A DNA stretch of 64,000 nt, from contig NZ_CP139976.1 of NCBI RefSeq assembly GCF_034424625.1, forward strand, positions 1,426,001 through 1,490,000, read 5' to 3'. The translations under genes were made by a program, and so were the position numbers. Shown here one piece after another: positions 1-64,000 of this stretch (position 1 is its first letter; every line of letters starts with the position of its first letter). Source of the DNA: Janthinobacterium lividum. Its GTDB lineage: Bacteria; Pseudomonadota; Gammaproteobacteria; Burkholderiales; Burkholderiaceae_D. Below the pieces are notes generated by a model. The model ran no database searches. It was not told the DNA's origin and worked only from the letters and a program-made list of their open reading frames with translations.

Positions 1-1
1 G

Positions 2-223
2 CGCTGGCTGCTGCTGGATTTTTCCGACGACGGCATCGGCCTCGCGCCGGCCGTGCGCGAGCATATGTTTGAACCGTTTTTCACCACCAAGCGGGGCCAG
101 GGCGGCTCCGGCCTGGGCATGCACATCGTCTACACGATCGTGCAGCAACTGGGCGGCCAGGTGTGCGCCATCGACAGCACTCCCGGCTGTCATATACAGA
201 TCAGGCTGCCGCTGGCCGGCTAG
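2..223 (+). CDS. Sensor histidine kinase, C-terminal ATPase part (5' truncated)
   Basis: This is the last 73 residues of a two-component sensor kinase whose 5' part lies outside the window. The visible part is the C-terminal half of an HATPase_c domain. It shows the G1 box (DDGIGL), an F-box-like EPFFTTK, and the G2 box (GGSGLGMHIV), followed by the usual final beta strand ending at the TAG stop. These bind ATP for autophosphorylation of a histidine located upstream of the window. The input domain, and so the signal, cannot be judged. The next gene, a TonB-dependent receptor, is 310 bp away and is not obviously in the same operon. Confidence 0.9.
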   Translation, partial: RWLLLDFSDDGIGLAPAVREHMFEPFFTTKRGQGGSGLGMHIVYTIVQQLGGQVCAIDSTPGCHIQIRLPLAG

Positions 224-533
224 GCAGCTGACCAGGCCTGCGTTTGCGCCACCTCCAGGTGGCCTGCGTGATCCATCCTCCTTTGTTTTCACAATGTTGT
301 ATGCACGCCATACACGTGCTGAGTTCTGTTGACATCAAGATTGGCATTGTGATTCTATGTAGTTTTCAAGTTAACTTTCAGTTGTCTAGTGTCTTTTTCC
401 GCGCAAATACGTGGAGCTCCCTGCTGGGGCCGGGACCTGAAAAATGTGCGGTGCAAGAGTGCCTTGAAGTGAACGACTGCAGTGCGGATACCAGATCCGT
501 TGCTTGTATAACGTACAATGAAAAGGGGTCACC
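224..533. other. Intergenic region before TonB-dependent receptor
   Basis: This 310-bp stretch has no convincing gene. It becomes more AT-rich around 300-400, which fits a promoter region for the receptor at 534. A Shine-Dalgarno-like AAGGGG at 523-528 precedes the ATG. A TACAAT hexamer at 514-519 is too close to the start to be its -10 box. No terminator hairpin for the kinase gene was seen. Confidence 0.5.
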
Positions 534-3350
534 ATGCTTAAAGAAACCGTCATCTCCCATGCCGTGCGCATCGTTTGCGCTGGCGGCGTGGCAGCGGCGC
601 TGTCCGTTGCGTCACAGTCGGCGATCGCGCAGGATGCGCAAGGGGCCGATACGCAGATCCAGCGCGTGGAAGTCACGGGCTCGTCGATCAAGCGCATCGC
701 CGCCGAAGGCGCCTTGCCGGTCACCGTCCTGACCGCTGAAGCCATCCGCACCTCGGGCGCCACCTCGGTCACCGATCTGGTCAAGAAACTCTCTTCCGCC
801 CAGGGCGCCACCAGTGAAAGTTCCTCGGTGGGCGGCAGCACCTTTGGTTTCTCCGGTATTTCCGTGCATAACGTGGGTGAGACGCGTACGCTCGTCTTGC
901 TGAACGGCAAGCGCCTGGCCCAGTTCGGCGGCCAGACGCTGACCGGTTTTGCCGCCGGTTTCGATTTGAATTCGATTCCCATTTCAGCCATTCAGCGCGT
1001 CGAACTGCTGACTGACGGCGCCTCCGCGCTGTACGGCGCCGACGCCATTGCCGGCGTGGTCAACTTCATTACCAAGCACGACACGACAGAAGGCGATGTG
1101 TCCATCGGCTACTCCGCACCAAAAAACGGTGCGCGTGAGAAACGCATCAGCGCCACCAAGGGCTTTGGCAACCTGGAAGACGATGGCTACAATGTGGTGC
1201 TGACCTTTGGCCACGACGAGCGCGACAAGCTCGCTTCCGTCGACCGCAAGTTCGCCAGCACGGGCAAGGTGCAATTCTCGGCCAACGGCAAGCGCTATCA
1301 GAAGCAGCAATTCTCGGCCAGCCCGATTCCGGCCAATGCCACCGATGACAATGGCCAGTTGATCAGTCCTTTCCAGAAGAGCAACGGATCCTGTCCCGAG
1401 AAGACGTTCCGCGTGATCGAACCGTATAACGATGGCAGCGGCCTGGTCGATGACTACTGCGGCTACGATTTCACCAAGGATCTGGAAATCTATCCGGAGC
1501 GCAAGCGTGACAACTTCATGGCCTCGGGCACGTTCAAGATTGCCGGCCACGAAGTGTTTGCGGACGTGCTGCTGTCGCGCACCAAGCAAACCTCGCGTAT
1601 CGCGCCCGTCCCTGGCGCCATTGCCGTGGATGCAGGCACGCCCCTGCATGACAAGTATTTATTGCCAATCGGTATTACTGGCGACAGCACGGCTTTTTAC
1701 CGGCTGTTCGACATGGGCCAGCGTACCTCGAAGGATACGGCTGACTTCGCCAGCGTGGTGGTCGGTACGCGCGGCGTCGCTGCCGGCTGGGATTACAACG
1801 CCTCGTACAACTTCTCGGAAAGCCGCGTAAAAGGCAGTATTTCCGGCTATCCTGGCGCCATCGCCGTCAATAATCTCACGTCAAGCGGCTTGCTCGACCC
1901 CTTCGTCGGCCCGGGAAAGCAGTCCACTGCGGCGCAGGAAGCCATCAAAAGCGCCACTTTCTCCGGTTACTGGGATGGCGGCACCTCGCGCCTGCAAACC
2001 ATCAATTTGAATGGGTCGACGGAAGTGCGGCGTCTGGCTGGCGGCGCCATGATGTTGGGCGTGGGCGCCAACATCAACCGCGAGGAATTCTCGGCCAAGC
2101 CGAGCCCGTTTGCGCAAGGCATCCTGGCCGATCCCGTAAAAGGCACTTTGTGCGGCGGTACGACGGGCCTGGAATGCGACCAGCGTTTCGGCGACGCGGC
2201 CAGCAGCCAGCCATACAGCGCCAGCCGCACCTCGAAGGGCATCTTTGGCGAAGTTATCGCACCTGTGCTGAAAGAACTGGAACTGGGTGCGGCCTTGCGT
2301 TTCGATGACTTCTCGGACTTCGGCGGCGCCACCACGGCCAAGGCCAGTTTCAAGTGGACACCGGCGCCCACCTTGCTGATCCGCGGTTCGGTCGGTAATG
2401 GCTTCCATGCGCCGACCGTGCCGCAAGTGAATGCCTTGCAGCGCGGCTATGGTGTCACCAGCGACAAGTACACGTGCTCGCCAGCCTTGCAAGCCATCGC
2501 CACGCGCCTGAATGCACAATGCCAGCCAGGCAATCGCCAGTACGATCAGCTGGCCGGCGGCAACCGCGACTTGCAGCCCGAGAAATCGAAACAGGCGACC
2601 ATCGGTTTCCGTTACGAGCCGATCAGCGCCATCACCCTGGGCGCCGACCTGTGGCATGTGCAGATCCGCGATTCCTTCGGCCAGCTGACGGAACAGCTGG
2701 TATTCGCCAATCCGGCCAACTTCCCGAAATCCTGGGGCGTCAACAAGGACGTGGGCACGGGGACGACCTACCTGGCCTTCCTGGCGGATAACCAGAACCT
2801 CGGTAAATCGTTTGCCACCGGCGTCGATATCGACGTCAGCGCCCGTTACCGCTCCGGCATCGGCCTGTTCACGTCGCAGCTGAATGCGACGCAGATGCTG
2901 CGCGAGGATGTGCAGCTGGAACGCGATGGCCAATATTATTCGGCGCTGGGCAACTTCGCCGATCTGGGCACGGTGACTTTCCGCACGCGCGGCCAGTGGA
3001 CGAATACCCTGAAAACGGGCAACTGGGCCAATTCGCTGACGGTCAACTTCCTGTCCGGCTACAAGGACCAGGAAACGTCGGTCGACGTGCTTGACGCTTC
3101 GGGCGCAGTGACGGGCCAGGAAAAGATCCGCATGAAAGTGGGCTTCTATTCGACGCTCGACTGGCAAACGGTATGGACGCCCAGCAAGAGCTGGGTCCTC
3201 ACCGCAGGCGTGCTGAACTTGACCGACAAGAGCCCGCCATTCGTGCCATCGACGTCTGGCGCGAACCGCGGCCAGCAATTCGGCTATGACGACCGCTACT
3301 ACGATCCGCGCGGCCGCACTGGCTACCTGAATGCCTCGTACAAGTTTTAA
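534..3350 (+). CDS. TonB-dependent outer-membrane receptor
   Basis: The 938-residue protein is an outer-membrane active transporter of the TonB-dependent receptor superfamily. It has a signal peptide (about residues 1-32, ending ...SAIAQ) and the QRVEVTGSSIKR segment typical of this receptor group just before the plug. The plug domain spans about 55-180 (LLNGKRLAQFGG, VELLTDGASALYGADAIAGVVNFI). A 22-strand-type beta barrel follows, with the plug-barrel signature LRGSVGNGFHAPTV and the C-terminal ...LNASYKF ending in Phe for BAM recognition. The start has AAGGGG 5 nt upstream. The substrate is unknown: this class carries siderophores, vitamin B12, glycans or peptide-like compounds. No cognate periplasmic or inner-membrane transporter is adjacent. 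Confidence 0.93.
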   Translation: MLKETVISHAVRIVCAGGVAAALSVASQSAIAQDAQGADTQIQRVEVTGSSIKRIAAEGALPVTVLTAEAIRTSGATSVTDLVKKLSSAQGATSESSSVGGSTFGFSGISVHNVGETRTLVLLNGKRLAQFGGQTLTGFAAGFDLNSIPISAIQRVELLTDGASALYGADAIAGVVNFITKHDTTEGDVSIGYSAPKNGAREKRISATKGFGNLEDDGYNVVLTFGHDERDKLASVDRKFASTGKVQFSANGKRYQKQQFSASPIPANATDDNGQLISPFQKSNGSCPEKTFRVIEPYNDGSGLVDDYCGYDFTKDLEIYPERKRDNFMASGTFKIAGHEVFADVLLSRTKQTSRIAPVPGAIAVDAGTPLHDKYLLPIGITGDSTAFYRLFDMGQRTSKDTADFASVVVGTRGVAAGWDYNASYNFSESRVKGSISGYPGAIAVNNLTSSGLLDPFVGPGKQSTAAQEAIKSATFSGYWDGGTSRLQTINLNGSTEVRRLAGGAMMLGVGANINREEFSAKPSPFAQGILADPVKGTLCGGTTGLECDQRFGDAASSQPYSASRTSKGIFGEVIAPVLKELELGAALRFDDFSDFGGATTAKASFKWTPAPTLLIRGSVGNGFHAPTVPQVNALQRGYGVTSDKYTCSPALQAIATRLNAQCQPGNRQYDQLAGGNRDLQPEKSKQATIGFRYEPISAITLGADLWHVQIRDSFGQLTEQLVFANPANFPKSWGVNKDVGTGTTYLAFLADNQNLGKSFATGVDIDVSARYRSGIGLFTSQLNATQMLREDVQLERDGQYYSALGNFADLGTVTFRTRGQWTNTLKTGNWANSLTVNFLSGYKDQETSVDVLDASGAVTGQEKIRMKVGFYSTLDWQTVWTPSKSWVLTAGVLNLTDKSPPFVPSTSGANRGQQFGYDDRYYDPRGRTGYLNASYKF

Positions 3351-3365
3351 GCAGCGCGCAGGCGT

Positions 3366-3398
3366 AAAAAAACCGGCACATGGTGCCGGTTTTTTTTC
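3366..3398. terminator. Bidirectional intrinsic terminator between convergent genes
   Basis: A perfect stem ACCGGCAC/GTGCCGGT (3372-3379 with 3383-3390) has an ATG loop. It is flanked by seven A on the left and eight T on the right, so it can end transcription in both directions: from the receptor (stop at 3350) and from the convergent FAD-dependent dehydrogenase (stop at 3427). Confidence 0.9.
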
Positions 3399-3426
3399 GT
3401 CACGCTGCAGGGCGGGGACAGCGTGC

Positions 3427-5058
3427 TTAGCCGCGCGCCGCCATCGACAGGGCCACCGCTTCAGCCACCTTGATGCCGTCGACGGCCGCCGACAGGATGC
3501 CGCCCGCATAGCCGGCGCCTTCGCCCGCGGGGAACAGTCCCCGTGTATTCAGGCTTTGCAGGTCGTCGTCGCGGCGCTTGATGCGGATCGGCGAAGAGGT
3601 GCGCGTTTCCACGCCCGTCAGCACGGCGTCGGCCTTGTAATAGCCCTTGATCTGTTTGTTGAACGCAGGAAACGCTTCGCGCAGGGCCGTGATCGCGTAT
3701 TCGGGCAGTGATGGCGCCAGGTCCGTCAAGTGTACGGCCGGCTTGTACGATGGCACCACGCTGCCAAATTCGGTCGAGGCGCGGCCTGCGACGAAGTCGC
3801 CGACCAATTGCCCTGGCGCATCGTAGTTGCCGCCTCCCAGGGCAAACGCGCGCTCTTCCAGTTCGCGTTGCAGGGCGATGCCGGCCAGCGGGTCGCCCGG
3901 GTAGTCGGCCGGCGTGATGCCGACCACGATGGCGCTGTTGGCGTTGCGCTCGTTGCGCGAATACTGGCTCATGCCGTTCGTCACCAGGCGCCCCGGTTCC
4001 GACGCGGCCGCCACCACGGTGCCGCCCGGGCACATGCAGAAGCTGTAGACGGAACGGCCATTGCTGGCATGGTGCACCAGCTTGTAGTCGGCCGCGCCCA
4101 GGATCGGGTGGCCCGCGCTGGGTCCGAAGCGGCAGCTGTCGATCAGGGATTGCGGGTGTTCCACGCGGAAGCCGATCGAAAACGGTTTCGCTTCGATGTA
4201 CACGCCGCGGCGGTGCAGCATCTCGAAGGTGTCGCGCGCGCTGTGGCCGATGGCCAGCACGACGTGGTTGCTGGCGATGGTTTCGCCATTGTCCAGCACC
4301 ACGCCACGCACCTGGCCGCCATCGCTGCCTGGCACGATGTCGAGATCGACCACTTTGCTGCTGAAGCGATATTCGCCGCCCAGCCGTTCGATATTGGCGC
4401 GCATTTCTTCCACCATCTTGACCAGGCGGAAGGTGCCGATGTGCGGTTTGCTCACGTACATGATTTCTTCAGGCGCGCCCGCCTTCACGAATTCCGTCAA
4501 GACCTTGCGGCCGTAGTGCTTGGGGTCCTTGATCTGGCTGTACAGCTTGCCGTCGGAAAAGGTGCCGGCGCCGCCTTCGCCGAACTGCACGTTCGATTCC
4601 GGGTTCAGTTCGCGCTTGCGCCAGAAGCCGAAGGTGTCGACCGTGCGTTCGCGCACCTGCTTGCCCCGCTCCAGGATGAGGGGGCGCAAGCCCATCTGCG
4701 CCAGGATCAGCGCCACGAACAAGCCGCAGGGGCCCGTGCCGATGACGATGGGGCGCGGTTCATTGGTGTGGCCGGCCAGCTGTTCGCCGCCGGCGACGAA
4801 TTTATAGTCGGTGTCGGGCGCGGGCATCAGGTGCACATCGTGCTGCAGGCGCGCCAGCACGGCGGCCTCGTTCCTGACTTCAACGTGCAGCGAGTAAATC
4901 AGCACCACGGCGCTGCGCTTGCGCGCGTCATAGCTGCGTTTGAAGACGGTAAAGCCGAGCAAATCGGCGGCGGCTATGCCCAGGCGCGCCAGGATGGCGG
5001 CGGGCAGGGCCGCTTCGTCGTGTTCGAGGGGGAGTTTTACTTCGTTGAGTCGCAACAT
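3427..5058 (-). CDS. FAD-dependent dehydrogenase (COG2509-type)
   Basis: The 543-residue soluble flavoprotein belongs to the uncharacterised FAD-dependent dehydrogenase family. The N-terminal ~90 residues form the small domain typical of the family (MLRLNEVKLPLEHDE...). A Rossmann FAD motif follows near residues 105-130 (VIGTGPCGLFVALILAQMG, LILERG). Further family motifs are QFGEGGAGTFSDGKLYSQIKD, NHVVLAIGHSARDTFEML, and the closing FAD-contact segment GLFPAGEGAGYAGGILSAA DG. The substrate and reaction are not known for this family. The gene is monocistronic and convergent with the receptor at 534-3350. No strong Shine-Dalgarno was seen before the ATG at 5058. Confidence 0.88.
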   Translation of the reverse strand: MLRLNEVKLPLEHDEAALPAAILARLGIAAADLLGFTVFKRSYDARKRSAVVLIYSLHVEVRNEAAVLARLQHDVHLMPAPDTDYKFVAGGEQLAGHTNEPRPIVIGTGPCGLFVALILAQMGLRPLILERGKQVRERTVDTFGFWRKRELNPESNVQFGEGGAGTFSDGKLYSQIKDPKHYGRKVLTEFVKAGAPEEIMYVSKPHIGTFRLVKMVEEMRANIERLGGEYRFSSKVVDLDIVPGSDGGQVRGVVLDNGETIASNHVVLAIGHSARDTFEMLHRRGVYIEAKPFSIGFRVEHPQSLIDSCRFGPSAGHPILGAADYKLVHHASNGRSVYSFCMCPGGTVVAAASEPGRLVTNGMSQYSRNERNANSAIVVGITPADYPGDPLAGIALQRELEERAFALGGGNYDAPGQLVGDFVAGRASTEFGSVVPSYKPAVHLTDLAPSLPEYAITALREAFPAFNKQIKGYYKADAVLTGVETRTSSPIRIKRRDDDLQSLNTRGLFPAGEGAGYAGGILSAAVDGIKVAEAVALSMAARG

Positions 5059-5558
5059 AATGATGGGTCCAAGGTTGGGGGCTATCTAGGCCCCATGAAT
5101 AAAGCACGCAAAGACTGCCTGACAAGCTGTTGCACCTTGCCAACCATAACTTGCGATGAGAAGGTTTTGCCAGGGAGGGAAGAGCGCAGTCCAGGCGCTA
5201 TTTTACCCCTAGCGCTGCTATTTGCAGAGCATGTCAATGATGGCTGGCGGGTATGTGAGGCGGACGTTGCATGACGGCCGCGTCTTCCTCGATTTGCCAT
5301 GGATGGCTCGGTTGTGTGTAAACAATATAAATAGTTAACGAGGTGTGACGGTTTGCTTGTCTTTTTTATTTAACAGTGCCGTAAAAATGTGATCCTTTTG
5401 CCAAACTTATTAATTGCGGAACCCGTATTTCTGAGCTACGATTAAAGCACTCGTCGGGCTGTATTTGCCTTCTGGGAACTGCTACTGCTTCCGTACGAGC
5501 AACGAACCTGCCAGCAGAAAATTCTTTTATTCCGATCAACTTTCTAGTGGACGTCAAG
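5059..5558. other. Intergenic region between divergent genes
   Basis: These 500 bp separate the minus-strand dehydrogenase from the plus-strand Sel1 protein. The part from about 5320 onward is clearly AT-richer than the flanks, as expected for promoters. Short open frames on both strands lack Shine-Dalgarno sites and recognisable protein features, so none is called. Confidence 0.5.
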
Positions 5559-6347
5559 ATGAAAAAAATTACACTCAGCTTTTGCTTAATGATGGCATTC
5601 GGGGCTGTACATGCAGATGACCTTGCCGATGCTCAGAAGTCGTGGGAAGCCAAGGATTTTTCAACTGCGTTCCAGAAGTTCACGAAATTGGCTAAGCAGG
5701 GTAACAGTGCCGCGCAATTGCAGCTGGGTGAAATGTACGGTTTTGGTGAAGGCACGACAGAGGACGTAGCGCAGGCGACGTACTGGCTCAAGCAGGCTGC
5801 TGCCAGCGGCAACCCGGAAGCGGCCGCATCACTGGATCTGGTGCAACAACGGAGCGCACGCAAAACCGACATCGCTTACTACACTACCAACTTTGACGGT
5901 GCCAATGTCGCCTATGGCAAATTTAATTGTACCCATCCAGTAATTCCCAAGGTGTCTACTAAAAATACTGAAATTACTTCGGTGAATTCTGCCGTTAATG
6001 CATGGGTGGATTGTTATGGGCGTTTCGTAAAGAATCTGAATGCGGCGATGCCAATAACAAATACTATTCCGCCAGATATCCTTAAGCTGATGAGCAATGA
6101 GGAATTTGTCAAGGCAGATGTACTGATTTCTGAGACGTATAAAAAAATAGCAAATGACAGCCAGAAGGTCGCGGATGGAATCATTGCCGATAATGTTCGC
6201 TGGAAAAAAGATACTGAAGAATTTGTTTATAACAGCAATGCGCAACATAAAGCCCAGTTGGTGAAATTGGAAAATGATAATGATCAGGAAGAGAGAAACT
6301 TGCGCAACCTGCAAGAGATGAAGCGTATTGCATATAAAAAGAAATAA
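5559..6347 (+). CDS. Exported Sel1-repeat protein
   Basis: This is a 262-residue protein if started at the ATG at 5559; a GTG four codons upstream is in frame but gives a poorer signal peptide. The N-terminus MKKITLSFCLMMAFGAVHA is a good Sec signal peptide. Residues ~22-95 contain Sel1/TPR-like helical repeats (AAQLQLGEMYGFGEGTTEDVAQATYWLKQAA is the diagnostic unit; shown in part). The remaining ~170 residues show no recognised domain; the C-terminal ~50 are charged and probably helical (KLENDNDQEERNLRNLQ). Sel1 proteins usually scaffold protein-protein contacts, here presumably in the periplasm. The 3' half is AT-richer than neighbouring genes and uses codons such as AAA, AAT and ATA, hinting at a different history. 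Confidence 0.8.
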   Translation: MKKITLSFCLMMAFGAVHADDLADAQKSWEAKDFSTAFQKFTKLAKQGNSAAQLQLGEMYGFGEGTTEDVAQATYWLKQAAASGNPEAAASLDLVQQRSARKTDIAYYTTNFDGANVAYGKFNCTHPVIPKVSTKNTEITSVNSAVNAWVDCYGRFVKNLNAAMPITNTIPPDILKLMSNEEFVKADVLISETYKKIANDSQKVADGIIADNVRWKKDTEEFVYNSNAQHKAQLVKLENDNDQEERNLRNLQEMKRIAYKKK

Positions 6348-6915
6348 TTATTTAAATGATAATTCATTTATTTTGAATCCTACTCCAGAGCAGAAACGTT
6401 TAGCCATCTGATAGCGGCTGCATATTTCGTTCGATCCCCGTCAGCGCACCCCCTATTCGTGAGGTTTTGGGCGGTGCGTGGCGGGCAGCGGGTCTCTATT
6501 TGCGCACTCGCACATAACCGCTTCCTGCGGCCGCACTCCTCCCTTTTTTCATACATGCAAGAGCTGGCAACGCGCTAAAAACGTATTTGCATATGCATTT
6601 TTATGCCTTTTCCACGCATCAAAATTGTGCATTGCCGCACCATTTTTGGGTGTGTTTATTTTTTCTGACCTTTTTTGTGCAGGTGTGTTGTTTCTGCGCA
6701 CCATTCTGTTCTGTTTGTTGACAGTTAAGGTTTGCATATGTTTCCATATGTTGTCTAGTCAGCTAGCTAGGGGACCGGCTATAGGACTATATGACCTGTC
6801 ATAAAATGACGGAGTGGGGAAAATCGGGACTTAAAATAATATTGACCGTGATTTGTTGTATGCATTCTATCCAAGCTGATCCACGAGAAAAGCTTAACTA
6901 TAATTAGGAAATCAC
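6348..6915. other. Long AT-rich leader/intergenic region before Oar-like receptor
   Basis: These 568 bp have no supported gene. The last 350 bp are strikingly AT-rich, with T-tracts and repeated CATATG-type words. They include a short palindrome GTCAT-AAA-ATGAC near 6798-6810. A possible sigma-70 promoter, TTGACC (6842-6847), 17-bp spacer, TTCTAT (6865-6870), sits about 45 bp before the receptor start; the -10 match is poor. Confidence 0.45.
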
Positions 6916-9900
6916 ATGTTTAGAAAAACTGTCTTAGTGCGTGCATTGGCGATTGCATTTAGTGCGACTGCGGTGACTGCAGCTGTCGTTCCTGTCGCAA
7001 TGGCGCAATCTAACGCTGCCGGTAATATTTACGGTACGGTCGATGGCGCAGCCGCTGGCGCTTCCGTTGTCTTGCAAAATATCGGTACTGGTACCAAACG
7101 TACCGTGACGGTCGATGCCGAGGGTCGCTATTTTGCGTCGGGCATGGCTCCAGGCCATTACAAGATTGACTTGGTGCGCGACGGCAAGACCGTCAACACC
7201 GTCGAAACCGATGTTATCGTGGGTCAAGGCGTTGATGCATCGTTCGCCAGCAGCGCGGTACAGGCAGTGCAGGTTACCGGTCGTCGTAGTCGCATCGACG
7301 TTTCGAGCTCGAACAATGGCGCGACGTTTACCGCCAAAGAACTGGCAAAATTGCCTATCGCGCAAAACGTTGCCGCGATCATTCAGTTGGCGCCTAACAC
7401 GACCCGTGCTGACTCCCGTTACTCTGCCGGCGCATCGTTCGGCGGCGGCGGCGCTTCGGAAAATGCGTATTACATCAATGGTTTCCCAGTTACCAATCCG
7501 CTGACCCAATTGGGCGCATCGGAACTGCCATTCGGCGCGATCGCCCAGGCACAGATCCTGACCGGCGGCTTCGGCGCCGAGTTTGGCCGTTCGGTTGGCG
7601 GCGTGGTCAACGTCACGACGAAGAGCGGTACCAACAACTGGGAATTCGGTGCCCAGGTTGCCATCGAGCCTAACGGTTTGCGCTCGACGCCAAAAGACTA
7701 TTACTACCCGAATACGGGCGCGACGTCGAACGCCGCGACCGACAATACGCTGTACCTGCGCCGCAATGACAGCTCGCGCTCGGAAAAGACGTATGGCGCC
7801 TATGTGGGTGGCCCGATCATCAAAGACAAACTGTTCATGTTTGCCGCGTTTGAATCGCGCAGTCTCGATACCGACGCCGCGCTGGGTACCCGTACCTCGG
7901 CATCGAACGCCACCACTGGCTGGCAGTCGAACCAGCACAAGATCGACCGCTACATGGCGAAGTTTGACTGGAATATCACGGATGATCACCGTCTGGAAAT
8001 GACGTTGCTGGGCGACGAAGCCAAGACCGACCGTCAATTGTATGGCTACGACTACACGAACAGCCGTCGTCTTGCCAAGACCGCATCGCAGCACTACAAG
8101 AACAGCGAAGACTTCTCGCCATCGGTTGGTGCAGAAACGCAAATTATTCGCTACACGGGTAACCTGACTGAAAACTTGACGGTCAATGCCCTGTACGGTC
8201 AAAGCAAAACGCCGAACTCGGCTGTTTATGATCCGATCGGTACCGCACCTGCGGATCTGTTCCAGATCAGCGCCGCCAGCAATGTCCGCGCGCCTGGCTT
8301 GAACTACAGCAGCCCGCAAACCTTGAACGGTGCTGTTTCCGCTAACGACTCGGCCAGCAAAATCAAGTCTACCCGTCTGGATCTGGAATACAAGATTGGC
8401 AACCACACCATCCGTGGCGGTTTGGATGACAACAAGCTGACCTCGACCAACGTCGGTGACATCTATGGCGGCGGCGGTATCTGGGTGTATGGCCAAACCC
8501 GTAAAAACGGTGTTGGTGACGGTACTGTGCCGCTGCAGTTGGGTGGTAGCACCGTGAAGACCTCGAACAATCCTGGTCTGCTGGCTTCCCAGGGTTACTG
8601 GGTCAGCAAGCGCCTGTTCTCCAGCGTGACGGATGCTCGTTCCGAGCAAAGCGCACAATACCTGGAAGACCGCTGGCAAACCACGAAGGACCTGTTGCTG
8701 ACCTTGGGCATTCGTAACGAAGGCTTTAAAAACGTCAACGGCGACGGTGATACCTTCCTGGAAGTGAAGAACATGATCTCGCCACGCTTTGCCGCGGCAT
8801 GGGACGTCAACGGTGATGCCTCGTTGAAAGTGTACGGTAGCGCTGGTCGTTATGCTCTGCAAATCCCGACCCACCTTGCCGTTCGCGGTGGCAGCCGTTC
8901 GACACTGACACGTGAAGGCTACACCTACACGGGTACCGACGCTTACGGTCAGCCGACGGGCCTGCAATCGCTGGCACCGGTTTACTCGGTCAACAACGAA
9001 TTGGGTCAGTACAAGGATCCAAAAACCGTTGTTGCCCAGGATATCAAGGCAACGTATCAGGATGAGTTGACCATCGGTTTCGAAAAAGCGTTTTCGCCTA
9101 GCCTGAACTTTGGCGCGAAAGTGACTTATCGCCAATTGAAAGCCACCATCGATGATTACTGCGATACCCGTTTGATCGATGCTTACGCTGTTGATAACAA
9201 TATCGATACGTCGAACTACTCCGGTTTTTCGTGTGCATCGTTTAACCCAGGTAAAGACAACACCTTCCTGGTCGACTATGCTGGTACCCGCAGCAACTAC
9301 ACGAAAGTTCACCTGACCAAAGCACAGCTGGGCTTTGACGAAGCGAAACGTACGTACACGGCAATCGATCTGTTTGCTGAGCATCCGATGCGTGATGGCT
9401 GGTATGGCCGTGTGAACTACACGTGGTCGCGCAGCAAAGGTAATACCGAAGGTCAAACCCGTTCGGACAATGCCCAAACCGACGTTGCCGCAACGTCGAC
9501 CTGGGATAATCCAGAGTTGATGGTGAATGCCAACGGCTTGCTGCCAAACAACCGCGAGCACCAAATCAAGGCCTTCGGTTTCTATGAACTGAACCCTGAG
9601 TGGACTGTCGGCGCGAACGCCTTGCTGGCTTCGGGTCGTCCGAAGAACTGCTTCGGCTGGAACCCTAACGTTCCTGGCGAAGTGGACTATGGTTCGGTCT
9701 ACTTCTACTGCGATGGTGCTGCTTCGCCACGCGGCTCCAAAGGCACCCTGCCGTGGGATACGCGTCTGGACATGAATCTGTCCTACCGTCCGCAACTGGT
9801 GAAAGGTCTGGCATTGAAAGTTGACGTATTTAACGTACTCAACAAGCAAACCGTGCAGACCCTGGACGAAACGTACAACGTGGACAGCTCGTTGAACGTC

Positions 9901-9981
9901 AGCCCAACCTACGGCCGCGTTATCAGCTACACCGCACCGCGTTCCGTGCGTCTGACCGCCGAGTACAACTACAAGTTTTAA
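6916..9981 (+). CDS. Oar-like TonB-dependent receptor with N-terminal carboxypeptidase-regulatory-like domain
   Basis: A 1021-residue outer-membrane receptor. It has a signal peptide (about 1-31, ...VPVAMAQ). Residues ~35-115 form a carboxypeptidase-regulatory-like (CarboxypepD_reg) beta-sandwich (IYGTVDGAAAGASVVLQN, RTVTVDAEGRYFASGMAPGHYKI). The plug follows (about 120-240: FTAKELAKLPIAQN, ENAYYINGFPVTNP, GGFGAEFGRSVGGVVNVTTKSGTN), then a large barrel ending ...LTAEYNYKF. This architecture is that of the Oar/OmpA-related TonB receptor group, described in Myxococcus and common in Proteobacteria with roles in uptake or protein secretion. Codons such as GGT and CGT are more frequent than in neighbouring genes, which suggests high expression. 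The gene is monocistronic and closed by a strong terminator. Confidence 0.92.
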   Translation: MFRKTVLVRALAIAFSATAVTAAVVPVAMAQSNAAGNIYGTVDGAAAGASVVLQNIGTGTKRTVTVDAEGRYFASGMAPGHYKIDLVRDGKTVNTVETDVIVGQGVDASFASSAVQAVQVTGRRSRIDVSSSNNGATFTAKELAKLPIAQNVAAIIQLAPNTTRADSRYSAGASFGGGGASENAYYINGFPVTNPLTQLGASELPFGAIAQAQILTGGFGAEFGRSVGGVVNVTTKSGTNNWEFGAQVAIEPNGLRSTPKDYYYPNTGATSNAATDNTLYLRRNDSSRSEKTYGAYVGGPIIKDKLFMFAAFESRSLDTDAALGTRTSASNATTGWQSNQHKIDRYMAKFDWNITDDHRLEMTLLGDEAKTDRQLYGYDYTNSRRLAKTASQHYKNSEDFSPSVGAETQIIRYTGNLTENLTVNALYGQSKTPNSAVYDPIGTAPADLFQISAASNVRAPGLNYSSPQTLNGAVSANDSASKIKSTRLDLEYKIGNHTIRGGLDDNKLTSTNVGDIYGGGGIWVYGQTRKNGVGDGTVPLQLGGSTVKTSNNPGLLASQGYWVSKRLFSSVTDARSEQSAQYLEDRWQTTKDLLLTLGIRNEGFKNVNGDGDTFLEVKNMISPRFAAAWDVNGDASLKVYGSAGRYALQIPTHLAVRGGSRSTLTREGYTYTGTDAYGQPTGLQSLAPVYSVNNELGQYKDPKTVVAQDIKATYQDELTIGFEKAFSPSLNFGAKVTYRQLKATIDDYCDTRLIDAYAVDNNIDTSNYSGFSCASFNPGKDNTFLVDYAGTRSNYTKVHLTKAQLGFDEAKRTYTAIDLFAEHPMRDGWYGRVNYTWSRSKGNTEGQTRSDNAQTDVAATSTWDNPELMVNANGLLPNNREHQIKAFGFYELNPEWTVGANALLASGRPKNCFGWNPNVPGEVDYGSVYFYCDGAASPRGSKGTLPWDTRLDMNLSYRPQLVKGLALKVDVFNVLNKQTVQTLDETYNVDSSLNVSPTYGRVISYTAPRSVRLTAEYNYKF

Positions 9982-9996
9982 TTGACTTGTTTTTCA

Positions 9997-10024
9997 CCCC
10001 TTGCCGTGTCTCACGGCAAGAGGG
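9997..10024. repeat. Inverted repeat just downstream of the Oar-like receptor
   Basis: TTGCCGTG (10001-10008) pairs perfectly with CACGGCAA (10012-10019), and CCCC/GGGG pairing extends the stem outside a GA bulge. No T-tract follows on either strand, so it is more likely a 3'-end-protecting hairpin than a terminator. The true terminator follows at 10034. Confidence 0.6.
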
Positions 10025-10030
10025 GAAAAG

Positions 10031-10067
10031 AAAAACCCCGCTAGCGCAAGCTAGCGGGGTTTTTTTT
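10031..10067. terminator. Bidirectional intrinsic terminator (Oar-like receptor / rsmE)
   Basis: A perfect 12-bp stem AACCCCGCTAGC/GCTAGCGGGGTT (10034-10045, 10050-10061) closes on a GCAA tetraloop. It has an A-tract on the left and eight T on the right. It lies between the convergent receptor (ends 9981) and rsmE (ends 10092) and can serve both. Confidence 0.93.
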
Positions 10068-10091
10068 GCCTGCTCGTCCAGTCTTGACTGC

Positions 10092-10817
10092 TTACATCCC
10101 GCCCCACAAGGCACTCAGCGTGGCCAATGCCGTCAGGCCCGCCGTTTCCGTGCGCAGGATGCGCGGGCCCATAGCCAGGCCGATGGCGCCGGCGGCGAGG
10201 GCCGCCTTTTCTTCCGCCTCCGAAAACCCGCCTTCCGGTCCTACCATCACGGTGATGGCTTGCGGCGGCTGGTGGCGGGCCCAGTCTGCCAGGGACTGCT
10301 CCGCGCGCGGCGTCAAAATGATGCGTTTATGTAAATCTTGCTGGCTACTCCAGCTATTGAAATCCTGCAGCGGTGCCAGCTGCGCCAGGCGGTTGCGCCC
10401 GCATTGTTCCGAAGCGGAAACGATAATGCCTTGCCAATGCGCGAGTTTTTTTTCGGCCCGTTCGCTTGACAAGCGCACGACGCAGCGCTGGGCCGACAGC
10501 GGCACGATGCCCGCCGCGCCCAGTTCGATGGCTTTTTCGATGATCCAGTCCATTTTGGATGCTTCCGGCAGCGCCTGCGCCAGAGTCACGGCGTAGGGCA
10601 GCTCCGCTTCGCGCGCTATGTGCGTCTGGATTTCAGCCGTCACGCTGCGCTTGGCAACCGTCACCAGGCTCGCTTGCACTTCGCCGCCTTCGCCATTGAA
10701 CAGGGTGATGACATCGCCCGGCGCCAGGCGCACGACCTGGATATGGTGGGCGACAGCCTCCGGCAGGGCGATGGTGGTGCCGGCAACGAGCGGCTGGGGG
10801 CAGAAAAAACGCGGCAT
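10092..10817 (-). CDS. rsmE: 16S rRNA (uracil-1498-N3)-methyltransferase RsmE
   Basis: A 241-residue SPOUT-class methyltransferase that uses SAM to methylate N3 of U1498 in 16S rRNA. The N-terminal PUA-like domain begins MPRFFCPQPL. The C-terminal knotted SAM-binding fold carries the family motifs VGPEGGFSEAEE and LGPRILRTETAG-type (here MGPRILRTETAGLTALA). The ATG at 10817 is preferred over the in-frame TTG at 10829 because GAGG lies 6 nt upstream of the ATG and the family starts with MPRxF. It is transcribed divergently from tkt. Confidence 0.95.
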   Translation of the reverse strand: MPRFFCPQPLVAGTTIALPEAVAHHIQVVRLAPGDVITLFNGEGGEVQASLVTVAKRSVTAEIQTHIAREAELPYAVTLAQALPEASKMDWIIEKAIELGAAGIVPLSAQRCVVRLSSERAEKKLAHWQGIIVSASEQCGRNRLAQLAPLQDFNSWSSQQDLHKRIILTPRAEQSLADWARHQPPQAITVMVGPEGGFSEAEEKAALAAGAIGLAMGPRILRTETAGLTALATLSALWGGM

Positions 10818-11005
10818 GCAAATCCTCAACGGGGGTATATGTGGGGTGGAAAGACGTCAAAGTATAGCCATTTGGCTGGCCAGTACGCCGCAATTCTAAT
10901 TTGCGGCCCCCCAGTCTGGTAAAATACTTGACCACAGAAAGCAGCCGGCTTCCCTGTCCGTGCTGTTGCAAACGAATCCCAAACTCGCGACTGACCCACA
11001 CCATC

Positions 11006-13003
11006 ATGACAACTACGCTCCCGACTACCAAAATGGCCAATGCGATCCGCGCACTGGCAATGGACGCTGTACAAAAGGCCAACTCCGGCCATCCAGGCAT
11101 GCCGATGGGCATGGCCGAGATCGCAGTTGCTCTGTGGAGTGGTCACTATCGCCACAATCCCGCGAATCCAAAATGGCAGAACCGCGACCGTTTCCTGTTG
11201 TCGAACGGCCACGGCTCGATGCTGCATTACGCGCTGCTGCACCTGACCGGTTACGACCTGTCGATGGATGACATCAAGGCTTTCCGCCAGATGCATTCGA
11301 AAACCCCGGGCCACCCGGAAGTCGATATCACGCCAGGCATCGAGACGACTACCGGCCCGCTGGGCCAGGGCATCGCCAACGCCGTCGGCATGGCCCTGTC
11401 GGAGCAATTGCTGGCTGCTGAATTCAACAAGCCTGGCTACGACATCGTCAATCACTACACTTATGCTTTCGTTGGCGACGGTTGCCTGATGGAAGGTATT
11501 TCGCACGAAGTGTGCGCGCTGGCCGGCACCCTGGGCTTGAACAAGCTGATCGCCCTGTACGATGACAACGGCATTTCCATCGACGGCAAAGTCGAAGGCT
11601 GGTTCACGGACGACACCCCGGCCCGCTTCGAAGCGTACGGCTGGAACGTCATCCGCGCCGTCGATGGCCACGATGTTGCCGCCGTGGCTGCCGCCATCGC
11701 CGCCGCCAAGACCGCATCGAAGCCAACCCTGATCTGCTGCAAGACCATCATCGGCAAGGGTTCGCCGAACCTGCAAGGCGGCGACAAGGTCCACGGCGCC
11801 GCGCTGGGCGACAAGGAAATCGCTGCCGTGCGCGAATACATTGGCTGGGATGCCGCGCCATTTGAGATGCCGGCCGACGTGTACGCGGCCTGGGATGCCA
11901 AGAAACAAGGCGCCTTGCTGGAAGCGGACTGGAACGAGCGCTTTGCCGCCTACAGCCGTGAATTCCCGCAGCAAGCCGCAGAATTGTCGCGCCGCATGCA
12001 GGGCGAGTTGCCAGCCGCGTTTGAAACGGCGCTGTCGGCCGCCATCGCTTCCTGCGTCGAGAAAAAAGAAAACATCGCCACCCGCAAGGCCAGCCAGAAC
12101 GCCATCCAGGCCCTGGCGTCGTCCCTGCCGGAATTCCTCGGCGGTTCGGCCGACCTGACCGGTTCGAACCTGACCAACTGGAAAGAGTGCGTGGCCGTGC
12201 GCTCGGGCCAGCCGGGCAACCATATCAACTACGGCGTGCGCGAATTCGGCATGAGCGCCATCATGAACGGCATCACCTTGCACGGCGGCTACATCCCGTT
12301 CGGCGCCACGTTCCTGACGTTCTCCGACTACAGCCGCAATGCCCTGCGCATGGCTGCCCTGATGAAGCTGCGTTCGATCTTCGTGTTCACCCACGATTCG
12401 ATCGGCCTGGGCGAAGACGGCCCGACGCACCAATCGGTCGAGCACGTCTCGTCGATGCGCCTGATCCCGAACCTGGACAACTGGCGTCCATGCGACACCG
12501 TCGAGTCGGCCGCTGCCTGGGGCGCCGCCGTGCGCCGCAAGGATGGCCCGTCGACCCTGATCTTCTCGCGCCAGAACCTGCCGTACCAGGAGCGTAGCGC
12601 CGAACAGATCGACAACATCTACCGTGGCGGCTATGTACTGAACGACGTGGCCGATGCCAAGGCGATCCTGATCGCCACCGGTTCCGAAGTGGAACTGGCT
12701 GTCGCCGCTGCCAGCGCGCTGGCCGCCGAAGGCATCAACGTGCGCGTGGTGTCGATGCCGTCGACTGACGTGTATGACCGCCAGGACGCCGCCTACAAGG
12801 CCAGCGTGCTGACGAAAGGCGTGCCGCGCGTGGCCATCGAAGCGGGTGTGACCAGCTTCTGGTACAAATACGTGGGCCTGGAAGGCGCCGTGGTCGGTAT
12901 CGACACGTTTGGCGAATCGGCTCCGGCTGGCGTGCTGTTCAAGCACTTCGGCTTCACGGTCGAGAACGTCGTGGCCAAGGTCAAAGCCGTTATCGCTGGC
13001 TAA
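11006..13003 (+). CDS. tkt: Transketolase
   Basis: A 665-residue thiamine-diphosphate enzyme moving two-carbon ketol units between sugar phosphates in the non-oxidative pentose phosphate pathway. Seen motifs: the N-terminal [29 protein letters not shown]; the TPP motif [18 protein letters not shown]...[16 protein letters not shown]; the pyrimidine-domain LTGSNLT and [15 protein letters not shown]; and [14 protein letters not shown]. The open frame extends 35 codons upstream, but the ATG at 11006 begins the family-typical N-terminus. The gene lies 76 bp upstream of gap on the same strand, so the two probably share a transcript and feed triose and sugar phosphate interconversion. Confidence 0.96.
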
Positions 13004-13079
13004 TATTGATTTCTAACGTCCCTGGCGATGCATTTGCCAGGGTCGTGCATGTACCTTCTTTTTTAATCAGGAGCAGAGT

Positions 13080-14090
13080 ATGACGATCAAAGTTGCAATC
13101 AATGGCTACGGCCGCATCGGCCGTAATGTGTTGCGCGCTTTCTACGAAGGCGGCAAGAAACAGGATATCCAGATCGTTGCCATCAACGACCTGGGCGATG
13201 CCAAATCGAACGCCCACCTGACCCGCTATGACACCGCGCACGGCAAGTTCCCGGGCACGGTCACCGTCGAAGGCGACAACATGATCGTCAATGGCGATCC
13301 GATCCGCGTATTCGCACAGCGCAATCCGGCTGAAATCCCATGGGGCGAGCTGGGCGTGGACGTCGTGCTGGAATGCACGGGCTTCTTCACCACCAAAGAG
13401 AAAGCTTCGGCTCACTTGAAGGGCGGCGCGAAAAAAGTCATCATTTCGGCACCAGGCGGCAAGGATGTCGACGCAACCGTCGTGTTCGGCGTCAACCACT
13501 CGGTACTGAAATCGACCGACACCGTCATCTCGAACGCTTCGTGCACCACTAACTGCCTGGCACCGCTGGTCAAGCCGCTCAACGACGCCATCGGCATCGA
13601 AACGGGCCTGATGACCACCGTGCACGCCTACACCAACGACCAGGTGCTGTCCGACGTGATGCATGAAGACCTGCGCCGCGCCCGTTCGGCCACCATGAGC
13701 ATGATCCCGACCAAGACGGGCGCCGCTGCCGCCGTGGGCCTGGTATTGCCTGAGCTGAATGGCAAGCTGGACGGCTTCGCCATCCGCGTGCCGACCATCA
13801 ACGTGTCGCTGGTCGACCTGTCCTTCATCGCCAAGCGTGACACCACCGTGGAAGAAGTCAACGCCCTGATGAAGGCCGCTTCGGAAGGCGCCCTGGAAGG
13901 CATCCTGACGTACCAGACCGAACCGCTGGTCTCGATCGACTTCAACCACAACCCGGCTTCGTCGAACTTCGATTCGACCCTGACCAAAGTGTCGGGCCGC
14001 CTGGTGAAAGTATCGTCGTGGTACGACAACGAGTGGGGTTTCTCGAACCGCATGCTCGACACCACCGTCGCACTGATGTCGGCCAAGTAA
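13080..14090 (+). CDS. gap: Glyceraldehyde-3-phosphate dehydrogenase, type I
   Basis: A 336-residue enzyme that oxidises and phosphorylates glyceraldehyde-3-phosphate to 1,3-bisphosphoglycerate with NAD+. The N-terminal Rossmann motif [15 protein letters not shown] is intact. The catalytic cysteine lies in [13 protein letters not shown] (about residue 154), and the histidine-containing [10 protein letters not shown] is present. The length is normal for the family. A Shine-Dalgarno AGGAG precedes the ATG. The neighbour tkt supplies its substrate, and a UUCG-loop terminator follows. Confidence 0.97.
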
Positions 14091-14105
14091 TTCCTGGCTA
14101 GCATA

Positions 14106-14133
14106 CAAAAAACGCCCTTCGGGGCGTTTTTTT
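14106..14133. terminator. Bidirectional intrinsic terminator after gap
   Basis: Stem ACGCCC/GGGCGT (14112-14117, 14122-14127) closes on a TTCG tetraloop with A-tract and T-tract flanks. It separates gap from the convergent small-protein gene at 14148-14336 and can act on both. Confidence 0.92.
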
Positions 14134-14147
14134 CGTCTGTTGCCAGC

Positions 14148-14336
14148 TTATTCCTTGGGTTCGCACTGGTTGCGCCACTGCTCGCACGACGCCTCGACGC
14201 CCTGGTAGCACATGTTGAGGATGTAGTCGCAGTTTTCCGACGGAATCCACGCGCGCACGGCGGCCGTGCTGGAGAACGAAGCTGCGGCGCCGACGGCGAT
14301 GGCAAAGATAAACAGGGCTTTTTTAATGGAAATCAT
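14148..14336 (-). CDS. Small exported Cys-containing protein
   Basis: A 62-residue protein with no family I recognise. The ATG at 14336 gives MISIKKALFIFAIAVGAAA, a clear signal peptide with likely cleavage near ...STAAVRA. The mature part of ~35 residues has four cysteines (SENCDY, NMCYQG, ASCEQW, NQCEPK) at regular spacing, compatible with two disulfides in the periplasm. The in-frame ATG at 14375 would add a charged stretch in front of the signal peptide and is less likely. It is followed by the bidirectional terminator shared with gap. Confidence 0.65.
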   Translation of the reverse strand: MISIKKALFIFAIAVGAAASFSSTAAVRAWIPSENCDYILNMCYQGVEASCEQWRNQCEPKE

Positions 14337-14474
14337 TTTTCTCGCTTTCACAATTGGACAACGGTAGGGTGTCAAATCAAAAGGCCGTCACGGCAGGCAT
14401 GGTGAACCGGCCAGACGCAGAAAAATATTAGCATTAAAATCAGTAATTTATTGCTATAAAGAAAAATATTCCTG

Positions 14475-15251
14475 CTAACGCCAGGCGTGCAGGCGGCGCC
14501 GGTAAAAGCGCCATAGCAGGCGCAAGTCGCGCAGCACGGGCACGCCGGAGAGCAGGGTCAGCACGGCGGCGAGCAGGATGGTGGCGGCGGGAAAGCCGAT
14601 GTGCTTGAAGGCCAGGGCGCCGCTGACGCCGCCGAGGAAGAAGCAGGCGATCAGCAGGCTGTGCGTTCTCAGCTTGCCGCGGTTGACCTTCACCATCCGG
14701 TCCGGCAGGTGGCGCCGGTTGTAATATGCCATCTTGCCCAGTTCGATGCCGATATCGGTGGACAGGCCCGTCACGTGCGTGGTGCGGATGACGGCGCCCG
14801 AGATCTTGGTGATGATGGCGTTTTGCAATCCCATCACAAAGCACAGCAGCAAGATGGTGACGGGGCCCAGCACGTCGGGCATGGCGGCTAGGTAATTACC
14901 CGTCAAGCCGAACAGCAACAGCAAGGCTGCTTCCAGCAGCAGGCTGGCGGCAAACTGGCTGTGCAGCCGGCGCCGCTTGCCCCAGTTCACCATGATGGCC
15001 GTGACGGCCGCACCGCTGACAAAGGCCAGCCATGCGCCCAGCGCTGCCAGGGCCACGGTGATATTGCCCAGCGCCAGGTCATCGGCCATGCCCGAGACGA
15101 TGCCCGTCATGTGCGAGGTATAGCCGCCGATGGCGAGAAAACCGCCCGCATTCACGGCGCCCGCCACCAGCGCCAGCACGCAGCCCAGCTGCAGGTTGGC
15201 TTGCGTATCGCGCGCCGATCCGCTCAGGCGCGACAGGTAATGGAGCGGCAT
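14475..15251 (-). CDS. YoaK-family DUF1275 inner-membrane protein
   Basis: A 258-residue polytopic membrane protein of the DUF1275 family, whose function is not established. About six hydrophobic segments are visible (for example LQLGCVLALVAGAVNAGGFLAIGGYTSH and VTILLLCFVMGLQNAII; quoted in part). The conserved family motifs GGFLAIGGYTSHMTG and MGLQNAIITKISGAVIRTTH are present. The start at 15251 (MPLHYLSRLSG) is chosen because it lies 13 bp after the glnE stop; the longer in-frame start would overlap glnE. It may be cotranscribed with glnE. Confidence 0.85.
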   Translation of the reverse strand: MPLHYLSRLSGSARDTQANLQLGCVLALVAGAVNAGGFLAIGGYTSHMTGIVSGMADDLALGNITVALAALGAWLAFVSGAAVTAIMVNWGKRRRLHSQFAASLLLEAALLLLFGLTGNYLAAMPDVLGPVTILLLCFVMGLQNAIITKISGAVIRTTHVTGLSTDIGIELGKMAYYNRRHLPDRMVKVNRGKLRTHSLLIACFFLGGVSGALAFKHIGFPAATILLAAVLTLLSGVPVLRDLRLLWRFYRRRLHAWR

Positions 15252-15264
15252 GCCCGGGCCGGCC

Positions 15265-18018
15265 TCAGGCTGCGGCGCCGAAGATGGCTTGCCACAGGCG
15301 CACGACGTTATCCGCATGTACGCGCACGCGCTCCGGTTCCACGCGGGCCAGGTCCTGCCCCTGCAGGCGCAACTGGTGCTGCAGCTTGCGCAGCGTGCGG
15401 TAGGCGTCGGCGACCAGGGCGGCCAGCTGGGCGTCGATCAGTCCCAGTTCGCCGCACAGGCGCAGCAGGGCGATATTGCCCGAGTTGGCCGTCAGTTGCG
15501 GATACTGCGCCGCATGCTGGAGCACCAGGTATTGCACCATGAACTCGATGTCGATCATGCCGCCCGGATCCTGCTTCAAGTCAAAGCTGCCCGGGCGTGG
15601 CGGATGCGCATCGAGCATCTTCTTGCGCATGGCCACCACTTCGCCCTTGAGCGGACCGTTTTCCGGGCGCTCCTTGCGCAAGATCGTGTCGCGGATGCGC
15701 TCAAAATGCTTGCCGATGGTGGTATCTCCGGCGCAAAAGCGCGCGCGTGTGAGCGCCTGGTGTTCCCACACCCAGGCTGCGCTGCCCTGGTAGCGCTCGA
15801 ATGCCTGCACGCTGGAAACCAGCATGCCCGAGGCGCCGTCGGGACGCAGGGCGATGTCGATATCGAACAGAATGCCGGCCGACGTGTGCGAGGTCATCCA
15901 GGTAATGAAACGTTGCGCCAGCTTGGCGTACAGGCCGGGCGCTTCCTGGTCGTCGTCGTCGAAGAGGAAAATGACGTCCAGGTCGGACACATAGCCCAGT
16001 TCCTTGCCGCCCAGCTTGCCGTACGCGATGACGGCGAATTTCGGCACGTCGCGGTGGCGCGTCGGCAAGGTTTGCCAGACGGCTTGCACGGTGGCGGCGA
16101 CGATGATGTCGGCCAGCTGCGACAGGTAGTCGGCCAGTTTTTCTACGCTCAGGTCGCCCGCCAGGTCTTGCGCCAGGCACTGGAACAGCTGCGCGTGGTG
16201 CATTTCGCGCAGGATATCCATCTGCCGCTCCGTGTCGCCGGGCGCGTCGTCGAGCTGGCGCTGCAGGTCGAGCGCCAGGGCGGCCGGGTCCGGCACCGTG
16301 TTGCGGATGCGCTCATCGAGCAGTTCGTCGAGCAGGATCGGGTGCTGCGTGAGGAAGGTGGCGGCCCAGCCGCTGGCGCACACCATGCGCACGACGCGCT
16401 CGAGCGTATGCGGGTATTCCGTCAGCAGCGACAGATAGGCCGAGCGGCGCGCAATCGCTTCCAGGAAATCGAGCAGCCGGCCCAGGGTGGCCAGCTGGCT
16501 GGCATTGCCGTTGGAAACGGAGCAATCGGTGATCAGGGGCAGGGCGGAATTGACGAGGGCGACGAGGCGCGTGCGGCTCGCTTCGGGCAAGGACTGTAAA
16601 CGGGGCGCCTGCCACGTGGCCAGCATGCGGCGCGCGCAGGCGGCGGGCTCATGGAAACCCAGGACGGCAAAGCGCGCTTCGATGGCTTCCTGCTGGTCGG
16701 ACGCGGCGCAGTCGTTCGACGTTTGCGGGTCGATGCCCGTGTCGGCCGGCGGCGTGCCGCTGCTCTTGTCGCTGAACATCTCGTCGAACTGGCCGGCGAC
16801 AAATACGCGGTGTGCTTCCAGCTGGGCCAGCAGGGGGGGCGTGTCGGGCAAGCCCATCATCTGCGCCACGGTCAGGCGGTCGGCGTCATTCGCGGGCAGG
16901 GTGTGGGTTTGCGCATCGTCCAGGTATTGCAGCCGGTGTTCGAGGTTGCGCAGGAAGGTGTAGGAACCCAGCAACTGTTCCACGATGGCCGGCTCCAGCA
17001 AGCCCTTGTCTGCCACCGTGCGCAGGGTGGCGCGCGTGGAACGTTCGCGCAGCTCGGCGTCGCGCCCGCCCCGTATCAATTGAAACACTTGCGCGAGGAA
17101 TTCGATTTCGCGGATGCCGCCACGGCCCAGCTTGACGTTGTTGCTGCGGTCCGGGTGCAGCCGTTCCTGGCGGTTGACCTCGGCGCGGATCTGGCCGTGC
17201 ATGGTGCGGATGGCATCGATGACGCCGAAATCAAGGTAGCGGCGGAAGACAAACGGGCGCACGATGGCGTCGAGCGAGGCGATATCCTCGGCCTTGCCCG
17301 TTACGGCGCGCGCCTTGACCCAGGCGTAGCGCTCCCATTCGCGCCCTTGCACGATCAGGTACTGTTCCACCATGCTGAGGCTGGCGGCCAGCGGCCCCGA
17401 GTTGCCGTTCGGACGCAAGGCCATGTCCACGCGGAAAGTAAAACCATCTTGCGTGATCTCGGCCAGGGCGGCGATCAGTTTCTTGCCCATGCGAATGAAA
17501 AACTCGTGGTTGGACAGGCTGCGCTGGCCCGCCACGGTGACTTGCGTGTCGCCATCTTCCGGGTAGACAAAGATCAGGTCGATATCCGACGAGACATTCA
17601 GTTCGCCGCCGCCTTGCTTGCCCATCGCCAATACCATCAAGACCTGTTCCTCGCCCGACTCCTCGCCGACAGGCATGCCGTGCAGGGCCACCATTTCGGC
17701 CATGATGGCGTCCACATGCGTGCGGATGGCGAAATCGGCAAAGCCCGTCATGGCCGTGACGACTTCGTTCAAGTCGGCCTGGCCGCCAAGATCGCGCGCG
17801 ATCAGGCCGCAGACGAGCAGGTTGCGCAGGCGGCGCATGGCCCGCTCGGGCGGCAGCGGCGGCGTGACGGCATTCGCCTGGGCGGCCAACTCGGCGGCAA
17901 AGTCGAGCCCGTCCAGCGGCGCGCGCACCAGTTGCGCCACCTGCGCGGCGCGCTCGGGGGCGGCGTCCAGCCAGCGCTGGTAGAAACGGGAGGCGGAGAT
18001 CAAAGGCTGTGTGCTCAT
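15265..18018 (-). CDS. glnE: Bifunctional glutamine synthetase adenylyltransferase/adenylyl-removing enzyme
   Basis: A 917-residue enzyme that adenylylates and deadenylylates glutamine synthetase in response to PII protein, so tuning ammonia assimilation. Both nucleotidyltransferase domains are visible. The N-terminal (removing) domain has GKQGGGELNVSSDIDLIFVY at about 133-152. The C-terminal (transferase) domain has YGKLGGKELGYVSDLDVIF at about 668-686. Each is followed by a helical PII-uridylyltransferase-like bundle. The ATG at 18018 (MSTQPLISASRFYQRW) is preferred; an upstream in-frame start would add 60 atypical residues. The length is close to the E. coli enzyme (946). Confidence 0.95.
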   Translation of the reverse strand: MSTQPLISASRFYQRWLDAAPERAAQVAQLVRAPLDGLDFAAELAAQANAVTPPLPPERAMRRLRNLLVCGLIARDLGGQADLNEVVTAMTGFADFAIRTHVDAIMAEMVALHGMPVGEESGEEQVLMVLAMGKQGGGELNVSSDIDLIFVYPEDGDTQVTVAGQRSLSNHEFFIRMGKKLIAALAEITQDGFTFRVDMALRPNGNSGPLAASLSMVEQYLIVQGREWERYAWVKARAVTGKAEDIASLDAIVRPFVFRRYLDFGVIDAIRTMHGQIRAEVNRQERLHPDRSNNVKLGRGGIREIEFLAQVFQLIRGGRDAELRERSTRATLRTVADKGLLEPAIVEQLLGSYTFLRNLEHRLQYLDDAQTHTLPANDADRLTVAQMMGLPDTPPLLAQLEAHRVFVAGQFDEMFSDKSSGTPPADTGIDPQTSNDCAASDQQEAIEARFAVLGFHEPAACARRMLATWQAPRLQSLPEASRTRLVALVNSALPLITDCSVSNGNASQLATLGRLLDFLEAIARRSAYLSLLTEYPHTLERVVRMVCASGWAATFLTQHPILLDELLDERIRNTVPDPAALALDLQRQLDDAPGDTERQMDILREMHHAQLFQCLAQDLAGDLSVEKLADYLSQLADIIVAATVQAVWQTLPTRHRDVPKFAVIAYGKLGGKELGYVSDLDVIFLFDDDDQEAPGLYAKLAQRFITWMTSHTSAGILFDIDIALRPDGASGMLVSSVQAFERYQGSAAWVWEHQALTRARFCAGDTTIGKHFERIRDTILRKERPENGPLKGEVVAMRKKMLDAHPPRPGSFDLKQDPGGMIDIEFMVQYLVLQHAAQYPQLTANSGNIALLRLCGELGLIDAQLAALVADAYRTLRKLQHQLRLQGQDLARVEPERVRVHADNVVRLWQAIFGAAA

Positions 18019-18253
18019 GGTATCGGTAAGTGTCTCGTGGATGCTGCGTGCATGTTCTTGCTTAACTTGGCTGCGAACGGCGGGGGATGCGGTAAAATTG
18101 TGCCGCCGGCCCAATACCGCCGGCAGTGCGTGCTCTTCCGGACGATGGTAAGGGAGGCTTTGCTCAGACGCAAGCGCAAGGATGCAGGCGCGCACCACGA
18201 ATGCAGACGATTTTTGCCATTATTTGACGCCGGGCCAGTTTATTAGCTTATTG

Positions 18254-21200
18254 ATGCAAAAACCGCCAGAAGCAAGCGTGACAGAACATGTGCCATTGGC
18301 CCTGCGCTGGCAGCGGCTGCGTGCCGCCTATCGCATGGCCAACCTGGCCACCCACCATGTGTTGGGTTTTACCATTAAACTGGTATTGCTGGCGTACTTC
18401 GCCTTTGCCGTGCTGTTTTTATTCCTGCGCTACGCGATCTTGCCGAATATCGATTACTACAAAGGCGATATCGAGCGGGCGGCCAGCCGCGCGCTGGGCA
18501 ACCCTGTCAGCATTGCGCGCATTTATGCCTCCTGGCATGGCGTACGCCCGAATCTCTTCCTTGGCGACGTGACCCTGCGCGACCAGGCGGGCCGCCAGGC
18601 GTTGAGCCTGCCGAGCATATCGGCCACCGTGTCGTGGTGGAGCGTGCTGGGCTCCGTGCGCTTTACTACCCTGGAAATCACGCGGCCCGACCTGGACGTG
18701 CGGCGCAGCAAGGATGGCAAGCTGTACGTAGCCGGGGTATTGATCGACAGCACGCAAGGTAGCGATGGCAAGGGCGCCGACTGGCTGCTGTCGCAGCATG
18801 ACATCATCATTCGCGACGGCAAGGTGCGCTGGACGGACGAAGCGCGCGGCACACCCGAGCTGGCTTTATCGCAGGTCAATGTGCTATTGCGCAACCGCTG
18901 GCGCAGCCATCGGCTGGGCTTGCAGGCCACGCCGCCGCCCAGCCTGGCCGCGCCCATCGATGTGCGCGCCCACTTCACGCATCCGCCTTTCAGCACGCGC
19001 ATCTCGGATGTGTCGATGTGGAAGGGGGAGCTGTACGCCGACCTGAAAAATGCCGACCTGGCCGCCTGGCGCCGCTATCTCGACTATCCGTTTGAACTGA
19101 GCCAGGGCAAGGGCGCCCTGCGCGCCTGGTTGAGCCTGGATCACGCGCGCCTGGCCGGCTTCACGGCCGACGTGGGCTTGACGGATGTGCAGGCGCAGCT
19201 GGGCGAACATATCGCGCCGCTCGACTTGCTGTCGGTCAGCGGGCGCATTTCGGCAAAAGAAGAGCTGTCGGCGCAGGTGCCGGACGGCAAGCCTACCTTT
19301 GGCGCGAATGGGCACCAGGTCGAGTTGACGAATTTTGCGGTGGAAACCCGCGATGGCCTCAGCTTGCCACCCACGACCCTGTCCGAACGCTTTGTTGCCG
19401 CCACGAAGCGCAAGCCGGCGCGTACGGAAATCACGGCCAAGTCGCTCGATTTGCAGACCCTGGCCGCATTGGCCGACAAGCTGCCGCTGGGTGAACAGCA
19501 GCGCCAGCGCCTCGACGCCCTGGCGCCGCGCGGGCGTTTGCAGGATTTTTCTGCGCAATGGGAAGGCGAGATGGCGACGCCGGCCAGCTACCGTTTGCGT
19601 GGCAAGCTCATCGATCTGGGCCTGAATGCGCAGCCGGCGCGCCTGGCCGTGGCGAAGACGGCGACCAGCCCTGCGCAGGCGGCCGCACCGGCTATCCCCG
19701 GTTTCGATCATTTGACGGGCAGTATCGACGCCAGCGACAAGGGCGGCAAGATCGATATCGATGCACAGGGATTGGTATTGCAACTGGCCTCCTACTTGAG
19801 TGAGCCGGCCTTGCCGTTCGAACAATTCGAAATGGAGGCGCGCTGGGCTTTTCAAGCAGACAATATGCTGCAAGTTGACCTGGACAGGCTTGATTTTAAT
19901 CAACAAGGCATGCGGGTCGCCTTGCATGGTTCGCAGCGTTTGCCGCTCGACGGCAGCAAATTGGGTCAGGTGGATGTGACGGGCACGATCGACAACTTCC
20001 AGATCAACACCATCGGCCGCTATCTGCCGCTGCAAACGCCCGAGCACCTGCGCCACTGGCTGACGGGTGCATTGGAGGGCGGCGTGGCGCGCGATGTCAG
20101 CCTGCGCCTGCGCGGCGAACTCGAACATTTCCCTTTCAAGGCCGACACCCCGGCCCAGCGCAACCGCGGTGACTTCCGCGTGGCCGGCAAGATCGAGAAT
20201 GGCACGCTGAACTACGCGCCCGGCGAATTTGCGGAAAGCGGCCCCCTGGCCGGCAAGGCACCGCTGTGGCCGCAGGCGGAAAAGATCAAGGGCAGTTTCG
20301 TGTTCGAGCGGGCGCGCATGGAAATCCGCGGCGACACGGCCACCACGGGCGGCGTGGCCTTGACGAATGTCAAAGCCGTGATCCCCGACCTGACCGTCTT
20401 CGACACCTTGCTCGATATCGAGGGCAATGCGGCCGGCCCGATGCAGGAATTCCTCAAGTACGTGACGGCCAGCCCCGTGCTCGGCTGGATCGAGCATTTC
20501 ACGGATGAAACGACGGCAACGGGCAATGCCAAGCTGGCCCTCAAATTGCACTTGCCGACAGAGCGCATGCTCGAGTCGACCGTGCAGGGCAGCTTGCAGC
20601 TGGCGGGCAACGACGTGGTGCTGTTCCACGACATGCCGCCCGTGCTCGGCACGCAGGGCAAGATCGAATTCAACGAAAAAGGCGTCAACCTGAATGGTTT
20701 GAATGGCAGCCTGCTGGGCGGGCCGCTGGCCATTTCGGGCGGCACGCAGCCGGACAGTTCCATCCAGGTGAAACTGGCCGGCAACATGACGATCGACGGC
20801 TTGCGCAAGACCTATCCGGCGCCCGTGCTGCAGCGCCTGGCGAAACATTTGAATGGCGGCGCCCGTTACAGCGGCCTGATCACGGCGCGCGACCACCAGG
20901 TGGTCGTCAATGTCGAGTCGCCGCTGACGGGCCTGGGTCTGGATTTCCCCGCCCCCCTGAAAAAGCCGGCCGGCGACAGCCTGCCCGTGAAATTCACCCT
21001 GACGGGCAATGCAGCCAACGGCGCGGGCTTGCGCACGGACGATATCCGCATCGCGCTGGGTTCCGGCATCGCTGCCCGCTACCAGCGCCAGAAGCAGGGC
21101 AAGGATGCCTGGCGCCTGGTGCGCGGCGGCATCGGCGTGAATGTGCCGGCGCCGGAACCGGACAGCGGCATGATGTTCAACGTCAACATGAAAACCCTGG

Positions 21201-22438
21201 ACGTGGACAGCTGGATTGCCGCAGGCAGTGAAATCGCCGGCAGCGGCACGGCCCCCGCCGACAGCGGCGCTGCCGATGATGCGCCCGATATTGCGCAATA
21301 CGTGGTGCCTGACATGATGGCGGCCCGTGCCAGCGAACTGATGCTGGGCGAGCGCAAGCTGGAAAACGTGGTCGTGGGCGCCACCCATCAAAAGGATGTG
21401 TGGCAAGCCAATATTGACGCGAAGCAGGTGTCCGGCTATGTGACGTGGCTGGAAACGCCGTCCGGCCTGGGCAAGATGACGGCGCGCCTGTCGTCGCTGA
21501 TCATTCCCGAGTCGGCCGCCAACGACGTGAAGAATCTGTTGGAAGGAAAAAGCGGCGCCCAGTCGATCCCTTCGCTCGATATCGTCGCCGAGCAGTTTGA
21601 ACTGTTCAACAAGAAGATCGGCCGGCTGGAGTTGCAGGCCTATAACACCATGGCGGCGGGCGGGCGCGAGTGGCGCGTGGGCAAGCTGCAATTGTCGAAC
21701 CCCGATGGAGCGCTGAGCGGCAATGGCAAATGGGTCATCAAGGATGGGCAAAGCACGACCAGCCTGCGTTTTGGCCTCGATATCGTCGATGCGGGCAAGT
21801 TGCTCGACCGCTTCGGCTTTGCCGATACGGTGCGTCGCGGCAAGGGCCGCCTGAGCGGTGACATCGCCTGGAATGGCTTGCCGTATTCGCTCGACATTCC
21901 CACCTTGTCGGGGCAGATCGAGATGAACGTGGAATCGGGCCAGTTCCTCAAGCAGGATCCGGGCGCGGCCAAGCTGTTGGGCGTGCTCAGCCTGCAAGCC
22001 TTGCCCCGTTTGCTGAAACTCGATTTCCACGACGTGTTTTCCGAAGGCCTGGCCTTCGACGGCATCACGGCCAACGCCAGCATCAAGCGCGGCGTCGTGA
22101 CCACGGACAACCTCAAGATGCATGGCGTGGCGGCCACCGTGCTGATGGATGGTACGGCCGATATCGCCAATGAAACGACGAATTTGCACGTGGTGGTGAT
22201 CCCCGAATTTAACCTGGGCACGGGGCCGCTCGTGTACGCGCTGGCCGTCAACCCCGTCATCGGCCTGGGCAGTTTCCTGGCGCAATTGTTCCTGCGCGCT
22301 CCCGTGATGAAGGCGCTCACTTACCACATGCAGATCGCCGGCCCGTGGAAATCGCCCGTCGTGACCAAGCTCGATGGTGGTAAATTGGAACCTGTCGCCG
22401 TGCCTGCCGCTGCAGCCGTGGAGGCCGTGGCGAAATAG
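18254..22438 (+). CDS. yhdP: YhdP-family AsmA-like phospholipid transport protein
   Basis: A 1394-residue envelope protein of the YhdP family, one of the AsmA-like proteins thought to bridge the inner and outer membrane and move phospholipids. A single N-terminal transmembrane segment lies at about residues 37-60 (VLGFTIKLVLLAYFAFAVLF). The conserved motif LGNPVSIARIYASWHGVRPNLFLGDV follows at about 83-105 (quoted in part). Long repetitive beta-rich segments (RBG-like) lead to the C-terminal AsmA_2 region with PEFNLGTGPLVYALAVNPVIG. The start is uncertain: ATG at 18254, ATG at 18182 or GTG at 18278 are in frame, none with a clear Shine-Dalgarno. It is upstream of nitrilase and tldD, a commonly conserved order. 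Confidence 0.9.
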   Translation: MQKPPEASVTEHVPLALRWQRLRAAYRMANLATHHVLGFTIKLVLLAYFAFAVLFLFLRYAILPNIDYYKGDIERAASRALGNPVSIARIYASWHGVRPNLFLGDVTLRDQAGRQALSLPSISATVSWWSVLGSVRFTTLEITRPDLDVRRSKDGKLYVAGVLIDSTQGSDGKGADWLLSQHDIIIRDGKVRWTDEARGTPELALSQVNVLLRNRWRSHRLGLQATPPPSLAAPIDVRAHFTHPPFSTRISDVSMWKGELYADLKNADLAAWRRYLDYPFELSQGKGALRAWLSLDHARLAGFTADVGLTDVQAQLGEHIAPLDLLSVSGRISAKEELSAQVPDGKPTFGANGHQVELTNFAVETRDGLSLPPTTLSERFVAATKRKPARTEITAKSLDLQTLAALADKLPLGEQQRQRLDALAPRGRLQDFSAQWEGEMATPASYRLRGKLIDLGLNAQPARLAVAKTATSPAQAAAPAIPGFDHLTGSIDASDKGGKIDIDAQGLVLQLASYLSEPALPFEQFEMEARWAFQADNMLQVDLDRLDFNQQGMRVALHGSQRLPLDGSKLGQVDVTGTIDNFQINTIGRYLPLQTPEHLRHWLTGALEGGVARDVSLRLRGELEHFPFKADTPAQRNRGDFRVAGKIENGTLNYAPGEFAESGPLAGKAPLWPQAEKIKGSFVFERARMEIRGDTATTGGVALTNVKAVIPDLTVFDTLLDIEGNAAGPMQEFLKYVTASPVLGWIEHFTDETTATGNAKLALKLHLPTERMLESTVQGSLQLAGNDVVLFHDMPPVLGTQGKIEFNEKGVNLNGLNGSLLGGPLAISGGTQPDSSIQVKLAGNMTIDGLRKTYPAPVLQRLAKHLNGGARYSGLITARDHQVVVNVESPLTGLGLDFPAPLKKPAGDSLPVKFTLTGNAANGAGLRTDDIRIALGSGIAARYQRQKQGKDAWRLVRGGIGVNVPAPEPDSGMMFNVNMKTLDVDSWIAAGSEIAGSGTAPADSGAADDAPDIAQYVVPDMMAARASELMLGERKLENVVVGATHQKDVWQANIDAKQVSGYVTWLETPSGLGKMTARLSSLIIPESAANDVKNLLEGKSGAQSIPSLDIVAEQFELFNKKIGRLELQAYNTMAAGGREWRVGKLQLSNPDGALSGNGKWVIKDGQSTTSLRFGLDIVDAGKLLDRFGFADTVRRGKGRLSGDIAWNGLPYSLDIPTLSGQIEMNVESGQFLKQDPGAAKLLGVLSLQALPRLLKLDFHDVFSEGLAFDGITANASIKRGVVTTDNLKMHGVAATVLMDGTADIANETTNLHVVVIPEFNLGTGPLVYALAVNPVIGLGSFLAQLFLRAPVMKALTYHMQIAGPWKSPVVTKLDGGKLEPVAVPAAAAVEAVAK

Positions 22439-22468
22439 GCGAGGCGTTCGAATGGATAAGAGGTGGCA

Positions 22469-23269
22469 ATGATGCATACAGTCGCAGCAGTACAAATGAT
22501 TTCCTCGCCTTCCGTGGAAGACAACCTGGCCACGGCGCGCCGGCTCGTGGCGCAGGCCGCCGCCGGTGGCGCGCAGCTGGTGGTGCTGCCCGAATACTGG
22601 GCCATCATGGGCAAGCAGGAAACGGACAAGCTGGCCCACGCGGAACAGCCCGGCAGCGGCCCCATCCAGGATGGCATGGCGCAGATGGCGCGCCAGCACG
22701 GCATCTGGCTGATCGGCGGCACCTTGCCCCTGATTTCCGGCGAGGAGGGCAAGGTACTCAATACGACGCTGGTGTACGACCCGCAAGGCGCGCCGGCCGG
22801 GCGCTACGACAAGATCCACCTGTTCGGTTTTACGCGCGGCACCGAGTCGTACAATGAATCGCGCACCATCGTGCCGGGCGCGCAGGTGCGCTCGATCGAG
22901 ACGCCGTTCGGTCGGGTCGGCCTGTCCATCTGCTATGACCTGCGCTTTCCCGAGCTGTACCGCGCCATGGGCGATTGCGCGCTGATCGTCGTGCCGGCCG
23001 CGTTTACCCATACGACGGGCAGCGCCCACTGGGAAGTGCTGCTGCGCGCGCGCGCCATCGAAAACCAGTGCTATGTGCTGGCCTCGGCGCAAGGCGGCTT
23101 GCATCCGAACGGCCGCCGCACCTGGGGCCACAGCATGCTGATCGACCCGTGGGGCGAAGTGAAAGCCGTGCTGCCCGAAGGCGAGGGCGTGGTCAGCGGC
23201 GAGATCGACCTGGTGTTCCTGGCCGGCGTGCGCGAGTCGCTGCCCGCCCTGGCGCACCGCACTATGTGA
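22469..23269 (+). CDS. Carbon-nitrogen hydrolase (Nit/omega-amidase-like)
   Basis: A 266-residue nitrilase-superfamily amidohydrolase. The Glu-Lys-Cys triad is visible: Glu in VVLPEYW (about residue 43), Lys in RYDKIHLFGF (about 115) and Cys in SICYDLRFPELYR (about 155). Sequence and length fit the Nit1/Nit2-like branch, which cleaves deaminated glutathione or omega-amides; the exact substrate is inferred only. AAGAGG at 22458-22463 supports the ATG at 22469 or the one directly following it. The gene is 30 bp after yhdP and precedes tldD, as in many beta- and gammaproteobacteria. Confidence 0.9.
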   Translation: MMHTVAAVQMISSPSVEDNLATARRLVAQAAAGGAQLVVLPEYWAIMGKQETDKLAHAEQPGSGPIQDGMAQMARQHGIWLIGGTLPLISGEEGKVLNTTLVYDPQGAPAGRYDKIHLFGFTRGTESYNESRTIVPGAQVRSIETPFGRVGLSICYDLRFPELYRAMGDCALIVVPAAFTHTTGSAHWEVLLRARAIENQCYVLASAQGGLHPNGRRTWGHSMLIDPWGEVKAVLPEGEGVVSGEIDLVFLAGVRESLPALAHRTM

Positions 23270-23272
23270 GGA

Positions 23273-23388
23273 TACCTGACATAAGCTACTGCGCGTCGCG
23301 CTTTGCGGCCTGCGATGCTCACCGTGCTCAAGCACGGCTGCGCTTCTCGGCCACAAATCACTGCCGCTCGCTACGCTTCTGTCAGGTA
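23273..23388. repeat. Dispersed palindromic repeat, copy 1
   Basis: A 116-bp element with 9-bp terminal inverted repeats (TACCTGACA / TGTCAGGTA). It begins 3 bp after the nitrilase stop and lies before tldD. Internal pairing includes TTTGCGGCC with GGCCACAAA (one mismatch) and a central hairpin GTGCT-CA-AGCAC. Related copies are at 24895, 29533 and 56975; conserved words are TACTGCGC, CCTGCGATGCTCAC and CGCTCGCTACG. Confidence 0.85.
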
Positions 23389-23426
23389 CTGAGAATGAGT
23401 TGAATATAATGAGCGAGTGCAAAGCT

Positions 23427-24887
23427 ATGAAGCCATTTGAACCGAATCTGTCCAGCCTTGCCGTGGCGCGCGATATCCTGCTCACGCCGTTCGGCCTGGA
23501 TGAAGACAAGCTGTTGAAAGCCCTGGGCACGATGTTTACGCACAAGGTCGACTATGCCGACCTGTACTTCCAGTCGACCAAGAGCGAAGGCTGGAGCCTG
23601 GAAGAGGGCATCGTCAAGACGGGCAGTTTTTCCATCGACCAGGGTGTGGGCGTGCGTGCCGTGTCTGGCGACAAGACGGCCTTTGCGTATTCCGACGATA
23701 TTTCCGAGCGGGCCCTGCTGGAAGCGGCTGCGGCCACGCGTACCATCGCGCGCGCAGGTAGCGGCAAAATCAAGATCGCGGGCCAGATGCTTGCGCAGGG
23801 CGGCCGTTCCTTGTACCTGCCCAACGATCCGCTCGCCTCGCTGGATGCCACGGCCAAGGTGCAATTGCTGGAAAGAGTGGAAAAGATGGCGCGGGCGAAA
23901 GATCCCAGAGTGGTGCAAGTGATGGCGGGCCTGGCCGGCGAATACGACGTGGTGCTGGTGCTGCGCAGCGATGGCGTGCTGGCGGCCGACATCCGCCCGC
24001 TGGTGCGCGTCTCGCTGACGGTGATCGCGGAACAGAATGGCCGCCGCGAAACGGGCTCGGCCGGCGGCGGCGGGCGTTTCAGCTATGACTATTTCAGCGA
24101 TGCCGTGCTGGAACAATATGCAACGGACGCCGTCAATTCGGCCCTGGTGAACCTGGAAGCGCGCCCGGCGCCCGCCGGCCCCATGACCATCGTGCTGGGA
24201 CCGGGCTGGCCCGGCATCCTGCTGCACGAAGCGATCGGCCACGGCCTGGAAGGCGATTTCAACCGCAAGGGTTCGTCCACGTTTTCGGGTCGCATCGGCG
24301 AACGCGTGGCCGCCAAGGGCGTCACCGTGGTCGATGACGGCACCCTGGCGGGCCGGCGCGGCTCGCTGAATATCGATGACGAGGGCAACCCGACGCAGTG
24401 CACGACCCTGATCGAGGACGGCATCCTGAAGGGTTACATCCAGGACACCATGAATGCGCGCCTGATGAAGATGCCCGTGACGGGCAATGCGCGCCGCGAA
24501 TCGTTTGCCCACCTGCCCATGCCGCGCATGACGAATACATATATGCTGGGTGGCGACAAGGACCCGGGCGAGATCCTCGCGTCCGTCAAGAACGGTTTGT
24601 ACGCCGTCAACTTCGGCGGCGGCCAGGTCGACATCACGAACGGCAAGTTTGTCTTCTCGGCCAGTGAAGCGTACATGATTGAAAACGGCAAGCTCAGCTA
24701 CCCGGTGAAAGGGGCGACCCTGATCGGCAACGGCCCGGACGTGCTCAACCGCGTTTCCATGATCGGCAACGACATGCGCCTCGATTCGGGTGTGGGCGTG
24801 TGCGGCAAGGAGGGGCAAAGCGTACCCGTGGGCGTGGGGCAGCCGACCTTGCGCCTGGATGGCATTACGGTCGGCGGGACGGCTTAG
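23427..24887 (+). CDS. tldD: Metalloprotease TldD
   Basis: A 486-residue subunit of the TldD/TldE zinc protease, which degrades or matures peptides (microcin B17 maturation in E. coli) in the cytoplasm. The family signature is complete: [32 protein letters not shown], the zinc-binding [11 protein letters not shown] (HExxxH, about residue 265), and C-terminal [30 protein letters not shown] (quoted in part across its length). The start is uncertain: ATG at 23427 gives [13 protein letters not shown] at 23409 and TTG at 23400 are also in frame. The partner tldE is not in the window. A palindromic repeat lies between it and the nitrilase gene. Confidence 0.94.
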
Positions 24888-24894
24888 ATCGCCA

Positions 24895-25005
24895 TTTCAG
24901 GAACCTACTGCGCAGCCCACTCTTGAGTTTGCGTTGCTCGCTGTACCTGAAGTACAGCTGCGCTACTCAACCCAATATTGGGCTTGCTCGCTACGGTTCC
25001 TGAAA
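24895..25005. repeat. Dispersed palindromic repeat, copy 2 (divergent stems)
   Basis: A 111-bp element with a perfect 11-bp terminal inverted repeat (TTTCAGGAACC / GGTTCCTGAAA), different in sequence from copies 1, 3 and 4 but fully paired. The central hairpin is CTGTAC-CTGAA-GTACAG, and an inner pair is TTGAGT/ACTCAA. The conserved words TACTGCGC, CAGCTGCGCT and TTGCTCGCTACG link it to the family. It starts 7 bp after the tldD stop and ends 29 bp before the convergent receptor's stop, where it may also act as a transcript end. Confidence 0.8.
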
Positions 25006-25034
25006 CGCCTGATACGTTGAAAATATGACGAAAT

Positions 25035-27881
25035 TCAGAACTTGTACTTCACCCCCGCGCTGATGAAGCGTCCTGCCGCGCCCGCGTAGTCGAGCGGGTT
25101 GTAGCCCGTGGCGCCATATGTGAGCGGATCGAGCGGGGCGATCTTGTCGAACAGGTTTTGCACCGTTGCAAACACTTCCAGCTTGGGCGTGGCCAGCCAG
25201 CGGGCCGTCAGGTCCACCGTGGTGAACGAGGCGATGCGGCAGCCGCGAGGGGCATCCGTGCCGTCGGCGAAATGCGTGGCGCAGCCGTCCGGATCATTCT
25301 TGAACAGCACGTTGTCGAGCGGCGCGCGGTAGTTGAGGTTGGCCGTGACCCGCCAGTCCTGGCGCTCCCAGGTGGCACCCAGGTTGATGCGGTCGTCCGG
25401 CGTGCCCATGCAGTTGGACACATCGCAATTGCCATGCGTGCCGGCAAAATCGCGTTGCGTGCCATCCTGCTCCGTGCGCAGCCATTTGTACAAGTGCGTC
25501 CATTTCAGGTCGAACACCAGGCTGCCATAGTCGCTGCCCAGGCTGAAGCGCTGACGCGCGTCGATATCGATGCCGCGCACCGTCGTTTGCGCCGAATTCA
25601 CATAATTGGCCAGCACGGCCGTGATGGCACCCGGATCGCCGGCGATGCCCGTGGCCGTCGACGGGTCGCGCGCCACATGGCCTTCGGCGATGGCGGTGTC
25701 CGTTTGCTCCTGGTTGATTTCATTCTTGCGGCGGATTTGCCACAGATCCACGGAAATACTGGTGCGCGGCAGCGGGTCCCACACGGCGCCCACGGAATAG
25801 CTGCGCGAACGTTCGGGCGACAGCTTGGGATTGGGCGACGTGATGACGGCGATGGAGGCGGGATCGCAAGCCGCTTCCACGCCGAGCCCGCAGCGCAGCG
25901 GATCGCTGGCGGTGGAAAACGCGGCCAGGCCGCCGACGCCGTTTTCCGCCGCGCTGGGCGCGCGGAAGCCCTTGGCGAAGGTGCCGCGCAGGGCCAGTTC
26001 GCGCACGGGCGTCCATTTCACGCCCGCTTTCGGGGTATAGGAATTGCCCACGTCGGTGAAATGGTCGGCGCGCAGCGCGCCCGACAGTTCCACGGTTTTC
26101 AGCACGGGCGCCAGCACCTCGGCATAGATGGCCGAGGCATTGCGGCTGCCCTTGTAGGCGGAATAGCCGAGGCCAATGATATTGCCCCGTTCCGTGCCCG
26201 TGGTAGGTTTCAGTTCGGTCGATTCGTGGCGGAATTCGGCGCCCACGGCCACGCCCAGGCCGCCGCCGTCCAGCTTGGCCACCTCGCGGCTGGCCTTGAA
26301 GTCGATCTGCGCGATATGCGTCTTGGCATCGTTGGAAATGCGCGGCGACAGGGCCGCGTACAGCTCGGCTGAGTTGAGGCCTGCGTTTTCCGCGATGCGC
26401 CACAGGCTGCCGGCCGGCAGGGCTGCATACGCGGGGTTCAGGCTGGCCGCCGCCACATTCGCGGTAGTCGGGTTGAGCAGGGCGAAGGCGACGTCGCGCT
26501 GCAGGTAGCCGTTCAAGTCGTTCGACACCTTGTTCTGCGAGTACAGCAAGGCGCTGTCGATATCCCAGCCCGCCAACGCGCCCTTGATGCCGGCGACAAA
26601 GCGCGTGAAGGTGGAATTGACTTCCGACAGGCGCGGCCCCACGTCGGCGGCCAGGTAGCGCAGCCGCGCCGCCGTGCCGAAATACGGATTGTCCGGGTGG
26701 GCGGCACCGAGCGACACGCCCGCATTGCTGACAGGGCCGCCCGGGTAGCCGACCGAGCCGCTGACCGTCGATGGCGTGGTGGCCGAGTGCGATTCGCTGT
26801 GATATACGTTCAATTCGGCATACGTCTGCAACGCTGGCGTCAGTTGCCAGGCGGCGCGGCCAAAGAAATTGATGTTCTTCTGTTTCGGCTGGATCTGGCC
26901 GTATTGTTGCGCCGCATCGGTCAGGCAGCCGCCGCCCGGGTCGCCTTGCGGGTGCGTGGTGAAGTTGCCGCAGGCGGCGCCGGGGAAGGCGCGCGTAAAA
27001 CCCGCGCCGGCGAGATTGCCGCGGTTGTAGTAGTCGAGCGTGTCGGGATTGCGCACATTGCCATTGACGGCGCTGCCGGCCGCATTGTTGGTGGTGATGG
27101 CGCCCGCGCCGCTGAGCGACTCCTGCGCGCTGAAGCCCAGGTCGCGCAAGTCGCTGCGGCCGACGGCACCCCGCCCGGCCCGGTCGCGGTTCCAGATGGC
27201 GGCCTTTTCGCTGTATTCGAGATTCAGCAGCACGTTGTAGCGGTCGCTGTCGATGTCGCCGAAGCCGTGCGTGATGGCGGCGCGCGCGTCGCGCCCATCC
27301 CATTCCTTGGTCTTGCCGTAATTGCCCTTGATGGCCGTGCCCTGGTAGTCGCGCCGCAGGATCACGTTGACCACGCCGGCGATGGCATCCGAACCGTAGA
27401 TGGCCGAGGCGCCATCCTTGAGGATTTCCACCCGTTCCACCGCTTCCAGGGGAATGATGTTCAGGTCGGCAAACACTTTCTGGCCATCGTCGGCCAGGCC
27501 GTACGGCGCCACCCTGCGGCCATTCAGCAAGACCAGGGTCGAGGCCGTGCCGAGGCCCCGCAGCGACACGCCGGAAGCACCGGCGGCAAAGCCATTGCCG
27601 AAGGACGTGGGCACGGAACCCTGGTTGTCGACGGCCAGGGTCTGCAGCAGTTCGGCCACGCTGGACTTGCCCGACTTTTCAATGTCGGCCGCGTTCAGGG
27701 TTTGTACGGCTGAAGCCGTTTCCGCCTGCGCGCGGCGGATGTTCGAGCCGGTGATTTCCACGCGGGCAATCGGCGCGGCATCCTGCGCCAGGACGGGTAG
27801 ACTCAGCAGCGCACTGGCCAGTGCCAGGCCCAGTCTGGGTGGTGAAAAGGTGGTGGACTGTAAGGATGGTGTCGGGATCAT
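25035..27881 (-). CDS. TonB-dependent outer-membrane receptor
   Basis: A 948-residue receptor. The ATG at 27881 has GGAG 6 nt upstream and gives a signal peptide ending ...LLSLPVLAQ. The N-terminal segment ARVEITGSNIRRAQAETASAV precedes the plug (LLQTLAVDNQG, VSLRGLGTASTLVLLNGRRVAPYG, VERVEILKDGASAIYGSDAIAGVVNVIL; quoted separately). The barrel ends with FISAGVKYKF. It belongs to the same subgroup as the frameshifted receptor at 35518-38321 (both have GLADDGQK/ARADDGQK-type plug segments and DPLTYG near the end). Substrate unknown. It is convergent with tldD and divergent from the aroG leader. Confidence 0.92.
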   Translation of the reverse strand: MIPTPSLQSTTFSPPRLGLALASALLSLPVLAQDAAPIARVEITGSNIRRAQAETASAVQTLNAADIEKSGKSSVAELLQTLAVDNQGSVPTSFGNGFAAGASGVSLRGLGTASTLVLLNGRRVAPYGLADDGQKVFADLNIIPLEAVERVEILKDGASAIYGSDAIAGVVNVILRRDYQGTAIKGNYGKTKEWDGRDARAAITHGFGDIDSDRYNVLLNLEYSEKAAIWNRDRAGRGAVGRSDLRDLGFSAQESLSGAGAITTNNAAGSAVNGNVRNPDTLDYYNRGNLAGAGFTRAFPGAACGNFTTHPQGDPGGGCLTDAAQQYGQIQPKQKNINFFGRAAWQLTPALQTYAELNVYHSESHSATTPSTVSGSVGYPGGPVSNAGVSLGAAHPDNPYFGTAARLRYLAADVGPRLSEVNSTFTRFVAGIKGALAGWDIDSALLYSQNKVSNDLNGYLQRDVAFALLNPTTANVAAASLNPAYAALPAGSLWRIAENAGLNSAELYAALSPRISNDAKTHIAQIDFKASREVAKLDGGGLGVAVGAEFRHESTELKPTTGTERGNIIGLGYSAYKGSRNASAIYAEVLAPVLKTVELSGALRADHFTDVGNSYTPKAGVKWTPVRELALRGTFAKGFRAPSAAENGVGGLAAFSTASDPLRCGLGVEAACDPASIAVITSPNPKLSPERSRSYSVGAVWDPLPRTSISVDLWQIRRKNEINQEQTDTAIAEGHVARDPSTATGIAGDPGAITAVLANYVNSAQTTVRGIDIDARQRFSLGSDYGSLVFDLKWTHLYKWLRTEQDGTQRDFAGTHGNCDVSNCMGTPDDRINLGATWERQDWRVTANLNYRAPLDNVLFKNDPDGCATHFADGTDAPRGCRIASFTTVDLTARWLATPKLEVFATVQNLFDKIAPLDPLTYGATGYNPLDYAGAAGRFISAGVKYKF

Positions 27882-28163
27882 GCGGTTCTCCGGAAAGGTC
27901 AGGCAGTCAAAGGTCATCGATACGTCCTTGAGTTTTCTCCGTCCCGCGACGCTGGAATTGATCTAGATCAAGTAGTGCCTCGCTTCTCGTCGATAGAATG
28001 GCTGGCGTGGCGTGGTTGCCACGACGGACACAGCGGTGGCGTCCGGTATGCAGAGTCGCAGCGCAGATGCACAGCGAGAGTCATAGCGCGCAACTTTTTA
28101 TGCTTTTTTGCGTGTTGTGCAGTGTAAAACGGCGGTGGCATGCGGCTTTGCCGACAAATATGC
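27882..28163. other. Divergent promoter region between receptor and aroG
   Basis: This region holds the upstream sequence of the receptor (minus strand) and of aroG (plus strand). No gene is supported. The sequence ATTGATCTAGATCAAGTA near 27957-27974 contains the palindrome TTGATCTAGATCAA, a candidate operator for a dimeric regulator, about 75 bp upstream of the receptor start. Confidence 0.5.
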
Positions 28164-28193
28164 TTGCCAACCCTTGCAATTTAGGTTTATAGT
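28164..28193 (+). promoter_or_regulatory. Predicted sigma-70 promoter for the aroG leader
   Basis: TTGCCA at 28164-28169 (5 of 6 match to TTGACA) and TATAGT at 28188-28193 (5 of 6 match to TATAAT) are separated by 18 bp. Transcription would start near 28200, immediately before the leader peptide, giving a leader of about 200 nt before aroG. Confidence 0.65.
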
Positions 28194-28209
28194 CGTTCAT
28201 CACTTACGG

Positions 28210-28287
28210 ATGACTCGCATGTTCGCTCGCCACTTTTTTACCGCTTATTTTTACTTTAGCAATTCCAACCCAAAGGCGGTGGAGTAG
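28210..28287 (+). CDS. Phe/Tyr-rich leader peptide of aroG attenuator
   Basis: A 25-codon open frame with five Phe and two Tyr codons, most clustered in HFFTAYFYF (residues 8-16), ending in a TAG stop. A second in-frame ATG at 28219 has GGA 8 nt upstream and may be the real start. Ribosome stalling at the Phe/Tyr codons would report shortage of charged tRNA-Phe or tRNA-Tyr. The peptide itself needs no function. The gene is too short for normal gene callers but its composition, position and overlap with pairing RNA segments fit an attenuator leader. Confidence 0.8.
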   Translation: MTRMFARHFFTAYFYFSNSNPKAVE

Positions 28288-28361
28288 CGGTCGGTTCACG
28301 TAGCAGCAAAACGAGATCCCAGCAAATTCTAAAAAACCGCCACTCATGGCGGTTTTTTTTT
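28240..28361 (+). promoter_or_regulatory. Four-segment transcription attenuator upstream of aroG
   Basis: Segment 1, ACCGCTT (28240-28246), lies within the Phe/Tyr codons and can pair with segment 2 (AAGGCGGT, 28273-28280). Segment 2 can instead pair with segment 3 (ACCGCC, 28336-28341). Segment 3 pairs with segment 4 (GGCGGT, 28348-28353) to make a terminator with a T-tract. When the ribosome stalls on segment 1, 2:3 forms and transcription continues into aroG; with ample aromatic amino acids 1:2 and 3:4 form and transcription stops. Confidence 0.78.
28331..28361 (+). terminator. Attenuator terminator hairpin
   Basis: Stem CCGCCA/TGGCGG (28337-28342, 28347-28352) closes on a CTCA loop. Six A on the left extend the pairing into the nine-T tract on the right. 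It lies 40 bp before the aroG start codon, so it must be read through for expression. Confidence 0.9.
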
Positions 28362-28401
28362 ACCCAGATGTTTTACCCATCCTTAAATTTTGGAGAAAAT
28401 G

Positions 28402-29466
28402 ATGCCCCGCACCGATGATTTGCGTATTCGCGAAATGAAGGAATTGACCCCGCCGTCCCACCTGATCCGCGAATTTGCCTGCTCGGAGCAAGCCGAACAG
28501 ACCGCTGCCAGCGCCCGCATTGCCCTGCACCGTATCCTGCATGGCCAGGACGACCGCCTGATGGTGGTGATCGGGCCTTGCTCCATCCACGATACCAAGG
28601 CGGCCATGGAATATGCGGGTCTGCTGGTCAAGGAGCGCGCGCGTTTCGCGGGCGAACTGGAAATCGTCATGCGCGTGTACTTCGAGAAGCCGCGCACCAC
28701 GGTGGGATGGAAGGGCCTGATCAACGATCCGTACATGGACAACAGCTTCCGCATCAACGACGGCTTGCGCATGGCGCGCGAACTGTTGCGCGATATCAAT
28801 GAGCTGGGTTTGCCGGCTGGCACCGAGTTCCTCGACGTGATCAGCCCGCAATACATCGCTGACCTGATCAGCTGGGGCGCCATCGGCGCGCGCACGACGG
28901 AATCGCAGGTGCACCGCGAGCTGGCGTCGGGGCTGTCCTGTCCGGTCGGCTTCAAGAATGGCACGGACGGCAATGTGAAGATCGCCGTGGAAGCCATCAA
29001 GGCCGCTTCGCAGCCGCACCATTTTCTTTCCGTCACGAAGGGCGGCCACTCGGCCATCGTCTCGACCAACGGCAACGAGGATTGCCACATCATCTTGCGC
29101 GGCGGGAAAACCCCGAACTATGACGCAGCCAGCGTGGACGAGGCGTGCAAGGCCATCGCGGCACAAGGCCTGGCGGCGCGCCTGATGATCGACGCCTCGC
29201 ATGCGAACAGCTCGAAAAAACCGGAAAACCAGATCCCCGTGTGCGCCGACATCGCCAGCCAGGTGGCGGCGGGCGATGGCCGCATCGTTGGCGTGATGGT
29301 GGAATCGCACCTGGTGGCGGGACGCCAGGATTTGATCCCGGGCAAGGAATTGATCTATGGCCAGTCTGTCACGGATGGCTGCATCGACTGGAGCGCCAGC
29401 GTGGCCGTGCTGGAAAACCTGGCGGCGGCCGTGAAGCAGCGCCGCTTGCAGGGCGACGCGGAATAA
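28402..29466 (+). CDS. aroG: 3-deoxy-7-phosphoheptulonate (DAHP) synthase, AroG type
   Basis: A 354-residue class I DAHP synthase that condenses phosphoenolpyruvate and erythrose-4-phosphate in the first step of the shikimate pathway. Motifs: MVVIGPCSIHD, RVYFEKPRTTVGWKGLINDP, WGAIGARTTESQVHRELASG, LSCPVGFKNGTDG, and ILRGGKTPNY. The region around LASGLSCPVGF and HHFLSVTKGGHSAIV resembles the Phe-sensitive AroG isoenzyme of E. coli more than the Tyr-sensitive AroF, in keeping with its Phe-rich attenuator. GGAG lies 6 nt upstream of the ATG at 28402; an ATG just before it is also possible. Erythrose-4-phosphate is a transketolase product (tkt is in this window). Confidence 0.96.
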   Translation: MPRTDDLRIREMKELTPPSHLIREFACSEQAEQTAASARIALHRILHGQDDRLMVVIGPCSIHDTKAAMEYAGLLVKERARFAGELEIVMRVYFEKPRTTVGWKGLINDPYMDNSFRINDGLRMARELLRDINELGLPAGTEFLDVISPQYIADLISWGAIGARTTESQVHRELASGLSCPVGFKNGTDGNVKIAVEAIKAASQPHHFLSVTKGGHSAIVSTNGNEDCHIILRGGKTPNYDAASVDEACKAIAAQGLAARLMIDASHANSSKKPENQIPVCADIASQVAAGDGRIVGVMVESHLVAGRQDLIPGKELIYGQSVTDGCIDWSASVAVLENLAAAVKQRRLQGDAE

Positions 29467-29482
29467 CGTGGCGCGCAGCATG

Positions 29483-29520
29483 AAAAAAAGCCCGGAAAGC
29501 TAAGCTTTCCGGGCTTTTTT
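29483..29520. terminator. Intrinsic terminator after aroG
   Basis: A perfect 12-bp stem AGCCCGGAAAGC/GCTTTCCGGGCT (29489-29500, 29504-29515) with a TAA loop has A-tract and T-tract flanks. It ends aroG and can act on both strands. Confidence 0.93.
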
Positions 29521-29532
29521 AATGCATTCAAG

Positions 29533-29650
29533 ACGCCTGACAGAAGCGTAGCGAGCGGCAGCAAGTTGCGGCCGAGACGCGGAACTGTGCTTGAGCACAG
29601 TGAGCATCGCAGGCCGCAAATCGCGACGCGCAGTAGCTTATGTCAGGTGT
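29533..29650. repeat. Dispersed palindromic repeat, copy 3 (reverse orientation)
   Basis: A 118-bp element with terminal inverted repeats ACGCCTGACA/TGTCAGGTGT (one G-T pair). Read on the minus strand it aligns along its length with copies 1 and 4. The central hairpin is CTGTGC-TTGA-GCACAG, and the inner stem TTGCGGCC/GGCCGCAA is perfectly paired here. It ends 2 bp after the stop of the minus-strand receptor (29653). Confidence 0.87.
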
Positions 29651-29652
29651 AC

Positions 29653-32304
29653 TTAGAACTTGTAGGTAGCGCGCACGTAGAAAGTACGGCCCAGCGGATC
29701 AGCGTAACGCGGATCGTAGCCGGACTGGAATGTGCCGATCTGGTTACTGAACGGTGGATCTTCGTTCAGCAGGTTTTTCACGCCCACGGTGACTTCGGTG
29801 TTCTTGAAGCCCGAGTACGCGCCCGACAGCGACCATACCGAGTAAGCCTTGACGCTTTGCTCGAATTGCGGATCGACATAATTCTGGTCGCGGTAGCCGC
29901 TCATGTACTTGTTCGACAGCGTGGCATTCCACTTGCCCATATTCCATTGCAGGGAGGCATTGTGTCTCCAGCGGAATACCGGTGCATTGTCGCCATACAC
30001 GCCCACGTTTTGCACGAATTCACCGCCGCGCTCATTCTGGTACTCATACTTCTGTACCCAGGTGCCATCGAAGTTGAAGGTGAAGTTGCCGTACTGGCTG
30101 CGTGGCAATTTCCAGTTCAGGCCCAGGTCGATGCCCGAAGTGTGCATTTCGCCAAGGTTGCCCAGGGTCGCCAGCACGTAATCGAGCTTGCCGTCAGCCG
30201 TGTAGATGAAGTTGCTTTGATATTTATCGTAGTTGTCGAACAGGGTCTGTTCGGCCACGGTGCCGATCTTGTCGCGCAGCTTGATTTTGAAGTAATCGAG
30301 CGAGACGGTCAGCGATTTCGTCGGTTCGATGACGATACCGGCGCTGAAGGTTTTCGATTTTTCCGGGCCGACGTCCGGATTACCGCCCGAACGGATGTAT
30401 TGCTGCGCGCCGCAGGCGACGTTGCTGTTGGCGCCAGGGATCGGTACGCCGCCTGGGCACAGGCGTGGATCGTCATACTTGTTGGCCGTGAAGGTCTTGG
30501 TTTGCGGACCATGCAGGTCATACAGCGTTGGCGCGCGGAAACCTGTGTTGTAGGAGCCGCGCAGCAGCACCTGGCTCGTTGGCTGCCAGCGCACGCCGAC
30601 TTTCGGGTTGAAGCTGCCGCCGACGTCGTTGTAGTGGTCATAACGGGCTGCCAGAGACAGTTCCAGGTCTTTCACGACAGGAATGCTCAGTTCCGAGAAG
30701 ATGGCGGCGATGTTGCGGCTGCCCGACTGGTTCTGCGCTTCGGCGTAGCCGGAGCTCGATGCCTGGCCAGCCAGGTCGCGGTTCACATTGTATTCCGCCT
30801 TGTCGTTGCGGAATTCCGTACCGACGGCGAAACCGACGGCGCCTGCCGGCAGGGTGAACAGCTCACGGCTGACTTTGGCGTCGACCGCAGTGCTGGTCAT
30901 CTTGGCGCTCAGGTACTCGCCTTTCAGGACGGAGTCATTCAGGTAGGCCTGGCCGGCGGCGCTTTGCTCGCCGAACGGGTTCAGGATACCATTGCCGATA
31001 CCGTCGATGATGCGCTGGTCATTCAGGTAGCCGCCCGTGAAGGCGCTGGTGGCCTTGCTGACGGAGTAGCTCAGGCCGACGTTGTAGTCCCATGCGCCCA
31101 GGACGCCTTCGGAAGCCAGTACCAGGCGATCCGAGGTGCTGGTGTCGAAACCGCTGCGCTGGCCCGACGCCACTGGACGCCAGCTGATGTCCAGCGGCTC
31201 GCCCGACAGGCCTGCCATGGCTGGCACACCGCCGCTGCCGCCCGGGTAGTACGGCGAGCTCGACGACATGAGGATGCCGATGTTCGACATCGGCGGCGGC
31301 GAGATGCGCGCTTCGTTGGTGCTGCGCGAGTGCAGGTATTCGATGGTGGCCAGGTGATCCTGGTTCAGCTTGAAGCTGGCCTTGCCCAGGAAGGATTCCT
31401 GCTGGGTTTTCGGAATGGCCTGGATGAATGGCGTGACATCCATGGCGCACGTGCTCTTGCCCGAGGTATTCTTGTACAGGTTTTCACCCACGCAACCGCC
31501 GGCAAAGGCTGGGTTGCCGATCAGGCCATTGCCCGTATCGTAGAAGTTGGCCGGGAAGGTGGTGCCGCTCAGGTTATCCACGCCCTTGCTCGGGATGTAG
31601 CCGCTCTTCGAGAAGGAACGGTCGGCCGTGCTCAGCGCCGACTGGCGATGTACGTCGACAACACCGAAGACGTTGAAGCCATCTTTGTTCAGGTCGCCAT
31701 AGCCGCCGGACAGGTTCAGGCGCGACTCGTCGCCGCCGCCCGATTTCTGTGGCTCGTAATGTTCGACCGTGACGGAGCCGCCTTTGACGGAACGCTTGGT
31801 GATGAAGTTGATCACGCCGCCGATGGCGTCGGTGCCGTAGATGGCGGAAGCGCCGTCACGCAGCACTTCGACGCGCTCCAGGGCGGAAATCGGGATGATG
31901 TTCAGGTCGACAGACGAACCGTTGAACGGGTGGCTGGCGATACGGCGGCCGTTCAGCAGGACCAGGGTCTTGTCGCCGCCGATGCCGCGCAGGTCGGCGA
32001 CGGACTGGCCGCCAGTACCGGAACCAACGGATTGCGAGCTGCTTTGCGAGCTCTGGTTCATGGAAATGGTGGACAGGACTTCTTGCGCCGTCGTCAAGCC
32101 TTGCTTGGCGAAATCGTCGGCCTTGATCGAGGTGATCGGCAGCGCTGTTTCCGATGCCAGACGCTTGATGCTCGAACCGGTGACTTCCACGCGTTGCATG
32201 GGGCTTTCTGTTGTTTCTTGTGCATACGCGGCGTGCATGCTCAGGGCCATGCCGCCTGCAAACATCAGGCGCAGCGACCGCGATATTACATTTTCTATCA
32301 TCAT
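29653..32304 (-). CDS. TonB-dependent outer-membrane receptor (tandem paralogue A)
   Basis: An 883-residue receptor. The ATG at 32304 has AAGGAA 6 nt upstream and begins MMIENVISRSLRLMFAGGMA, a signal peptide ending ...HAAYAQ. Plug features: MQRVEVTGSSIKRLASETA, DDFAKQGLTTAQEVLSTI, VADLRGIGGDKTLVLLNGRR, VEVLRDGASAIYGTDAIGGV. The barrel ends FYVRATYKF. It is closely related to the next receptor upstream (32662-35337), sharing the same N-terminal and plug motifs and the C-terminal NLLNEDPPFSNQ/NLLDKEPPFSNQ, so the pair probably arose by tandem duplication. Substrate unknown. Confidence 0.93.
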   Translation of the reverse strand: MMIENVISRSLRLMFAGGMALSMHAAYAQETTESPMQRVEVTGSSIKRLASETALPITSIKADDFAKQGLTTAQEVLSTISMNQSSQSSSQSVGSGTGGQSVADLRGIGGDKTLVLLNGRRIASHPFNGSSVDLNIIPISALERVEVLRDGASAIYGTDAIGGVINFITKRSVKGGSVTVEHYEPQKSGGGDESRLNLSGGYGDLNKDGFNVFGVVDVHRQSALSTADRSFSKSGYIPSKGVDNLSGTTFPANFYDTGNGLIGNPAFAGGCVGENLYKNTSGKSTCAMDVTPFIQAIPKTQQESFLGKASFKLNQDHLATIEYLHSRSTNEARISPPPMSNIGILMSSSSPYYPGGSGGVPAMAGLSGEPLDISWRPVASGQRSGFDTSTSDRLVLASEGVLGAWDYNVGLSYSVSKATSAFTGGYLNDQRIIDGIGNGILNPFGEQSAAGQAYLNDSVLKGEYLSAKMTSTAVDAKVSRELFTLPAGAVGFAVGTEFRNDKAEYNVNRDLAGQASSSGYAEAQNQSGSRNIAAIFSELSIPVVKDLELSLAARYDHYNDVGGSFNPKVGVRWQPTSQVLLRGSYNTGFRAPTLYDLHGPQTKTFTANKYDDPRLCPGGVPIPGANSNVACGAQQYIRSGGNPDVGPEKSKTFSAGIVIEPTKSLTVSLDYFKIKLRDKIGTVAEQTLFDNYDKYQSNFIYTADGKLDYVLATLGNLGEMHTSGIDLGLNWKLPRSQYGNFTFNFDGTWVQKYEYQNERGGEFVQNVGVYGDNAPVFRWRHNASLQWNMGKWNATLSNKYMSGYRDQNYVDPQFEQSVKAYSVWSLSGAYSGFKNTEVTVGVKNLLNEDPPFSNQIGTFQSGYDPRYADPLGRTFYVRATYKF

Positions 32305-32661
32305 CTGAAATTCCTTGTTATTGTGATAAAGGCGGCAATTATTTTGAAATAACTTGTTGCTAACCAACAATTTATTTGCCTTTTTGAAAATCCACCAATG
32401 AAAATTCTGTAAATTTTCAGGGCCCTCATCAAAACATTCACGATTCAGATTGTCAATTTCGCGCGGACTTTTTGGACGAAATGCAACATTTCCCTGTTTT
32501 TTTTATAATCCTTCAGTAATAAAGTATCGCGAACCCTTGTCAGACTTGCTCAGATGCGTAAAATAAAACGGCGCACATCATCGCTGATGGCGCCGCTTTT
32601 CTGTCGCTGGTACGCTGTTGCCAGCGCTGCCTGTTTTATTTGCCGATCTGAATTTCTCTCC
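32305..32661. other. Intergenic region between tandem receptors
   Basis: These 357 bp hold the promoter region of the receptor ending at 29653, AT-rich with several T-tracts between about 32330 and 32530, and the terminator of the next receptor at 32569-32595. No gene is supported. Confidence 0.5.
32563..32600 (-). terminator. Intrinsic terminator of receptor 32662-35337
   Basis: Stem CGGCGC/GCGCCG (32569-32574, 32590-32595) is extended by CATCA/TGATG around a TCGC loop with one bulged A. On the minus strand it is followed by TTTTATTT, as expected for the end of the receptor transcript. Confidence 0.85.
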
Positions 32662-35337
32662 TTAAAACGTATAGCTGCCGCGCAGGTACCAGGCGCGCCC
32701 GATCGGGTCCGTATAGCGCGGGTCATAGCCTTTCTGGAACAAGGTGCCCTGGTTCGAAAACGGCGGCTCCTTGTCCAGCAGGTTCTTCACGCCGGCCGTC
32801 AGCAGCAAGCCTTTCCACGCATAGCTGCCCGACAGCCCAAGCAGGCTGTACGAGGGCACATCGTGCCGGTATGGCGGCGCGACCAGATTCTGGTCCGTGT
32901 AGCCGGACTTGAACGATTGCGACAAGGTGGCGCCCCAGTTACCCTTGCGCCAGTTCAGCGCCGCCGTATGCTTCCAGCGAAACACGGGATTGTTGTCCGC
33001 ATAGCGGCCCACGTTGGCGATGAAGACGCCGCCGCGCTCGTTCTGGTAGTCGTACTTGCGGGTCCAGGTGCCATCGACCGATACGCTGACATCGCCATAC
33101 GCGCCGCGTCCCAGCCGCGCATTCAGGCTGACATCGATGCCGTCCGTTTTCACTTCACCGAGGTTGTCGTTCAGGTCGAGAATGGCGTAGGGCGAACCGT
33201 CGGGATTGCGCAGGAATAAGGCCTTGTATTTCTCGTAGTTGCCGAAGATCGATTGCTCGGGCAAGGATGCAATCTTGTCCTTCAGATGGATGTTCCAGTA
33301 ATCGATGGCCACCGTCACTTCCTTCACCGGTTCGAGCACCAGGCCGAAGGCGAACGTGGTGGATTTTTCCGGTTTCAGGTTTTCATTGCCGCCTTGTAGC
33401 TTGAACTGCTGCAAGTCGCAATCGCGCAAGGGATTGGCACCGGGCTGCGGCACGCCACCGGGGCACAGGATCGGGTCGTCATAGCTATCGTTGGTATCGT
33501 TCTTCGACGGCGGCGCATTCTTTTCAAACAGGGTGGGGGCGCGGAAACCCGTGCTGGCCGAGCCGCGCAGCACCAGCGCGCTGCTGGCCTGGTAGCGCAG
33601 GGCCAGCTTGGGATTGGTGGTGCTGCCCACGTCGCTGTAATGGTCGAAACGGGCGGCCAACTGCACTTCCAGGTCCTTGATCAGCGGCAAGTTGATTTCG
33701 CCGAAGACGGCCTGGATCGTGCGCGCGCCGCTCTTCGACAGCGAGCCGGACAAGCCGGAACTGGCGGCCTGGCCGGCGATATCGCGGTTCACGTTGAAGT
33801 AGGCCTTTTCGCGCCGCACTTCGCCGCCGAGCGCGATGGCCAGCGGGCCGCCGGCCAGCTGCATCAGATCGCGGCTGCCCTTGAGGTCGACACCCGTGGT
33901 GGTGACTTTGGCGTTCTGCACTTCGCCGCGCAGGGCCGTGCTGGCCAGGTAAGCCTTGCCGGCCGCATCCTGCACGCCAAACGGGTTCAGGATGCCGCTC
34001 AGCACGCCAGCGGCAAAGCCCGCATCCTGCACATAGCCGTTCGTGAACTTTTCCGACGACTTGCTGATCGCATGGCTGAGCCCCGTCTTGTAATCCCAGC
34101 CAGCCAGTTCGCCTTCCAGCGCCAGCACCAGGCGGTCGGCCTTGCCGGTGGAATCGATTTGCCGCTGGCCTGCCTCGACGGGACGCCAGTTGACGCTCAG
34201 GGGCTGGCCCGACAAGCCTGGCTGGGCTGGCACGCCACCCGCATTGCCCGGATAGTAGGGGCTGGTGCTGGGCAGGATCAAGCCCGTTTGCGGCGGCGGT
34301 GCCGTGCGCGCCTTGACCTTGTTTTCCGAATGCAGATATTCCAGCGTAGCCAGGTGGCCGCCACCGAGCTTGAAGGCGCTCTTGCCGAAGAAAGCCAGTT
34401 GTTGCTGGGCCGGCAAGTCGTCGATCTGGCGCGTGTAATCCTGGCGGCAAGTGCCATTCGCCGGCACGGCCGGCACCGACAGCGGCGGCAGGCAGCCGCT
34501 GGCCGCGTAGGGGTTGCCAGCCAGGCCGTCGCCGCCGTTGGCCGCCGCATCGAAGTAATTGCCGGGGAAAGTCGTGCCACTGGTAATGGACAGGCCGCGC
34601 GAGGGAACGATGCCGGTGGCCGAGAAGGCGCGGTCTTGCGAGGTCAGCACTTTTTGCTTGTGATAGTCGAGCACGCCAAAAATATTGTAGCCATCGGTGT
34701 CGAGCTCGCCATAGCCCGTCGACAGGTTGATGCGGTGCTCGCCGCCGCCCTTGTGCTGTGGGGCAACGACCTCGGCGGTGATATTCGTGACGTTGACGGA
34801 GCGCTTCGTGATGAAATTGATGACGCCGCCGATGGCGTCCGTGCCGTAGATGGCCGAGGCGCCGTCGCGCAGCACTTCGACCCGTTCCAGGGCGGCGATG
34901 GGAATGATGTTCAGGTCGACACTGGCGCCGTCATACGGATGGTTGGCGATGCGCCGGCCATTGAGCAGCACCAGCGTCTTGTCGCCGCCCAGACCGCGCA
35001 AGTCGGCGCTGGCCTGGCCGCCCGTGGGCAAGCCGCTGGTATTGCCGCCCACGGCATTGCCGCTGCCCATGCTCGACGCATTCGAGGGGATCCTGGCCAG
35101 CACTTCCTGGGCCGTCGTCAAGCCCTGCTTGGCGAAATCCTCGGCCTTGAAGATGGACAGGGGCGTCGCCGTTTCCGAGACGAGGCGCTTGATGGAGGAA
35201 CCGGTGACTTCGACTCTTTGCATGGCGGGCGTGCCGGCTGCGTCGGTTTCCTGCGCCATGGCCGCATGGCCGAACGCGCCGAGCAAGGCTGCGCACAGCA
35301 GGCGCAAGGTAGGGGAGGGACTGCGGGTTTGCGTCAT
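32662..35337 (-). CDS. TonB-dependent outer-membrane receptor (tandem paralogue B)
   Basis: An 891-residue receptor. AGGAG 6 nt upstream supports the ATG at 35337 (MTQTRSPSPTLRLLCAALLG), with a signal peptide ending ...GHAAMAQ. The plug carries MQRVEVTGSSIKRLVSETA, FKAEDFAKQGLTTAQEVLAR, SADLRGLGGDKTLVLLNGRR and VEVLRDGASAIYGTDAIGGV. The barrel ends WYLRGSYTF, with C-terminal Phe. It is a tandem paralogue of the receptor downstream. Divergence between the two is concentrated in extracellular-loop-like segments of the barrel, which suggests different ligands; this is inferred by eye. Confidence 0.93.
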   Translation of the reverse strand: MTQTRSPSPTLRLLCAALLGAFGHAAMAQETDAAGTPAMQRVEVTGSSIKRLVSETATPLSIFKAEDFAKQGLTTAQEVLARIPSNASSMGSGNAVGGNTSGLPTGGQASADLRGLGGDKTLVLLNGRRIANHPYDGASVDLNIIPIAALERVEVLRDGASAIYGTDAIGGVINFITKRSVNVTNITAEVVAPQHKGGGEHRINLSTGYGELDTDGYNIFGVLDYHKQKVLTSQDRAFSATGIVPSRGLSITSGTTFPGNYFDAAANGGDGLAGNPYAASGCLPPLSVPAVPANGTCRQDYTRQIDDLPAQQQLAFFGKSAFKLGGGHLATLEYLHSENKVKARTAPPPQTGLILPSTSPYYPGNAGGVPAQPGLSGQPLSVNWRPVEAGQRQIDSTGKADRLVLALEGELAGWDYKTGLSHAISKSSEKFTNGYVQDAGFAAGVLSGILNPFGVQDAAGKAYLASTALRGEVQNAKVTTTGVDLKGSRDLMQLAGGPLAIALGGEVRREKAYFNVNRDIAGQAASSGLSGSLSKSGARTIQAVFGEINLPLIKDLEVQLAARFDHYSDVGSTTNPKLALRYQASSALVLRGSASTGFRAPTLFEKNAPPSKNDTNDSYDDPILCPGGVPQPGANPLRDCDLQQFKLQGGNENLKPEKSTTFAFGLVLEPVKEVTVAIDYWNIHLKDKIASLPEQSIFGNYEKYKALFLRNPDGSPYAILDLNDNLGEVKTDGIDVSLNARLGRGAYGDVSVSVDGTWTRKYDYQNERGGVFIANVGRYADNNPVFRWKHTAALNWRKGNWGATLSQSFKSGYTDQNLVAPPYRHDVPSYSLLGLSGSYAWKGLLLTAGVKNLLDKEPPFSNQGTLFQKGYDPRYTDPIGRAWYLRGSYTF

Positions 35338-35465
35338 CTGACACTCCTGTGGCATGGTCATGGGCCAAGTGGCTTGCAAGGGAGTTTTACAGGCGCGCAG
35401 GAGATAAGGTTTGCGCTGGCGCAATAGGCGTGTGGATGAGTGAACTGGCGCCACAGTCGCCGACG

Positions 35466-35493
35466 AAAAAAAAGGCGGTGATTGCTCACCGCC
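35466..35493 (-). terminator. Intrinsic terminator of the frameshifted receptor
   Basis: A perfect 8-bp stem GGCGGTGA/TCACCGCC (35474-35481, 35486-35493) with a 4-nt loop is followed on the minus strand by eight T. It lies 24 bp after the stop of the receptor at 35518. Confidence 0.93.
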
Positions 35494-35517
35494 TCGCGTC
35501 AGGATGCCTGTGCCAGC

Positions 35518-38321
35518 TTAGAAGAACTTGTAGCTGGCGCCCAGTTTGAAGTAGCGGCCGATGGCGCCGCTGGCATCCATCGGGTTGTAGCTCATGCCGC
35601 CGTAGGTCAGCGGGTCGAGCGGCGCGATCTTGTCGGTCACGTTGTTGATCGAGGCAAACAGTTGCAACTGTTTGTTGACGTTCCAACGGGAGGACAGGTC
35701 GAGCGTGGTGAACGAGGCGAGCTTGCAACCGTTCGGCGCCGGTGTGCCGTTGGCCAGTTTGGAAGCGCAAGGGTCGCCTTCAAACTTGATATTTTTCATG
35801 TCCGAACGGTAGTTCAGCACGCCGCTGACGTTCCAGTTACCCAGGTCCCACGAACCGGTGAGATTGATCTTGTCCTTCGGCGTGCCGGCGCAGTTGGAGG
35901 TATCGCAATTGCCGTGCGTGCCGGCGAACTGGTAGCGCACAGTGGACGACTCGGCCCGCACCCATGAGGCGATGTGGGTCCAGGTCAGGCCGAACGTGGC
36001 GCGGCCGTAGTCGCCCAGGCGCACGCGCTGCTTGACGTCCAGATCGATACCCTTGATCTCCGTAAAGCTGGAGTTGCGGTACGGTGCCTTGGTGATCAGC
36101 AAAGTGCCCGTGTTCGGCGTGACGACGCCATTGATGGTCAGGTTGTTGTCGGAACGGATGGCGGTCGGCAGGGCGGCCGCTTCGTTGTACGGCAGCGGAT
36201 TGATCTCGTTTTCACGCTTGATTTTCCAGGCATCGAGCGACAGGCTGGTATCGTTGAACGGATCCCACACCAGGCCCAGGGTGTAGCCCTTGGATTTTTC
36301 CGGCTTGAGGCTGGGGTCGCCGACCTTGACGGCCGCCACTTGCAGTTCGCAGTCGCTGGCATTGGCGCCCGGCAGGCGGTTGCCGCCAGGGCAGCGCACG
36401 GGGTCGGTCACGGTCGAGGTACCCGTCGATTGCGAATCGGCATTGCTTTCGGCGGGGCCTGGGGCGCGGAAGCCTTCCGAATACGTGCCGCGCACGGCGA
36501 AGGTTTTCAACGGCGTCCACTTGGCGCCCAGTTTCGGTGTCGTCGACGAGAAACGGTCGTATTTGTCGTAACGCAAGGCCCCCGACAGTTCCACCGTCTT
36601 GATCACGGGTGCCAGCACTTCGAGGAACACGGCCGAGACCTTGCTGTCGCCCTTGGCCGCCACGTAACTGGCGTTGATGGAGCCGTCTTCCGTGCCCGTC
36701 AGGGAGGGATTGTCGAGCTTGTCGCGACGGTGTTCCGCGCCCACGGCCAGACCCAGGGCGCCGCCCGGCAACTGCATCAGTTCGCGCGTGGCCTTGACGT
36801 CGATGATGTCGAGCTTGGTCGTGGAATCGGAGGTGGCGTTCGTTACCATGGCCGCGTACAGCGAGGCGGGATTCTTGTTTGCCTGCGCCCCGATGTAGTA
36901 TGGGAAATACGGGTTTTTTGGACTGGAATCGCCCAGGGCATCCCTGACAACGGCCATGTTCAGCATGTTGCTGTAATCGAGGTGCAGCTTCGATTCCGAA
37001 TGCGTATAGCCGGCATCGTAGTCCCAGCCCATGGCATTGCCCTTGACGCCGAGCACGATGCGGTTGAACTCGTTGTTGGCCTTGCGCGTGCTGGGGCCGA
37101 CGTCGAAAGCCTGGTAGCGTACGCGCACCGGCACGCCATACGGATTTTGCGGGTGGTTGGCCGCCAGCACGATGCTGGTGCCGCTGCCGCTAGCGTAGTT
37201 GATGACGCCCGCCTTGTTGCCGGCATTCGGCGGGAAAGCGACGGTGGGCGTGACCGATGGCGGGATCATGGTGAACGCCGTATCGCGTTTCGAGTAGCCC
37301 GCTTCCGCATATACCTGGGTGTCGGCATTGACTTGCCACGTGCCGCGCGTGTACAGGTGACCGATTCGATTTTCGGCTGCATCGAACGGAACTGGTCGTG
37401 GTGCCACACGCAGCCGCCTTTCGGATCTTGCGGCGAAGACACGGACAAGGTGGAGCAACCGGGCAGGGAGACATAGTTGTTGGTGACGGGGTCGCGGATC
37501 AGGCCAGTCGGCGCGGCATTCGCATCGTTGTTGCTATTGATGTAGCCGCCGGCGAACTGGGTGTTGATCGCATAGCCATACGGGCGCAGGTCGCCCTTGC
37601 CTATCCATTTGCGGCCGGCGCGGTCGCTGTTCATCAGCATGTCCGATTTGCTGTATTCGGCATTGACGACGAAGTTGAATTTATCCGTGTCCAGGTTGCC
37701 TTTGCCGAAGGTCAGCGAGGCGCGGTGCTGTTTGGCGTCGCTGTCGCCGGAGATGCCCGTGTCGCCCTTCAGGGTCAGGCCTTCGAAGTCCTTGCGCAGG
37801 ATGATGTTGACGACGCCGGCGATGGCGTCCGCGCCGTAGGTGGACGAAGCGCCATCCTTGAGGATTTCGATGCGTTCGACGATCTGCATCGGCACGGTGG
37901 ACAGGTCGGTAAAGCTCTTCTGGCCATCGTCCGCGCGCGCGAACGGGGCCATGCGGCGGCCATTGAGCAAGACCAGGGTCGAGGTGGCGCCCAGGCCGCG
38001 CAGCGAGATGGCCGTGGAGCCGGCGGCAAAACCGTTGCCGAAGCCCGTCGGCAGGGAGCCGGCGCCATCGGCGGTGAGGGTTTGCAGGTATTCGGCGACG
38101 GTGGCCTTGCCCGATTTCATCAAGTCGTCGCGGGTGATCAGCTGTACCGGCGATGCGGTCTCGGCCGTGGCCCGTTTGATGCTCGAGCCGGTAATTTCCA
38201 CACGTTGCACATTGGCGTCTTGCGCCATTGCCGGCGCAGCCATCATGCCAAGGCCGAGCGCTGCTACGCTACCCGAAAAAATCAGGCGTACGGAGCGGGA
38301 TATCACTGTTTCCATCATCAT
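35518..38321 (-). pseudogene. TonB-dependent receptor with a single-base frameshift
   Basis: Two overlapping frames encode one receptor. The 5' part (38321 to about 37362) has a signal peptide (...MAAPAMAQ), QRVEITGSSIKRATAETASPV, and the plug with LLNGRRMAPFARADDGQKS. The 3' part (about 37358 to 35518) holds the barrel and the C-terminal GASYKFF. The join falls at residues ...MQPKIES|GHLYTRGTWQV. Restoring one G in the minus-strand sequence GAATCGGTCACC gives a continuous 934-residue protein; the 2804-bp span is one base short of a multiple of three. Either the gene is newly inactivated or this is a sequencing error in a short G run. Start ATG at 38321 has GGAG 8 nt upstream. It is related to the receptor at 25035. 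Confidence 0.85.
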
Positions 38322-38925
38322 TCTCTGAACTCCGAAAGTAAGCTCGGCTGGCCTTCGTGCGGCACAGCTTTGCCAGGGTGATAAAGATTGCTGCGTCGGC
38401 AATCGCTGTGGATAAGGCGGCATTTTTATAAGTGCCGTCATCGATAAGACCACTTGCCGAGAAACCTTGTCAACGCGCACACATGCTCTTTCAGCATGGA
38501 AACAACAGTGTTTTTTATAATGTTGATGTGTTTCAATATGTGCAATTATTTTAATGTTGCACTGCGCCGCATATTTTCCGTACTGCCATAAAAACCGTTG
38601 TCATTCTGGGCCGTAAGGGTTTCTACCAAGTCGGTTTTTCATGGTGGTGAGCCGCCTTTGTTGCACTGCGGAAGATTTCCTCCACGAGGCAGGCGGGCGT
38701 GGCTGCGTGCCACGCCCTTGCTGCGGCTTTTCGCCCGGCGAACAAAATATGCGTTATCGTTACGCCTTTTTCCAGCTCGCCTGCATGCAGACGGGACGGA
38801 CGATGAACAAGGCATAGATCTTGCGAGGATGGACTGGTTTTGGCGGTGGAATCCTGTATCCCAGGGGGAAGCCAGTACAAGCGCACCAATACGGTGCGAC
38901 AGATAATCGAGATGAAGGGTATTAC
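38322..38925. other. Divergent intergenic region, receptor / ABC importer
   Basis: These 604 bp are AT-rich from about 38480 to 38600 (including TTTTTTATAATGTTG at 38512-38526) and GC-rich after 38640. They must contain the promoters for the minus-strand receptor and the plus-strand ABC importer operon. No open frame here has a Shine-Dalgarno site plus recognisable protein features. Confidence 0.5.
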
Positions 38926-40764
38926 ATGAAGTCACCATGGATGCGGCGCGTGGCGCTGCTCGCCTGCCTGGCCACCCTGCCGCTGGCGGCCGTTGCCGCC
39001 GATGCCCCAAGCGCCGCGGCCGCGCCGGTCAAAACCTTGCGCTATATCCTGCCGGCCGCCGAGACGGGCTTCGATCCGGCCACCGCGCGCGACCTGTATT
39101 CGAACCACATCACGCAGGCCGTCTTCGACACCCTGTACACCTACGATTACCTGGCGCGCCCCGTCAAGGTGGTGCCCGGCGCGGCCGCCGCCATGCCGGA
39201 AGTATCCGCCGACGGCAAGACCTACACCATCCGCCTGAAAAAAGGCATCCTGTTCACGCCCGACGCCGCGTTTGGCGGCAAGCGCCGCGAACTGACGATG
39301 GCCGATTACGTGTATTCGTGGAAGCGACTGTTCGATCCGCGCCTGGCTTCGCCGCACAGCTGGCTGTTTGAAGGCAAGGTGGTGGGGCTCGACGACCTGG
39401 CCAAGGAAGCGGCCAAGGCGAACAAGCTGGACTTCAACAAGAAGGTGGCCGGCCTGGAAATCCTCGACCCGTACACCTTGCGCATCACGCTGACCAAGAC
39501 GGATTTCAATTTCCCCATGATCCTCGCCTACGTGCCGACAGCCGCCGTGGCGCGCGAAGTGGTGGACAAATACGGCGACGTGAAGGGCGAAGTGGGCTCG
39601 AATCCCGTCGGCACCGGCTACTACACCCTGGGTGAATGGACGCGCGGCAACCGCATCGTCCTGAACCGCAATCCGCAACACTTGCCGGAAACGTGGAATT
39701 TCATGGCCGGCGACGACCCGGACGACCAGCGCATCGTGCGCCAGATGCAAGGTAAACGCATTCCCGCCATCGACCGCATCGAAATTTCCGTGATGATCGA
39801 AGACCAGTCGCGCTGGCTGTCCTTCCAGAGCGGCGGCACGGACGTGTTCTGGCTCGACGGCCCGCTGGCGCCGAAAGCATTGCTGAACGGCAAGCTGCGT
39901 CCCGAACTGGCGGAAAAGGGCGTGCAACTGTCGCGCCTGCTCGACCCTGAGATCAGCTATTACTACTGGAATATGGAAGACCCGACCTTGGGTGGCTTCA
40001 GCAAGGAAAAGATCGCCCTGCGCCGCGCCATTGCCATGGCGCACAATATCGATGAAGAAATCCGCATCATCTGGAATGGCCAGGCCAAGCGCCTCGACTA
40101 TCCGATACCGCCTGGCGTCGTCGGCTACGATCCGCACTACAAATCCCTGCTGCAATACGATCCCGTGCTGGCGAACAAACTGCTGGATAAATTCGGCTAC
40201 AAGAAGGGCGCCGATGGCTGGCGTACTTTGCCGGACGGCAAGCCGCTGCTGATCCGCTACGCTTCGCGCAACGAAGCCAATGGCGTGCTGCAGGCGGAAA
40301 TGTGGCGCAAGACGTACAACTCGCTGGGCATCCGCATGGAAAACGACCGCATGATCTTTTCCGACATTTTAAAAACGGAAAAGCAGTGCAAGATGCAGAC
40401 GCGCACGGCGCCATGGCTGGCCGACTATCCGGACGGCGACAACTTCATGCAGCTGTTCTATGGTCCGAACACGCACCAGAACAACAATGGCTGCTACCAG
40501 GATCCCGAATACGACAAGTGGTACGCGGCCAGCCAGGCCATGCCTGCCAGCCCCGAGCGCGACGAGCTGTTCCACAAGATGGCGCGCCGCCTGGAAGTCA
40601 ATGCGGGCGCCCTGATCGGCTATGCGCGCTACCGCAACATGCTGGCGCAAAAGTCGGTGCAGGGCTACAAGAAGCACCCGATCCTGTTCCAGGAATGGGC
40701 GTACATGGATATCGACAGCACGGGCACGCCAGTGGCGCCCGTTGCCGATTCCGCTAAAAAATAA
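38926..40764 (+). CDS. ABC importer periplasmic solute-binding protein, family 5 (peptide type)
   Basis: A 612-residue periplasmic binding protein of the OppA/DppA family 5. The signal peptide (MKSPWMRRVALLACLATLPLAAVAA) has no lipobox, so the protein is free in the periplasm. Family features: FDPATARDLYSNHITQAVFDTLYTYDY (N-terminal; in part), the ADGKTYTIRLKKGILF segment, ADYVYSWKRLFDP, and NPVGTGYYTLGEW. GAAGGG 6 nt upstream supports the ATG at 38926. It heads a complete operon with two permeases and a fused double ATPase. The substrate is probably a peptide or peptide-like compound, inferred from the family only. Confidence 0.92.
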   Translation: MKSPWMRRVALLACLATLPLAAVAADAPSAAAAPVKTLRYILPAAETGFDPATARDLYSNHITQAVFDTLYTYDYLARPVKVVPGAAAAMPEVSADGKTYTIRLKKGILFTPDAAFGGKRRELTMADYVYSWKRLFDPRLASPHSWLFEGKVVGLDDLAKEAAKANKLDFNKKVAGLEILDPYTLRITLTKTDFNFPMILAYVPTAAVAREVVDKYGDVKGEVGSNPVGTGYYTLGEWTRGNRIVLNRNPQHLPETWNFMAGDDPDDQRIVRQMQGKRIPAIDRIEISVMIEDQSRWLSFQSGGTDVFWLDGPLAPKALLNGKLRPELAEKGVQLSRLLDPEISYYYWNMEDPTLGGFSKEKIALRRAIAMAHNIDEEIRIIWNGQAKRLDYPIPPGVVGYDPHYKSLLQYDPVLANKLLDKFGYKKGADGWRTLPDGKPLLIRYASRNEANGVLQAEMWRKTYNSLGIRMENDRMIFSDILKTEKQCKMQTRTAPWLADYPDGDNFMQLFYGPNTHQNNNGCYQDPEYDKWYAASQAMPASPERDELFHKMARRLEVNAGALIGYARYRNMLAQKSVQGYKKHPILFQEWAYMDIDSTGTPVAPVADSAKK

Positions 40765-40792
40765 GCGCGGCTTATAACGACAAGGAATCATT

Positions 40793-41731
40793 ATGTTTGC
40801 TTATATCCTGCGCCGCCTGTGGCAGATGCTGCCCACCATGCTGGGCGTCGTCCTGCTGGTATTTATCCTGTTCAACTGGGTGGGCGGCGATCCCGCCTAC
40901 ATCCTGGCCGGCAAGATGTCTAGTGCGGAAAGCATCGCCAACATCCGCCGCCAGCTCGGTGTCGACCAGCCCTATTATGTGCAGCTGTGGATCTTCATCA
41001 AGCAGATCGTCACGTTCGATTTCGGCCAGAGCTGGGCCACGGGCGAATCCGTGTCGCACATCATCACGTCGCGCCTGGGGCCGTCGATGATGGTCTTGAT
41101 CCCGCTGACCGTGCTGGAAACGTTCTTCGGCGTGGCGCTGGCGCTGGCCATCGCCTTCGTGCGCGGCTCGCTGACGGACCGCGCCGTCATGATCGCCTGC
41201 ACGGTGGGCATGTCGATTTCCATCCTCGTCTACATCATCGTCTTCCAGTACGGCTTCGCCTATAAACTGGGCCTGTTCCCCGTGCAGGGCTGGGGCGACA
41301 GTTTCTGGGAAAACCTGCTGCGCTATTCCACCTTGCCCATCCTGATCGGCCTGGCCGTGTCGATTGCGCCTACCCTGCGCCTGTTCCGCACCTTCGTGCT
41401 CGACGAGGCGAACCAGGATTACGTGCGCACGGCGCGCGCCAAGGGCCTCAAGGAAGGCCGCATCATGTGGGTGCACGTGCTGCGCAATGCCGGCATTCCC
41501 ATCATTACCTATGTGATGTCGAACTTGCCAGCCTTGCTGATCGGCGCTTTCCTGCTCGAGCGCTTCTTCGGCATTCCCGGCATCGGGCGTGAAGTGATCC
41601 TGGCCGTCGAGCGCAGCGACTTTCCGGTGATCAAGGCGATCACCGTGTATGTCGCCGCCGCCACCATGCTCTTCAACCTGCTCACCGACCTGCTGTACCA
41701 GGCGGTCGATCCTCGCGTACAACTGAAGTAG
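40793..41731 (+). CDS. ABC importer permease, DppB/OppB type
   Basis: A 312-residue inner-membrane permease with six predicted segments. It begins MFAYILRRLWQMLPTMLGVVLL, typical of DppB/OppB proteins. The EAA-like cytoplasmic loop that contacts the ATPase is ARAKGLKEGRIMWVHVLRNAGIP (in part), followed by LLIGAFLLERFFGIPGIG. It lies 28 bp after the binding-protein gene and 9 bp before the second permease, so translation of the group is probably coupled in one transcript. Confidence 0.94.
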   Translation: MFAYILRRLWQMLPTMLGVVLLVFILFNWVGGDPAYILAGKMSSAESIANIRRQLGVDQPYYVQLWIFIKQIVTFDFGQSWATGESVSHIITSRLGPSMMVLIPLTVLETFFGVALALAIAFVRGSLTDRAVMIACTVGMSISILVYIIVFQYGFAYKLGLFPVQGWGDSFWENLLRYSTLPILIGLAVSIAPTLRLFRTFVLDEANQDYVRTARAKGLKEGRIMWVHVLRNAGIPIITYVMSNLPALLIGAFLLERFFGIPGIGREVILAVERSDFPVIKAITVYVAAATMLFNLLTDLLYQAVDPRVQLK

Positions 41732-41740
41732 AAAGAGACG

Positions 41741-42850
41741 ATGTCGAAACCTCATACATCGCCCGGCCTGTGGGCCCTGGCGTGGCGCCGTTTGCGCGGC
41801 GACAAGATTGCAATGGTATCGCTGGCCGTGGTCGGCGCATTTTTCCTGCTGGTGCTGGCGTCCGCCAGCGGCCTGGTGGCGGCGAACTGGGAAGACGAAG
41901 TGGCCGTCAGCTACGCGCCGCCCACGTTTGTCGGTGCCGACAACGACGCGCCAGTCGACGGCGCCATTCCCCAGTCCGACGAGCGCAGCGCGCCGACACC
42001 CGTCAACGTGCTCGACCCGCTGGCCGACGATATCGCCGAACTGCGCGCCCAGATGGGTAGCAATCCATCGGCCGGCGTGGAAATGTACGGCGTTACCGAT
42101 CCGCTGGCCGACGACTTGACGGCCTTGCGCGCCGGCATGGGCAAGACGAAGAAGTTGATCGCGCACAAGGCGGCAACCTTGCCGTTCGGCGCCGACAAGT
42201 GGGGCCACGATATCGTGCAGAAAACCGTCAAGGGCGGCGAGACGTCGATCGTCGTGGGCCTGGTGGCCGCCTTGCTGGCCGTCGTGCTGGGCACGATTTT
42301 TGGCGCCGTGTCCGGCTACTTTGGCGGTGTCGTCGATGACTTCTTCAACTGGTTCTACAGCATTTTTACGTCGATTCCGTCCATCCTGATGATCTTGACG
42401 GTGGCGGCCGTGCTGCAGCAGAAGGGCGTGCTGACCATCGTGCTGATCCTGGGGTTGACGGGCTGGACGGGGCCGTACCGCTTGATCCGCGCCGAATACA
42501 TCAAGCACAAGGCGCGCGAGTACGTGATGGCGGCCGACGCCATCGGCGCTTCGCACTGGCGCAAGATGTTTTCCCACATCTTTCCGAACGTCAGTCACGT
42601 TGCCTTGGTGCAAATGTCGATTCTGGTCGTGGGCTTCATCAAGGCGGAAGTGATCTTGAGCTTCCTCGGCTTTGGCGTGCCGGTGGGTACCGTCTCGTGG
42701 GGCAGCATGCTCAACGAGGCACAAAATGAACTGATCCTGGGCAAATGGTGGCAGCTGACAGCGGCCGCCACGGCGATGGCCGTGCTGGTGACGGCGTTCT
42801 CGCTGTTTACCGATGCCTTGCGCGATGCGCTCGACCCCAAAGTGAAATAG
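41741..42850 (+). CDS. ABC importer permease, DppC/OppC type, with enlarged periplasmic loop
   Basis: A 369-residue permease, longer than usual DppC (about 300). After the first membrane segment (about 22-45), residues ~48-140 form a periplasmic insert. The insert contains the motif DPLADDIAELRAQMG and about 25 residues later DPLADDLTALRAGMG, an internal duplication. The normal core resumes at LPFGADKWGHDIVQKTVKGG (the family's FGTDxxGRDxxSR position) and carries the EAA loop with ADAIGASHWRKMFSHIFPN. It ends with the DALRDALDPKVK tail typical of the family. Confidence 0.93.
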   Translation: MSKPHTSPGLWALAWRRLRGDKIAMVSLAVVGAFFLLVLASASGLVAANWEDEVAVSYAPPTFVGADNDAPVDGAIPQSDERSAPTPVNVLDPLADDIAELRAQMGSNPSAGVEMYGVTDPLADDLTALRAGMGKTKKLIAHKAATLPFGADKWGHDIVQKTVKGGETSIVVGLVAALLAVVLGTIFGAVSGYFGGVVDDFFNWFYSIFTSIPSILMILTVAAVLQQKGVLTIVLILGLTGWTGPYRLIRAEYIKHKAREYVMAADAIGASHWRKMFSHIFPNVSHVALVQMSILVVGFIKAEVILSFLGFGVPVGTVSWGSMLNEAQNELILGKWWQLTAAATAMAVLVTAFSLFTDALRDALDPKVK

Positions 42851-42859
42851 GAGTTGCTC

Positions 42860-44551
42860 ATGGACCAGAATAACCTGTTGGAAGTGCGCGACCTGCGCGT
42901 CACCTTCCGCCTGGACAAGAAGACCACGTTCGAAGCCGTCAAGGGCATCTCGTTCAACGTGCCGCGCAACAGCACCGTCGCGCTGGTGGGAGAATCGGGC
43001 AGCGGCAAGTCCGTCAGTTCGCTGGCTGTGATGGGCTTGTTGCCCCCGGATAACACCATCATCGATACCGCCTCGAGCATCCATTTTGGCGGGCGCGATC
43101 TGCTCAAATTGTCGATCGCCGAGCGGCGCACCATGTGCGGCAAGGATATCTCGATGATCTTCCAGGAGCCGATGTCGTCGCTGAACCCCGTGTTTACGGT
43201 CGGTTTCCAGATCGCCGAAGTGTTGCGCCAGCATATGGGCATGAACCGCAAGCAGGCGCGTGCGCGCACGCTGGCGCTGCTCGAGGAAGTGGGCATACCC
43301 GATCCGGCTACCAAGATCGACGCCTACCCGAGCCAGATGTCGGGCGGCCAGCAGCAGCGCGTGATGATCGCCATGGCCATCGCCTGCGAACCGAAGCTCT
43401 TGATCGCGGACGAGCCGACGACGGCGCTGGACGTGACGATCCAGAAGCAGATCATGGACCTGATCGCGGCGCTGCAAAAGAAGCATCAGATGTCCGTGCT
43501 GTTCATTACCCACGACCTGGGCCTGGTGGGCGAGATCGCCGACCAGGTGATCGTCATGCGCCACGGCGAAGTGCGCGAGACGGGGGAAGTGCGACAAGTG
43601 TTTGAAGCGCCGCAAGACAGTTATACCAAGGCGCTGCTGCATTGCCGCCCATCGCTGGACGAACGCCCATGGCGCCTGCCCGTCATCGCCGATTATATGG
43701 ACGGCAAGGCGGGCCCCGGCATCGAGGTGAAACAGCGCACGCGCGGCTACACGCCCGGTGACGAACCCGTGCTGGTGGTGAATAACTTGAGTAAAAGTTT
43801 TTACACGCGCGAGGGACTGTTCGGCAAGCGCGAATTCCAGGCCGTCAAGGACGTGTCGTTCACTTTGCCGCGCGGCAAGACGCTGGGCGTGGTGGGCGAG
43901 TCCGGCTCCGGCAAGACGACGGTGGGCTTGACCCTGCTGCGCCTGCACCAGGCAACGGGCGGTACGGCCATGTTCCACGGCAAGGATCTGATCGCCATGC
44001 CGAACAGGGAATATTTGCCGTATAAACGCCGCATCCAGATCATCTTCCAGAATCCGTATGCGTCGCTGAACCCGCGCTTTACGGTGGGACAGATCCTCCT
44101 GGAACCCATGCGCATCCACAAGATCGGCGCGAACGACCAGGAACGCATCGCCAAGGCCTACTGGCTGCTCGACAAGGTTGGCTTGCCGGAACAGGCCTTC
44201 CACCGCTATCCGCACGAGTTTTCTGGTGGACAACGCCAGCGCATCGCCATTGCCCGCTGCCTGACCATGCAGCCGGAAATCCTCGTCTGCGACGAATCCG
44301 TGTCGGCGCTGGACGTGTCGGTGCAGGCGCAGGTGCTCAATCTGCTGCAGGACTTGCAGGATGAATTCGGCCTGTCCTACATCTTCATTTCGCACGATTT
44401 GTCCGTGGTGAAATATATCGCCGACCAGGTGATGGTGATGCACAAGGGGCAAGTGGTGGAACTGGCCGATTCGGATGAGCTGTACCGCAATCCCGTGCAT
44501 CCGTACACGCGCACTTTGCTCAGCGCCATACCGAAGGGCGTGCAGTTGTAA
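42860..44551 (+). CDS. ABC importer ATPase, two fused nucleotide-binding domains
   Basis: A 563-residue cytoplasmic protein with two ATPase domains in one chain, as in YejF or GsiA. Domain 1: Walker A GESGSGKS (about 37-44), signature [12 protein letters not shown], Walker [13 protein letters not shown]. Domain 2: Walker [10 protein letters not shown] (about 350), signature [12 protein letters not shown], Walker [13 protein letters not shown]. Both domains are followed by the C-terminal oligopeptide-transporter extension, ending [19 protein letters not shown] 6 nt upstream supports the ATG at 42860, 9 bp after the permease stop. It powers the importer encoded by the three preceding genes. Confidence 0.95.
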
Positions 44552-44578
44552 GGGGCTTTTTACGGTAAGATAGCGGCC

Positions 44579-45541
44579 ATGCCCAACCTCATTTATCTGC
44601 TCGAACATTACGGTGTCCTGATTGTCTTTGGCATCGTGCTGGTGGAGCAGCTCGGCCTGCCGATTCCCGCCTTTCCCATCCTTGTGGTGGCGGGCGCGCT
44701 GGCCGTCGATGGCGACATGAATGGGGGCCTGGTGCTGGCCGCCGCGCTAAGCGCTTGCCTGATCAGCGACTTCACGTGGTTCCGCGCGGGCCGCCATTTC
44801 GGCAAGCGCATCCTGCGGCTGCTGTGCCGCATCTCGCTGTCGCCCGATTACTGCGTCAGCCAGACGGAAGACAAATTCAAACGCTGGGGCCCGAAAGCCC
44901 TGATCGTCTCCAAATTCGTGCCGGGATTCAATACCGTGGCCGCGCCGATGTCGGGCGCGCTGGGCACGCCGCCGGGACTGTTCTTCCTGTACGCGGGCCT
45001 GGGCGCCCTGCTGTGGAGCGGCACGGGCATCATCGTCGGCGTGATTTTCCATGCCAGCGTGCAGCAGGTGCTCGACTTGCTCAGCACCATGGGCAGCACG
45101 GCCTTGCTGATGCTGGCCACCTTGCTGGGATTGTTCCTGCTGTACAAATTCCTCGAACGCCGGCGTTTCCGCCAGGCCTTGCAGATTGAGCGCATCGGCA
45201 TCGATGAGTTGCTCGAACTCATAGAGCAGGGCGCAGAGCCGCTGATGGTCGACGCGCGCAGCGCCACGGCGCAGGCGCTGGAGCCGGCCGTGCCGGGCGC
45301 CTTGTTTTTCAATGGCAAGGAACCCGTGCCAGCCATGATCGCCATGGACAAGGACCGCCACATCATCGTGTATTGCAGCTGTCCCAACGACGTGACGGCC
45401 GCGCAAGTGGCCAAGCTGCTGCACCAGCACGGCTTTCACCGGGCCAAGCCCCTGCATGGCGGCCTCGATGCGTGGAATGCCGCCTACCGCTCGGACCAGC
45501 CGGCGCCCGCCAGCCTGCTGGGCGAAGGCTTGCCGTCCTGA
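44579..45541 (+). CDS. DedA-family membrane protein fused to a rhodanese domain
   Basis: A 320-residue fusion. Residues 1-~200 are a DedA (SNARE-associated) polytopic membrane domain with EQLGLPIPAFPILVVAGALA and the conserved FVPGFNTVAAPMSGALG motif. Residues ~210-310 form a cytoplasmic rhodanese domain with the active-site loop IVYCSCPNDVTAAQVA and HGGLDAW. DedA proteins are linked to lipid-carrier recycling and envelope homeostasis; the rhodanese could sense or transfer sulfane sulfur. The gene starts 27 bp after the ABC ATPase and may be read from the same transcript. Confidence 0.9.
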   Translation: MPNLIYLLEHYGVLIVFGIVLVEQLGLPIPAFPILVVAGALAVDGDMNGGLVLAAALSACLISDFTWFRAGRHFGKRILRLLCRISLSPDYCVSQTEDKFKRWGPKALIVSKFVPGFNTVAAPMSGALGTPPGLFFLYAGLGALLWSGTGIIVGVIFHASVQQVLDLLSTMGSTALLMLATLLGLFLLYKFLERRRFRQALQIERIGIDELLELIEQGAEPLMVDARSATAQALEPAVPGALFFNGKEPVPAMIAMDKDRHIIVYCSCPNDVTAAQVAKLLHQHGFHRAKPLHGGLDAWNAAYRSDQPAPASLLGEGLPS

Positions 45542-45903
45542 TCCGGGCTGCCGCCGGCACGCCAGGCTGGCAGTAAGACCCGCAATAAAAAACGGTAGTA
45601 ATAATACGAAAACACCTTTGCGGCGCCGCCAGGACGGGAGCGCCGCACCGCCGCCGCCGCGTACAAAGCGCCTTTGCGCAAACTCCGGCATACTCTGCTT
45701 TCAAGGTGATTCCTGCTGCTGTGCAGCATGCTTTTCGCGTGCCTGGTGAGTGCAAGTACTTACTATAAATCATTGTTTCTAAGCAATTTTGGCGCTGCCT
45801 GTTGCATTTGGAGTGGAACTACCAATAAAGGCTTGTTTTGATGTACTTAAACTACAAACTTTGCTTGCCTCCGGGCGCATTCATCCTTTAAGCTTGGCGT
45901 CCC
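45542..45903. other. Intergenic region before glucokinase
   Basis: These 362 bp show no gene. The first ~130 bp are GC-rich and the last ~150 bp AT-rich, as expected for a promoter region. No strong terminator hairpin with a T-tract was found after the DedA-rhodanese gene. Confidence 0.45.
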
Positions 45904-46950
45904 ATGCGTCCCACTTCATCATTTAAAATCATGAGCGCTTCGTCTTCTCCCGTACTGCCGACTTCCGCCTTCGCCGATGGACCGCGCCTGCTGGCCGACG
46001 TGGGCGGCACCAATGCCCGTTTCGCCCTGGAAGTGGCCGCTGGCCACATCACCCTGGTGGAAGTGTTGCCCTGTGCCGATTACCCGAGCCTGTCTGCCGC
46101 CCTGCAAGCCTACCTCGCCCTGCCGCACATCGCTGCCGCCGGCGGGCAAGCCGTGCGCCATGCCGTGATCGCCATCGCCAATCCGGTCGACGGCGATTTC
46201 CTCAGCATGACGAACCACCACTGGTCGTTCTCGATCCGCGCCATGCGCGACGAGTGCGGTTTCACGACCCTGGACGTGGTCAACGATTTCACGGCCCTGG
46301 CGCGCGCCTTGCCCCAGCTGTCGAACGAGCAAAAGCACCAGGTGGGCGCGGGCACGGCCCGTCCGAACACGGCCATCGGCCTGATCGGCGCCGGCACGGG
46401 CCTGGGCGTGTCGGGCCTGATCCCGTCGCACGGCGGCTGGATCGCCCTGCAAAGCGAGGGCGGCCACGTCAGCTTCGCGCCGTTCAATGAAGTGGAAGTG
46501 AGCATTCTGCAATTTGCCTGGCGCGAATACGAGCACGTCTCGGCCGAGCGCCTGATTTCCGGCGATGGCCTGGAACTGATCTACCGCGCCCTGGCCGACC
46601 GCGCGGGCGTGCCGGCGGAAGACTTGCCGGCGGCGGAAATCACGCGCCGCGCGCTGGCTGGCGAGTCCCAGCTGTGCGACGACGTCATCGAAGCATTCTG
46701 CTGCATGCTGGGCACGGTGGCGGGCAACGTCGCCGTCACCCTGGGCGCGCTGGGCGGCATCTATATCGGCGGCGGGATCGTGCCACGCCTGGGCGCGCGT
46801 TTCGACCGCTCCGGCTTCCGCGCCCGCTTCGAGCGCAAGGGCCGTTTCGCCAATTATGTCTCGCAAGTGCCGACCTTCGTCATCACGGCGCAGTACCCAG
46901 CTTTCCTGGGTGCATCGGCCATTCTCTCGGAGAAACTCGCCTCCCTGTGA
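45904..46950 (+). CDS. glk: Glucokinase
   Basis: A 348-residue (or 339-residue if started at the ATG at 45931) glucokinase of the bacterial Glk family, phosphorylating glucose with ATP. The phosphate-1 motif [15 protein letters not shown] lies near the N-terminus. Further motifs are [28 protein letters not shown], and [20 protein letters not shown]. The length is close to the ~320-residue family norm. Neither start has a strong Shine-Dalgarno. It is followed by a perfect 11-bp terminator stem, so it is probably monocistronic. Confidence 0.93.
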
Positions 46951-46983
46951 TATGCAGGGTGCGGGCGATGTGTCGCGCCAGGG

Positions 46984-47013
46984 CCGGGTAAAACGCGTGT
47001 TTTACCCGGTTTT
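46984..47013 (+). terminator. Intrinsic terminator after glk
   Basis: A perfect 11-bp stem CCGGGTAAAAC/GTTTTACCCGG (46984-46994, 46999-47009) with a GCGT tetraloop is followed by TTTTGCGCTTTT. It lies 33 bp after the glucokinase stop. Confidence 0.88.
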
Positions 47014-47348
47014 GCGCTTTTCCGCTTTTTATCAGGTACAATTGGCATCGTTGGATGAAACGACGACTGTCGCTCTCCCGTCTGGCTGGTTCGCCGCCAC
47101 GGGAAAAGCAGCTGCTCCGGAGTTCGTTTCATTGCTGGTTATTTAAGGCCAGCACCATGGATGGCAGGACTTTCACTGCATCCGCTTTAGTCCCGCTTTG
47201 CGCGCATCGGCCAAGGCGTCGGAAAACAGCCTCAACTAGTAACCCAGCACGGCGTCATCATGATGTCTGCCATCTGTTACGTTGAAATGAACGTTTTTGA
47301 TTTCTTTCTCTGCATACGAATTGCAACACACATCCGCACAGAATTGCT
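47014..47348. other. Intergenic region before scpB
   Basis: After the glk terminator, about 335 bp lack a supported gene. A 76-codon plus-strand frame at 47055-47285 has no Shine-Dalgarno and a composition unlike a protein. The region probably holds the scpB-rluB promoter, though no good -35/-10 pair stood out. Confidence 0.4.
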
Positions 47349-48143
47349 ATGAATACAATTGAGGCTAAAAAAGTCCTCGAAACCGCGTTGCTGTGCGCTC
47401 GTGAATCGCTGACGATCCACAGCTTGAAGAAGCTGTTCGTCGATGCGGACGAGAATGGTCGCGTGCGTGGCGTCGGCGTCGGCGCCGACACGATCAAGCA
47501 ATTGCTGGAAGAGTTGCGGCAGGAGTGGGAAGGGCGCGGCATCGAGATCGTCAGTCTCGCTTCGGGCTGGCGCTTCCAAAGCCGCCCGGAAATGAAGATG
47601 TATCTCGATCGCATGACGCCCGAGCGGCCGCCCAAGTATTCGCGGGCGACCCTGGAAACCCTCGCCATCATCGCCTACCGCCAGCCGGTGACGCGCGGCG
47701 ATATCGAGGAGATTCGCGGCGTTGCCGTCAATTCGCAGACGATCAAGATGCTGGAAGACCGTGGCTGGGTCGATGCCATCGGCTACCGCGACGTGGTGGG
47801 ACGGCCGGCCTTGCTGGCCACCACCAAGCAGTTTTTGGATGACCTGGGTTTGCATTCGCTGTCCCAGCTGCCGCCTTTGCAGCAAATCAGTGAAATGCAG
47901 GGCAATGGGCTCGAAGCCCTGGAAGCGGCCCTGCAAGAAAATTTTGACAAGGCAAGCAATGAGCTTGTCCCCCAGCTTGGTGCAGGTAGCAATACGGCTG
48001 TGACAGATGTAGATGTGACAGCAAGCCTTGATGCCGGCCCCGATGCTTCGCCCACGGACGAAGCCTACACTCACGACCCTGCGCCAGAACTAACGGTTGA
48101 CGCTGCGCCAGGTCAGCACAGCCAAGAAACGAAGAATGAATAA
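47349..48143 (+). CDS. scpB: Segregation and condensation protein B
   Basis: A 264-residue subunit of the SMC-ScpA-ScpB condensin complex that organises chromosomes. Two winged-helix domains are visible, with family motifs LLCAREPL-type ([17 protein letters not shown]), [17 protein letters not shown], and [35 protein letters not shown] (in part). The last ~60 residues after PPLQQISEM are a low-complexity acidic tail not needed for the fold. Its stop overlaps the start of rluB by 8 bp, so the two are translationally coupled. scpA is not in the window. Confidence 0.95.
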
Positions 48144-50211
48144 TCCGAACACACCCGAGACAGTAACCGCCAGCGACGAAGCCATCGTTGCCAAGCCCAA
48201 GCGCCGCACCAAGGCCCAGATCGAAGCCGATACGGCTGCTGCTGCAGTTGCCGGCGATGCCGCCGCTGCCAAGCCGAAGCGCCGCACGAAAGCCGACGTG
48301 GCTGCCGACGCGCCCGTTGCCGCTGCTGCGGTAGAAGAAGCTGCGCCTGTCGTCAAGAAAACCCGCGCCAAGCCAGCCCTGAAGGCCGTGGCCGCCGCCG
48401 CCGAAGCGGCTGCCGAAGCCGTCGCCGCACCTGCGCCGCGTCCACCGCGCGCCCGCGCCGCCGCCAAGGCCGCTGCCGCCATCGCTGAAACGGCGCCGGA
48501 AGCCGTCGCCGACAAGCCGGCCGAAGCACGCCCGACCCGCGGTCCGCGCCAGATGCGTGGCGTGCAGGCGGAACGCGCGCTGCGCCAGCCGCCGCGCGCG
48601 GAAGCGCCGCAGGCAGCCGATGCCGTTGCCGCAGCGCCTGCCGCGGAGCAAGCTGCCGCGCCTGTCGCCGACGTGTTCGATGCCGAAGGCAATCTCGTGT
48701 CCGGCCCGCGCCTGCCGCGCGGTCCGCGCAACGACGTGCCGGGCGCTGGCAAGAATGCCGGCAAGAGCCGCAAGAAGGGCAAGGGCCGCCAGGCTGCGCC
48801 AGGCAAGCTCAGCGACGCTGACGCCGTGTTCTCGTTTGTCACCTCCGACGCTTTCGACAGCGAAGAGGGCGGCACGGGCCGCGTGCAGAAAGCGGCCGTG
48901 CGCCGCGACCTGACGTCCGACGACGACGCGCCGAAGCTGCACAAGGTGCTGGCCGAAGCCGGCCTCGGTTCGCGCCGCGACATGGAAGACCTGATCATTT
49001 CGGGCCGCGTGTCCGTGAATGGCGAGCCGGCCCACATCGGCCAGCGCATCCTGCCGAGCGACCACGTGCGCATCAACGGCAAGTTGATCCAGCGCCGCGT
49101 CAGCAAGAAGCCGCCACGCGTATTGGTCTACCACAAGCCGGCCGGCGAAATCGTCAGCCACAACGACCCGGACGGCCGTCCATCCGTGTTCGACCGCCTG
49201 CCGACCATGAAAGCTGGCAAGTGGCTGGCCGTTGGCCGCCTCGACTTCAACACGGAAGGCTTGCTGCTGTTTACCACGTCCGGTGACCTGGCCAACCGCC
49301 TGATGCACCCGCGCTACGGCATCGACCGCGAGTACGCCGTGCGTACCCTGGGCGAGCTGGAAGAGGGCATGCGCCAGAAACTGCTGGCCGGCGTCGAGCT
49401 GGAAGACGGCCTGGCGCAGTTCTCGAAGATCGCCGATGGCGGCGGCGAAGGCATCAACAAGTGGTACCGCGTGGTGATCGGCGAAGGCCGTAACCGCGAA
49501 GTGCGCCGCATGTTCGAAGCGATCGGCCTGACCGTTTCGCGCCTGATCCGTACCCGCTACGGCGCCATGACCCTGCCGAGCGGCCTGAAACGCGGCCGCT
49601 GGGAAGAGATGGATGAAAACACCGTGCGCGACCTGCTGACCGCCTACGGCATCGAAAAGAAAATGCCTGCATCGGGCGACCCTCGTGCCGCTGGCGCCGC
49701 CAAGGGCCGCGAAGCGCGCAAGGCCAGCCGTGATGACGAGCCGAATGGCAACCGCATCGATGTGAGCAACCGCAACGCCGATCCTTTCCCGGTAGCGCCG
49801 CGCCGTGGCCAGCCGCAAGGCCAGTTTGCCCGTCCGCAAGGCCAGGGTCGCCCAGGCGGCGCCGGCCGACCAGGCGAAGCGCGTGGTCCTGGTCGCGGCC
49901 AGCCGCAAGGTCCGTTCCAGGGCGGCCAGCCCCGCTCGTCGGCATCGTTCGAAGGTTCGCCGCAAGGCCAGGGTCGTCCGCCGCGTGCGGCAGGCCAGGG
50001 CCGTCCGGCCGGTGGTGGCGAAGGCCGCGCGCCGCAGCGCGGTCCGCGCCAGCCCGATCCGCTGCAAACGGCATTCGGCTTCGCCAACACGGGTCCGCGC
50101 CGCAATACGGGCGGTGGTGCCGGTGGGCAAGCGCGTTCCGGTGGCCAGCCGCGTGGCGGCATGGACCGTGGCGGCATGGATGGCATGCCGCGCCGCCGCA
50201 GCAAAGGTTAA
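48136..50211 (+). CDS. rluB: 23S rRNA pseudouridine synthase RluB with long disordered tails
   Basis: A 691-residue protein, more than twice the 291 residues of E. coli RluB, which makes pseudouridine 2605 in 23S rRNA. Residues 1-~265 are Ala/Lys/Arg-rich and low in complexity (repeats like [14 protein letters not shown] and [14 protein letters not shown]). The S4 domain starts near [21 protein letters not shown], and the catalytic Asp lies in [14 protein letters not shown]. From about residue 520 a Gly/Arg/Gln/Pro-rich tail (repeated [16 protein letters not shown]) runs to the stop. The ATG at 48136 overlaps scpB. The tails probably bind RNA; this is inferred from composition. Confidence 0.93.
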
Positions 50212-50230
50212 TCGGGAAGAGTTTCTTCTT

Positions 50231-50265
50231 GCGCGCCCGCTGATCTGCCGCGGGTGCGCGCTCTT
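50231..50265 (+). terminator. Probable terminator after rluB
   Basis: Stem GCGCG-CCCGC / GCGGG-(TG)-CGCGC (50231-50240 with 50250-50261) has a 2-nt bulge and a 9-nt loop. The following CTCTTGT is only moderately T-rich, so termination may be partial. Confidence 0.55.
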
Positions 50266-50303
50266 GTAACTGTTGTAAGCCGGGCCGCTCCTTGCGTGCG
50301 GCA

Positions 50304-50332
50304 TTGCGGCGAAGTTAATAAGAGGTTATAAT
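50304..50332 (+). promoter_or_regulatory. Predicted sigma-70 promoter of the rimP-nusA-infB operon
   Basis: TTGCGG (50304-50309) and a perfect TATAAT (50327-50332) are separated by 17 bp. Transcription would begin near 50339, leaving a leader of about 215 nt before rimP. Confidence 0.75.
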
Positions 50333-50407
50333 CTGCAGCCTAATAAAAGTTCTCCGCAGGGTTGTTTGGTGGGGAGTGCTTTCATCTGGTTGGGAAAATA
50401 CAAGAAG

Positions 50408-50432
50408 ATGGGCAGATGCCCATTTTTTTTTT
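50408..50432 (+). terminator. Intrinsic terminator in the rimP-nusA leader (attenuator candidate)
   Basis: A perfect 6-bp stem ATGGGC/GCCCAT (50408-50413, 50418-50423) with an AGAT loop is followed by ten T. It sits about 70 nt after the predicted start of transcription and 124 bp before rimP. A second hairpin, ATGGCTCC/GGGGCCAT with a GCAA tetraloop, follows at 50448-50467. The placement suggests controlled read-through of this leader. Confidence 0.8.
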
Positions 50433-50555
50433 GTTGAACCGTTTGTAATGGCTCCGCAAGGGGCCATATATGACTTGAATGCGTGTTTTTGCATGTTGTC
50501 GGCGCTCAATGCGGCGCTCTCATGCTGAAAACGGGCCTTATTTCTGGAGAATTTC

Positions 50556-52606
<2,051 letters not shown>

Positions 52607-52652
52607 TTTGAGTATCTTTATCATCTCCGCGACACATAGAAAAGAGGACTGA

Positions 52653-55511
52653 ATGGCGAGTAACAACGTAGCCCAATTTGCCACCGAACTGAAGATGCCT
52701 GCAGATTTGCTGCTGACGCAGCTGCGTTCTGCCGGCGTCGAGAAAAGTTCGACGTCAGATCCATTGTCGAAAGATGATAAGGACAAGCTTTTGGATCATC
52801 TGCGCCGCACACACGGCGCAGCGGCTGACACAGAAAAGAAAAAAATCACCGTGACCCGCAAGGAAACGACTGAAATCAAGCAAGCTGACGCAACCGGCAA
52901 ATCGCGCACCATCCAGGTGGAAGTGCGCAAGAAACGCACTTTCGTCCAGCGTGACGAAGCTGCGCCGGTCGCAGCAGAACCGGTCGCGCCTGCCGCACCG
53001 GTGATCGATCCAGCCGACGTGGCGCGCCGTGAAGAAGAAGCCCGTAAACAGGCTGAACTGATCGCCCGCCAGGAAGCCGATCTGCGCGAAAAGCAAGAAC
53101 GTCTGGCCAAGCTCGACGCGGAAAAAGAAGCCCAGGCGAAAGCCACGCAACAGGCTGAACTGGCTGCGAAGAAAGAAGCTGAAGCGGAAGCGAAGAAAGC
53201 CGCTGCCAAGGCTGCTGCCGCGCCTGCCGCCAGCGCTGCTGCGCCTGTCGTTGACGACGCCGCCGCCGAAGCGAAAAAAGCTGCTGCTGCTGAAGAAGCG
53301 AAGAAGAAAGCGGCTGCCGCTGCTGTTGCCGCCAAGGAAGCCGCTGACAAAGCGGAAGCCACCGAGCGTGCACGCAAGGCCGTTGCCGACGAAGTTGCCC
53401 AGATCAAGGCCATGATGAACGCGCCACGCCGCGCCATCAAGGCACCTGAACCCGTACCGGTTCCGGTCAAGCCGAAGGCGCCGGAAGGCACCCTGCACAA
53501 GCCTGCTGACAAGAAACCTGGCGACAAGCCGGGCGACAAGAAGCCTGCTGTTGCAGACAAGAAATCCATCAAGTCGGCCAATGTGTCGTCCACCTGGTCC
53601 GATGACGCGAAAAAACGCGGCACCACCGGTGGTCCCAAGCCACGCGGCAATAGCGGCCCAGGCGGCCGTGACAGCTGGCGCGGTGGCGCGAAGGGCCGTC
53701 GCCCGACGCACCATGACGACCGTGAATCGAACTTCCAGGCTCCTACGGAAGCCGTCGTCAAAGACGTGCACGTACCGGAAACGATCACCGTGGCCGAACT
53801 GGCGCACAAAATGTCCGTCAAGGCATCCGAAGTCATCAAGCATTTGATGAAATTGGGCCAGATGTGCACGATCAACCAGGTGCTGGACCAGGAAACCGCC
53901 ATGATTCTGGTGGAAGAAATGGGCCACAAGGCGTTCGCCGCCGAACTGGACGATCCGGAAGCGCTGCTGGCCGATGTGGGCGAACACGCGCACTTCGAAA
54001 CCAAGCCACGCGCACCGGTGGTCACCGTCATGGGTCACGTCGACCATGGCAAGACCTCGCTGCTGGACTATATTCGTCGCGCCAAGGTTGCCTCCGGCGA
54101 AGCGGGCGGGATTACGCAGCATATCGGCGCTTACCACGTCGATACGCCACGCGGCATGATCACCTTCCTCGACACCCCGGGCCACGAAGCGTTTACCGCC
54201 ATGCGTGCCCGTGGCGCCAAGGCAACCGACATCGTGATTCTGGTGGTTGCCGCCGACGATGGCGTGATGCCGCAAACGAAAGAAGCGATTGCCCATGCGA
54301 AAGCAGCCGGCGTACCGCTGGTCGTGGCGATCAACAAGGTCGACAAACCGGGCGGCAACGTGGATCGCGTGACGCAGGAACTGGTCGCAGAACAAGTCGT
54401 GCCGGAAGAATACGGTGGCGAGTCGCCATTCGTGCCGGTTTCGGCCAAAACGGGTCAAGGTATCGACGACCTGCTGGAACAAGTGCTGTTGCAAGCCGAA
54501 GTGCTGGAACTGACGGCACCGGTCGATGCGCCTGCACGCGGCCTGGTAGTCGAGGCACGTCTGGACAAGGGCCGTGGTCCTGTCGCGACGATCCTGGTGC
54601 AGTCCGGTACCTTGAAGCGCGGCGACGTGATTCTGGCGGGCTCTTCGTATGGCCGTGTTCGCGCCATGCTGGACGAGAACGGCAAGTCCATCGCTGAAGC
54701 GGGTCCTTCGATTCCGGTCGAAATCCAGGGTTTGACGGAAGTGCCGGTTGCCGGTGAAGAAGTCGTCGTCATGGCTGACGAGCGCAAGGCCCGTGAAATC
54801 GGTCTGTTCCGTCAAGGTAAGTTCCGCGACGTGAAACTGGCCAAGCAGCAAGCTGCGAAACTGGAAAACATGTTCGACCAGATGGCCGAAGGCGAAGTGA
54901 AAAACTTGCCGTTGATCATCAAAACCGACGTGCAAGGTTCGCAAGAAGCGCTGGTTGGTTCGCTGCAGAAACTGTCGACCTCCGAAGTGCGCGTACAAGT
55001 CGTTCACGCAGCCGTCGGCGGCATCACGGAATCGGACGTCAACCTGGCAGTGGCCTCGAAAGCGGTCATCATCGGCTTTAACGCCCGTGCTGATGCCCAG
55101 GCACGCAAGCTGGCCGAGTCGAATGGCGTGGACATTCGCTACTACAACATTATTTACGATGCGATCGACGAGATCAAATCGGCGTTGTCGGGCATGTTGG
55201 CACCAGAGAAACGCGAAACCGTCATCGGCCAGGTCGAGATCCGCCAGGTTATCCTGGTCTCGAAAGTGGGCGCGATTGCCGGTTGCCTGGTCACCGATGG
55301 CGTGGTCAAGCGTGCTTCTTCCGTCCGCCTGTTGCGCAACAACATCGTGGTGTGGAGTGGCGAGATCGACTCCCTGAAACGCTTCAAGGACGATGCGAAA
55401 GAAGTTCGCGCCGGTCTGGAGTGCGGCCTGTCGCTGAAGAACTACAACGACATTCAGGTTGGCGACACGCTGGAAGTGTTCGAAGTCCAGGAAATCGCTC
55501 GTACCCTGTAA
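52653..55511 (+). CDS. infB: Translation initiation factor IF-2
   Basis: A 952-residue GTPase that delivers fMet-tRNA to the ribosome. N-terminal IF2_N domain ([21 protein letters not shown]). Residues ~90-360 are an Ala/Lys/Glu-rich low-complexity linker with [17 protein letters not shown] repeats. A second IF2_N-like segment ([23 protein letters not shown], in part) precedes the GTPase domain with G1 GHVDHGKT, G3 DTPGHEAF and G4 NKVD. Domains II-IV end ...[17 protein letters not shown] precedes the ATG. Confidence 0.97.
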
Positions 55512-55525
55512 TCACAGAAGTAATG

Positions 55526-55599
55526 GCGCGGACATATCGTTGTCCGCGCAAACACGTGGGGCGCATTGGTCAACGGGCAACCGTTTGACCCATGCGCCC
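55526..55599 (+). promoter_or_regulatory. Two strong hairpins between infB and rbfA
   Basis: Hairpin 1: a perfect 8-bp stem GCGCGGAC/GTCCGCGC (55526-55533, 55542-55549). Hairpin 2: a 17-bp interrupted stem (55559-55599), with GGGCGCAT/ATGCGCCC, GGTCAA/TTGACC and CGG/CCG closing on a GCAA tetraloop. Neither has a T-tract, so they look like processing or stability elements, or a partial stop, rather than simple terminators. Confidence 0.6.
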
Positions 55600-55626
55600 T
55601 GCGGCACTTAGGACAGCATAATAATC

Positions 55627-56049
55627 ATGGCTAAACATAGCAAAACCATGCCAGCGCGCGGCTTGCGCGTGGCCGACCAGATCCAGCGCGATCTGGCTGA
55701 AATCGTCGCCTACGAATTGAAGGATCCCCGCGTCGGCACGATGATCACCATCACCGAAGTGCAGATCACGCCCGATTACGCGCACGCCAAGGTGTTTTTC
55801 ACGATGTTGAAAGACAGCAAGGAAGCCATCAAGAACACCACCGAAGGCCTGATGGCCGCGTCCGGCTTCATCCGTGGCTTGCTGGGCAAGCGCCTGCACA
55901 TCCACACCCTGCCGATGCTGCATTTCGTGCACGACAGCTCGACCTCGCGCGGCATGGAAATGTCCTTGCTGATCGACAAGGCCAACGCCACGCGCGCGGC
56001 CGACGCCGAGCCGGACGCAAAACCTGAGACGGACGAGCATGGCGGGTAG
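55627..56049 (+). CDS. rbfA: Ribosome-binding factor A
   Basis: A 140-residue KH-like protein that binds the 16S rRNA 5' helix during 30S maturation. Motifs: [26 protein letters not shown] (in part), [22 protein letters not shown], and the C-terminal [15 protein letters not shown] [22 protein letters not shown] short acidic tail follows. Its stop overlaps truB by 11 bp, so the two are translationally coupled. It belongs to the conserved nusA-infB-rbfA-truB order. Confidence 0.95.
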
Positions 56050-56974
56050 TAAGCGGCCGCCCGGTATCAAGCGGGTGCGCGACCTGGTCGATGGTGTCTT
56101 GCTGTTGGATAAGCCTGTCGGCTGGTCCAGCAACGACGCCCTGATCAAGGCCAAGCGCGTCTTGAACGCGAAAAAAGCGGGCCATACGGGCACGCTGGAT
56201 CCGTTCGCCACGGGTTTGCTGCCGCTGTGCTTTGGCGAAGCGACCAAGTTCTCGCAGGACTTGCTGGAAGCCGATAAAACCTACGAAACCCTGGTGCACC
56301 TGGGGCAGACGACGGATACGGGCGACACGGAAGGCGAAGTGCTGGAAACGCGCGACGTCAACGTCACCGACGAGCAGATCGAAGCCGTGCTGGCGCAGTT
56401 CCGCGGGCCTATCCTGCAGACGCCGCCCATGTACTCGGCCTTGAAAAGGGACGGCAAGCCCCTATATGAGTATGCAAGGGCAGGCATCACCCTGGAGCGC
56501 GAAGCGCGCCCGGTGACCATCCACAAGCTCGAGTTCCTCGGCTATGACGCCCCGTTCCTGAAATTGTCCGTGATGTGCAGCAAAGGCACGTATATCCGCG
56601 TGCTGGGCGAAGACATCGGCCATGCCCTCGGTTGCGGCGGCCATCTGAACGCCTTGCGCCGCACGCAGGTGGGCAGCCTGACGTTGGACGGCGTCGTTAC
56701 GCTCGACGAATTGACGGCGCATGCCGAACCGCTGAGCCTGCTGGCGCCCGTCGATGCCTTGCTGTCGAGTTTCCCCGCCGTCCAGCTGACGGAAGAATTG
56801 GCCAAGCGTTTCCTGCATGGCCAGCGCATCGCGCTGGGCAAGGAAGATGTCGCCGTGCCGGCCGAACCGGGCCGTGTGCGCGTGTATCACGACAGCAAGT
56901 TGCTGGGCACGGGCCAGTTGCAGGAGTACAGCATCCTGGCGCCGGAGCGTCTGATCGCCACCGCGCATCAGTGA
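56039..56974 (+). CDS. truB: tRNA pseudouridine(55) synthase
   Basis: A 311-residue enzyme that makes pseudouridine 55 in the T-loop of tRNAs. N-terminal motif [19 protein letters not shown] (about 18-36), catalytic Asp in [20 protein letters not shown], and [26 protein letters not shown] (in part). The C-terminal PUA-like part (from about 245) is present. The stop at 56972-56974 is directly followed by a palindromic repeat. Confidence 0.96.
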
Positions 56975-57092
56975 ACACCTGACCAAACCTACTGCGCGTC
57001 GTGATTTGCAGCCTGCGATGCTCACTGTGCATGCGCACAGCTGCGCTTCTTAGCCACAACTCACTTCCGCTCGCTACGGTTTTGTCAGGTGT
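56975..57092. repeat. Dispersed palindromic repeat, copy 4
   Basis: A 118-bp element starting at the first base after the truB stop. Its 15-bp ends (56975-56989 and 57078-57092) pair at 14 of 15 positions. The central hairpin is CTGTGC-ATGC-GCACAG. It shares TACTGCGCGTCG, GCCTGCGATGCTCACTGTGC and CCGCTCGCTACG with copies 1 and 3. The inner TTTGC-GGCC pairing is lost here (left arm GCAGCC, right arm TAGCCA). Confidence 0.87.
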
Positions 57093-57316
57093 CGTTAAGT
57101 CATAAGTAAGTCATGGTCAAGTCATATTGATCAGCGACACTGCTAACCCGGTGTCGCATTTTTAAACAAATCGTCCCCGACTGCGGGAGCCGCCAGCATT
57201 TTTAGATAGCGTTGCAACGCAACATGCTATACTACGCGGTTCCGGAAATAGATTAGCATTCGGGTATCTCGTACACCTTGTACGCACTCCGCAGTTTTTC
57301 AGTAACTACTACGACC
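57093..57316. other. Intergenic region before typA
   Basis: After the repeat, this stretch holds the terminator at 57134-57163 and probably the typA promoter. A TATACT hexamer at 57228-57233 could be a -10 box, but no matching -35 hexamer lies at the right distance. No gene is supported. Confidence 0.45.
57134..57163 (+). terminator. Intrinsic terminator after truB
   Basis: A perfect 7-bp stem GCGACAC/GTGTCGC (57134-57140, 57151-57157) with a 10-nt loop is followed by ATTTTT. It lies downstream of repeat copy 4 and probably ends the rimP-truB operon. Confidence 0.82.
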
Positions 57317-59149
57317 ATGTCAAATACAAAACGCGCAATTCGTAATATCGCCATTATCGCCCACGTTGACCACGGCAAAACCACGCTGGTGGATCAGCTG
57401 CTGCGCCAGTCCGGCACCTTCCGTGAAAACCAAGCGGTCGACACCCGAGTCATGGACTCGAACGACCTGGAAAAGGAGCGCGGCATTACGATTCTGTCGA
57501 AGAACTGCGCCGTTGAGTACGAAGGCACCCACATCAACATCGTCGACACCCCAGGCCACGCCGACTTCGGCGGCGAAGTGGAACGTGTTCTGTCGATGGT
57601 GGACTCGGTTCTGCTGCTGATCGATGCACAAGAAGGCCCGATGCCGCAAACCCGTTTCGTCACGCGCAAGGCGCTGGCACTGGGTCTGAAGCCTATCGTT
57701 ATCGTCAACAAGATCGACCGTCCAGGCGCACGTCCGGACTGGGCCATCAACCAGACGTTCGAACTGTTCGACAAGCTGGGCGCTACCGACGAACAACTGG
57801 ACTTCCCTATCATTTACGCTTCGGGCCTGAACGGCTATGCCGGCCTGACCGAAGACGTGCGCGGCGGCGACATGAAGCCGATGTTTGACGCCATCCTGGA
57901 ACACGTTCCAGTACGCGACGACAATCCTGAAGGCCCGCTGCAAATGCAGATCACCTCGCTGGACTACTCGTCGTACGTCGGCAAGATCGGCATTGGCCGC
58001 GTCAACCGCGGTACCGTCAAGGTCGGCCAGGACGTGCTGGTCATCAATGGCCCAGGCGCCACGCCAATCAAAGGCCGCATCAACCAGGTGCTGAACTTCA
58101 AGGGCCTGGAGCGCGTGCTGGTGGACGAAGCCGTCGCCGGCGACATCTGCCTGATCAACGGTATCGACGAAATCGGCATCGGTTCGACCCTGTGCGCAGT
58201 GGATACTCCAGAAGCGCTGCCTATGCTGACCGTCGACGAGCCGACCCTGACCATGAACTTCATGGTCAACAACTCGCCACTGGCTGGCCGCGAAGGCAAG
58301 TTTGTTACCTCGCGTCAACTGCGTGACCGTCTGGAAAAAGAATTGAAAGCCAACGTTGCTCTGCGCGTGGCACCAACCGACGACGACACGATCTTTGAAG
58401 TATCGGGCCGCGGCGAGCTGCACCTGACGATTCTGATCGAAAACATGCGTCGCGAAGGCTTCGAGCTGGCCGTTTCGCGTCCACGCGTGGTCTTCAAAAT
58501 GGTCGATGGCGTGCGCCACGAGCCGTTTGAAAACCTGTCGGTTGACGTGGAAGAAGTCAACCAGGGCGGCGTCATGGAAGAACTGGGCCGTCGTCGTGGC
58601 GACCTGCAAAACATGGAATCGGATGGCAAGGGCCGCGTGCGTCTCGAGTACCTGATCCCTGCGCGTGGCCTGATCGGCTTCCAGGGCGAATTCATGACCC
58701 TGACCCGCGGCACCGGCCTGATGAGCCACGTATTCCATGAATACGCGCCAGTCGACAACACCCGTGGCGAAATGGCTGGCCGTCGTAACGGCGTGCTGAT
58801 CTCGCAAGATGACGGCGCTGCTGTTGCCTACGCTATCTGGAAACTGCAAGACCGCGGCCGCATGTTCGTGTCGCACAATGACCCAGTCTACGAAGGCATG
58901 GTCATCGGTATCCACTCGCGCGACAACGACCTGGTCGTCAACCCGATCAAGGGCAAGCAGCTGACCAACGTGCGTTCGTCGGGTACCGACGAAGCGGTGC
59001 GCCTGGTACCACCAATTCAGATGTCGCTGGAATACGCAGTCGAATTCATCGAGGACGACGAACTGGTGGAAATCACGCCTAAATCGATCCGTCTGCGCAA
59101 GCGCTTCCTGAAAGAGCACGAGCGTAAAAAAGCGTCGCGTGATTCGTAA
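57317..59149 (+). CDS. typA: Ribosome-associated GTPase TypA/BipA
   Basis: A 610-residue translational GTPase that binds the ribosome and aids 50S assembly and stress or cold adaptation. The ATG at 57317 gives [21 protein letters not shown]1 is [10 protein letters not shown]3 [12 protein letters not shown]4 NKIDR. EF-G-like domains III and V follow, with [20 protein letters not shown] and the C-terminal TypA-specific domain with [15 protein letters not shown]. Length normal for the family. An upstream in-frame start would add 13 residues without the family N-terminus. Confidence 0.96.
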
Positions 59150-59160
59150 TCTGTTGTAGA

Positions 59161-59232
59161 GCATGGCCTGCGGGCCATGCCGCTCCCGGCCCGCTGCGCC
59201 GCGTCACCATCACTGGTGAGGCGCGCAGCGGG
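59161..59232 (+). terminator. Double hairpin after typA
   Basis: Hairpin 1 is a perfect 8-bp stem GCATGGCC/GGCCATGC with a TGCG loop (59161-59180). Hairpin 2 pairs CCCGCTGCGC with GCGCAGCGGG (59190-59199, 59223-59232) and TCACCA with TGGTGA inside. Only TTTGTC follows, so termination may be partial and dusA may be read through. Confidence 0.6.
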
Positions 59233-59268
59233 TTTGTCATTTGCAGCTCCTGTTTTTTTGTAGACACC

Positions 59269-60264
59269 ATGACTTCCTCTTCTTTGCCTTCCCGCCGCCT
59301 GTCCGTTGCCCCGATGATGGACTGGACCGACCGCCATTGCCGCAAGTTCCACCGCGAAATCACGCGCCACACCTGGCTCTACACCGAGATGGTGACGACG
59401 GGCGCGCTGGTATACGGCGACGTGGAGCGCCATTTGCGCTTCAACGAGGAAGAGCATCCGGTGGCGCTGCAGCTGGGCGGCAGCGATCCAAAGGACCTGG
59501 CCACCAGCGCCATGCTGGGCCAGCAGTGGGGCTACGACGAAGTCAATCTGAACTGCGGCTGCCCGTCCGAGCGCGTGCAAAAGGGCGCGTTTGGCGCTTG
59601 CCTGATGGCCGAGCCGCAACTGGTGGCCGACTGCGTGAAAGCCATGCGCGACGTGGTCGATATCGACGTCACGGTGAAACACCGCATCGGCATCGATGAC
59701 GGCGAATCGTACGACTTCGTGCGCGACTTCGTCGGCACCGTGGCCGACGCCGGCTGCAAGACGTTTATCGTGCATGCGCGCAACGCCATCCTGAAAGGCT
59801 TGAGCCCGAAGGAGAACCGCGAAGTGCCGCCCCTCAAGTATGACTATGCCTACCGCTTGAAGCGTGATTTTCCCCAGTTCGAGTTCATCATCAATGGCGG
59901 CATCAAGACCCTGGACGAGATCGACCTGCACCTGCAGCACCTGGACGGCGTCATGCTGGGGCGCGAGGCATACCACAACCCGTATGTGATGGCGCAGTTC
60001 GACCAGCGCTACTACGGCGACGACGCTCCCGTCAAAACGCGCGAGCAGGTGCTCGAGGCGATGATTCCCTATATCAGCGCGCAGCTGGAAAAAGAAGCGG
60101 GGCGCTTGAAACTGAACAGCGTCACGCGCCATATGCTGGGCCTGATGCAGAACCTGCCCGGCGCGCGCGGCTTCCGCCAGACCTTGTCGGATTCGAAGAA
60201 GCTGGCCTCGGGCGACCCGCGTTTGCTGCTGGAAGCGGCGGCGCGCTTGTCCTTGCCTGCCTGA
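59269..60264 (+). CDS. dusA: tRNA-dihydrouridine synthase A
   Basis: A 331-residue FMN enzyme that reduces uridine 20/20a in tRNA D-loops. Motifs: SVAPMMDWTDRHCRKFHR, LQLGGSDPKDLATSAML, EVNLNCGCPSERVQKGAFGACLM (in part) with the catalytic Cys, VKHRIGIDD, and FIINGGIKTLDE. This is the DusA subfamily pattern. Length matches E. coli DusA. Its stop overlaps the start of the following unknown gene (TGATG at 60262-60266), so the two are translationally coupled. Confidence 0.96.
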   Translation: MTSSSLPSRRLSVAPMMDWTDRHCRKFHREITRHTWLYTEMVTTGALVYGDVERHLRFNEEEHPVALQLGGSDPKDLATSAMLGQQWGYDEVNLNCGCPSERVQKGAFGACLMAEPQLVADCVKAMRDVVDIDVTVKHRIGIDDGESYDFVRDFVGTVADAGCKTFIVHARNAILKGLSPKENREVPPLKYDYAYRLKRDFPQFEFIINGGIKTLDEIDLHLQHLDGVMLGREAYHNPYVMAQFDQRYYGDDAPVKTREQVLEAMIPYISAQLEKEAGRLKLNSVTRHMLGLMQNLPGARGFRQTLSDSKKLASGDPRLLLEAAARLSLPA

Positions 60265-60728
60265 TGCGCGGCGACTGCCACGCCCATGCACAGCAGTTGC
60301 ATGGCTACCTGCAAGCCGTCACCGCGCTGAAGGATGATGGCAGTCTGTTTCTTTGCGAGTATCTGGGGCCCATCGCGCCGCAGGCGTCGCTTGACGCGCT
60401 GTGCCGCACGCTGAAGCTGCCGCCGGACGGCATGCGCCTGCAGCCGATCGAAAGCATGGTATGCAGCGGTGCCTTGTGCACGCCGCGCCAGTGGCTGCTC
60501 GAGCGCTTGCTCCCGACGAACGAGGCCGACCGCGAGCCGCTCGACGCCCGTTTATATGATGGTTTCGAGGGCGAACTGGCCGAACTGCTGGGCAGCGAGC
60601 CGTACTGGTATCAATTGGTATCATCGGGCCAGGGCATCGTGGCTGGTCGCTTGGGTGCCATCTGGAGCATCTTTGTCTTCGGCACGGACAGCCACGCCTA
60701 TATGATGTATTGCAGCTGGGACCGCTGA
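60264..60728 (+). CDS. Unknown protein coupled to dusA
   Basis: A 154-residue protein that I do not recognise. Its ATG overlaps the dusA stop by one base, so it is translated from the same message. The sequence is soluble-looking, with no signal peptide or membrane segment, and has a cluster of Trp/Tyr/aromatic residues near the end (SEPYWYQLV, GAIWSIFVFGTDSHAYMMYCSWDR). Five Cys are scattered. The composition and coupling make it a real gene; a role in RNA modification is only a guess from the neighbour. Confidence 0.7.
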   Translation: MRGDCHAHAQQLHGYLQAVTALKDDGSLFLCEYLGPIAPQASLDALCRTLKLPPDGMRLQPIESMVCSGALCTPRQWLLERLLPTNEADREPLDARLYDGFEGELAELLGSEPYWYQLVSSGQGIVAGRLGAIWSIFVFGTDSHAYMMYCSWDR

Positions 60729-60952
60729 TCCAAGTTGTCTATACCGCTGCCCCGGCGCAGTGGTATTGTCCGCACCACCCCTTCCTCTGAGTACCTTTCC
60801 CAAAACGATGTCACCGGCTATGCCATGTGTTGTAAATGCGCTGTTTCGGCGCACGCCCGCACTGTCGTGGGGCATTTCTAAGGGGCAAGAAACGGCATTG
60901 TTGCCATTTCCCCGAAGAAAGTTAATCAGCTATTTATTCAGGTACTTATTGC

Positions 60953-60982
60953 TTGCTTTGAGGCAAAATTTACACCTATAAT
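60953..60982 (+). promoter_or_regulatory. Predicted sigma-70 promoter for the chemoreceptor
   Basis: TTGCTT (60953-60958) and a perfect TATAAT (60977-60982) are separated by 18 bp. Transcription starting near 60989 would give a leader of about 257 nt before the chemoreceptor. Confidence 0.65.
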
Positions 60983-61121
60983 TGATTATAGACAAATATT
61001 TCTCATATGAATGTTTGATGTTGATCTCACATCAACGGTGTCAAAAATTCAGTGTGTGGAACAAATTTGCATTCGCAGTCACTGGCGTTTTCAGGGCTGT
61101 TGTAGACCAGGAAGTACCCCA

Positions 61122-61187
61122 GGCTGCGTGCGGCCGGAGACCGCCAGCATACCAATGGGTAAGGGCGGATACCGGTGTTACGCAGCC
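61122..61187 (+). ncRNA. Structured leader RNA element before the chemoreceptor
   Basis: The element folds into one rod. P1 is GGCTGCGT/ACGCAGCC (61122-61129, 61180-61187). P2 is GCCGG/CCGGT (61133-61137 region with 61172-61176, one G-T). P3 is CCGCC/GGCGG (61141-61145, 61164-61168). P4 is TACC/GGTA (61150-61153, 61158-61161) with an AATG loop. Internal loops AGA/ATA and AGCA/AG separate the helices, a layout common in ligand-binding RNAs. I could not match it to a riboswitch class. Confidence 0.5.
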
Positions 61188-61245
61188 TTCGTCTTGTCGT
61201 GCCGGGCAAAATTCTTATCAATAGTTTCATTTACGAAGAGCCGAA

Positions 61246-63000
61246 ATGAATTTAGCAAAAATGAAGGTTGGTACCCGCCTGGGCCTGGGTTTCGCCCTGG
61301 TACTGGTTCTGCTGGTGGCCGTGACCGTCCTCGGCATCGCGCGCATGGCGCAAATCCAGGAACGTCTCGATCACGTGATCAATGTCAACAACGTCGTCAC
61401 CCGCCTGGTGATCGACATGCGTGGCAACGTCAGCGACCGCATCACTTCGCTGCGCATCCTGACCCTGATGACCGATGCGGGCGATATGGAACCTGAAATG
61501 GCGCGTATCAAGACGCAGACCAGCACCTATCAGGAAACGCAGAAGAAGCTCGAAGAGAAATTCGCCGTCGAGTCGACTCCTGAAGAAAAAGCCCTGCTGG
61601 CCTCGATCAAGGAATATGAAGCCGCCGCCATGCCGGCCATCGCCAAGGCATCCGCGCTGTGGATGGCCAACGATGCGGAAGGCGCCACGCGCGTGATGAT
61701 CAAGGAAATCCGCCCGGTACAGAAAAAATGGATGGAAGCGCTGGAGCAGCTGGCCGTGCTGGAAGACAAGCTCAATGAGCAGATGCAATCGGACGCCCGC
61801 AAGGCCTTCGACAGCGCGCGCCTGTTCATGATCATCCTCGGCGTACTGGCCGTGGCGATGGGCGTGGCAGCGGCACTGGTGATTACCCGCGGCCTGCTGA
61901 AACAGCTGGGCGGCGAACCGGACTACACGGCATCGATCGCCGGCAGCATCGCCAATGGCGACCTGTCGATCGGCATCCACACGCAGCCTTCCGATACCTC
62001 CAGCCTGCTGGCGGAAATGAAGGAAATGCGCAACAGTCTGGTGGGCATCGTCGGCCAGGTGCGCGTCGGTACGGAAACCATCGGCACGGCCTCGCGTGAA
62101 ATTGCCGACGGCAATATCGACCTGTCGTCGCGTACGGAAATGCAGGCCAGCGCGCTGGAAAAAACGGCGTCGGCGATGGAAGAACTGACCTCGACCGTGA
62201 AACAGAATGCGGACAATGCGCGGGAAGCCAACAAGCTGGCCGCCACCGCTTCGGATGTCGCCATCAAGGGCGGTTCCGTGGTGTCGCAAGTGGTTGACAC
62301 CATGAGCTCGATCAATGAGTCGGCGAAGAAGATTGTCGACATCATTGGCGTGATCGATGGCATCGCCTTCCAGACCAACATCCTGGCGCTGAACGCGGCC
62401 GTGGAAGCGGCACGTGCCGGCGAGCAAGGCCGCGGCTTTGCCGTGGTGGCGTCGGAAGTGCGCAACCTGGCCCAGCGCTCCGCTGGCGCGGCGAAAGAAA
62501 TCAAGATCCTCATCGACGATTCGGCCGAGAAAACGGAACGGGGCACGCGCCTGGTCGGCCAGGCTGGCGTGACGATGGGCGAAGTGGTCGACAGCGTGCG
62601 CCGCGTGACCGACATCATGAGCGAGATCGCCAGTGCCAGCCAGGAACAAAGCGCCGGCATCGAACAGGTCAACCTGTCGATCATCGAGATGGATGGCATG
62701 ACGCAGCAAAATGCCGCCCTGGTGGAGCAGGCAGCCGCTGCGGCGCAAAGTTTGCAAGACCAGGCGGCCGAACTGGCCCACGTGGTCAGCATCTTCAAAC
62801 TGGTCGAAGGCGAAGAGAAGCCGGCAGCGTATGTGCCGGCTCCCGTGGCCGCCGCACCAGTGGCCGTGCGCAAGCCGGCAGCGGCATTGCGCCCGGTGAA
62901 GTCGCTGACCCGCAAGGCGGAAGCGGCCGCTCCCGTGGCCGCCGCGGCGCCACGCAAGGCGGCAGGCGCCGGCAGCAATGACGAGTGGGAAGAGTTTTAA
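61246..63000 (+). CDS. Methyl-accepting chemotaxis protein
   Basis: A 584-residue transmembrane chemoreceptor. TM1 is at about 9-31, a four-helix-bundle periplasmic sensor (about 32-188) follows, then TM2 (about 190-212). HAMP comes next ([25 protein letters not shown], in part), then the signalling coiled coil with the conserved tip [35 protein letters not shown] (about 370-405; in part). The final residues EWEEF resemble the C-terminal NWETF pentapeptide of Tsr/Tar, which tethers CheR and CheB, after an Ala/Pro/Val-rich linker. Ligand not predictable. Confidence 0.95.
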
Positions 63001-63060
63001 GCGCGGTCAACAGCGCACCGGAAATTGTAATTACCGTATCTGATAATCATGGGGAAGCAC

Positions 63061-63408
63061 ATGTTTGAGAATAAGCGTTTTATGAGTGTTGCAGCAGCCT
63101 TGCTGGTGTCCGTTTCTTCCGCGGCCTTTGCTGCCGAGGTGCCGGCGTCGTTCGATGCCAAGAACTGCAAGGCCGACTATCCGAAAGCCTCGCTGATGAA
63201 CGAAGAGCAGGGCACCGTGTCGATGTCTTTCCTGGTCAATGCCGATGGTACGGTTGCCGATTCGAAAGTCGACAAGAGCAGCGGCTTCAAGAACCTGGAC
63301 AAGGCTGCCATCAAGGCCCTGTCCGCGTGCAAGTTCAAGCCGGGCACCAAGGATGGCGCCGCAGCGCAAACCTGGACCAAGGTTGACTACGCCTGGAAGC
63401 TGGACTGA
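63061..63408 (+). CDS. Exported TonB C-terminal-domain protein without membrane anchor
   Basis: A 115-residue protein (119 if started at the ATG at 63049). GGGGAAG upstream favours the ATG at 63061. The N-terminus (MFENKRFMSVAAALLVSVSS) is a signal peptide cleaved near ...AAFAAE. The mature ~90 residues resemble a TonB_C domain: GTVSMSFLVNADGTVADSKVDKSSGF and LDKAAIKALSACKFKPGT. There is no Pro-rich spanner or retained transmembrane anchor, so it cannot by itself act as a classic energy transducer. It may bind receptor TonB boxes or act as a periplasmic partner. Confidence 0.78.
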   Translation: MFENKRFMSVAAALLVSVSSAAFAAEVPASFDAKNCKADYPKASLMNEEQGTVSMSFLVNADGTVADSKVDKSSGFKNLDKAAIKALSACKFKPGTKDGAAAQTWTKVDYAWKLD

Positions 63409-63454
63409 TCCACGTATTGCCGGGAGCGGGGCTTCCGGCATGGCCATATCCGCT

Positions 63455-63484
63455 ACGGGCGGCGCCTGCAAGGGTGCCGCCCGT
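63455..63484 (+). terminator. Hairpin after the TonB C-terminal-domain gene
   Basis: Stem ACGGGCGGC/GCCGCCCGT (63455-63463, 63476-63484), extended inward by GCC/GGT pairs, has a 6-nt loop. It is stable but followed only by ACTGTT, so it is a probable though imperfect terminator. Confidence 0.6.
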
Positions 63485-63576
63485 ACTGTTATGTGCGCCA
63501 GCCAACGGCACTGTCGCCGCCGATTCTGTTACCCTCGAAACATACCTTCGGGATCTCCAATTACAAGAGGCCTACC

Positions 63577-64000
63577 ATGCAGCGCATCCTGACACTTTTT
63601 TCCCTGGCCGCCAGCGGCTTGCTGCTTTCCGCCTGCGCACCGCTGGGCACGCCCGTGGGCTTGCAGGCGGGGCAGACCGTGGCCGTCGTCAATAGCCTGA
63701 GCTGGGATAATCCCCTGACGGGCAAGCGCGACGGCGTGCGCACCAGCTGGCCCATCAAGGATGGCAAGATTGCCCCTGAATATTTTCCACTGGCGCAATT
63801 GAAGCAATGCGAGGCCGGCGGCAAGCCTTGCGCCTGGGGCGTGATGCGGGCGCAGCGCGGCGCGCCCACGCTGAGCTATGCGGACGGCGGCGTGGACTTG
63901 GCCGTGAGCGTATCGACCGATGTGGCTCGGCGCCAGGATGCGCGCCAGGGCGAGACGCAAACGGCGATGGCAATTCCGCAGGATGTGGCCGCGCTGGCTG
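63577..64000 (+). CDS. Putative lipoprotein (3' end outside the window)
   Basis: The first 141 codons of a gene that continues past the window end. AGAGG 6 nt upstream supports the ATG at 63577. The N-terminus MQRILTLFSLAASGLLLSAC is a lipoprotein signal peptide with lipobox LLSAC (Cys20). The mature part starts APLGTPVGLQAGQTVAVVNS and shows no domain I recognise; two further Cys occur (KQCEAGGKPCAWG). Asp is not at position +2 after the Cys, so outer-membrane sorting is expected. Confidence 0.8.
   Translation, partial: MQRILTLFSLAASGLLLSACAPLGTPVGLQAGQTVAVVNSLSWDNPLTGKRDGVRTSWPIKDGKIAPEYFPLAQLKQCEAGGKPCAWGVMRAQRGAPTLSYADGGVDLAVSVSTDVARRQDARQGETQTAMAIPQDVAALA

Follow-up and report, generated by a model that had tools for sequence, protein, structure and literature searches.

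In the pheL-pheA leader (Rfam Phe_leader, RF01859) a Phe-rich frame is followed by competing RNA hairpins and a U-run terminator before pheA. The trp attenuator (Trp_leader, RF00513) is built from four RNA segments and has its leader stop codon close to the second of them, and the ilvGMEDA and thrABC leaders each hold codons for several end products within one leader. DAHP synthase is the point of carbon entry into aromatic synthesis, and its best-known control (TyrR, TrpR and enzyme feedback) comes from enteric bacteria. Older comparative work on proteobacterial attenuators is reportedly found in Panina 2001 and Vitreschak 2004.

Attenuation of a DAHP synthase gene is not a new idea, since it has been proposed for Acholeplasma aroF and predicted for a Vibrio DAHP synthase-tyrA operon. 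In Acholeplasma, the candidate upstream frame uORFC-13-1 contains at least one Phe codon and lies, with a terminator, before the DAHP synthase gene aroF; by the text description of this motif in PMC8632094, on which our comparison is based, its 24 representatives are from Acholeplasma and environmental sources. In Vibrio, attenuation of the operon of a Tyr-type DAHP synthase gene and tyrA is a database prediction given in a table only (PMC1173090, the part listing this operon).

Here we describe an element before aroG, found in a 64-kb window (the whole stretch of DNA analysed), that is very probably a ribosome-mediated transcription attenuator of the trp/pheA type, controlling aroG through the charging of tRNA-Phe and tRNA-Tyr. 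The element resembles the pheL-pheA leader in its Phe-rich frame, competing hairpins, U-run terminator and downstream biosynthetic gene, but the gene here is aroG, Tyr is as prominent as Phe, and sequence and structure differ (23.5 bits against a gathering score of 55 for RF01859). With the trp operon leader it shares the four-segment logic and a stop codon near segment 2, whereas it scores only 14.7 bits against 41 for RF00513, concerns other amino acids and precedes a single gene rather than an operon. It is similar to the ilvGMEDA and thrABC leaders in holding codons for several end products, theirs being branched-chain amino acids or Thr/Ile and those here aromatic. An Rfam search of the whole window found no family of any kind at its gathering score, neither a known Phe leader nor a T-box leader among them. 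Searches of open-access papers yielded no report of an aroG leader in Burkholderiales and no gene-level account of the control of this step in that order; the main text of PMC2965389 does not mention aroG. As far as these searches show, this set of aroG leaders appears to be new.

Results

The aroG locus and its leader

The product of the downstream gene scores above the cut-off of the NCBIfam model NF006723 (AroG) in a profile search, and its best solved relatives in a structure-database comparison are entries named DAHP synthetase and phenylalanine-regulated DAHP synthase, which we take to be the E. coli proteins. Judged from its sequence, the protein is AroG. The closest relatives of the gene in named genomes are from Janthinobacterium (Oxalobacteraceae, Burkholderiales), at 99% identity. 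The gene is solitary and is flanked on the minus strand by TonB-dependent receptor genes at 25035-27917 and 29653-32370; a third large gene of this type, also on the minus strand, follows at 32662-35454. The second DAHP synthase gene of the same genome (L002, 51% identity) has no comparable leader. The parts of the element and the gene that it precedes are as follows.

28164..28193, plus strand: putative sigma-70-type promoter of the leader transcript, TTGCCA-18-TATAGT, 10/12 consensus matches
28208..28210, plus strand: probable ribosome binding site GGA, 8 nt 5' of the ATG at 28219, recognized by sequence
28219..28287, plus strand: leader peptide frame MFARHFFTAYFYFSNSNPKAVE, 22 codons; an alternative start at 28210 gives 25 codons
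28246..28257, plus strand: putative decisive regulatory codons Tyr-Phe-Tyr-Phe, directly 5' of stem 1, from the codon table of 65 distinct leaders
28259..28270, plus strand: RNA segment 1, the 5' arm of stem 1:2; stem formed in 92.7% of cells, at -10.2 kcal/mol when forced
28275..28288, plus strand: RNA segment 2, pairing with segment 1 via 28278-28288 or with segment 3 via 28275-28285
28326..28341, plus strand: RNA segment 3, the 3' arm of antiterminator 2:3; from 28331 also the 5' arm of the terminator
28331..28361, plus strand: intrinsic terminator 3:4 with nine T at 28353-28361, -15.3 kcal/mol
28402..29466, plus strand: aroG, class I DAHP synthase; start at ATG 28399 or 28402, the second being kept in aligned relatives such as L006

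Comparison with the rest of the window places the leader above chance. Among 1755 short frames of 10-40 codons on both strands of the 64-kb window, at least six Phe/Tyr in nine residues were found only in frames ending at this leader stop; at least five were found at two stops, and a terminator follows only the one of the aroG leader. The leader also folds better than 200 of 200 shuffled versions (z -3.27).

The promoter and the terminator with its run of nine T had both been proposed in an initial sequence-only reading of this DNA, and both were borne out at the positions listed above; the simple scan that showed the promoter did not list 28331-28361. Of 76 distinct upstream regions from close relatives, 74 contain a loose form of the promoter, TTGCNN-16..18-NANNNT. 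GGA or GGG stands 5-16 nt before the leader ATG in 51 of the 76, a triplet that is not rare by chance.

Conservation was then examined in 110 aroG loci, comprising our own, the best 80 of 587 stretches confirmed in named records, and the 29 remaining loci among the 30 best of the relatives search. These loci are close relatives by selection, and 94 of their 108 leaders are distinct. Of the 110 loci, 109 have a short frame with five or more Phe/Tyr in a nine-residue stretch and 108 have the ACCGCC...GGCGGT terminator pattern, so that frame and terminator together precede aroG in 108; L022 has neither, and L049 misses only the terminator pattern. The proposed attenuation thus survived a search among homologous aroG leaders for examples without the frame or the pairings.

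The leader frame and its aromatic codons

The frame had originally been read as 25 codons rich in Phe and Tyr. Translation of 28210-28287 gives MTRMFARHFFTAYFYFSNSNPKAVE, and its five Phe and two Tyr stand as described. The proposed length does not, since ATG 28219 is kept in aligned relatives and ATG 28210 is not (ATA in L006, ATT in L107); the leader most likely begins at 28219 and has 22 rather than 25 codons. Three of the leader peptides were compared with NCBIfam and Pfam, and no fitting model was found.

To compare codon usage across leaders, a table was built in which the anchor of each leader is a Phe codon with AGC or TGC directly after it. All 88 leaders could be anchored in this way, 65 of them distinct, and codon -1 is always Phe in this table because the anchor is itself a Phe codon. 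Codons -2, -3 and -4 before stem 1 are aromatic in 98, 95 and 85% of the 65 distinct leaders, and codons -5, -6 and -7 in 46, 25 and 94%; the aromatic codons are most constant immediately before stem 1. Codon -2 is Tyr in 59, Trp in 5 and His in 1. The amino acids sensed in this species are, by inference from these codons, Phe and Tyr. Control by tRNA-Phe, and perhaps by tRNA-Tyr, had been suggested at the outset; conservation supports the attenuation that this implies, while the "perhaps" for Tyr was too weak, since Tyr is as conserved as Phe in the putative decisive codons.

Trp codons were found in 19 of 34 divergent leaders, a set made up of 31 from other families and 3 from genomes of the own family that are negative for the covariance model R1 described below. 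Some of the 34 are near copies, and L155 is absent because the search pattern missed its terminator, leader and terminator being visible on reading.

The leaders also differ from two genes of the window in their choice of Phe codon. They use TTT 236 times and TTC 56 times, with TTT at codon -1 in 65 of 65 distinct leaders, and the two genes combined show the opposite preference (27 TTC, 13 TTT). This excess of TTT could reflect slow codons or a requirement for unpaired U.

Alternative RNA pairings

Pairing was counted in an alignment (A2) of 47 chosen Oxalobacteraceae-type leaders, a selection and not all leaders. Stem 1:2 (28259-28270 with 28278-28288) is paired in 92.7% of cells, the two terminator helices in 100% and 97.1%, and stems 1:2 and 3:4 jointly in 95.7%. 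Conserved segment 1 begins at the second base past the last Phe codon, and the leader stop codon TAG (28285-28287) lies inside segment 2. Pair 28262-28285 of stem 1:2 is open in 21/47 leaders. Two pairs of stem 1:2, in one leader each, and one pair in each terminator helix are changed on both sides; these four compare with 1.4 in shuffles, and only 2 of 500 shuffles reach four. The number of pair types in the two stems is no greater than in shuffles (329/500 reach the count). Arms of stem 1:2, which hardly vary, showed no excess over swapped partners within the family (1522 and 544 of 2000 swaps as good).

Segment 1 had initially been placed at ACCGC (28240-28244), pairing with GCGGT and overlapping the Phe/Tyr codons. 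This placement was not retained. In the 47 relatives the five ACCGC/GCGGT pairs are formed in only 60.0% of cells, with zero compensatory changes, and the forced energies are -10.2 kcal/mol for the conserved stem 1:2 and -4.9 kcal/mol for these pairs; segment 1 instead follows just after the aromatic run. RNAalifold on the 47 leaders recovered the terminator but gave only a small hairpin in place of stem 1:2, so the counted structure was set by hand from pairwise duplexes, and for that reason it tends to beat slid versions. As the conserved stem 1:2, ACCGC/GCGGT was rejected (six slid versions of it gave 46-56%). A longer version of this helix is contained in the minimum-energy fold of the leader as a lone sequence, and it may represent an extra pairing in this species.

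The proposed 2:3 core, GGCGGU/ACCGCC, is present here and kept in the 47 relatives save for one G-U and one gap. No core pair is changed on both sides; being hardly variable, the core neither covaries nor breaks. Next to it, the four extension columns (28281-28285 with 28326-28330) are paired in 72.5% of cells and tend to change together, GGAG occurring with UUCU or UCC, GGAA with UUCC and GAAA with UUUC. When partners were swapped among 74 leaders, 2 of 2000 swaps were as good for the extension, or 16 of 2000 with identical pairs counted once. The same family test on the helix including the core was weaker (67 of 2000, and 183 of 2000 on distinct pairs). A cross-family test on 42 leaders, namely the 34 divergent ones and 8 chosen others, gave a mean of -18.88 kcal/mol for own partners against -16.99 kcal/mol for swapped ones (sd 0.41), with 0 of 5000 swaps as good, although the own partner was better than the mean foreign one in only 27/42 leaders. 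Four leaders in which segment 2 or 3 seems to have been picked wrongly by the automatic procedure (L142, L151, L173, L196) were retained in this test, and kinship among leaders can add to any signal from partner swaps. Across segments 1-4, stems 1:2 and 3:4 show some compensatory changes and helix 2:3 has matched-partner support, its core not covarying.

Fold predictions agree with competition between these pairings. For 28268-28341, with most of segment 1 hidden and segment 4 not yet made, RNAfold predicts the extended 2:3 helix (-17.2 kcal/mol). Adding segment 4 (28268-28361) makes the terminator the favoured fold at -24.4 kcal/mol, so that, as in trp, the order in which the segments are made would decide between the two. 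With segment 2 covered, the terminator is predicted to form alone at -15.7 kcal/mol.

Distribution of the leader

A covariance model (R1) built from 47 Oxalobacteraceae-type leaders, partly from the family then searched, matches 234/245 genomes of the GTDB family, and all 30 loci fetched from this search have aroG within the same 3-kb stretch. Of the 11 negative genomes, 3 lack an aroG hit. Inspection of the other 8 revealed divergent leaders in three (L173-L175), none in three (L171, L172, L177), a contig end in L176 and a partial locus in L178. In the order, 41 of 200 genomes have an R1 match with E no higher than 0.01, and 34 of these matches precede aroG (5 in the family, 8 more, and 21 of 28 fetched; the remaining 7 of the 28 do not). 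Outside the family, 6 of the 9 matches under 32 bits are without aroG, and so is the 35-bit match L192. Reading of 19 of the 20 genomes from other families with a match in the relatives search uncovered a leader in six (L142, L143, L149, L151, L154, L155) and none in 13; aroG without a leader therefore exists, in these 13 of 19 representatives and in L022, L171, L172 and L177.

Many of the genomes found by a wider model (R2) had also served to train it (L173 and L198 were left out of its training alignment, A3), and its counts are for this reason a measure of spread rather than independent proof. Of the 200 order genomes, 130 match aroG itself with E no higher than 1e-120, and 47 match R2; comparison of the two sets by eye places 46 of the 47 on the strand of an aroG match and no more than 150 nt 5' of it. 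Against 229 genomes of the class R2 gave six matches, three in the order, two in one outside family and one weak match without aroG; the two from outside the order adjoin aroG genes of 69-72% identity and belong to a single family. In the family that includes G419 and has the Burkholderia-type leader in common with it, R2 matches 75/100 genomes, counted by model match alone. Five of these matches are weak, with E from 1e-8 to 1e-4, and all 25 genomes without a match are 2.8 Mb or less. A search of a plasmid collection with the leader DNA gave no match.

Several individual loci deserve mention. L161 (G193:C1:1200-2600) carries the leader twice on a single contig, one copy about 1 kb into it and preceding aroG, the other some 10 kb before its far end; this is possibly a true duplication or an assembly matter. 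In L022, L171, L172, L146 and L148, the leaderless aroG lies behind a frame that by eye ends in VGVGQPTLR...TVGGT, presumably the C-terminal end of TldD, and in L167 a similar VGVGQPTLR-like frame end precedes leader and aroG. Loss or gain of the leader may be linked to read-through from this upstream gene.

Discussion

From the arrangement of these parts we infer where transcription starts, that the leader is translated, where the ribosome stalls and how the element responds to amino acids. Transcription would begin near 28200, and a ribosome on the 22-codon leader would trail the RNA polymerase. With charged Phe- and Tyr-tRNA at hand, the ribosome would reach the stop codon at 28285 and cover segment 2, the terminator 3:4 would form and aroG would be off. 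When Phe- or Tyr-tRNA is scarce, the ribosome would stall on Tyr-Phe-Tyr-Phe (28246-28257) and cover segment 1, leaving 28275-28285 to pair with 28326-28341; this 2:3 pairing would prevent the terminator, and aroG would be made. Without translation, stems 1:2 and 3:4 would both form and transcription would stop.

Other readings of the element make different demands on the leader peptide and on aroG. In TnaC-type systems the nascent peptide stalls the ribosome upon binding of a free amino acid in the exit tunnel, and a conserved leader peptide could likewise arrest translation when free Phe or Tyr, and not uncharged tRNA, is sensed. The peptide past the aromatic run is indeed well conserved (SxSxPxAVE in many Oxalobacteraceae, PLADREG in the Burkholderia-type leaders), but the same stretch encodes stem 1 and segment 2, and its conservation, coinciding with RNA pairing, needs no peptide function. 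The N-terminal part and the order of aromatic residues vary as well (Tyr, Phe, Trp or His at -4; Tyr, Trp or His at -2), and we consider peptide arrest very unlikely. Nor is it at all probable that the leader Phe and Tyr codons serve as a general sensor of translation or growth rate, coupling aroG to the overall speed of translation. Because the leaders are rich in TTT and the two window genes prefer TTC, the leader Phe codons may be slow, which would suit such a sensor; the codons, however, specify end products of the pathway that AroG opens (Phe and Tyr, joined in relatives by Trp) and are not slow codons for other amino acids.

The terminator might also end a separate small RNA, with or without a leader peptide acting in trans, in which case aroG would have its own downstream promoter and any control in cis would be incidental. 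Attenuator leader peptides can act in trans, as described for peTrpL of Sinorhizobium (PMC7298713). A simple consensus scan of 27900-28700, however, found a sole promoter-like site, the one before the leader, and the element is tied to aroG, as the 46 of 47 adjacent R2 matches in the 200 order genomes indicate. A small RNA of this kind seems to us a slim prospect, and attenuation in cis through tRNA-Phe and tRNA-Tyr remains our preferred reading.

A search of the own genome returned no match to the TyrR domain (TIGR04381) or to TrpR (PF01371), an E. coli control being positive for both. PMC5343134 states that neither TyrR nor TrpR occurs outside the gammaproteobacteria as that paper defines the class. 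Taken with the Trp codons in many leaders, these observations suggest that end-product control of the first aromatic step has passed to attenuation. A broader proposal, which we hold to be about evenly balanced, is that the aroG leader senses all aromatic amino acids throughout the lineage, its last aromatic codons (for Phe and Tyr, and in many lineages also for Trp) adjusting DAHP synthase to the scarce end product. In Burkholderiales, and in one or more families beyond that order, it would then stand in for the TyrR and TrpR of enteric bacteria. With model matches in 234/245 genomes of the own family and 75/100 of the family with the Burkholderia-type leader, the attenuator offers a direct and testable answer to the question of how the first step is controlled.

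Reporter data exist for Ralstonia solanacearum, a member of the same order. In the reporter results of PMC6379268, deletion of aroG2 raised aroG1-lacZ activity from 47 to 702 Miller units (approximately 15-fold), and 1 mM Phe lowered the latter value to 316. An aroG2-lacZ fusion behaved alike (49 to 1072, and 353 with Phe), while Phe did little in the wild type (47 to 40); the authors describe these results as promoter activity. The data are compatible with attenuation, should the upstream regions of that species hold the leader, and are not specific to it.

The leaders form a natural series with Phe, Tyr and Trp codons exchanged for one another at constant positions, and should be useful for locating the sensing codon. 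Six leaders (L092, L079, L080, L021, L015 and L028) have the aromatic codons and a frame that, after or within the run, differs from that of close relatives and leads to a stop elsewhere, in L092 about 66 nt before aroG. These are either natural variants of stop position or base-run errors.
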